34,896 bases of DNA. It comes from Gammaproteobacteria bacterium. Lineage in GTDB: Bacteria > Pseudomonadota > Gammaproteobacteria > Steroidobacterales > Steroidobacteraceae. Under the pieces are notes generated by a model. It was not told the origin of the DNA. It saw only the letters and a program-made list of their open reading frames with translations, and made no database searches. A program made the translations under genes and the position numbers. The first letter of the stretch is position 1, and each line of letters opens with the position of its first letter. Positions 1 through 34,896 of the stretch are shown here, piece by piece. Location: contig JAGWMP010000004.1 of the NCBI GenBank assembly GCA_028871705.1, positions 1 through 34,896 on the forward strand, written 5' to 3'.

Positions 1-872
1 TGGTGTTCGCGCCGGCCGCGACCCTCAGGCAACCGTGGATCGCCTTGCAGGGCGATAAAGACGAGGTATGCAGCGCCAGGACCGCGGCCGACTTCGCCGC
101 GCAGGTCGCCAACGGCGCGATCGTGCACCTGCCGCTGGTCGGCCACGGCTTCGCGGTGGAGCGTAACTGGATGCCGCAGTTCCGCGCCGCCTACCTGAAG
201 CTCACCGCGCCCGCCGCGGCCGCGCCGCCGCCTGCGCCCGAGATCGGCGACCTGCCGGTGAACGAGGTACCCGCCGGCGGCTCCTCGCCGGAGCTCGCAC
301 TGCTCCTGACCGGCGACGGCGGCTGGGCCGGGCTCGACCAGGAGCTCGCCGCGCGCCTCGCGCAGAGCGGCGTGCCGACCGTCGGACTCAACTCGCTCAA
401 GTATTTCTGGTCCGAGCGCACGCCGGAGGAGACCGCGCGTGATGTGGCAAGACTGCTGCGCCACTATCTTGTGGCCTGGAATAAACAGCGGGTCCTGCTG
501 GTGGGTTACTCCTTCGGCGCCGATGTGCTGCCGTTCGTGGTCAACCGCCTGCCGGCGGACCTGCGCGCGCGCATCGCGAGCGTCAGCCTCCTCGGCATCG
601 ACGCCAACGCTTCCTTCGAGGTGAGCGTCGCCGACTGGGTCGGCAGCGGCGGCGGCGGTCCACGCACCGTTCCGGAGCTGGCCGCGCTCGCCCCCATGCC
701 GGTGCTGTGCATCTACGGCGAGGGCGAGGCGGACTCGATCTGCCCCGGGCTGCCGGCCGGCGGCGCCGTCACGCGGGCGCAAATCGGCAGGGGCCACCAC
801 TTCAGCGGCGAGTACTCGGCGCTGGCCGACCGCATCCTCGCCTTCGCGCGCACCGCTCACCCTGTGACATAA
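1..872 (+). CDS. AcvB/VirJ-family periplasmic hydrolase, 5'-truncated
   Basis: The visible part is the C-terminal 289 residues of an alpha/beta-hydrolase-type protein. Residues 1-70 look like the end of a first hydrolase domain, with a GH near residue 48 (LPLVGHGF). After an Ala/Pro-rich linker a second VirJ-type domain starts (LLLTGDGGWAGLD), followed by the nucleophile elbow GYSFGAD and a late His in GRGHHFSGEY. Known AcvB proteins have two such domains; AcvB of Agrobacterium is reported to hydrolyse lysyl-phosphatidylglycerol in the periplasm, and VirJ is a related virulence protein. The ORF track begins at a GTG at base 3, but the domain is already incomplete there, so the true start lies upstream of the window. 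A lysyl-PG synthase (mprF/lpiA) upstream is a guess the window cannot test. Family confident, exact substrate not. Confidence 0.8.
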   Translation, partial: VFAPAATLRQPWIALQGDKDEVCSARTAADFAAQVANGAIVHLPLVGHGFAVERNWMPQFRAAYLKLTAPAAAAPPPAPEIGDLPVNEVPAGGSSPELALLLTGDGGWAGLDQELAARLAQSGVPTVGLNSLKYFWSERTPEETARDVARLLRHYLVAWNKQRVLLVGYSFGADVLPFVVNRLPADLRARIASVSLLGIDANASFEVSVADWVGSGGGGPRTVPELAALAPMPVLCIYGEGEADSICPGLPAGGAVTRAQIGRGHHFSGEYSALADRILAFARTAHPVT

Positions 873-960
873 CGCGCGCCGCGCCGGCCGCCGCGGGGAA
901 TCGGTTACCATGGGCTGAGCCTCGCGACGGGCACCATAACAACAGTCCGCGCAGCGCCCG

Positions 961-1680
961 ATGAAGGCCATGTCCCTCTATATCGACACGGCGAGCCGCC
1001 TGCATCACGACCAGGAGCAGAACCTGGTGGTGACCTGCCCGCATTGCCAGACGGTCGCGCACATCACGCCGTGCGCGGTGCCGCGTTTCGAGGACCTGCA
1101 GCTCTACCGTCCCAGGCAGGCGGGAGTCGTGTATCTGTGCGACGCCTGCCATGCGCCGATCTTCCTGCGTTTCACGGTACGGGTGTACGGCGCGGCGCGC
1201 ATCGAGCTCGCGCCGCAGTTCACCGAGGTCGAGCGGGCGCGCGAGAAGTTCAGCTTCACCTACATCCCCGAGGAGGTCGAGGCGCTGTTCCGCGAGGCGC
1301 TGGTGTGCTTCACGCACGATGCCTTCAACGCCTTCGGCTCCATGTGCCGGCGCACCGCGCAAGCCGTGTTCGCCGACCTCGGCGAAGCGGGGAAGCTGCG
1401 CCTGTTCGATGAGCTCAACGGCCTGCGTGAGCTCACCGACATCGCCCCCGACCTCTTCACCACCATGCGCAACGTGCTGTTCGGCGCCGAGCTCGACGCG
1501 CACGCGGCCGTGCCGCCGCTCGACGGCTACCAGGCGGGCATCATGCTCGAGGTGATGAAGGATCTGCTCTACGAGGCTTACGTGCGCAAGGGGCGGCTGC
1601 AGCAGGCGATCAAGGTGCGCCGCTTCCTGCTGGAGGAAACCGGCTCCTGGAAGGTGACGCCGCTGCAGTCGGCGAGCTGA
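961..1680 (+). CDS. Zinc-ribbon DUF4145-like hypothetical protein
   Basis: A 239-residue soluble protein with no signal peptide. The N-terminal part carries two cysteine pairs (CPHC near residue 26 and CDAC near residue 61), which look like a zinc ribbon. The C-terminal part (about residues 100-200) is helical, with a pattern typical of DUF4145: an acidic segment, then CRRTAQAVFADLG, then LFDELNGLRE and a closing MRNVLFGAE. DUF4145 domains often occur in or beside restriction and defence proteins, but here the gene stands alone between core genes. An in-frame ATG three codons downstream (MSLYIDT) is an equally plausible start; neither has a strong ribosome-binding site. Function not recognised. 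The TGA stop directly abuts the stop of purL on the other strand. Confidence 0.75.
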   Translation: MKAMSLYIDTASRLHHDQEQNLVVTCPHCQTVAHITPCAVPRFEDLQLYRPRQAGVVYLCDACHAPIFLRFTVRVYGAARIELAPQFTEVERAREKFSFTYIPEEVEALFREALVCFTHDAFNAFGSMCRRTAQAVFADLGEAGKLRLFDELNGLRELTDIAPDLFTTMRNVLFGAELDAHAAVPPLDGYQAGIMLEVMKDLLYEAYVRKGRLQQAIKVRRFLLEETGSWKVTPLQSAS

Positions 1681-4600
1681 TCAACCAATGAAGCGCCGCG
1701 CGTTTCGGAACAGGCGCATCCAGCCGCTGTAGCCCGCCGCGCCCCGCGGCCGCCAGGAATTCTGCAGGTAGCGGAACGAGCGCTCGGGGTGCGGCATGGT
1801 GATGGTCACGCGGCCGTCGGCGTTGCTGAGCGCCGCGATGCCGAACGGGCTGCCGCTCGGGTTGGCCGGATAAGTGGTCGCGACGCTGCGGTCGTGCCCG
1901 ACGTAGCGATAGCCCACGAGTCCGCTCGCGGCACAGGCGGCGGCGGCCTGCGCCGAGGCAAACTCCGCGCGCCCCTCGCCGTGCGATACCGCGATCGGCA
2001 GCAGCGACCCCGCCATCCCTTCGAGCAGCACCGAAGGCGAGCGCAGCACCTCGACCAGCGGGAAGCGCGCCTCGTACTGCTCGCTGCGGTTCTGCACGAA
2101 GCGCGGCCAGTGGGCGGTGCCGGGGATGAGACTCTTCAGCGCCGCGAACATCTGGCAGCCGTTGCAGATGCCGAGCGCGAAGCTGTCGGGACGTGCGAAG
2201 AAGCGCTCGAACTCCTCGCGCACCGCGCCATGGAACAGGATCGACTTGGCCCAGCCCTCGCCGGCACCGAGCACGTCGCCGTAGCTGAACCCGCCGCAGG
2301 CGACGAGCCCCTTGAACTCATCGAGCCGCCGCCGCCCGGCGAGCAGATCGGTCATGTGCACGTCGTGCGGCTCGAACCCCGCCTGGGCGAACACCGCGGC
2401 GGTCTCGGTCTGGCTGTTGACGCCCTGCTCGCGCAGGATCGCCACCTTCGGGCGCACGCCGCGCGCCACGTACGCGGCGGCGATGTCCTCGCCCGCATCG
2501 AAGCTCAACTCGAGCGCGAGGCCGCCCGCGCGCGCGTCGCACTGCGCGGCGAATTCCTCGTCGGCGCACTTGGGATCGTCGCGCAGCGCGCGCATGCGCC
2601 ACGAGGTCTCCGACCACGCGCGCTTGAGGTCCTCCCACGCCTCCTCGATCCGTGCCGGCCCGACCCGCAGCCGCACCCGCAGCTGCGGGGTGGGCGTGCC
2701 GACCTTCAACGCCGCGGCGGCGAGCCCGTGCCGCGCCAGGATTTCGCTGAAGCGCGCCTCATCCGCCGCGAGTACCTGCACGACGACTCCCGGCTCCTCG
2801 CTGAAGAGCTGCGCCGCGGCGGATCCGCGCGCCTCGGGCAGCTCGATGTCGAGCCCGCAATGACCGGCGAAGGCCATCTCGAGCAGCGTCACGACGAGGC
2901 CGCCGTCGGAGCGGTCGTGGTAGGCGTGCAGCAGGTTCGCCGCGCGCAGCTCCTTCAGCGCGGCGGCGAGGGCGAGAAGTGCGCCCGGGTCGTCGAGATC
3001 GGCCGGCTGCTCGCCGAGCTCGCCGTATACCTGCGCGAGCGCCGAAGCGCCGAGGCGGTTACGGCCCGCGGCGAGATCGATGAGCCAGAGCGAGCTCGCG
3101 CCCGCTTCGAGGTCGAGCGCCGGGGTGAGCGTGGCGCGCGCGTCCGCGACCGGCGCGAACGCCGAGACGATCAGCGACACCGGGGCCACGACGCTCTTGT
3201 CGGCGCCGCCGTCGCGCCAGCGGGTCTGCATGGACAGTGAGTCCTTGCCGACCGGGATGGCGATACCGAGCGCCGGACAGAGCTCCTTGCCGACCGCCGC
3301 GACGGTGGCATAGAGAGCCGCGTCCTCGCCCGGCTCGCCGCTCGCGGCCATCCAGTTGGCGGACAGGCGGATCGCCCCGGGCGAATCGATATCGGCGGCG
3401 AGGATGTTGGTGACGGCTTCGGCGACCGCGAGCCGGCCCGAGGCCGGCGCATCGAGCAGCGCCACCGGGGTGCGCTCACCCATGGCGAGCGCTTCTCCCG
3501 CCACCCCTTCGTAGTCGGCGAGCGTCACCCCCACATCGCTCACCGGCACCTGCCAGCGCCCGACCAGCTGATCGCGGCTGATGAGGCCGCCGACGGTACG
3601 ATCGCCGATGGTGATGAGGAAGCTCTTGTCCGCGACGGCCGGCAGGCGCAACACGCGGTACAGCGCCTCGGTGAGATCGATGCCGGCGCTCGCGAACGGC
3701 CGCGTGGCCGGGGCGAGGCTCGCGACGTCCCTGGTGAGGCGCGGCGGCTTGCCGAGCAGGATCTCGAGCGGCATGTCGACCGGAGCGTTGTGGAACAGCG
3801 GATCGCTCACCACGAGCCGCCCGCTCGCATCGATCTCGCCGATGACGGCGTACGGGCAGCGCTCGCGCGCGGCGATCGCGCCGAAGCGCTCGAGCGAGTG
3901 CGCCGCGACGATCAGCACGTAGCGCTCCTGCGCCTCGTTGCACCACAGCTCCAGCGGCGACATGCCGGACTCGGCGCTCGGGACGCTGCGCAGGTCGATG
4001 CGGGCGCCGTGCCCGTCGTGCGCGACCGACTCGGGCACCGCGTTGGAGAGGCCGCCGGCGCCGACGTCGTGGATGAGGAGCACGGGGTTGCGCTCCCCGA
4101 GCGACCAGCAGTGATCGATGACCTCCTGCGCACGGCGCTGCATCTCGGGGTTACCGCGCTGCACCGAGGCGAAATCGAGGTCGGCGCTCGAGCTGCCGCT
4201 GCCGACCGAGGAGGCGGCCCCGCCGCCCAACCCGATGAGCATCGCCGGACCCCCGAGCACCACGAGACGGGCGCCGACCGGGACGGCCGCCTTCTCGACG
4301 TGCGGGCGGCGGATGTTGCCCAAGCCCCCGGCGACCATGATCGGCTTGTGATAGCCGCGCGCGCGTCCGGGCGCATCGCCCGGCACCTCGAGCTCGAGGG
4401 TGCGGAAATAGCCCCCCACCGCGGGCCGGCCGAACTCGTTGTTGAAGGAAGCCGCCCCGATCGGCCCTTCGAGCATGATCGCGAGCGGCGCGGCGATGCG
4501 CGCCGGCGCACCGAAGGGGCGCTCCCACGGCCGTTCGTAGCCCGGAATGCGCAGGTTCGACACCGAGAAGCCGGTGAGCCCCGCCTTGGGCTTGGCACCG

Positions 4601-5574
4601 CGCCCGGTCGCGCCCTCATCGCGGATCTCCCCGCCCGAGCCGGTCGCGGCGCCCGGAAACGGCGAGATGGCGGTCGGGTGATTGTGCGTCTCGACCTTGA
4701 TCAGGATGTCGATCGGCTCGAGGCTGCCGCGATAGATCCCCGTGTCCGGGTCCGGGAAGTAGCGCACGCCCCTCGAGCCCTCGATCACCGCGGCGTTGTC
4801 GCGGTAGGCCGAGAGCACCCCGGCGGGACTCACCGCGTGCGTGTGACGGATCATGGCGAACAGCGAGTCGGCGCGCGGCCGGCCGTCGATCACCCAGGAG
4901 GCGTTGAATATCTTGTGGCGGCAGTGCTCGGAGTTGGCCTGCGCGAACATCATGAGCTCGACGTCGGTCGGGTCGCGCCCGAGCTGCCGGAAGCTCGCGA
5001 GCAGGTAGTCGATCTCCTGCGCCGAGAGCGCGAGCCCGAGCCGCTCGTTGGCCGCCGCGAGCGCGGCGCGCCCGCCGGCCAGCGCCACGGTGGCGAGGGG
5101 CCTGGGCGCGGCGTGCTCGAAGAGCCGCGCGGCCGCGGCCGCCTCCAGCAGCGCCATCTCGGTCATGCGGTCGCACAGCAGCGGCGCCAGGCGCGCGAGC
5201 TGCGCGGAGCCGAGCGGCTGCGCCGCGTGCAGCGTGTACTCGATGCCGCGCTCCACGCGCCGCACGCAGCCGAGCCCGCAGACGTGCACGATGTCGGTCG
5301 CCTTGCTCGACCAGGGCGAGATCGTGCCGGCGCGCGGCACGACGAGTACGCGTGCGCCAGCGCCGCCGCCGGCCTGCGCCGGCAGGCGCGGTCCGTAGGT
5401 GAGCAGCTCCCTCAGCACCGCGAGCTCGCCCGCCGCAAGCGGCCGCTCGAGGTCGGCGAAGTGCACGAAGCGCGTCGCCAGGCCCGTGACCGCGGGCTCG
5501 AGCGCGGCGAGACGCTGGACGAGCTTGGCGATACGAAACGCGGACAGCGCCGGGGCGCCTGGGATCTCGAGCAT
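1681..5574 (-). CDS. purL: Phosphoribosylformylglycinamidine synthase (single-chain PurL)
   Basis: Catalyses the glutamine- and ATP-dependent conversion of FGAR to FGAM, the fourth step of purine synthesis, in the cytosol. The 1297-residue length matches the large single-chain gammaproteobacterial enzyme (about 1295). In order: the N-terminal PurS-like region, two synthetase halves with the ATP/substrate loop [17 protein letters not shown] and motif [15 protein letters not shown], and a C-terminal class I glutamine amidotransferase domain from about residue 1040. The amidotransferase nucleophile is Cys1137 in GICNGCQMF, with the His/Glu pair in MPHPERSF near the end. The ATG at 5574 lies 14 bases after the DUF1820 stop, so the two are probably co-transcribed. 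The stop meets the upstream plus-strand stop at TGATCA. Confidence 0.97.
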
Positions 5575-5588
5575 GCGCTACCCGCGCC

Positions 5589-5927
5589 TCACTTCTTCTC
5601 TCCGGGCGAAGCCGGGTAGAGCGGCATCGGAAATTGCGCGACGTTGGCGCCGGCCTCGAGCGCCGTGATCTTGGCGGTGCCCTGCTTCTTCACCTCGTCG
5701 ATGCGCAGGATCGAGTGCAGCGGCAGGAAGGTGCGCTTGACGCCGGAGAACTCGCCCTTGATGCGCTCCTCCGCGGGGTCGAGCACCACCGAGGAGCGCT
5801 CGCCGAACACCAGCTCCTCGACCTCGATGAACCCGAACAGGTCCCCGTGGCTCACCTTGCGGGCGTACACCTCGTAAACCTTGCCTTGATTCACGAACAT
5901 AATGCGGAAAATGTGACTGGCTGCCAT
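5589..5927 (-). CDS. DUF1820 family small protein
   Basis: The 112-residue product starting MAASHIFRIMFVNQGKVYEV matches the DUF1820 family, small cytosolic proteins common in Gammaproteobacteria with no established function. Features recognised are the early FVNQGKVYEVYAR segment, the central FGFIEVEELVFGE and the FLPLHSILRIDEV strand. The ORF track extends to 5966, but the ATG at 5927 gives the usual family N-terminus. The longer start would also overlap a TATAAT promoter element, so 5927 is preferred. A short AGAGG precedes it. It sits 14 bases upstream of purL on the same strand and divergent from the FHA gene. No membrane segment or catalytic motif is visible. Confidence 0.85.
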   Translation of the reverse strand: MAASHIFRIMFVNQGKVYEVYARKVSHGDLFGFIEVEELVFGERSSVVLDPAEERIKGEFSGVKRTFLPLHSILRIDEVKKQGTAKITALEAGANVAQFPMPLYPASPGEKK

Positions 5928-5964
5928 GGCCTCTACAGGGGGGTCGGGTAGCTTTGACGCTGGC

Positions 5965-5993
5965 ATTATATGTCCGGGCGTGCCGGGGACGCT
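5965..5993 (-). promoter_or_regulatory. Candidate promoter for DUF1820-purL
   Basis: On the minus strand a perfect TATAAT lies at 5970-5965, which would start transcription about 30 bases before the DUF1820 ATG at 5927. The matching -35 position holds only a weak AGCGTC at 17 bases spacing. The -10 is convincing in such GC-rich DNA; the -35 is not. Confidence 0.4.
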
Positions 5994-6058
5994 GCCGCGC
6001 CTCCGTGGCGCGGGACGGTTTCTTCAACAACGGACGGACTCCTTTGAGTCGGGGAACC

Positions 6059-7348
6059 ATGACGCTTCGGCTGCGTGTCGTCAGTGACCAGCGGCGGTCG
6101 CTTGCCGACCGCGGCACCGCGGTCTTTTCCGTCGAAGGCGGCACCATCGGCCGCTCGGCCGACAACGATTGGGTGCTGCCCGACCCGCTGCGCTACGTCT
6201 CGGCGCACCACGCCCGCGTACAGTTCCGCGAGGGCCACTTCTATCTCCAGGACGTCAGCACCAACGGCGTCTACGTCAACGACGACATGGAGCCGCTCTC
6301 CAAGCGCGGCTCGAGCGGCTACCGCCTGGCGAACGGCGACGTGCTGCGCATCGGCGAGTACCACATCGTCGCCGCGCTCGAAGCGCAGCGCGCCGCCGCG
6401 GCCGCCGCCCAGGAGGACCCCGCCTCCGCCGCGGTTCCGACCAGCATCCACTCGCTGCGCTCCCTCGACCGCACCCCGGAACGCGACATCGGCGCGGTGC
6501 TGAACCTCGATGAGCTGCTGGTCCCGGATCCGCGGCGCGACCCGGCGCTGCCGGTGAACGCCTACGGGCAGGCGGTCGAATCCGCCCCGGTGCGCGCCCT
6601 TGCCGAGGAGGTGCCGCTCATCGCGGCCGACGCGAGTCCCGCCGCCGCCGGCGCGCCGCCCCCGGACCCGGAGGCCGAGGCGCACGGCAAGCGCATGGCG
6701 CGGCTCGCCGAGGCCGTCGCGCGCGAGCCCAAGAGCGGCAACGGTGTGATGGCGCTCGCCGACGTGCACTCGGGGCTGGATGCCTTCTGCCGCGGCGCCG
6801 GCATCGACATCGAGAAGCTGCCGGCGGACGCCCAGAGCCGCCTGCTGCACCTCGCCGGGCGGCTGTTCCGCGAGACCCTCGTCGGGCTGAAGGATCTCGA
6901 GCGCACGCGCGCCAGCACCCGCAACCGTTACCGCATCGAGACGCCGCCGCGCGAGCCCGACGACCCGCGCCCCTCGCTCGCCGACTCGATGGTGGAGGAG
7001 CTGCTGGTGGAGCTCTTCGTGCAGCACGAGAACCGGCGCCTCGATTCGGTGCAGTGGCTGCGCGAGGTGGTGGGCGAGGCGAAGCAGCACGAGCACGCCA
7101 CCACCCAGGCGACGCGCGCGGCGTTCGTCGAGTTTCTCGACCGCCTCGATCCCGCCGAGCTCGAGGCGCGCTTCGAGCGCGCCGCACGGCGCGGCAAGGC
7201 GCGCTCCGCCGACAAGGCCCAGTACTGGGAGCTGTTCGTCAACTTCTACCGCAACCTCATCGAGATGCCCGCGGACCATCTGCCGCACACTTTCGTCGAG
7301 GCGTTCGGCTCCGCATATCGCGAGGCGCTGAAGAAGCCGGAATCCTGA
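6059..7348 (+). CDS. TagH-like FHA-domain protein (type VI secretion-associated family)
   Basis: A 429-residue cytosolic protein. The N-terminal 100 residues form a forkhead-associated phosphothreonine-binding domain (GGTIGRSADNDW, VSAHHARV, DVSTNGVYVND). An Ala/Pro-rich linker follows. The C-terminal half resembles the TagH C-terminal region, including GAGIDIEKL, a long coiled helical stretch and ending AQYWELFVNFYRN...FGSAYREAL. In type VI secretion systems, Fha/TagH proteins are post-translational activators read by a Ser/Thr kinase (PpkA) in Pseudomonas. No other T6SS gene is present here, so its partner is unknown. The start is the ATG at 6059, preceded by GGGGAA; the ORF-track start at 5954 adds 35 residues unlike any FHA N-terminus. 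It converges with the tRNA-Ser gene. Confidence 0.85.
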   Translation: MTLRLRVVSDQRRSLADRGTAVFSVEGGTIGRSADNDWVLPDPLRYVSAHHARVQFREGHFYLQDVSTNGVYVNDDMEPLSKRGSSGYRLANGDVLRIGEYHIVAALEAQRAAAAAAQEDPASAAVPTSIHSLRSLDRTPERDIGAVLNLDELLVPDPRRDPALPVNAYGQAVESAPVRALAEEVPLIAADASPAAAGAPPPDPEAEAHGKRMARLAEAVAREPKSGNGVMALADVHSGLDAFCRGAGIDIEKLPADAQSRLLHLAGRLFRETLVGLKDLERTRASTRNRYRIETPPREPDDPRPSLADSMVEELLVELFVQHENRRLDSVQWLREVVGEAKQHEHATTQATRAAFVEFLDRLDPAELEARFERAARRGKARSADKAQYWELFVNFYRNLIEMPADHLPHTFVEAFGSAYREALKKPES

Positions 7349-7362
7349 CGGCGGCGCGGATG

Positions 7363-7455
7363 TGGCGGAGAGGGTGGGATTCGAACCCACGTGCCGGATT
7401 TACCCGACCATCCGATTTCGAGTCGGCGCCGTTATGACCGCTTCGGTACCTCTCC
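7363..7455 (-). tRNA. tRNA-Ser (anticodon CGA)
   Basis: The minus strand reads GGAGAGGTACCGAAGCGGTC at the 5' end and ends in CCTCTCCGCCA with an encoded CCA. The acceptor stem GGAGAGG/CCTCTCC pairs fully. The anticodon loop CTCGAAA gives CGA, reading UCG serine codons. A long class II variable arm and a T arm GTGGG-TTCGAAT-CCCAC complete the 93-nt structure. The outermost anticodon-stem pair appears to be G-A, a minor irregularity. Upstream on the minus strand a TAGAAT at 7495-7490 may be its -10 element. Confidence 0.96.
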
Positions 7456-7527
7456 GGCTCCGCAGCCAGGACCCTTTTGCGGGGCTGGTATTCTAACGGA
7501 AAGCCGTTCGCCAGGAGGGCCTCCTTC

Positions 7528-8943
7528 GTGCGGGCATTGACTCTCGCCGCCGCCGGCGTGCTGCTCCTCGGGGGCTGCACGCAACACGAGCCATCCGCCC
7601 TGGATGCGGTGCGCGCGCGCGGCGAGCTGCGCGTGGTCACGCTGAATCTGCCCACCTGCTATTACGAGGGCGCGCAAGGGTCCGAGGGCCTCGAGTACCG
7701 GCTGGCGAGCCGCTACGCCGCGCAACTCGGCGTGAAGCTCACTCTTTATCCGGTCGCGAGCGAAGCGGCCCTGCAGGACGAGCTCGCGGCAGGCCGCGCG
7801 GACATCGCCGCGGCCTCGCTCACCGACTCGCCCGAATGGCAGAAGGTCGGGGATGCGGCCGTGCCCTACGCCAACATCCCGCAGCTGGTCGTCTACCAGA
7901 GAAGCGGCGCGCGGCCGCGCGAGACGCTGCAGCTCGAGTCGGCGCGCCTCGCGGTGCGCGCCGGCAGCCCCCAGGAGCGCATCCTCGAGAAGCTGCGGCG
8001 CACCGTGGCGCCGACGCTGCAATGGGTCGAGACCGCGCCGAGCTCGGCCGATCCCATCGAGGACGTCGACTCGGGCAACGCCGACTACGCGATCTCGGAT
8101 GCGCGCGAGTTCTCCTTTGCGCGGCACCTGTATCCGAACGTGCTGGTGGGATTCGCGCTGCCCGACACGCGGCCGGTGCAGTGGATCGTGCGCAAGGGCG
8201 CCCCGGCGCTGCTCGAGAGCGTCGACCAGTTCTTCGGCTCCCTCGCCCAGTCGGGCGAGCTTTCGCAGCTGGTGCAGGAGGCGAGCGGTGACACGCGCCG
8301 CTTCGAGTACGAGGAGTCGCGCGAGTTCCAGACCCACGTGGCCGAGCGGCTGCCGCACTACCGCGCCTGGTTCGAGGAGGCGGCCGCGCAGGTCGGTCTC
8401 GACTGGCGGCTGCTGGCGGCGGTCGGCTATCAGGAGTCCAAGTGGGATCCACGCGCCGTCTCCGACGAGGGTGCCGCGGGACTCATGATGCTCACCGCCG
8501 ACACCGCCCAGGCGATGGGCATCAAGGACCGCACCGACCCGCAGCAGAGCATCTTCGCCGGCGCGCACTACCTCGCCCAGGTGCGCCAGATGATCCCCGA
8601 CCGCATCCCGGAGCCGGACCGCACCTGGCTCACCATCGCCGCCTACAACGTCGGCTTCGGGCATCTCGAGGATGCGCGCATCATCGCCCAGGCCCTCGGC
8701 AAGGATCCGGACTCGTGGACCGAGGTGCGCGAGGAGCTGCCGCTGCTCGCCCAGGGGCGCTGGTACACGCGCGCCAAGCGCGGCTACGCGCGCGGCTGGG
8801 AGCCGGTGCAGTTCGTCGACCGCATCCAGCGCTTCCTGACGCTGCTCGAGTGGCAGCCGGGCGAGGGCGTGCCCGCGCAGGCGCCCGCCGCGCCCGCCGG
8901 CGCGCGCGCCGCGTCCGCCACCACCGCGGGACTGATCCCCTAA
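7528..8943 (+). CDS. mltF: Membrane-bound lytic murein transglycosylase F
   Basis: Cleaves the beta-1,4 bond of peptidoglycan to leave 1,6-anhydromuramic acid, acting from the outer membrane. The 471-residue product has a lipoprotein signal ending LLLGGC, an ABC-type solute-binding-protein domain (about residues 35-265, starting LDAVRARGELRVVT) and a C-terminal SLT domain. The catalytic Glu is residue 303 in GYQESKWDP, followed by GAAGLMMLT and the AAYNVGFGH motif. E. coli MltF is 518 residues with the same order. The ORF track begins at a TTG at 7477, but the GTG at 7528 has an excellent AGGAGGG eight bases upstream and gives a clean signal peptide. The tRNA-Ser gene lies divergently upstream; the stop overlaps the tadA stop by four bases. 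Confidence 0.93.
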   Translation: MRALTLAAAGVLLLGGCTQHEPSALDAVRARGELRVVTLNLPTCYYEGAQGSEGLEYRLASRYAAQLGVKLTLYPVASEAALQDELAAGRADIAAASLTDSPEWQKVGDAAVPYANIPQLVVYQRSGARPRETLQLESARLAVRAGSPQERILEKLRRTVAPTLQWVETAPSSADPIEDVDSGNADYAISDAREFSFARHLYPNVLVGFALPDTRPVQWIVRKGAPALLESVDQFFGSLAQSGELSQLVQEASGDTRRFEYEESREFQTHVAERLPHYRAWFEEAAAQVGLDWRLLAAVGYQESKWDPRAVSDEGAAGLMMLTADTAQAMGIKDRTDPQQSIFAGAHYLAQVRQMIPDRIPEPDRTWLTIAAYNVGFGHLEDARIIAQALGKDPDSWTEVREELPLLAQGRWYTRAKRGYARGWEPVQFVDRIQRFLTLLEWQPGEGVPAQAPAAPAGARAASATTAGLIP

Positions 8944-9401
8944 CGCCGCGCGGCGAAAAACTGCTGCAGCAGCAGCCCGCACTCCTCCATCAGCACGCCG
9001 CCGAACACGTCGACGCGGTGATTGAGCTCCGGCAGCGCGAACACGTCGGTGATGCTGCCGGCGGCGCCCGCGCGCGGATCGAAGGCGCCGAACACCAGCC
9101 GCCGCACCCGGGCGTGCACCATCGCCGCGGCGCACATGACGCACGGCTCGAGCGTCACGTACAGCGTCGTATCGGTGAGGCGGTAACTGCCGAGCGCGCG
9201 CCCGCCGGCGCGCAACGCCTCGACCTCGGCGTGTGCGGTGGGATCGTGGCTCGCTACGGGCGAGTTGCCGCCGGTGGCGATGATCTGCCCGCCCCGCACC
9301 AGCACGGCGCCCACCGGCACCTCGCCGCGCTCGCCGGCGGCGGCCGCGTGGGTGAGCGCGGCGCGCATGAAGGCGAGATCGCTCCCCGGGAGCTCAGCCA
9401 T
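8940..9401 (-). CDS. tadA: tRNA-specific adenosine deaminase
   Basis: Converts A34 to inosine in tRNA-Arg(ACG), an essential decoding step. The 153-residue size is typical. The zinc site is present as HAEVEAL (His ligand and catalytic Glu) and [13 protein letters not shown] (two Cys ligands), with the substrate-loop signature [10 protein letters not shown] near residue 30. The N-terminal [12 protein letters not shown] helix is the usual TadA start. The gene is minus-strand, last in a run xseA, M23 peptidase, tadA, and its ATG overlaps the end of the peptidase gene by eight bases, indicating coupled translation. Its stop shares CTAA with the convergent mltF stop. Confidence 0.96.
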
Positions 9402-10272
9402 GCGGCGCGGCCACCTCCGGCGCCGGCAGGAACAGCGCCGGATCGATGAAGTCGGCGTTCAGCGCCACGCCGAAGTGCAGGTGCGGCCCGGTCACGCGCC
9501 CGGTCGCGCCCACCTTGCCGATCACGTCCCCGGCCCGCACGCGCCGCCCGGGCGCCACGCCGATGGCGCTCAGGTGGCAATACATCGTCACCAGTCCGCC
9601 GCCGTGATCGAGGATCACGGTGTTGCCGTTGAAGAAAAACCCGCCCGTGTCGAGCACCGTGCCGTCGGCCGCGGCGCGCACCGGCGTGCCGGTATCGGCG
9701 GCGATGTCCATGCCACTGTGGGGATTGCGCGCCTCGTTGTTGAACACGCGCCGCGAGCCGTAGGAGCTCGAGCGCACGCCGGGGACCGGCGCAAGCAGCC
9801 GCAAGGTCGCCGGCACGGCTGGCGAGAAAGTGCCCACGTCCGCCCTGATGCGTGGCTGCTCGCGGCCGACGCGCGCGAGATCCTCCGCCGAGAGGTCGAC
9901 CTGGCGCGGCGGCACGGTGAGACGCTGCACGGTGTACTGCTTGTCGGCGACCTCGAAGCCGACGGTTCCGCCGCCCTCGAGGCGCACGGCGGCCGGGCCC
10001 GGTGCCTGTGAAAGCGGGATGCCGACGATGGCGAGCCACGCGCCCGCCGCCCGCACGACCAGCACCCGCCGCCCCTCGAAGCTGACCCGCGGGGCCGCGG
10101 CCCCCGCATCGCCCACCCGCACGAGTGCGACGCCGCCCGGAACACGCTCTTCCTGCGGCAGCTGTGCCGTGGCGAGCTCCGCGCCGCGCGCCGCGGCCAT
10201 GCCGGCCTGCGCAGCCGCGGCGCAGCAGAGCGCCGCCAGCGACAGCGCCGCTACGGTGCCGCGCCGCCTCAC
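9394..10272 (-). CDS. M23 family metallopeptidase (LytM/NlpD-type), exported
   Basis: A 292-residue envelope peptidase, expected to cut peptidoglycan crosslinks or act as an amidase activator. It starts with a signal peptide ([19 protein letters not shown]), then a beta-rich N-terminal M23-associated domain (about 45-165), and a C-terminal LytM domain with all zinc ligands visible: HSGMDIAA (HxxxD) and HLHFGV (HxH). The complete set suggests an active enzyme. The ORF track extends to 11028 through xseA in another frame. The true start is most likely the GTG at 10272, which overlaps the xseA TGA as GTGA. M23 genes beside xseA are also known in pseudomonads. Substrate specificity cannot be read. 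Confidence 0.9.
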
Positions 10273-11636
10273 GGCCCCTCCCGGGTTCCGGTCACGCGCG
10301 CGATGAGTGTGCCGCGCGCGAGGCGCGCCTCGATCGTCTCGCCGGGCGCGACGGCGGCAGCGTCGCTGACCAGCGAGCCGTCGGCGCGCGTGACGATCGC
10401 GAAACCGCGCGCGAGCGTCGCGAGCGGGCTCACTGAGTTGAGCGCGCGCTGCGCGAGCGCGAGCCGCTGCGCGGCCTCGTTCACGCGGCGGGCAGCCGCG
10501 TGCCGCAGGCGCAAAGTCAGGTCCTGCTCGCGCGCACGCTGCGCGTGCAGCAGCCGGTCGGGGGAGCGGCGCACCAGCCGCCCACGCAGCTGCGCGAGGG
10601 CGAGCTGCTCGCGCTGCACGCGGGCGCGCACGGCGCCCGCGAGGCGCCGTGCGAGGTCGTCGAGCCGCTGCGTTTGCTGCTCGAGCCGCACTCCGGGATG
10701 CACCAGAGCGAGCCGGCCCCGCGCGCCATCGAGGCGCGCGCCGATCGCGCGCAGCTCCCGGCGCATGGACACGGCCAAGCGCTCGGCGGTGCGCCGCACC
10801 GCCTCGAGGCACGCGCGGCGGTCGGGCACGACCAGCTCGGCGGCCGCCGAGGGCGTCGGCGCGCGCACGTCCGCGACGAAGTCGGCGATGGTGAAGTCGA
10901 CCTCGTGTCCGACCGCCGAGATCACCGGCAGCGGGCTCGCCGCGATGACGCGCGCCAGGCGCTCGTCGTTGAACGCCCACAGATCCTCGAGCGAGCCGCC
11001 GCCGCGCGCCAGGATCAGCACCTCGCATTCGGCGCGGGCGCCGGCGGTCTCGAGGGCGGCGATCAGGGCCGGCACCGCCGCCGCACCCTGCACGGCGCTC
11101 GGGTAGATGAGCACGGCGGCCGGCGGGAAGCGCCGCGCGAGGATCTCGAGGATGTCGTGCAGCGCCGCGCCCGAGGTCGAGGTGACGACGCCGATGCGGC
11201 GCGGGAAAGGCGGCAGCGCGCGCTTGCGCTCGCGCGCGAACAGGCCCTCGGCCGCGAGACGGGCCTTGAGGCGCTCGAACTCGCGCTTGAGGGCGCCCTC
11301 CCCGGCTTCCTCCAGGTGCTCGACGATCAGCTGATAGTCCCCGCGCGCCTCGTAGACGCTGATGCGGCCGCGCAGCAGCAGGTGCGCGCCCTCGCGGGGC
11401 GTGAAGCCGACGAGCGAATTCTTCAGGCGGAACATGGCGCAGCGCAGCTGCGCGTCGCGGTCCTTGAGGGAGAAGTACCAGTGGCCGGAAGCCGGCTGGG
11501 AGAAGTTCGAGAGCTCCCCCTCCACCCAGACCACCCCGAGGCCGCGATCGAGCACGGCGCGCACCTCGCGGTTGAGGCGCGTGACGCTATAGACGTCGCG
11601 TGCCGGGGCGGCGCGCTCCTCGATCCGAATGGCCAT
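10269..11636 (-). CDS. xseA: Exodeoxyribonuclease VII large subunit
   Basis: Catalytic subunit of the single-strand-specific exonuclease ExoVII, which works with the small subunit XseB (not in this window). The 455 residues match E. coli XseA (456). The N-terminal OB-fold domain begins [15 protein letters not shown] with the [19 protein letters not shown] strand. The catalytic region includes [31 protein letters not shown] and [17 protein letters not shown], followed by a long coiled-coil. The start is set at the ATG 11636 (MAIRIEER) because AAGGTG lies five bases upstream; the ORF-track start at 11651 precedes this site. Divergent from guaB with only about 53 bases between them. Confidence 0.95.
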
Positions 11637-11655
11637 GCGGCACCTTAGCATGAGG

Positions 11656-11684
11656 TTTACCGACGGCGCCGCGCCGCCTATAAT
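11656..11684 (+). promoter_or_regulatory. guaB promoter, predicted to give a leaderless mRNA
   Basis: TTTACC at 11656-11661 and a perfect TATAAT at 11679-11684 are separated by 17 bases. Only five bases lie between the -10 and the guaB ATG at 11690, so the expected transcription start falls on or within a base or two of the start codon. No Shine-Dalgarno sequence precedes the ATG, which agrees with a leaderless message. Confidence 0.6.
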
Positions 11685-11689
11685 TACGC

Positions 11690-13156
11690 ATGCGCATCCT
11701 CGAAGAAGCTCTCACCTTCGACGACGTCCTCCTGGTTCCGGCCTACTCGGAAATTCTGCCCCGCGAGGTCGACCTTTCCACGCGGCTCACCCGCCGCATC
11801 CGCCTCAACGTGCCGCTGCTGTCCGCCGCCATGGACACGGTCACCGAGGCGCGCCTCGCGATCACCATCGCGCAGGAGGGCGGGATGGGCGTCATCCACA
11901 AGAGCATGACGATCGAGGCCCAGGCGCGCGAGGTCGGCCGGGTGAAGAAGTTCGAGAGCGGCGTGATCAAGGACCCGATCACCGTCTCGCCCAACATGAC
12001 CATCCGCGAGGTGCTCGACCTGACGCGCGCCCGCGGCATCTCCGGCGTCCCCGTGGTGGTCGGGCGCAAGGCGGTCGGCATCGTGACGCACCGCGACCTG
12101 CGCTTCGAGGTCAAGCTGGATGCGCCCGTGTCCTCGGTGATGACCCCCAAGGAGCGGCTCGTCACGGTGCGCGAGGACGCCTCCAAGGAGCAGGTGCTCT
12201 CGCTGCTGCACAAGCACCGCATCGAGAAGCTCCTGGTCGTGAACGGCGAGCACGACCTCGTCGGCATGATCACCGTGAAGGATTTCCAGAAAGCCACCGA
12301 GTTCCCGCGCGCCTGCAAGGACGAGGGCGGGCGGCTGCGGGTCGGCGCGGCGGTCGGCACCACGCCCGACACGCTCGAGCGTGTCGCGGCGCTGCGCGAA
12401 GCGGGCGTCGATCTGGTGGTGGTCGATACGGCGCACGGGCATTCGCGCGGCGTCATCGAGACGGTGGGCCGCATCAAGGCGATGTGGCCCGACGCGCAGG
12501 TGATCGCCGGCAACATCGCCACCGCCGAGGCCGCGCGCGCGCTCGCCGATGCCGGCGCCGACGCGGTCAAGGTCGGCATCGGTCCGGGCTCGATCTGCAC
12601 CACGCGGATCGTCGCCGGGGTGGGTGTGCCGCAGATCTCCGCGGTGGCCAATGTCGCGGACGCGCTGCGGACCGCGGACGTGCCGGTGATCTCCGACGGC
12701 GGTATCCGCTTCTCGGGCGACATCGCCAAGGCGATCGCGGCGGGCGCGGATGCGGTCATGATCGGCGGCCTGTTCGCCGGCACCGAGGAGTCCCCCGGCG
12801 AGGTCGAGCTCTACCAGGGCGCCTCCTACAAGTCCTACCGCGGCATGGGCTCGCTCGGGGCGATGGCCGAGCGCCACGGCTCGGCCGATCGCTACTTCCA
12901 GGACGCCGCCACCGAGCTGCAGAAGCTCGTGCCCGAGGGCGTCGAGGGGCGCGTGCCCTACAAGGGCAGCATCGTCACCATCCTGCAGCAGCTCTCCGGC
13001 GGGCTGCGCGCGGCCATGGGCTACACCGGCAGCCGCAGCATCGCCGAGATGCGCACGCGTCCGGTATTCGTGCGCATCACCAACGCCGGCGTGCGCGAGA
13101 GTCACGTCCACGACGTGAGCATCACCAAGGAAGCGCCCAACTACCGGGTGTCGTGA
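11690..13156 (+). CDS. guaB: Inosine-5'-monophosphate dehydrogenase
   Basis: Oxidises IMP to XMP with NAD+, the first committed step to GMP, in the cytosol. The 488 residues equal the usual bacterial length. The (beta/alpha)8 barrel starts [14 protein letters not shown]; two CBS domains are inserted at about residues 95-205 (around [18 protein letters not shown] and [18 protein letters not shown]). The catalytic loop GPGSICTTR holds Cys303. The phosphate site [12 protein letters not shown] and the flap region [10 protein letters not shown] are intact. The ATG at 11690 is set by family N-termini ([12 protein letters not shown]). It is followed directly by guaA, whose possible GTG start overlaps the guaB TGA. 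Confidence 0.98.
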
Positions 13157-13170
13157 CGGCTGCAAGACCC

Positions 13171-14823
<1,653 letters not shown>

Positions 14824-14903
14824 TAAGTAAGCGCGGGGATTCTTGCAGGTAGTGAACTTCCACTTCGGCATCCAATCAGCAGCGCACTTTCGAGGCACAT
14901 ATC

Positions 14904-15233
14904 ATGCGTGAGTCATCGAGATCCAATCGACCCCGAAATGTCATTGCGACGCTGTTGGCTTCGAGTGCATTGGCATTTTGCACGTTCGCGATGGCATACA
15001 GCGGCGAAGAACTTGCGAAGGACGCGAAGATAGGTATCCAGTCGGCTCGCGACATCGCTCTGAAGGTGCATCCAGGCAAGATCACCGATGAAGAGCTCGA
15101 GAAGGAGAAGGGCGGCAGTGGCCTGCGCTATTCATTCGATATCAAAGTTGGCTCTAAGACGTACGAGGTCGGCGTCGATGCCGTGACCGGCAAGGTGCTG
15201 GAGAACAAGCGAGAGGGAAAGCATCCGGATTGA
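14904..15233 (+). CDS. PepSY-domain exported small protein
   Basis: A 109-residue protein with a basic N-terminus, a hydrophobic segment (VIATLLASSALAFCTFAMA) and a likely signal-peptidase site after AMA. The rest is a single PepSY domain: helix ARDIALKVHPGKITDEELE, then the strands YSFDIKVGSKTYEVGVDAVTGKVLENK. PepSY domains are found in peptidase propeptides and periplasmic redox or sensor proteins and are thought to bind or inhibit other proteins. No fused catalytic domain is present. Base composition and codon use are clearly lower in GC than the genes on either side. It lies 80 bases after guaA, convergent with the CarS-like gene. Partner unknown. Confidence 0.85.
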   Translation: MRESSRSNRPRNVIATLLASSALAFCTFAMAYSGEELAKDAKIGIQSARDIALKVHPGKITDEELEKEKGGSGLRYSFDIKVGSKTYEVGVDAVTGKVLENKREGKHPD

Positions 15234-15295
15234 AATGCGATCTGGCTGGCGGGTTGCAATGCGAGTGCACGGCACGAGGATCCGCTCTCGCTTGA

Positions 15296-15772
15296 TTATG
15301 GATGACGTAGTTTTGTAGCGGCGATGTCCAGTACCGCGAATGCGGCAGCAATCATTAGGATTTCGAGGAGTCCGAGTCCCAGTGGGCGCTGCATGGTGAG
15401 CAGCGGCAACAGCGATTCCGGGATCTGATCGATCCCCGGTAGTTCAGCGCCGGGCGGGCGCCGCAGGCGGCGCTTGAGAAAACTTGACGATGCGTCCCCA
15501 AGAATTGCCAGAGCTCCGAAGGCCGCACCCAGTGCGAGCCCGAGCCCGAAGAGTTGCGCCGCCAGGGCGCACGCAACGACAGCAGCAATCAGGCCACGCC
15601 ACGTCTTGTGGCTGCCAAGGAGCCGTGTTCCATCTTGCATTGTCTTGCCAAGATCCAGCGGTGTCGTCCAGTGTTTGTGAAAGATGTGCGCCGCAGCCCA
15701 GGGCGCCGTGTTCGCAATGACAACCAGCAGCAGAGGAATGAATAACTGCCGCACAAGCGGCTCCAATGGCAT
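15296..15772 (-). CDS. CarS-like integral membrane CDP-lipid synthase (CDP-archaeol synthase family)
   Basis: A 158-residue protein with about four to five hydrophobic segments (LFIPLLLVVIANTAPWAA, LIAAVVACALAAQLFGLGL, ALGAAFGALAILG, LGLLEILMIAAAFAVL). It retains the signature of the CarS/CdsA group: GSHKTWRG near residue 54, then GDASSSFLKRRLRRPPG and the DQIPE motif. CarS in archaea transfers CMP from CTP to unsaturated archaetidic acid; CdsA does the same for phosphatidic acid. Short bacterial CarS-like proteins have no well-established substrate that I can name. The intact motifs suggest an active nucleotidyltransferase. The ATG at 15772 has no obvious ribosome-binding site. It lies within the low-GC segment, convergent with the PepSY gene. 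Confidence 0.82.
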   Translation of the reverse strand: MPLEPLVRQLFIPLLLVVIANTAPWAAAHIFHKHWTTPLDLGKTMQDGTRLLGSHKTWRGLIAAVVACALAAQLFGLGLALGAAFGALAILGDASSSFLKRRLRRPPGAELPGIDQIPESLLPLLTMQRPLGLGLLEILMIAAAFAVLDIAATKLRHP

Positions 15773-15828
15773 TTTGCAGTCGCTTGCAATCAGACCGGCT
15801 TAGGATTGCTCCGTCCAAAATTCTAGAG

Positions 15829-15906
15829 CTGGTCGAGAATCGCGCCAGGCATGCTCCGGGGTACTCGACGCGACGCAGCACGTGGACCATAGAGTAGCTC
15901 GACCAG
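15829..15906. repeat. Separated inverted repeat in an intergenic, structured stretch
   Basis: CTGGTCGAG at 15829-15837 is the exact reverse complement of CTCGACCAG at 15898-15906, with 60 bases between. A smaller ATTCT/AGAAT pairing overlaps the left arm. The stretch lies between the CarS-like gene and the ATPase and has no convincing ORF. It may be a structured RNA, a regulatory element or a repeat-family copy. Confidence 0.35.
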
Positions 15907-15958
15907 GCCGGCCCGGGCGAGCATTTGCGAATTCTAAGCCGCTCCCGAGATACCTTGA

Positions 15959-15983
15959 ATATTGAGCGGTTATCGCTCATTAT
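15959..15983. promoter_or_regulatory. Palindrome just before the DUF4143 ATPase start
   Basis: ATATTGAGCG and CGCTCATTAT flank the five bases GTTAT. The arms are complementary over ten positions with one mismatch, and the inner TGAGCG/CGCTCA is perfect. It lies over one candidate ATG (15982) and eight bases before the preferred one (15991). It could be a repressor operator or a hairpin hiding the start; which is not decidable by eye. Confidence 0.45.
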
Positions 15984-15990
15984 GCAAGGC

Positions 15991-17130
15991 ATGATTATAC
16001 GACGCCAGCTCTTGGCCAGGCTGCGCGCTGGCCTAAGAACGAGTCCTGCGGTGGCGCTGCTCGGTCCCCGTCAGTGCGGCAAGACCACACTCGCGCGGCA
16101 GCTTGCTGGTAGCTCGAACAGCACATACTTCGATCTGGAAAACCCTGTTGATCTGGCTCGGCTGTCCGAGCCCCTGACGGCGCTGGAATCGTTGCGCGGG
16201 TTGATCGTGATTGATGAGGTGCAGCGTCATCCAGATCTCTTCCCGATACTCAGGGTATTGTTGGACCGCAAGCCGATTCGAGCGCGTTTTCTCATTCTTG
16301 GCAGCGCATCGCCGGAATTACTAGGCCAGAGTTCTGAAACCCTGGCGGGTCGGATAGCCAATGTCGAGATGACCGGATTTACGCTTGAAGAGCTCGACCA
16401 CCCGGATCTCAATCGATTGTGGTTGCGCGGCGGTTTTCCGCGCTCGTTCCTGGCCGGCACGGAAGCTGCGAGTACCGCGTGGCGCGAGGATTTCATCCGC
16501 ACGTTCCTGGAGCGCGATTTGGCTCAGCTCGGGATGAGAGTGCCTTCGGGCACGATGCGCAGGTTTTGGACCATGAGTGCGCACTGCTCCGGTGGCATAT
16601 GGAATAGTTCGCAGATTGGCCGTTCCCTGGGCGAGGCTCATACCACCGTCAGGCGCCACCTTGATGCTCTATCCGGCGCGCTTGTGGTGCGCGTGCTCGA
16701 GCCTTGGTACGAGAACGTCGGTAAACGGTTAGTAAAATCCCCGAAGGTTTACATTCGGGATTCCGGGCTTCTGCATACGTTGCTCGGAATAGGCGATCGC
16801 CGGCAACTAGAAGGGCATCCCGTCGTCGGCGGGTCATGGGAGGGGTTCATCATCGAGCAGCTTCTCGCTCAGTTGCCCAAGACCAAAGCCTATTACTGGC
16901 GAACGCAGGCCGGCGCAGAGCTCGATCTGCTGCTGTTCTTGAAGGGGCGGCGTATTGGAATTGAGATCAAGCGGGCTGATGCGCCGAAGATGACGCCGTC
17001 GATGGGTTCAGCGCTCGAAGATCTTGAACTACATCAGCTGCTGGTAGTTTACCCAGGCTCGGTACGTTATGCGCTCCATCCTAAGGTTGAAGTGATGTCG
17101 CTGTCGCAATGCATGGCCGAACTGGCTTGA
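15991..17130 (+). CDS. AAA-family ATPase with DUF4143 C-terminal domain
   Basis: A 379-residue protein with an N-terminal AAA_14-type ATPase (Walker A LLGPRQCGKTTLA at about residues 22-34; Walker B GLIVIDEVQRHPDLF) and a C-terminal DUF4143 domain (AHTTVRRHLDALSGALVVRVLEPW, YIRDSGLLHTLLGI). The last 80 residues contain AELDLLLFLKGRRIGIEIKRA, whose spaced Asp and Glu-x-Lys resemble a PD-(D/E)XK nuclease-like fold seen in this family. These solitary ATPases are scattered patchily among bacteria, have no established function, and often look mobile. MIIRRQLL at 15991 is the usual family start; ATG 15982 is possible. GC content is low for the window, consistent with transfer. No toxin or antitoxin partner is visible. 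Confidence 0.9.
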   Translation: MIIRRQLLARLRAGLRTSPAVALLGPRQCGKTTLARQLAGSSNSTYFDLENPVDLARLSEPLTALESLRGLIVIDEVQRHPDLFPILRVLLDRKPIRARFLILGSASPELLGQSSETLAGRIANVEMTGFTLEELDHPDLNRLWLRGGFPRSFLAGTEAASTAWREDFIRTFLERDLAQLGMRVPSGTMRRFWTMSAHCSGGIWNSSQIGRSLGEAHTTVRRHLDALSGALVVRVLEPWYENVGKRLVKSPKVYIRDSGLLHTLLGIGDRRQLEGHPVVGGSWEGFIIEQLLAQLPKTKAYYWRTQAGAELDLLLFLKGRRIGIEIKRADAPKMTPSMGSALEDLELHQLLVVYPGSVRYALHPKVEVMSLSQCMAELA

Positions 17131-17141
17131 CGACGCCAAAA

Positions 17142-17285
17142 TCAATCGTGAGCGAAAATGCCCTGGTAACTGAGGAAGTCCCGGGTCTGACTCGCATCCA
17201 CCGGGATTTCGTTGCGGCCCCAGCCGCCACAGCCGGCAATGACGATTCCCGCAATCAGCAGCAGGCCGCACTTGTGGACGGGCAT
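17142..17285 (-). CDS. Very small lipoprotein (47 residues)
   Basis: The peptide begins MPVHKCGLLLIAGIVIAGCGG, a short lipoprotein signal with lipobox IAGC, leaving about 29 mature residues ending QGIFAHD. The start at 17285 is strongly supported by AGGAGG with six bases spacing. The longer ORF-track version to 17432 has no such site and runs through the preceding gene. It is 40 bases downstream of another small lipoprotein on the same strand, so the two likely form one transcript. The mature part has no motif I recognise. Confidence 0.6.
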   Translation of the reverse strand: MPVHKCGLLLIAGIVIAGCGGWGRNEIPVDASQTRDFLSYQGIFAHD

Positions 17286-17325
17286 GATCGCCTCCTGCTG
17301 CTGCCTGCCAAAGACCGCTGCCGCG

Positions 17326-17571
17326 CTACTTCGTGGAATAACCGGCCAGTTCATTCCTGCACTCGGCACTGTTCGCGTCGGCTGAACACAACTGCGGGAT
17401 TCGCTCGCAATCGGGCGCTTTGAGCAGGCCACTCGGGTCCTGCGTCATCGCGGCTGCGAGCCTCTTGCAGCCCTCATAGGTCTGCTGCCAGTTGCTCGCG
17501 CGGCCGCAGCCCGCAATCGGGGAGACGACGAGCAATGCGCCCAGCATCGCCGGCAAAATCTCTTTCCGCAC
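17326..17571 (-). CDS. Small Cys-containing lipoprotein (81 residues)
   Basis: The product MRKEILPAMLGALLVVSPIAGCGRA has a lipoprotein signal with lipobox IAGC. The mature part of about 60 residues carries four further cysteines (YEGCKRL, PDCERI, QLCSA, AECRNE), which could form two disulfides in the periplasm. The GTG start at 17571 is preceded by AAGGAG at good spacing. Upstream of and co-oriented with the 47-residue lipoprotein. No family recognised. Confidence 0.65.
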   Translation of the reverse strand: MRKEILPAMLGALLVVSPIAGCGRASNWQQTYEGCKRLAAAMTQDPSGLLKAPDCERIPQLCSADANSAECRNELAGYSTK

Positions 17572-17664
17572 GGATGCTCCTTGCCGGGGACCCGGGTGTG
17601 ATCAGTTGCGTGAGCAGATGTGTACTATAGAGTTGGTCAGCTTCGCCAGCTGGGAGCCGATTTC

Positions 17665-18405
17665 ATGGCAATGAGCGACCGGCCGCCGGCCAGCCCGCCT
17701 GCGGCCGATGGGGCTTGCAGGGCCTGCGGCCAGAGCATCCGCGGCGCCTGGTACCGGGTGAACGACGCGCCGGTGTGCGCGGCATGCACCGAGCGGCTGC
17801 AGCGCGAGCTGCCGCGGGACTCCCACCAGGCTTTCGTGCGCGGACTGCTGTTCGGCGTCGGCGCCGCCGTGATCGGCTTCATCCTCTACGTGGGCTTCGC
17901 GATCGCGACCGGGCTCGTGATCGGCTACGTGTCGCTCGCGGTCGGCTATCTGGTCGGCAAGGGGATCTCGCTCGGCTCACGCGGTGTCGGCGGCCGCCGC
18001 TATCAGATCGCCGCGCTCGTGCTCACCTACATGGCGGTGTCGCTCGCGGCGGTTCCGATCGCCATCTCGGTGCACATGAAGCACAAGCGCGCGGCACAGA
18101 CCACGCAGCTCATCGGCGCACCGGCTGCGCCGCTCACCTCCGAGGCGCCAACGCCGCAAGCGGCCGCGGCGCCCTCCCCGGCCCCCGCCCCCGCGGCCGC
18201 GGCGCCACCGGCGATGAGCTTCGCCCGGGCGCTCGGCACGCTGACGCTGCTCGGGCTCGCCTCGCCATTCCTCGAGCTCGCCGATCCGGTGCACGGCATC
18301 ATCGGACTGATCATCCTGCTCGTCGGGCTGCGCATCGCCTGGCGGCTCACGTCCCCGCGGCGGCTGGAGATCTCCGGACCCATCGCCGAGGCGCAATCCG
18401 CGTGA
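17665..18405 (+). CDS. Zinc-ribbon-bearing inner-membrane protein
   Basis: A 246-residue protein. The N-terminal cytosolic stretch has two CxxC pairs (CRACGQ near residue 17 and CAAC near residue 38), a likely zinc ribbon. Three hydrophobic segments follow (LLFGVGAAVIGFILYVGFAIATGLVIGYV, IAALVLTYMAVSLAAVPIAI and, after an Ala/Pro linker, LGTLTLLGLA...IIGLIILLVGLRIAW). The ATG at 17665 is chosen because GGGAG lies eight bases upstream; the ORF-track start at 17620 adds 15 residues without support. The TGA overlaps the GTG of the next gene (GTGA), so the two are translationally coupled. Function not recognised. Confidence 0.75.
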   Translation: MAMSDRPPASPPAADGACRACGQSIRGAWYRVNDAPVCAACTERLQRELPRDSHQAFVRGLLFGVGAAVIGFILYVGFAIATGLVIGYVSLAVGYLVGKGISLGSRGVGGRRYQIAALVLTYMAVSLAAVPIAISVHMKHKRAAQTTQLIGAPAAPLTSEAPTPQAAAAPSPAPAPAAAAPPAMSFARALGTLTLLGLASPFLELADPVHGIIGLIILLVGLRIAWRLTSPRRLEISGPIAEAQSA

Positions 18406-19439
18406 CGACCCGGCGCGAGTTCCTCAGGACCGGCGCGGTGGCGGCGGGTGCCACCGCCGCCGCATCCGCGGCCAGTGCCGCGAGCGAGCAGACTTCCATG
18501 GCGCACAAGTACCACGGTCCCCACGAGATGCCGACCGGCGTGACGCTGCTCGCGCTGCGCAACGCCGACGGCAGCGAGACCCTCGGCGCCAAGCTCGGCG
18601 AAGACTCGGTCCTCGACGTGCGCCAGGCGTCGCGCCTCCTCGGCATGCACGCGCCGCTCACCATGGAGGAGCTGCTGCGCGAGGGCAACGCGCGCGGGCT
18701 CAACGAGCTCATCGCCGCCGCGCGGACCTCGCAGCGCGACGCGCCCGCCCTGGTGCAGGAGTCCGCCGTCACCTTCGGCCGCCTCTTCACCAATCCCGGC
18801 AAGATCGTCTGCATCGGCCTCAACTACCGCGCCCATGCGGCCGAGACCCATCTCACGCTCCCGAGCGTCCCGATCCTCTTCAACAAGTACAACAACGCGC
18901 TCGCCGCACACAACTGCACGATCACGCTGCCGCCGCGTGAGGTGTCGTACAAGTTCGACTACGAGACGGAGCTGCTGATCGTCATGGGCAGGAGCGCCCG
19001 CAACGTGCCCGAGTCGCAGGCGCTCGACTACGTGGCCGGCTACTGCACGGCGCACGACTTCTCGGCGCGCGACCTGCAGCTCGAGACCCCGAGCGTGCAG
19101 TGGATGATCGGCAAGACGCTCGATAACTTCGGGCCCATCGGCCCGTACTTCGTGTCCGCGGATCGCGTCGGCGATCCCAACAACCTCGACCTCGAGACCT
19201 ACGTGAACGGCGAGCGGCGCCAGTCCTCCAACACCCGCAACATGATCTTCAATCCGCAGAAGCTGATCGCCTACATCAGCCGCATGTGGACCCTCGAGCC
19301 CGGCGACCTCATCTGGTCCGGGACGCCGGAGGGCGTGATCCTCGGCATGCCGAAGGACCGGCAGGTGTGGCTCAAAGCCGGTGATGAGATCGTCAGCACC
19401 ATCGAGAAGCTCGGCACGCTGCGCTTCCGCCTGGCCTGA
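18402..19439 (+). CDS. Tat-exported fumarylacetoacetate hydrolase-family protein
   Basis: A 345-residue product beginning with a textbook twin-arginine signal (TTRREFLRTGAVAAG, then an Ala-rich h-region), suggesting folded export to the periplasm. The mature part is an FAH-family fold: IVCIGLNYRAHAAE, FDYETELLIVMG (metal-binding Glu pair), AHDFSARDLQ (Asp), and the closing LIWSGTPEGVILGM. The family acts on C-C bonds of diketo acids or isomerises them in aromatic-compound breakdown and is normally cytosolic, so the Tat signal is unusual. The start is the GTG at 18402 overlapping the upstream TGA; the ORF-track start at 17715 runs through the previous gene. Substrate unknown. Confidence 0.88.
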   Translation: MTTRREFLRTGAVAAGATAAASAASAASEQTSMAHKYHGPHEMPTGVTLLALRNADGSETLGAKLGEDSVLDVRQASRLLGMHAPLTMEELLREGNARGLNELIAAARTSQRDAPALVQESAVTFGRLFTNPGKIVCIGLNYRAHAAETHLTLPSVPILFNKYNNALAAHNCTITLPPREVSYKFDYETELLIVMGRSARNVPESQALDYVAGYCTAHDFSARDLQLETPSVQWMIGKTLDNFGPIGPYFVSADRVGDPNNLDLETYVNGERRQSSNTRNMIFNPQKLIAYISRMWTLEPGDLIWSGTPEGVILGMPKDRQVWLKAGDEIVSTIEKLGTLRFRLA

Positions 19440-19580
19440 GGCGTCCGCGGCGTGCGTGCCACGCCCGCGCGCATTACATTCGCTTCACGCGGTCACCCGC
19501 TTTGAAACTGTGACGTTGTGTGTTCCATGCGGCTCGCGCGCCTGCGTAGGCTGCCTCACCACCAACATCAGGGCTGGTTT

Positions 19581-20657
19581 ATGTTCAAAGCGTCGCCGCG
19601 TCTCGAGATCCAACTCGCCCCTCTCGCCGCTCTCGCGCTCGTGTGCGCGGCGACCCAGCTCACGGGTTGCGTGGTGCGCGTCGCGGCGCCGGCGCCGGCG
19701 CCGCCCCCGGTATACGTCGCGCCAGCGCCCCCCGCTGCGGCGCCCGCCGAGGCCGCGCCGGCACCCGATGCCGATGCACAGGCCTATGAGCCGCCGCCGC
19801 CGTTGCCTGAATACGAGCAGCCCCCGGTCCCGGGACCCGGCTACCTCTGGACTCCCGGCTACTGGGCGTGGGCGCCTGCCGGCTACTACTGGGTGCCGGG
19901 CACCTGGGTGATGCCGCCGCGCGTAGGCGTGCTCTGGACCCCGGGCTACTGGGGCTTCGCCGGCGGCGTGTACGTGTTCCACGCCGGCTACTGGGGCCCG
20001 CACGTCGGCTTCTACGGCGGCGTCAACTACGGCTTCGGTTACAGCGGTGTCGGTTTCGTCGGCGGCCGCTGGGCCGGCGGCGCGTTCGCCTACAACCAGT
20101 CGGTCACCAACGTCAACGTGACCGTCGTCCACAACACCTACAACGAGACCGTGGTCAACAACGTCACCGTCAACCGCGTCAGCTACAACGGCGGCGCGGG
20201 CGGCACCGCGGTGGCCCCCACCGCGCAGGAGCGCGGCTACGCGCAGGAGCCGCACTTCGCCCCGACCGCCATGCAGCAGCAGCACGTGCAGCAGGCGGCC
20301 GCCAATCCGGCGCTGCTCGCCCATAACAACGGCGGACGCCCGGCAATCGCCGCCACCCCGCGGCCCGCGGCCTTCAATGCGCCGGGTGTCATCGGCGCGC
20401 ATGGCGCCAACGCCGCGGCCACCGCCATTGCCAATCGCGCGCCCGGCCGTAACTACGGCGGGCCAGGCGCCCCGAACGGCAACCGCAACCACGGAGCGCA
20501 GGGCGGCCGCACGCAGGCTGCGGGTAACTACGGCCGCCCGCAGCAGGCCGCCGCGGGCAAGCCGCAGGGACCGCGACCGCAGCAGCAGAAAGCTGCCCGG
20601 CCGAAGAAGACTCCGGCCGAGAACGGCCGCCGCGAGCCGCAGACGGCACAGCGCTAA
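19581..20657 (+). CDS. WXXGXW-repeat exported lipoprotein
   Basis: A 358-residue protein with a signal sequence ending LTGC (lipobox), then an Ala/Pro-rich spacer. From about residue 85 it has repeats of aromatic-Gly-Trp type (LWTPGYWAW, YYWVPGTW, LWTPGYWGF, FHAGYWG). A Gly/Tyr-rich run, an Asn/Val-rich run (VNVTVVHNTYNETVVNN) and a long Gln/Asn/Gly/Ala-rich, basic tail with NYGG/NYGR motifs follow. The order matches the YXWGXW/WXXGXW-repeat family, surface or periplasmic proteins of unknown function. The ATG at 19581 gives the signal peptide; the 21 extra residues in the ORF track lack one. A single gene between two intergenic gaps. Confidence 0.85.
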   Translation: MFKASPRLEIQLAPLAALALVCAATQLTGCVVRVAAPAPAPPPVYVAPAPPAAAPAEAAPAPDADAQAYEPPPPLPEYEQPPVPGPGYLWTPGYWAWAPAGYYWVPGTWVMPPRVGVLWTPGYWGFAGGVYVFHAGYWGPHVGFYGGVNYGFGYSGVGFVGGRWAGGAFAYNQSVTNVNVTVVHNTYNETVVNNVTVNRVSYNGGAGGTAVAPTAQERGYAQEPHFAPTAMQQQHVQQAAANPALLAHNNGGRPAIAATPRPAAFNAPGVIGAHGANAAATAIANRAPGRNYGGPGAPNGNRNHGAQGGRTQAAGNYGRPQQAAAGKPQGPRPQQQKAARPKKTPAENGRREPQTAQR

Positions 20658-20687
20658 GTCGAATCCCTGCCCGTTTCGTTTGGAGCG

Positions 20688-22151
20688 TCAGCGAATGCCC
20701 ACCTGGCCGCGCACCGCCTCGACGAGGCGGGCGGGGTCGTAGCCCTGCCCGTCCCTGAACACCACGACGACGTTCTCCAGGTCCTCGATGTGCGCCGCGG
20801 GGTTGCCGCGCACCAGGATGAGATCGGCGTGTTTGCCGGCGGCGATGCTGCCGATGTCGCCATCGCGGCCGAGGAAGCGAGCGCCGTTTTGCGTGCCGAC
20901 TTCAATGGCCTCGAGCGGCGTGAAGCCCGCCTCCACCAGCAGCTCGATCTCGCGCTGATCGCCGAACCCTGGCAGTACGCCGCCGGCACCGGTCGGATCC
21001 GGCCCGGCGAGCAGCAACCCGCCGGCCGCGGCGAACGCCCGTTCGAAGTCCATCTCGAGACGCAACAGCTTCGCCGGCGTGGCGTTCGCCGGGTCGAGGC
21101 TCGCGCGAAAGCTGAGATAACTGTCGCGCGCCGCGACCGACATGGCATCCAGCGTGCGGCGCTGCGCGGGCGGCCGCCCCGGCACGCCGAGCTCGAACAC
21201 CGGCAGCGTCGAGGTGACCGCCACGTGGTGGGCGATCAGCGCGTGGATCAGCCCGGTGACCCCGGCATCGCTCACTTTCCTGGTCAGCCAGGCAGCGCTC
21301 ACGGCGCCACCCTCCGGGCAGCGATCGCTCTGACGGTTGGCGACGAACTCGCTGTCGGTATACACCGGGCCGTGCTCGAGGTCGTCGACGCCGGCGGCGA
21401 TCGCCTCCGGCCAGCTCACCGAGCACAGGTGTGCCGTGATCTTCAGGCCGTGCCGGTGCGCGGCCGCCGCGGCGGCGGCGAGCTCGGCGCGCGTGATGTT
21501 CATGTAGGCCTTGAACGAGGTCATGCCGGTCGCGGCCCAGTAGTCGACGAAGCGGCCGGCCTCCTCGGGACCTGAGAGCTCGTGCATCTGCGCGAAGAAG
21601 GTGCCGGCGCCCTCCAGATACGGCGCGGTCACGTCGATATGCGGACCCGGGAGCGCCCCGGCCTCGATGCGCGAGCGCACCTTCAGATCCGTGTACGGCT
21701 CGATGCTGCCCGTGGTACGCAGCGTGGTCACGCCTGCCGCCAGGTACAGCCGCGGCGCCGAGTACGGAATCTCGTTCACGACGAAGCCCGGCTCGATGCC
21801 TGCGGGCGAGTTGCGCTGCGTGTCGCGCGAGGCCGTGTAGAACAGGTGATCGTGCATGCCGACGAGACCCGGCAGCACCGTGTGCCCGATGTAGTCGCGC
21901 ACCAGCGCATCGGACGGGATCGGCGTGCTCGCCTCGGGCCCGAGCGCACTGATGCGGCCGTCCTGGATGATGAGCGTCTGGTCGGTGCGCGGCGCCGCCC
22001 CCGTGCCGTCGATCACCTCGACGTGACGCAGCGCCAGGACCGGCGCATGCAGCACGACGTAGGCCGCGGCATCGATCGGGCCCGCCGCGAAACCCGGCGC
22101 CGCCAGGATCGCCGGCAGGACGCAAAGAATGCAACGCACTGAGGCACGCAC
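20688..22151 (-). CDS. Exported metal-dependent amidohydrolase
   Basis: A 487-residue protein with an N-terminal signal peptide (VRASVRCILCVLPAILAAPGFAA). It has the amidohydrolase superfamily metal ligands: GMHDHLFY (HxH), a possible bridging Lys in TSFKAYMN, KITAHLCS and DLEHGP (two His) and the Asp in AGPDPTG. The closing ARFLGRDGDIGSIAAGKHADLILV is typical of the imidazolonepropionase/prolidase-like branch. These enzymes hydrolyse amide or ester bonds, often in dipeptides. The ORF track begins at a TTG (22181), but the GTG at 22151 follows GGGAG at eight bases and gives a better signal. It stands alone downstream of der on the same strand. Substrate not determinable. Confidence 0.88.
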   Translation of the reverse strand: MRASVRCILCVLPAILAAPGFAAGPIDAAAYVVLHAPVLALRHVEVIDGTGAAPRTDQTLIIQDGRISALGPEASTPIPSDALVRDYIGHTVLPGLVGMHDHLFYTASRDTQRNSPAGIEPGFVVNEIPYSAPRLYLAAGVTTLRTTGSIEPYTDLKVRSRIEAGALPGPHIDVTAPYLEGAGTFFAQMHELSGPEEAGRFVDYWAATGMTSFKAYMNITRAELAAAAAAAHRHGLKITAHLCSVSWPEAIAAGVDDLEHGPVYTDSEFVANRQSDRCPEGGAVSAAWLTRKVSDAGVTGLIHALIAHHVAVTSTLPVFELGVPGRPPAQRRTLDAMSVAARDSYLSFRASLDPANATPAKLLRLEMDFERAFAAAGGLLLAGPDPTGAGGVLPGFGDQREIELLVEAGFTPLEAIEVGTQNGARFLGRDGDIGSIAAGKHADLILVRGNPAAHIEDLENVVVVFRDGQGYDPARLVEAVRGQVGIR

Positions 22152-22238
22152 GACAGGCACTCCCGCGACTCTAAAGGTCAATGGTAGCCGACTTACGGGT
22201 GCGCGCCGCCGCCTGCGCCGCCGGCAGCAGGCGCGGTT

Positions 22239-23630
22239 TCAGCGCTTGCGCCGCGGCGCGCGCTGACGCTCCTTGCCTCGCTCCTTGCCCCTGACGGGGC
22301 GTTTACCGCGCCGCTCCCGGTCGTACGGATTGGAGTCGGTGCGGTACTCGATCGCCACGGGCGTCGCGTACAGATCGTAGGTCTTGCGAAACACGTTCGC
22401 GAGGTAGCGCGTGTAGGCCTCGGGGACCGAGGCGGTCTGGTTGCCGTGAATGATGATGCGCGGCGGGTTGCGGCCGCCCTGGTGCGCGTAGCGCAGCTTG
22501 ATGCGCCGGCCGTGGACCAGCGGCGGCTGGTGCACCGTGAGCGCGTGCTCGAGCGTGCGGGTGAGCTCGCGGGTGGACATGGCGCGCATCGCGGCCTCGA
22601 AAGCCCGCACCGTCGCACGGATGAGGTCGCCGACGCCGCTGCCGTGGCGCGCCGAGATGAAAAAGAGCGGCGCGAACGGCACGAAGTCGAGCTTCAGGGC
22701 GAGTTGGCGCTCGATGTCGGCGCGCTGCTCCTGCGGGATGCCGTCCCACTTGTTGACCGCGATGAGCAGTGCGCGCCCGCGCTCGAGCGCGATCCCGAGG
22801 ACGCTCGCGTCCTGCTCGGCGACGGTGTCGTGTGCGTCCAGCACCAGGATCACGACGTTGGCCTCATCGATGGCCTGGAGCGTCTTGGCAACGCTGGCGC
22901 GCTCGACCGCGTCCTCGACCCGGGCGCGGCGGCGCACGCCGGCGGTGTCGATGAGGACGAAGCGGCGCCCGTCGCGCTCGAAGGGGACGAGGATGCTGTC
23001 GCGGGTCGTGCCCGGCTCCGCGCTCGCGATGACGCGCTCCTCGCCGAGGAGGCGATTCACCAGCGTCGACTTGCCGACGTTGGGGCGGCCGATGACGGCG
23101 ATGCGGATCGCGCCGTCGGCGCCGTCCTCGGGGGGCTGCGGCTCACAGCCCGCCAGCACCTGCTCCATCAGGCTCTCGCAGCCCTGGCTGTGAGCCGCCG
23201 AGACGGCGTGCGGCTCGCCGAGCCCGAGCGCATGAAAGTCGCTTCCGGCGACGTCGGCGTCGAGTCCCTCGGCCTTGTTGAGCGCGAGCGTCACGGGCTT
23301 GCCCGAGCGGCGCAACTCGCGCGCCACGAAGTGGTCCTCGGGGGAGAGTCCGCCGCGCGCATCCAGCACGAACACGAGGCGGTCGGCCTCGGCCACGGCG
23401 CGCTCGGTCTGGGCGCGCATCTGCGCCTCGAGGCCGGTGGGATTCTCGATGAGCCCGCCGGTGTCGATGACCACGTAGGGAACGGGGCCTACGCGCCCGA
23501 AGCCGTATTGCCGGTCGCGGGTGAGGCCGGGGACATCCGCGACGATCGCATCGCGCGTGCCCGTGAGGACGTTGAACAGCGTCGACTTGCCGACGTTCGG
23601 GCGGCCGACGAGCGCGATGACCGGAAGCAT
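22239..23630 (-). CDS. der: Ribosome-assembly GTPase Der (EngA)
   Basis: Double-GTPase needed for 50S subunit maturation. The 463 residues hold G domain 1 (P-loop GRPNVGKSTLFN, DTGG), G domain 2 (GRPNVGKSTLVN, DTAGVRRRA, NKWD), and a C-terminal KH-like domain (about 350-440) with RYAHQGGRNPPRIIIHGN, followed by a basic tail (RRGKRPVRGKERGKERQR). The specificity motif of G domain 1 reads NKAE rather than NKxD. It is the last gene of the hisS-yfgM-bamB-der run and starts 41 bases after bamB. A GC-rich hairpin without a T-run lies after the stop. Confidence 0.97.
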   Translation of the reverse strand: MLPVIALVGRPNVGKSTLFNVLTGTRDAIVADVPGLTRDRQYGFGRVGPVPYVVIDTGGLIENPTGLEAQMRAQTERAVAEADRLVFVLDARGGLSPEDHFVARELRRSGKPVTLALNKAEGLDADVAGSDFHALGLGEPHAVSAAHSQGCESLMEQVLAGCEPQPPEDGADGAIRIAVIGRPNVGKSTLVNRLLGEERVIASAEPGTTRDSILVPFERDGRRFVLIDTAGVRRRARVEDAVERASVAKTLQAIDEANVVILVLDAHDTVAEQDASVLGIALERGRALLIAVNKWDGIPQEQRADIERQLALKLDFVPFAPLFFISARHGSGVGDLIRATVRAFEAAMRAMSTRELTRTLEHALTVHQPPLVHGRRIKLRYAHQGGRNPPRIIIHGNQTASVPEAYTRYLANVFRKTYDLYATPVAIEYRTDSNPYDRERRGKRPVRGKERGKERQRAPRRKR

Positions 23631-23670
23631 GGGAGCCGGGCGCGGCGCGACAGCGGCGGCCGCGGCGACG

Positions 23671-24843
23671 CTACTTGCGCGCGACCGCGAGCGGCGTCAC
23701 GCGAAAGGCGCTGATCTGCCCGCGGTCGTTCACCACCAGCACCAGGTCGCCGACCACCAGCGGGGTGGTGCTGACGCGCACCTTGCCCGAGGAGACGCGC
23801 GCGGCCAGGGCGCCGGTCGCCTTGTCGAGGAAGTGCACGTAGCCCTGGTAGTCGGCCGCGACCAGCGCGTTGGCCTCGTCCATGACGGCGGGCTCGGTCA
23901 GCCCGCGATGCAACAGCGCCTTCTGCCGCCACAGCTCCGCGCCCGTGCGGGTGCGCAGTGCCGCGATCTCCCCGTCGGCGGTCGCCATGTACAGGGTATC
24001 GTCGTCGAGGGTGAGACTGCGGTAGCTCGAGGCATCGTGCGACCACCAGACCTGGCCGGTGTCGAGCGCCAGCATCGCGACCTTGCCCTGGAAGCCGACG
24101 GTGTAGACGTCCTGGCCGGCGACGCGCACCGCGGTGTCGATGTCGTCCATGCGCTCGAGCTCGGTGCGGCCGTGCGGCGGGGCGATGTTCGCCTCCCACT
24201 GCACCGCGCCGTCGGCGGCGCTGACCGCGAGCACGCGGCCGTTGTCGAAACCGCACAGCACGAGGTCGCCGGCGATCACCGGGCGCGCCGTGCCGCGCAG
24301 CGACAGCCGCGGCACCTGCTGCTGCTGCACCCACAGCTCGTGACCGTCGGCGGGACTCAGCGCGTGCAGCTTGCCGTCGACCGTGCGCAGCGCGATCAGA
24401 TGCTCGGAGATGGCCGCGGGCGCGAGCACCTCGCCGCTGACGCGCACCCACCAGCGGGTCGCGCCGTTGCCGGCGTCGAGGGCAAACAGCCGGCCGTCGC
24501 TCGTGCCGATCAGTACCAGCCCCGCGCCCGCCGCGGTGCCGCCCGAGAGCGGCGCCTTGAGGCGCACGCGCCAGACGCTCTTGCCGGAGGCGAGCTCGAG
24601 GGCGGTGACGTCGCCCTTGTGGCCGGCGGCGTAGACGCGGTCGCCGTCGACGGAGATACCGAGCGCGAGGCGCAGCGGAATCGCCTTCTTGTCGTCGACG
24701 GTGGCGCTCCACACCCGCGCGACGTGCAGCGTGGCGGTGACCGGGGTCAGCTTGGCGGGCTGGTCGATCTCCTTGTCCTTGGAGCAGGCGGCGACGGCGA
24801 GCAGCAGCGCCAGCATCCAGATCGTGTGTCGCAGGGTGCGCAT
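23671..24843 (-). CDS. bamB: Outer-membrane protein assembly factor BamB
   Basis: Lipoprotein subunit of the BAM complex, which folds beta-barrel proteins into the outer membrane. The 390-residue length is normal. A signal ending LLAVAACSK (lipobox VAAC) leads to an eight-bladed beta-propeller whose PQQ-like repeats are visible as GDVTALELASGKSVWRV, GRLFALDAGNGATRWWV, GKLHALSPADGHELW and GEIAALRTRTGAELW. The ATG at 24843 follows the yfgM stop by three bases. Placement between yfgM and der is the standard gammaproteobacterial arrangement. Confidence 0.96.
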   Translation of the reverse strand: MRTLRHTIWMLALLLAVAACSKDKEIDQPAKLTPVTATLHVARVWSATVDDKKAIPLRLALGISVDGDRVYAAGHKGDVTALELASGKSVWRVRLKAPLSGGTAAGAGLVLIGTSDGRLFALDAGNGATRWWVRVSGEVLAPAAISEHLIALRTVDGKLHALSPADGHELWVQQQQVPRLSLRGTARPVIAGDLVLCGFDNGRVLAVSAADGAVQWEANIAPPHGRTELERMDDIDTAVRVAGQDVYTVGFQGKVAMLALDTGQVWWSHDASSYRSLTLDDDTLYMATADGEIAALRTRTGAELWRQKALLHRGLTEPAVMDEANALVAADYQGYVHFLDKATGALAARVSSGKVRVSTTPLVVGDLVLVVNDRGQISAFRVTPLAVARK

Positions 24844-24846
24844 GGC

Positions 24847-25545
24847 TTACTTCGTGACGGTGACGGTGGCGGCCGGCGCGGGCGCGGCGGTGGTGTGTGC
24901 GGCGCCCGGCGCGGCGGCGGGGGCATCGGCGGAGAGATCGGCGATCTTCAGGTTGAGGAGCGCCGTGTCGCCCTCGGCGCCGCCGAGCGCGCTGCGGTAC
25001 TCCTCGAGCGCCGCGGCCTTGTCGCCCTTGGCATAGAAAATGTCGCCGCGCACCTCGGCGTAACGCGGCGCGAAGGCTCCGGGCTCAACCGCGTTCAGCG
25101 TGGCGAGCGCCGCGTCGGGCTTGCCCTGGGCGATCTCGACCCGCGCCAGGCGCAAGCGCGCCACCAGCGCGAGCTCGTGGTCCCTGGAGCCGGTCGCGAC
25201 GGTCTCGAGCTCGTGCACCGCCTTGTCGAGCTCGTTACCCTCGACGTACACGCGCGCCGCGAGCATCTTGCCCTGATCGGCGTAGGGTGAGCCCGGGAAG
25301 GCGCGCTCGAGCTCCCCGAGGCGGGTGAAGGCCTGGGTGCGGTCGCCCTTCTCCAGCGCCTCGATCATGCGGGTGTAGGCGGCGCTCGCCGCGATGCCGC
25401 GCGCATCCTGTCGCCCCTGCCACCAGCGCCAGCCCTGGAATCCGGCGACGACCAGCGCCACCGCGACGAGCACCGACAGGGCGTTCTCGCGGATCCAGGT
25501 GCGGATCTGCTCCCATTGTTCTTTATCGGACAGATACTCGCTCAC
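24847..25545 (-). CDS. yfgM: YfgM-like ancillary translocon/tetratricopeptide protein
   Basis: A 232-residue inner-membrane protein with a short cytosolic N-terminus (YLSDKEQWEQIRTWIREN), one membrane helix (ALSVLVAVALVVAGFQGWRWW) and a periplasmic TPR-like region. In E. coli YfgM binds the SecYEG translocon and periplasmic chaperones. The segments RMIEALEKGDRTQAFTRLGELERAFPGS and LRLARVEIAQGKPDAALATL are TPR-like. The GTG start at 25545 directly follows the hisS TGA. The last 35 residues are Ala/Pro-rich. Confidence 0.92.
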   Translation of the reverse strand: MSEYLSDKEQWEQIRTWIRENALSVLVAVALVVAGFQGWRWWQGRQDARGIAASAAYTRMIEALEKGDRTQAFTRLGELERAFPGSPYADQGKMLAARVYVEGNELDKAVHELETVATGSRDHELALVARLRLARVEIAQGKPDAALATLNAVEPGAFAPRYAEVRGDIFYAKGDKAAALEEYRSALGGAEGDTALLNLKIADLSADAPAAAPGAAHTTAAPAPAATVTVTK

Positions 25546-26832
25546 TCAGCCACTCCCTAGTCCCGCCAGCGCCGCCTCGACCCCCGCCGCCAGCGCCCCG
25601 ATGGGGCACTCGCTCTGACCCGATTCGACGCGCAAAGGTTTCATCGCCACGACGCCGCGCGCGAGCTCGTCGTCGCCGATGATCAGTGCCAGCGCCGCGC
25701 CGCTCTTGTCGGCCCGGCGGAACTGCGCCTTGAAGTTGCCGCCGCCGGCGTTGAGCTCGAAGCGCAGCCGCGGCGCCTCGCTGCGCAGCCGCTCGACGAT
25801 GGCGAGCGCCTCGGCCGCGGCCCGCTCGCCGCTCACCACCACGTACACGTCGGGGACGGCAGCCGCGGGCGTGCCCCCGGCGGCCGTGAGCAGCGCGACG
25901 AGCCGCTCGACACCCATGGCGAAGCCGACCGCGGGGGTCGCTTCCCCGCCGAGCTGCGCGATCAGCCCGTCGTAACGGCCGCCGGAGCATACGGCATTCT
26001 GGGCGCCGGTGGACGTCGTGACCCACTCGAACACCGTGCGGTTGTAGTAGTCGAGGCCGCGCACCAGGCGCGGGTTGATCTTGTAAAGCACGCCGACCGC
26101 ATCGAGCATGCGCCCGAGCGCCTCGAAGTGCTCGCGCGATTCGGCGTCGAGGTGCTCGGTGAGCAGCGGTGCGCCGGCGATCAGCTCCTGCATGTCGGGG
26201 TTCTTGCTGTCGAGGATGCGCAGCGGATTGCCGGCGAGGCGGCGGCGGCTGTCGGCATCGAGCCGCGACTCGTGGCGCTCGAAGTACTCGATGAGGCGCG
26301 CGCGGTAGGCGCGGCGGCTCTCGGGCGTACCGAGAGAGTTGATCTCGAGCGTGAGGCCGCCGATCCCGAGCCGCTGCCACAGGCGGGCGCTGAGCGCGAT
26401 CAGCTCCGCATCGACGTCCGGACCCGGGCAGCCCACCGCCTCGACGTCCACCTGCCAGAACTGGCGGTAGCGGCCGGCCTGGGGCGCTTCGTGGCGGAAC
26501 ATGGGACCTGAGCACCAGAGCTTGTGGCGCGCCCCGCGCAGCATGCGATTGGAGATGAGGGCGCGCACGATGCCGGCGGTCGCCTCGGGCCGCAGCGTCA
26601 GGCTGTCGCCGCCGCGATCGGTGAAGGTATACATCTCCTTGCCGACCACATCGGTGTGCTCGCCGATCGCGCGCTTGAAGAGCTCGGTGCGCTCGAGCAG
26701 CGGCACCCGGATCTCCTCGTAGCCGTAGGCCGTGAGCAGTGCCCGCGTCACCGCCTCGAAGTGCTGCCAGGCGCCGATTTCGGCCGGCAGCACGTCGTTC
26801 ATGCCGCGCACGGGCTGAATTTCCCCGGACAC
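25546..26832 (-). CDS. hisS: Histidyl-tRNA synthetase
   Basis: Charges tRNA-His with histidine, class II synthetase. The 428 residues match the usual size. Motif 1 region begins PVRGMNDVLP; motif 2 is seen as MYTFTDRGGDSLTLRPEATA and MFRHEAPQAGRYRQFWQ; the histidine-binding motifs are LVRGLDYYNRTVFEW and VCSGGRYDGLI; motif 3 is GFAMGVERLV. The anticodon-binding domain occupies the last 100 residues. The GTG at 26832 immediately follows the rodZ TGA (TGA-GTG), suggesting translational coupling. The usual ispG gene between rodZ and hisS is absent. Confidence 0.97.
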   Translation of the reverse strand: MSGEIQPVRGMNDVLPAEIGAWQHFEAVTRALLTAYGYEEIRVPLLERTELFKRAIGEHTDVVGKEMYTFTDRGGDSLTLRPEATAGIVRALISNRMLRGARHKLWCSGPMFRHEAPQAGRYRQFWQVDVEAVGCPGPDVDAELIALSARLWQRLGIGGLTLEINSLGTPESRRAYRARLIEYFERHESRLDADSRRRLAGNPLRILDSKNPDMQELIAGAPLLTEHLDAESREHFEALGRMLDAVGVLYKINPRLVRGLDYYNRTVFEWVTTSTGAQNAVCSGGRYDGLIAQLGGEATPAVGFAMGVERLVALLTAAGGTPAAAVPDVYVVVSGERAAAEALAIVERLRSEAPRLRFELNAGGGNFKAQFRRADKSGAALALIIGDDELARGVVAMKPLRVESGQSECPIGALAAGVEAALAGLGSG

Positions 26833-27651
26833 TCAGCCTCCAGGCGCGGGCTGGGCCGGCACCGCCGCGGCATGCCCGCTGCGGTCGATCACGAAGCGCG
26901 CGCTGCCGTCGGGGCGCACCAGTCCATCGAGCGGTACCCTCTGGCCGTTGAGGTGTACGGCCACCCCCGGGGCGTTGCCGAGCACCACCTTGAGCGGCGG
27001 CGCCCCGCTGAGCGTGCGGGCGCTGTCGGGCGCGCTGATGCCCTCGAGCAGCCGCCGGCCCGAGGCGTCGTACACCGCCACCCAGCTGACCGCGGAGAAC
27101 CTGAGGGCGAGCTGCGCCGCGCCGGCGGCGGGCCCGGGCTGCGCCGCGGCGACCGCATTCACCAGCCGCGCGGCCGAAGAGTCCGCGGTGGATGCGAGCG
27201 CCGACTGCTCGGCCGGCAGCGGCTGCGCCGCCGACACCGGCCGCGGCTTCGCCGCCGGCAGTGTCAAGAGCCACCACAAGACCCCGGCGACCGCCACCGC
27301 CACCAGCACCAGGAGCGCGAGCGCCACGAGGCGCGTCGAGTGTCCCTTGGGCCCGCGGTGCGGGATGCGCGTCAGGTCCGGCCCCGCGGCCTGCGGGGCC
27401 TCCGCATACAGGCCCTGCAGCTCCGTGGGCGACTCGCCGACGAGCTCGGCGTAGCGGCGCAGGTGGCCGCGCGCGTAGACCCGGGCCCCGAGAGCTGCGA
27501 AATTCTCCGCCTCGAGCGCCTCGAGGATGCGCGGATCGACGTGCAGCTTCTCGGCGGCCTGCAGCGTCGTCAGGCCGCGCGCCTCGCGCGCCGCCCGCAG
27601 CCGCGTACCGATGCCGCGGCGCTTGTCGCCGCCTCCCTCGCCGGTGCTCAT
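26833..27651 (-). CDS. rodZ: Cytoskeletal adaptor RodZ
   Basis: Links MreB to the cell-wall elongation machinery. The 272-residue protein has a cytosolic helix-turn-helix domain (GTRLRAAREARGLTTLQAAEKLHVDPRI, about 15-85), a single membrane helix (LVALALLVLVAVAVAGVLWWLL, about 110-135), a Pro/Ala/Ser linker and a periplasmic DUF4115 domain (about 185-262; ALRFSAVSWVAVYDASGRRLLEG). This order is diagnostic. It starts six bases after the pilW stop and abuts hisS, in a block pilW-rodZ-hisS typical of Gammaproteobacteria. Confidence 0.93.
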   Translation of the reverse strand: MSTGEGGGDKRRGIGTRLRAAREARGLTTLQAAEKLHVDPRILEALEAENFAALGARVYARGHLRRYAELVGESPTELQGLYAEAPQAAGPDLTRIPHRGPKGHSTRLVALALLVLVAVAVAGVLWWLLTLPAAKPRPVSAAQPLPAEQSALASTADSSAARLVNAVAAAQPGPAAGAAQLALRFSAVSWVAVYDASGRRLLEGISAPDSARTLSGAPPLKVVLGNAPGVAVHLNGQRVPLDGLVRPDGSARFVIDRSGHAAAVPAQPAPGG

Positions 27652-27657
27652 GGATCC

Positions 27658-28452
27658 TCAGCCGGGGTGGTGATCGAGCGCGGCCAGGGCACGCAGCTGC
27701 TCCGAGCCCGGGCAGTCGAGTTGCAGCCGCCGCGCGAAGCGCTGCGCGGCGGGCGCATCGCCCTGCGCGCGGGCCACGCGCACCCCGAGCAGCAGCAGGT
27801 CGGGAGTCTCATCGTAGGTGCTGATGTAGCCCTCGATGCGCGTGCGCGCGGCGGTGAGCTGCCCGTGATCGAAGTCGAGCGTGGCGAGCTGGAAAGCCGC
27901 CTCGCCGTAGTTCGGCCGCAGCTGCACCGCGGCGTTGAATTCGGCGCGCGCCTCGTCGTCGCGCTTGGCGGCGCGCAGGCACACGCCGGCGTTGGTGTAA
28001 GCCGCCTGCGGCGTGCGGTAGAGGGCGTTGTGCGCGGCCTCGAGGAAGCGCTTGACGCCCTCGTCGGTGCGGCCGTTCTGGCAGAGGTACACGGCGTAGT
28101 TGTTGACGACGTCCGGATCGTGCGGCGCGAGCTTGAGCGCGGTGCGAAATTCCTGGTCGGCCTTGTCGAGCAGGCCCATGCGCTCGTACAGCATGGCGCG
28201 GGCGCTGTGCACGTTGGGGTTGTTCGGCTCCTCCTCGAGCGCGCGGTCGAGCTTGGTCTTGGCGAGGTTGAGGTCGCCCTGGTTCATGTACTGGATGCCG
28301 AGCTGGGTGTTGGCGTCCGCCGCCTCCTGCTGATTCGCCGCGTGCAGCGGCGTGCTGTGGCTCGCACAGGCGGCGAGCACGAGCGATGCGAGCGCGGCCA
28401 GAGCCGCGGGGCGGGCGGTGAAGTACGCGGTGCGATTCACGGGTGTGCTCAC
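27658..28452 (-). CDS. pilW: Type IV pilus biogenesis/stability lipoprotein PilW (PilF)
   Basis: Pilotin that helps the PilQ secretin reach the outer membrane. The 264-residue protein has a lipoprotein signal ([14 protein letters not shown]) and about six TPRs, e.g. [61 protein letters not shown] and [18 protein letters not shown]. Its GTG start at 28452 overlaps the rlmN TGA as GTGA. Other pilus genes are not in the window, but the rlmN-pilW-rodZ order is conserved in Gammaproteobacteria. Confidence 0.92.
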
Positions 28453-29588
28453 GGTTGGACGGCGACGCCGAAGACCTTGCTGCCGAGCCGCACGGTGGTG
28501 CGGTCGATCACCCTTCCCGCGAGCTGGCCGCAGGCGGCGTCGATGTCCTCGCCGCGCGTGCGCCGGACGGTGGCGAGCACGCCGCGCTGCAGCAGCTCGT
28601 CGCGGAAGCGCTGGATGACGGGCGCGCTCGAGCGCGCGTAGCGGGTGCCCGGAAACGGATTGAACGGGATCAGGTTGACCTTGGCGGGATGCCCCTTGAG
28701 GAGGCGCGCCAGGGCGCGCGCCTGCGCCGGGGAGTCGTTCACGCCTTCCAGCATCACGTACTCGAAGGTGACGCTGCGGCCGTTCTGTTCGTCCAGATAG
28801 TGCCAGCAGGCGGTGAGCAGCTCGGCGATCGGGTGCTTGCGGTTGATGGGCACGAGCTCGTTGCGCAGCGCGTCGTCGGGCGCGTGCAGCGACACGGCGA
28901 GTGCCACGTTGCTCACTTCGGCGAGCTTGTAGATCTGCGGCACCAGCCCCGAGGTCGAGAGCGTAACCCGGCGGCGCGAGAGATCGAAGCCGAAGTCATC
29001 GAGCAGGATGTCGAGCGCCGGTACCACGTTACGGAAATTGGCGAGCGGCTCGCCCATGCCCATGAGGACGACGTTGGTGACGCGGCGCTCGGCGGGCTCG
29101 GCCCCGGGGGCGGCCTCCGCGGCGGTCTCGCGCGCGAGCTGGGTGCTCGCGAGCCACACCTGGCCGACGATCTCGGCGGTGCTCAGGTTTCGATTGAAGC
29201 CCTGCTGCGCCGTCGAGCAGAACGAGCAGTCGAGCGCGCAGCCGACCTGCGAGGAGATGCACAGCGTGCCGCGATCGGGCTCCGGGATGAACACCATCTC
29301 GAAGGCCTGGCTCGCATCGGCGCGCAGCAGCCACTTCACGGTGCCGTCGGCGGAGCGCTGCTCGCGCACCACTTCGGGCAGGCGCACCTCGGCGCGTTCG
29401 GCGAGGCGGGCGCGGAACTCCTTGGCGAGATCGGTCATCCCGGCTGGCTCGCCGACGCCGCGCTTGTAGATCCAGTTCATGAGCTGCCGCGCACGGAACG
29501 GCCGGCTGCCGAGCTGCGCAACGAACGCCTCCAGCGCCGGGCGCGGGAGTCCCAGCAGGTTGGTGCGTTCGGGGGCGTCGGAGCTCAT
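28449..29588 (-). CDS. rlmN: Dual-specificity RNA methyltransferase RlmN
   Basis: Radical-SAM enzyme that methylates C2 of A2503 in 23S rRNA and A37 in several tRNAs. From the ATG at 29588 it has 379 residues, close to the family norm. The iron-sulfur motif [19 protein letters not shown] supplies the CxxxCxxC ligands; GMGEPLANF is the SAM-binding GGE-like motif; the C-terminal catalytic Cys is in [17 protein letters not shown]. The ORF-track start at 29789 runs into ndk in another frame. It lies 13 bases after ndk and overlaps pilW. The SAM-proximal LMNWIYKRG near the N-terminus is normal. Confidence 0.96.
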
Positions 29589-29601
29589 GGCGGCTGGCAG
29601 G

Positions 29602-30030
29602 TCAGCTGCGCGGGTGCAGCTCCGTGGTGCTGAAGAAGTAGGCGATCTCGCGCGCCGCGGTCTCGGGAGCATCCGAGCCGTGCACCACGTTCTGCTCGAT
29701 GCTCGCGGCGAGATCGGCGCGGATGGTGCCCGCGGCCGCCTTCTTAGGATCGGTGGCGCCCATGAGGTCGCGGTTGCGGGCAATCGCATTCTCGCCCTCG
29801 AGCACCTGCACGATCACGGGGCCCGAGCTCATGTAGCGGACCAGGTCCTTGAAGAACGGGCGCTCGCGGTGCACGGCGTAGAAGCCTTCCGCCTCGCGCT
29901 GCGACAGGTGCAGCATCCGCGCTGCGATGATCGACAGCCCGGCCTTCTCGAAACGGCGATAGACCTCGCCGATGTGATTGCCGCGGACGCCGTCGGGCTT
30001 GACGATGGAGAGAGTGCGCTCGAGCGCCAT
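29602..30030 (-). CDS. ndk: Nucleoside diphosphate kinase
   Basis: Exchanges the gamma phosphate between nucleoside triphosphates and diphosphates via a phosphohistidine. The 142-residue chain (E. coli 143) has [11 protein letters not shown] at the start and the active-site [12 protein letters not shown] with His117. All nucleotide-site residues recognisable in the family are present. It begins the rlmN-pilW-rodZ-hisS block. A candidate promoter and a hairpin lie in the 127-base gap upstream; AAAGG precedes the ATG at somewhat long spacing. Confidence 0.98.
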
Positions 30031-30062
30031 TCGCTTACGTACCTTTCGCTGAGAATGCAGCG

Positions 30063-30080
30063 CCCGCGGGGGTCCGCGGG
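30063..30080. repeat. GC hairpin in the ndk leader
   Basis: CCCGCGG at 30063-30069 pairs with CCGCGGG at 30074-30080 around a GGGT loop. It has no T-run on either side, so it is not a classical terminator. It falls inside the predicted ndk 5' leader. Confidence 0.4.
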
Positions 30081-30090
30081 CAAGCGCGCA

Positions 30091-30119
30091 AGTTTACTCA
30101 GGAAGGGCCCCGGCGGCAA
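30091..30119 (-). promoter_or_regulatory. Candidate ndk promoter
   Basis: On the minus strand TTGCCG (30119-30114) and TAAACT (30096-30091) are separated by 17 bases, each with four of six consensus bases. Transcription would start near 30084, giving a leader of about 54 bases that contains the GC hairpin. Confidence 0.4.
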
Positions 30120-30157
30120 TTTGATCCGCGCCGGAAGTGCCGGTTTGGTAAGGGTTT

Positions 30158-30481
30158 TTAGACGGAGAAGCTCTCGCCGCAGCCGCATTCGCCCTTGACG
30201 TTGGGGTTGCGGAAGCGGAAGGCCTCGTTCAGCCCCTGCTTCACGAAGTCGACGATGGTGCCGTCGAGGAGCGTGAGGCTCGCCGAGTCCACGAACACCC
30301 GCACGCCGCGGTCCTCGAATACGGCATCGCCGGGCTCGGGGGCCTCCGCGTAGTTCACCACGTAGGCAAAGCCCGAGCAGCCGGTCTTGCGCACGCCGAG
30401 CCGCAGCCCGATGCCGGTGCCACGCGCCGCGAGGAAGCTCTTGACGCGATTGGCGGCGGATTCAGTCAGTGAGATGGCCAT
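30158..30481 (-). CDS. iscA: Iron-sulfur cluster assembly protein IscA
   Basis: A-type carrier of Fe-S clusters. The 107-residue chain aligns by eye with E. coli IscA, including the three invariant cysteines at the same positions: Cys35 in [10 protein letters not shown] and Cys99/Cys101 in GECGCGESF. The segment [16 protein letters not shown] is closer to IscA than to ErpA or SufA. It starts 21 bases after the iscS-fusion stop with GAGGG before the ATG, so it is part of the trmJ-iscS-iscA transcript. Confidence 0.93.
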
Positions 30482-30502
30482 CGACCCTCTGGATTGTAGC
30501 GC

Positions 30503-31993
30503 TTACGGCCAGTGCAATAGGCACGCACGCAGCGCATCCTCGATCACCAGCAGCCGGCCGAGCTTTTCGGCCGGAACCGAGCGTGCGAGCGCCCAGTCCC
30601 TGGGGGCGCCCGGCAGCAGCGCCGTGCGGCTGCGGCCGCGCAGCTGCTGGCAGAGCCACCCGGCCACGTCCAGAGTATGGGGGCACCCGAAGGCCTGGAC
30701 ACGTGCGTCTTTCACAGTGTCGCCCTCGGTGAACAGCCGAAAACGGACCCAGGTCTCCTTCCCCGGCCCCCCCGCTTCGCCGCTCACCGTCGCAGTTTCC
30801 CCGGCCTCCGCCGCGCCGGCCGCAAGACCCGCCGCGGGGGACATCCCCCGCAGCCGCCGCACCTCGCGGGCGACGGCCGCGGCGGCCAGCTCGATGTGCT
30901 CCGCCTCGGTGAAGCGCCCGAGGCCAAAGCGCAGCGAGCTCGCCGCCAGCAGCGCATCGCGCCCGAGCGCGCGCAGTACGTAAGACGCCTCGGCGCTCGC
31001 GGAGTTGCACGCCGCCCCGGTCGAGACCGCGAGCTCGGCGAGCCCGGCCACCAGGCTCTCGCCCTCGACGCCCCCGAAGGAGACGTTGAGGATGCCGGGC
31101 ACGCGGGGCGCACCCGCGCCGTTCAGATGCACCTCCCCGAGGGCGCGCAGCCGCTCCCACAACGCCTCGCGCAGCTGCGTGAGGCGCGAGCTCTCCGCGG
31201 GCAGCGCGGCGCCGGCGAGCTCACAGGCGGCGCCGAAGCCGGCGATCTGGTGGGTGGCGAGGGTGCCGGGCCGCAGCCCCTGCTCCTGACCGCCGCCGAA
31301 GGTCACCGGCTCGAGGAGCCCGCGCGCGCTGGCGCGCACGTAGAGCGCGCCGATGCCCTTGGGCCCGTAGAGCTTGTGCGCGGTGAAGGAGAGGAAGTCG
31401 ACCGGCAGGACGGCCATATCGAGCGCCACCTTGCCCGCCGCCTGGGCACAGTCGCTGTGGAAGGCGACGCCCCGCTCGCGGCACAGGGCGCCGAGGCCCG
31501 CGAGGTCCTGCAGCACGCCGGTCTCGTTGTTGACGCCCATGAGGGAGACCAGCTGCGTGTCGGGGCGCAGCGCCGCCGCCACGGCGGCGGGGGTCACCAC
31601 GCCGTTGCGCGCGGGCGTGAGGTAGGTGACGTCGAAGCCCGCCTTTTCGAGATGCTTCAGGGGATCGAGCACCGCCTTGTGCTCGGTACGCGCGCTGAGC
31701 AGGTGGCGCCCGCGGTCGGCGTTGGCGCGCGCCGCGCCGAGAATGGCGAGATTGTTCGACTCGGTGGCGCCGGAGGTGAAGACGATCTCGTGCGGCGCCG
31801 CGCCGATGAGTGCCGCAACCTGCGCGCGCGCGCGCTCGATGCGCGCGGCCGCGGCGCGCCCGAAGGCGTGGCTCGAGGAGGCGTTGCCGAAGTCCCCCGC
31901 GGGCGTGAGGCACTCGGCCATGACGGCGGCGACCCGCGCATCGACCGGGGTGGTCGCGGCGTAATCGAGGTACACGGGCAGCGCGGTACTCAC
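30503..31993 (-). CDS. iscS: Cysteine desulfurase IscS fused to a degenerate IscU/NifU-like domain
   Basis: PLP-dependent enzyme that takes sulfur from cysteine for Fe-S clusters and thio-modifications. Residues 1-385 form the complete IscS core: YLDYAATTPVD, TEHKAVLD, SDCAQAAGKVALD, the PLP Lys207 in FTAHKLYGPKG and the persulfide Cys329 in STGAACNSASAEASYVLRALG. The usual C-terminal tail is replaced by a linker (about 386-410) and an extra domain (about 411-496) resembling IscU: VKDARVQAFGCPHTLDVAGWL and EDALRACLLHW. The domain keeps the central GC (Cys437) but lacks the first and third IscU cluster cysteines. Total 496 residues versus about 404. The GTG start at 31993 overlaps the trmJ TGA (GTGA); the ORF-track start at 33121 is another frame through trmJ. 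Fusion seen directly; its role is inferred. Confidence 0.9.
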   Translation of the reverse strand: MSTALPVYLDYAATTPVDARVAAVMAECLTPAGDFGNASSSHAFGRAAAARIERARAQVAALIGAAPHEIVFTSGATESNNLAILGAARANADRGRHLLSARTEHKAVLDPLKHLEKAGFDVTYLTPARNGVVTPAAVAAALRPDTQLVSLMGVNNETGVLQDLAGLGALCRERGVAFHSDCAQAAGKVALDMAVLPVDFLSFTAHKLYGPKGIGALYVRASARGLLEPVTFGGGQEQGLRPGTLATHQIAGFGAACELAGAALPAESSRLTQLREALWERLRALGEVHLNGAGAPRVPGILNVSFGGVEGESLVAGLAELAVSTGAACNSASAEASYVLRALGRDALLAASSLRFGLGRFTEAEHIELAAAAVAREVRRLRGMSPAAGLAAGAAEAGETATVSGEAGGPGKETWVRFRLFTEGDTVKDARVQAFGCPHTLDVAGWLCQQLRGRSRTALLPGAPRDWALARSVPAEKLGRLLVIEDALRACLLHWP

Positions 31994-32730
31994 TGGCGCT
32001 CCCCGGCGTGACGCCGGCGGTTCTGCACCGCGGTGAGGATGCCGCGCAGGATATTGGCCTCGTTGTGGTCGAGCTCGGCGCGCTGCAGCAGGCGGCGGAT
32101 GCGCAACATCAGGTGCGTGCCGCTCTCGGTGCGGTCGCGAAAATCGATCTCCTCGAGTACCTGCGCGAAGTGCGCGTAGAGCGCCCGCATCTCCTCCACC
32201 GTGGCGAGCGCTGCCGCCACGGGCGCGCTGGCGACCGGCGGCACGCCCCGCGCCCGGTGGAGCTCGTAGGCGACGAGCTGCACCGCCATGGCGAGGTTGA
32301 GCGAGGGATAGGCGGCGTTCGCCGGAATGCGCAGCAGCAGGTGCGCCGTCTCGAGCTCCTCGTTGGTGAGCCCGGTGCGCTCGGCGCCGAACAGTACCGC
32401 CGCGGGCGAGCGCTCTGCCTCCGCGAGGATGCGCGGCGCCGCCGCGCGCACGTCCGCTACCCGGAAATACTGGTCGCGCTCGCGCGCGGTGGTCGCGGCG
32501 ATGAAGCCGCAGCCGGCGAGCGCCTCGGCGAGCGAATCCACCACGCGCGCCGCCGCGAGCACGTCGTCGGCCCCGGAAGCACGCGCCGTCGCCTCGGCGT
32601 GCGGGAACTGCCGCGGCCGCACCAGCACCAGCGAGCCGAGCGCCATGTTCTTCATGGCGCGCGCGGCAGCGCCGATGTTGCCCGGGTGCGAGGGCGCGAC
32701 CAGGACGATGCGAATGTCGGGGGATTCCAT
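31990..32730 (-). CDS. trmJ: tRNA (cytidine/uridine-2'-O-)-methyltransferase TrmJ
   Basis: SPOUT methyltransferase that 2'-O-methylates position 32 of tRNAs. The 246-residue protein has the family signatures IRIVLVAPSHPGNIGAAARAMKNM at the start and AVLFGAERTGLTNEEL and IPANAAYPSLNLAMAVQLVAYEL forming the knotted SAM site. The C-terminal part carries the short helical extension (FAQVLEEIDFRDRTES). It is the first gene of trmJ-iscS-iscA, divergent from suhB with 74 bases between; in E. coli trmJ also sits upstream of the isc operon, but iscR normally follows it and is missing here. Confidence 0.95.
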   Translation of the reverse strand: MESPDIRIVLVAPSHPGNIGAAARAMKNMALGSLVLVRPRQFPHAEATARASGADDVLAAARVVDSLAEALAGCGFIAATTARERDQYFRVADVRAAAPRILAEAERSPAAVLFGAERTGLTNEELETAHLLLRIPANAAYPSLNLAMAVQLVAYELHRARGVPPVASAPVAAALATVEEMRALYAHFAQVLEEIDFRDRTESGTHLMLRIRRLLQRAELDHNEANILRGILTAVQNRRRHAGERQ

Positions 32731-32804
32731 CTGCTAGGCTAGACCAACTGGGCGGGATCGCCCCTGGCGATTGTGCCGGACATCGGCTTGCGAGCTTAAA
32801 TACC

Positions 32805-33605
32805 GTGCAACCGCTTCTCAACATTGCCGTGCGCGCCGCGCGCCGCGCCGGCGAGGTCATCATCCGCAGCCTCAACCGCCTGGAATCGCTTACCGTCTCC
32901 TCCAAGGGGCGCAACGACTTCGTGACCGAGGTCGACCATGCCGCCGAGCGCGAGATCATCGCCACCATCCGCCGCAGCCACCCGCAGCACGCGTTTCTTG
33001 CCGAGGAGAGCGGCCGCAGCGGCGAGCACGAGACGCTCTGGATCATCGATCCGCTCGATGGGACCACGAATTTCCTGCATGGTTTCCCGGTGTTCTGCGT
33101 GTCGATCGCCTGCCAGATCAAGGGCCGCCTCGAGCACGCGGTGGTCTACGACCCCATGCGCGGGGAGCTCTTCACCGCCAGCCGCGGCGCCGGCGCGCAC
33201 CTGGACAACCACCGCATGCGCGTCAGCAAGACGCGCACGCTCGAGGGCGCGCTCATCTCCACGGGCTTTCCCTACCGCGCCAACCTGCGCTACCTCGATG
33301 CCTACCTCGCCATGCTGCGCGCGGTGACCGAGCAGGTGGCCGGCGTGCGCCGCCCGGGCGCCGCGGCGCTCGATCTCGCCTATGTCGCGGCGGGGCGCGT
33401 GGATGCGTTCTGGGAGCTGGGCCTGAGCGCCTGGGACACGGCCGCCGGAACGCTGCTCATCCAGGAGGCCGGCGGGCGCATCGGCACCCTCACGGGCGGC
33501 GAGTATCGTCAGGAGGGCAATATCCTCGCCGGCAATCCCAAGGTGTACGCCGCGCTCATCGAAACGCTCGCGCCGCACGTGCCGGAGGATCTGCGCGGCG
33601 GCTGA
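32805..33605 (+). CDS. suhB: Inositol-1-monophosphatase family protein SuhB
   Basis: Magnesium-dependent phosphatase; in E. coli SuhB also joins the rRNA antitermination complex. The 266 residues match (E. coli 267). Metal-site motifs are EESGRSG, IIDPLDGTTNFLHG (DPxDGT) and the late WDTAAGTLLIQEAGG. The GTG start at 32805 is set by homology of MQPLLNIAVRAARRAGEVI with SuhB N-termini, although no clear Shine-Dalgarno precedes it. Divergent from trmJ, as in E. coli, which supports the assignment. Confidence 0.94.
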   Translation: MQPLLNIAVRAARRAGEVIIRSLNRLESLTVSSKGRNDFVTEVDHAAEREIIATIRRSHPQHAFLAEESGRSGEHETLWIIDPLDGTTNFLHGFPVFCVSIACQIKGRLEHAVVYDPMRGELFTASRGAGAHLDNHRMRVSKTRTLEGALISTGFPYRANLRYLDAYLAMLRAVTEQVAGVRRPGAAALDLAYVAAGRVDAFWELGLSAWDTAAGTLLIQEAGGRIGTLTGGEYRQEGNILAGNPKVYAALIETLAPHVPEDLRGG

Positions 33606-33671
33606 GCGCGCGCGGCGCCTCGCTTTCGGCAGGTCGCTTGTGTAGAGTCGGGCGAAAAATCGGGGGACGCG

Positions 33672-34896
33672 ATGCGACAGCTTTTTGCGACCAAGTCGAT
33701 CAAGCTCCTGCAGGATCAGGAATCCACCGGCAATGAGCTGCGCCGCTGCCTGACTGCCACGCAGCTCACGCTGCTCGGCATCGGTGGCATCATCGGCACG
33801 GGCATCTTCGTGCTCACCGGTACCGCCGCCGCGAACAACGCCGGTCCCGCCCTGCCGCTGTCATTTATCCTCGCCGGCCTCGGCTGCGCCTTCGCCGGGC
33901 TCTGCTATGCGGAATTCTCCGCGATGATCCCGGTGTCGGGCAGCGCTTACTCCTACTCCTACGCGACGCTCGGCGAGGGCATCGCCTGGTTCATCGGATG
34001 GAACCTGGTGCTCGAGTACCTGCTCGCCGTCGCCACCGTCTCGGTCGGCTGGTCGGGCTACGCGGTAAGCCTGCTCGAACAGCTTGGGGTGCATATCCCG
34101 GCGGCGTTCTCCAACGCGCCGTTCAGTACCCCCATGGGCAAGGAGACGTTCGAGATCGTCTCCACGGGCGCGATCGTCAACCTGCCGGCAGTGCTCATCG
34201 TCGCGGCGATCGGCATCATCTGCTACATCGGTATCCGGCAATCGGCCGCCTTCAACTCCGTGATCGTGGCGATCAAGGTCACCGTGGTGTTGCTGTTCAT
34301 CCTGTTCGGCGTGTTCTACATCAGCCCTGCTAACTGGCACCCCTTCATCCCGCCAAACACGGGAGAATTCGGGGTCTTCGGCCTGAGCGGCATCCTGCGT
34401 GCCTCCGGTGTGATCTTCTTCGCCTACATCGGCTTCGATGCGGTCTCGACGGCGGCTCAGGAAACCGTGAACCCGCAGCGCGACATGCCGATCGGCATGC
34501 TCGCGAGCCTCATCATCTGCACCGTTCTCTACGTGGTCGTGTCATCGGTACTGACCGGCATGGTGAGCTACAAGGAGCTCGACGTGGCCGCTCCAGTGGC
34601 GCTGGCGCTCGACAAGCATCCCGCGCTGCACTGGCTCGGCATCCCGGTGAAGCTCGGCGCGGTCTGCGGCATCACGTCCGTCATGCTGGTCATGACCATC
34701 GCGCAGGCGCGCATTTTCTTCGCCATGGCGCGCGATGGGCTGCTGCCGCCCATCTTCGGCCGCGTGCATCCGCGCTTCAAGACTCCTTCCGTTGGCACCG
34801 CGGTGACGGCCACCTCGGCGGCGATCATCGGCGGTTTGTTCCCGGTGAAGCTGCTGGGCGAGATGGTGGCGATCGGCACGCTGTCGGCCTTCGTCA
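33672..34896 (+). CDS. APC-superfamily amino acid permease (cationic amino acid transporter type), 3'-truncated
   Basis: An open frame from ATG 33672 runs off the window end after 408 codons; it is absent from the ORF track. It begins MRQLFATKSIKLLQDQ, then the APC signature LTLLGIGGIIGTGIFVLTG (first membrane helix) and at least nine hydrophobic helices, including LPLSFILAGLGCAFAGLCYAEF, YATLGEGIAWFIGWNLVLEY and ASGVIFFAYIGFDAVSTAAQE. The FDAVSTAAQE and RIFFAMARDGLLP motifs fit the CAT/YfnA branch, which imports basic or other amino acids by proton symport. GGGGGA with five bases spacing supports the start. The last membrane helices lie outside. Substrate not readable. Confidence 0.92.
   Translation, partial: MRQLFATKSIKLLQDQESTGNELRRCLTATQLTLLGIGGIIGTGIFVLTGTAAANNAGPALPLSFILAGLGCAFAGLCYAEFSAMIPVSGSAYSYSYATLGEGIAWFIGWNLVLEYLLAVATVSVGWSGYAVSLLEQLGVHIPAAFSNAPFSTPMGKETFEIVSTGAIVNLPAVLIVAAIGIICYIGIRQSAAFNSVIVAIKVTVVLLFILFGVFYISPANWHPFIPPNTGEFGVFGLSGILRASGVIFFAYIGFDAVSTAAQETVNPQRDMPIGMLASLIICTVLYVVVSSVLTGMVSYKELDVAAPVALALDKHPALHWLGIPVKLGAVCGITSVMLVMTIAQARIFFAMARDGLLPPIFGRVHPRFKTPSVGTAVTATSAAIIGGLFPVKLLGEMVAIGTLSAFV

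Follow-up and report, generated by a model that had tools for sequence, protein, structure and literature searches.

The locus described here raises the question of what function remains to an IscU-like domain that has lost most of its cluster ligands and is joined to the C-terminus of a cysteine desulfurase. It lies on contig JAGWMP010000004.1 of assembly GCA_028871705.1 (Steroidobacteraceae, Gammaproteobacteria), of which a stretch of 34,896 nt (the window) was analyzed. The degenerate IscU-like domain is designated IscU*. The relevant features are as follows:

31990..32730, minus strand: trmJ, directly upstream of the fusion gene (TIGR00050, 218 bits)
30503..31993, minus strand: iscS-IscU* fusion gene, a 496 aa ORF with a GTG start
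30836..31993, minus strand: IscS core, residues 1-386 (Aminotran_5, 2.8e-74; PRK14012 IscS, 6.7e-148)
31007..31009, minus strand: codon of Cys329, the catalytic persulfide cysteine, equivalent to E. coli Cys328 (fused-protein alignment)
30797..30835, minus strand: linker, residues 387-399, with low model confidence, at the position of E. coli IscS 386-404
30506..30796, minus strand: IscU*, residues ~400-496 (~97 residues; profiles and model)
30683..30685, minus strand: codon of Cys437, equivalent to IscU Cys63 and the proposed sulfur acceptor (conservation)
30158..30481, minus strand: iscA, A-type carrier, directly downstream (TIGR02011, 153.4 bits against a cut-off of 150.6)

The trmJ stop codon overlaps the start codon of the fusion gene, and 21 bases separate the fusion-gene stop from the iscA start. 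The gene order trmJ-iscS-IscU*-iscA-ndk-rlmN, with IscU* in the iscU slot, is common across the order (here, Steroidobacteraceae and relatives).

The desulfurase core and the IscU homology of the tail

Residues 1-386 match the group I cysteine desulfurase (IscS) family and have its fold, PLP lysine and catalytic cysteine loop. The top PDB matches of the AlphaFold model are E. coli IscS structures (52-53% identity), while the TIGR02006 score of 477.7 bits falls below the equivalog cut-off of 643.2; judged by sequence, the core is IscS-like rather than a textbook IscS. The desulfurase looks active, as an alignment of 42 fused proteins shows no variation at His105, Lys207 or the catalytic Cys329.

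As a single sequence, the tail matches IscU-type families weakly: NifU_N (PF01592) scores 12.8-15.1 bits against a cut-off of 22, and TIGR01999 scores 14.7 bits against an equivalog cut-off of 192.4. A profile built from the fused tails only, however, retrieves E. coli IscU with an E-value of 1.5e-9, and a profile that adds the unfused relatives does so at 2e-17. The isolated domain was modeled with a mean pLDDT of 96.5, and human ISCU and E. coli IscU are the best PDB matches of this model (TM 0.84-0.88, 1.4-2.0 A). The tail is a true IscU homologue, with a match far beyond chance once its relatives are included, and both profiles and the model rule out that it is unrelated to IscU. The preliminary description of this DNA had noted the resemblance and proposed structure prediction and a profile search, which have now confirmed both fold and homology; it had placed the IscU-like interval at 30503-30763, the right location for a domain that is in fact slightly longer.

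Distribution of IscU* and history of the fusion

The bacteria with a degenerate IscU form a large group from soil and geothermal settings. In the order, the IscU* domain was identified in 174 of 196 genomes; the majority of families encode it in a gene of its own (~125-135 residues) between iscS and iscA. The named relatives are metagenome-assembled genomes (MAGs) labelled Steroidobacteraceae, Gammaproteobacteria or Proteobacteria. A survey for the same fusion, as had been suggested, found it at 50 of 77 fetched loci, while the other 27 are separate (including L076, which is cut by a contig end). One record titled Klebsiella pneumoniae (L145) carries a fusion near-identical to that of an uncultured proteobacterium of the group (L144) and is probably a mislabelled MAG. 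No report of the IscU* domain or of an iscS-IscU* fusion was found in open-access PMC papers.

In an IscS tree, the well-supported branches require three or more changes between the fused and separate states, and the whole tree needs eight; this is a quick tree in which L041, a long branch with only 36% of its columns aligned, is misplaced. Genus g34 of family f15 (L051-L053) is a separate case of fusion, and a further fusion (L155) occurs outside the order, in a genome that also encodes canonical IscU, HscA, TusA and ThiI. By these comparisons, the fusion of IscU* to IscS is an event that arose more than once. The N-terminal helix of IscU is absent from the tail in our window, but a helix-like stretch lies between IscS and the domain in six fused relatives (L102, L115, L117, L119, L121 and L155), which suggests that the whole IscU* gene was fused first and trimmed later.

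The contig with the window belongs to an incomplete assembly, and a lost stop codon or frameshift might in principle have created such a reading frame. The probability of an artefact of this kind is negligible: the fifty fused loci come from many independent MAGs, and the fusions in genus g34 and in another order (L155) have separate origins. The frameshift raised earlier as a potential refutation of the fusion was accordingly rejected.

Most genomes of families f12 and f14 have SUF and MnmA but no detected IscU*; the IscU* gene has apparently been lost from these families. Outside the order, degenerate IscUs near iscS show other combinations of residues: Cys106 only (L161, L170), Cys63 and Cys106 (L162), no ligand cysteine (L168), or Cys63 replaced by Asp (L159).

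Residues kept and lost on both partners

Among 70 IscU* members of the order, the equivalent of IscU Cys63 is kept in 69, with a proline directly after it in 69, and Lys103 is kept in 65. Cys37 and Asp39 are found in none and Cys106 in one. All 77 named loci have the Cys63 equivalent, and Cys437 is invariant in the 42 aligned fused proteins. Two further tail cysteines, Cys447 and Cys491, are unconserved and align with neither Cys37 nor Cys106. The tail therefore does not have the three ligand cysteines and Asp39 of the IscU scaffold, and the early reading that it keeps only the central cysteine was correct: Cys437 is the sole retained IscU ligand cysteine of three. Residues 59-64 and Lys103 are among the IscU positions that contact IscS in the E. 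coli complex, and a disulfide between IscS Cys328 and IscU Cys63 has been observed (PMC2854127). Loss of the ligands with retention of Cys63 and Lys103 means that the cluster site is gone while the desulfurase-facing side is partly retained, together with one cysteine. Two members depart from this pattern. In L063 (G042), a separate IscU*, Cys37 is gone while Cys63, His105 and Cys106 of IscU are kept, making it an apparent evolutionary intermediate. Alone among the 70, L033 (G179), which is fused, has another residue in place of the conserved cysteine (AFAAGPV).

A domain that has lost its ligands could be a fossil, a functionless remnant of the isc operon. The operon is clearly shrunken in the order, and the gene seems to have disappeared from families f12 and f14. 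However, the median dN/dS of the tail (0.26) is near that of the IscS core (0.23), showing that the tail is under purifying selection; residues in its GCP and EKLGRLL..EDA motifs are invariant, and the domain persists in 174 of 196 genomes. We regard a fossil as very improbable.

The binding site on IscS has also changed. Canonical IscS ends in LSPLWEMYK...WAAH (in E. coli, the tail at 386-404 is LWEMYK...WAHH), and E. coli IscS lacking residues 376-404 fails to bind IscU (PMC2854127). The IscS proteins of the order that are encoded beside a degenerate IscU end shortly past the LSP equivalent or carry unrelated residues, so that the docking tail is missing from all of them, fused or separate alike. 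The preliminary description had proposed that the IscU-like module replaces this tail. The tail is indeed absent here, but fusion is ruled out as the cause of its loss by the unfused relatives, which are also without it. Its distribution suggests that the loss of the docking tail accompanied scaffold decay rather than fusion. Tethering may compensate for a weakened binding site.

The main rival to the persulfide-acceptor role that we propose below is that IscU* is a regulator, filling the IscU site on IscS to tune its activity or exclude other acceptors, with the cysteine minor or structural. This would fit the degenerate IscUs outside the order that are still near iscS despite having no Cys63 (L159, L161, L168 and L170), the loss of the cysteine in L033, and the finding in E. 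coli that IscU is a competitor of TusA and reduces the activity stimulated by TusA (PMC11302665). On the other hand, near-universal conservation of the cysteine in the order and at the named loci is hard to explain by docking alone, and little TusA remains in the order as a competitor. We consider a regulatory role unlikely, though it has an appreciable chance of being correct.

Sulfur transfer in the order and the proposed role of IscU*

The genomes of the order were also compared for other Fe-S and sulfur-transfer genes. None of 59 has an IscU over the TIGR01999 cut-off, and none has an HscA over its family cut-off (which is imperfectly sensitive, as the canonical ISC genome G240 is also below it), while SufB is present in all 59. 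HscA matches of ~620-650 bits in these genomes were taken as DnaK because there is one sub-cut-off match per genome, as opposed to two in canonical ISC genomes; G042, with extra HscA-match fragments, is an exception. The option that the fused module is a docking platform for a true scaffold, suggested earlier, is weakened by this lack of canonical IscU. In the source genome, a canonical three-cysteine SufU is encoded beside sufS, split over two contigs (C159/C213).

IscU* might instead retain an Fe-S role, with a cluster built or passed on together with IscA and held by Cys437 plus ligands from Cys329, IscA or a second subunit. The iscA gene is directly downstream in nearly all loci, and, according to the titles of the human structures 5wlw and 6wih, the cysteine loop of the desulfurase can reach the ISCU site. 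Cys37, Asp39 and Cys106 are gone, however, and the order has neither HscA nor canonical IscU over the cut-offs and does have SUF with a three-cysteine SufU. We judge a residual Fe-S role to be improbable, less so than a fossil.

Sulfur acceptors have also been lost. Among 53 genomes of the order, TusA was found in seven (three of them weak), ThiI in none, DsrC/TusE in two and SufE in 15, while MnmA was found in 52. By comparison, TusA is present in 54 of 58 relatives with a canonical-like IscU score. These losses leave an IscS without canonical IscU or ThiI, and usually without TusA, yet with a tRNA thiolase to feed. For tRNA thiolation in the order, MnmA is kept, yet TusA and TusE/DsrC are rare and ThiI is absent as sources of its sulfur.

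We propose, with slightly more confidence than doubt, that the tail is an IscU turned from an Fe-S scaffold into a single-cysteine acceptor of persulfide, joined in one chain to the desulfurase from which it is loaded. IscU* would probably act in sulfur transfer rather than in cluster assembly. A persulfide would be transferred from Cys329 to Cys437, within one protein or across the dimer, and from Cys437 to a downstream enzyme, as with SufE or TusA. The first candidate client would be MnmA (tRNA 2-thiouridine), the most plausible one because it persists where TusA is rare and ThiI absent. Retention of Cys63 and Lys103, the conserved locus, repeated fusion and purifying selection support the acceptor role, as does the absence of IscU and HscA over their cut-offs in an order in which SUF is present. 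The full-length fusion was modeled with a pTM of 0.87, higher than we would expect if the tail were predicted to lie randomly relative to the core. There is also precedent for a desulfurase-acceptor fusion that passes persulfide, in the cysteine desulfurase (CD)-rhodanese protein (PMC8931425); from conservation and the Cys328-Cys63 disulfide of the E. coli proteins, we infer a persulfide-acceptor function for Cys437.

Several observations count against the acceptor role or against MnmA as its client. TusA is kept in eight of ten IscU*-bearing genomes outside the order, and B. subtilis YrvO feeds MnmA without a Tus relay (PMC10219651). Since families f12 and f14 have MnmA and mostly lack a detected IscU*, MnmA cannot always need IscU*. 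The members without a Cys63 equivalent (L033, L159, L161, L168 and L170) imply a cysteine-free role somewhere in the wider group. The broader proposition that the whole order converted IscU to a single-cysteine relay from IscS to MnmA, replacing TusA, perhaps along with the entire Tus chain, and fused several times, is held tentatively, as a possibility that we doubt more than we believe.

In this family an Fe-S scaffold has been dismantled one ligand after another, and its desulfurase-binding side and a single cysteine have survived. Its natural intermediates and repeated fusion to its partner offer a test, provided by nature, of the debated matter of which cysteine of IscU can accept sulfur. 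They also point to a sulfur route, as yet unrecognised, in bacteria that lack TusA and ThiI.

IscU* was compared with known systems. With the IscU scaffold it shares ancestry, fold, its place between iscS and iscA, Cys63 and Lys103; it differs in that the tail lacks Cys37, Asp39, His105, Cys106 and the N-terminal helix, is fused, and falls far short of the IscU cut-off. SufE and TusA would resemble it in mode of action, as small desulfurase partners with a single acceptor cysteine, but IscU* is IscU-derived and tethered and has no SufE or TusA family match (Pfam SufE, PF02657, had no match in the fusion protein). SufU provides a likeness of another kind, an IscU-type fold that serves as a sulfur acceptor and not as a scaffold. 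SufU, whose partner is SufS, retains three cysteines and an aspartate for zinc, whereas IscU* has one cysteine and no equivalent of Asp39. The natural cysteine desulfurase-rhodanese fusion of Pseudorhodoferax likewise carries a desulfurase and a domain that accepts persulfide on the same polypeptide, but its acceptor is a rhodanese and is not IscU-derived (PMC8931425). Its sequence features place IscU* outside IscU, which is defined by three ligands and the family cut-off, and outside SufE and SufU as well.
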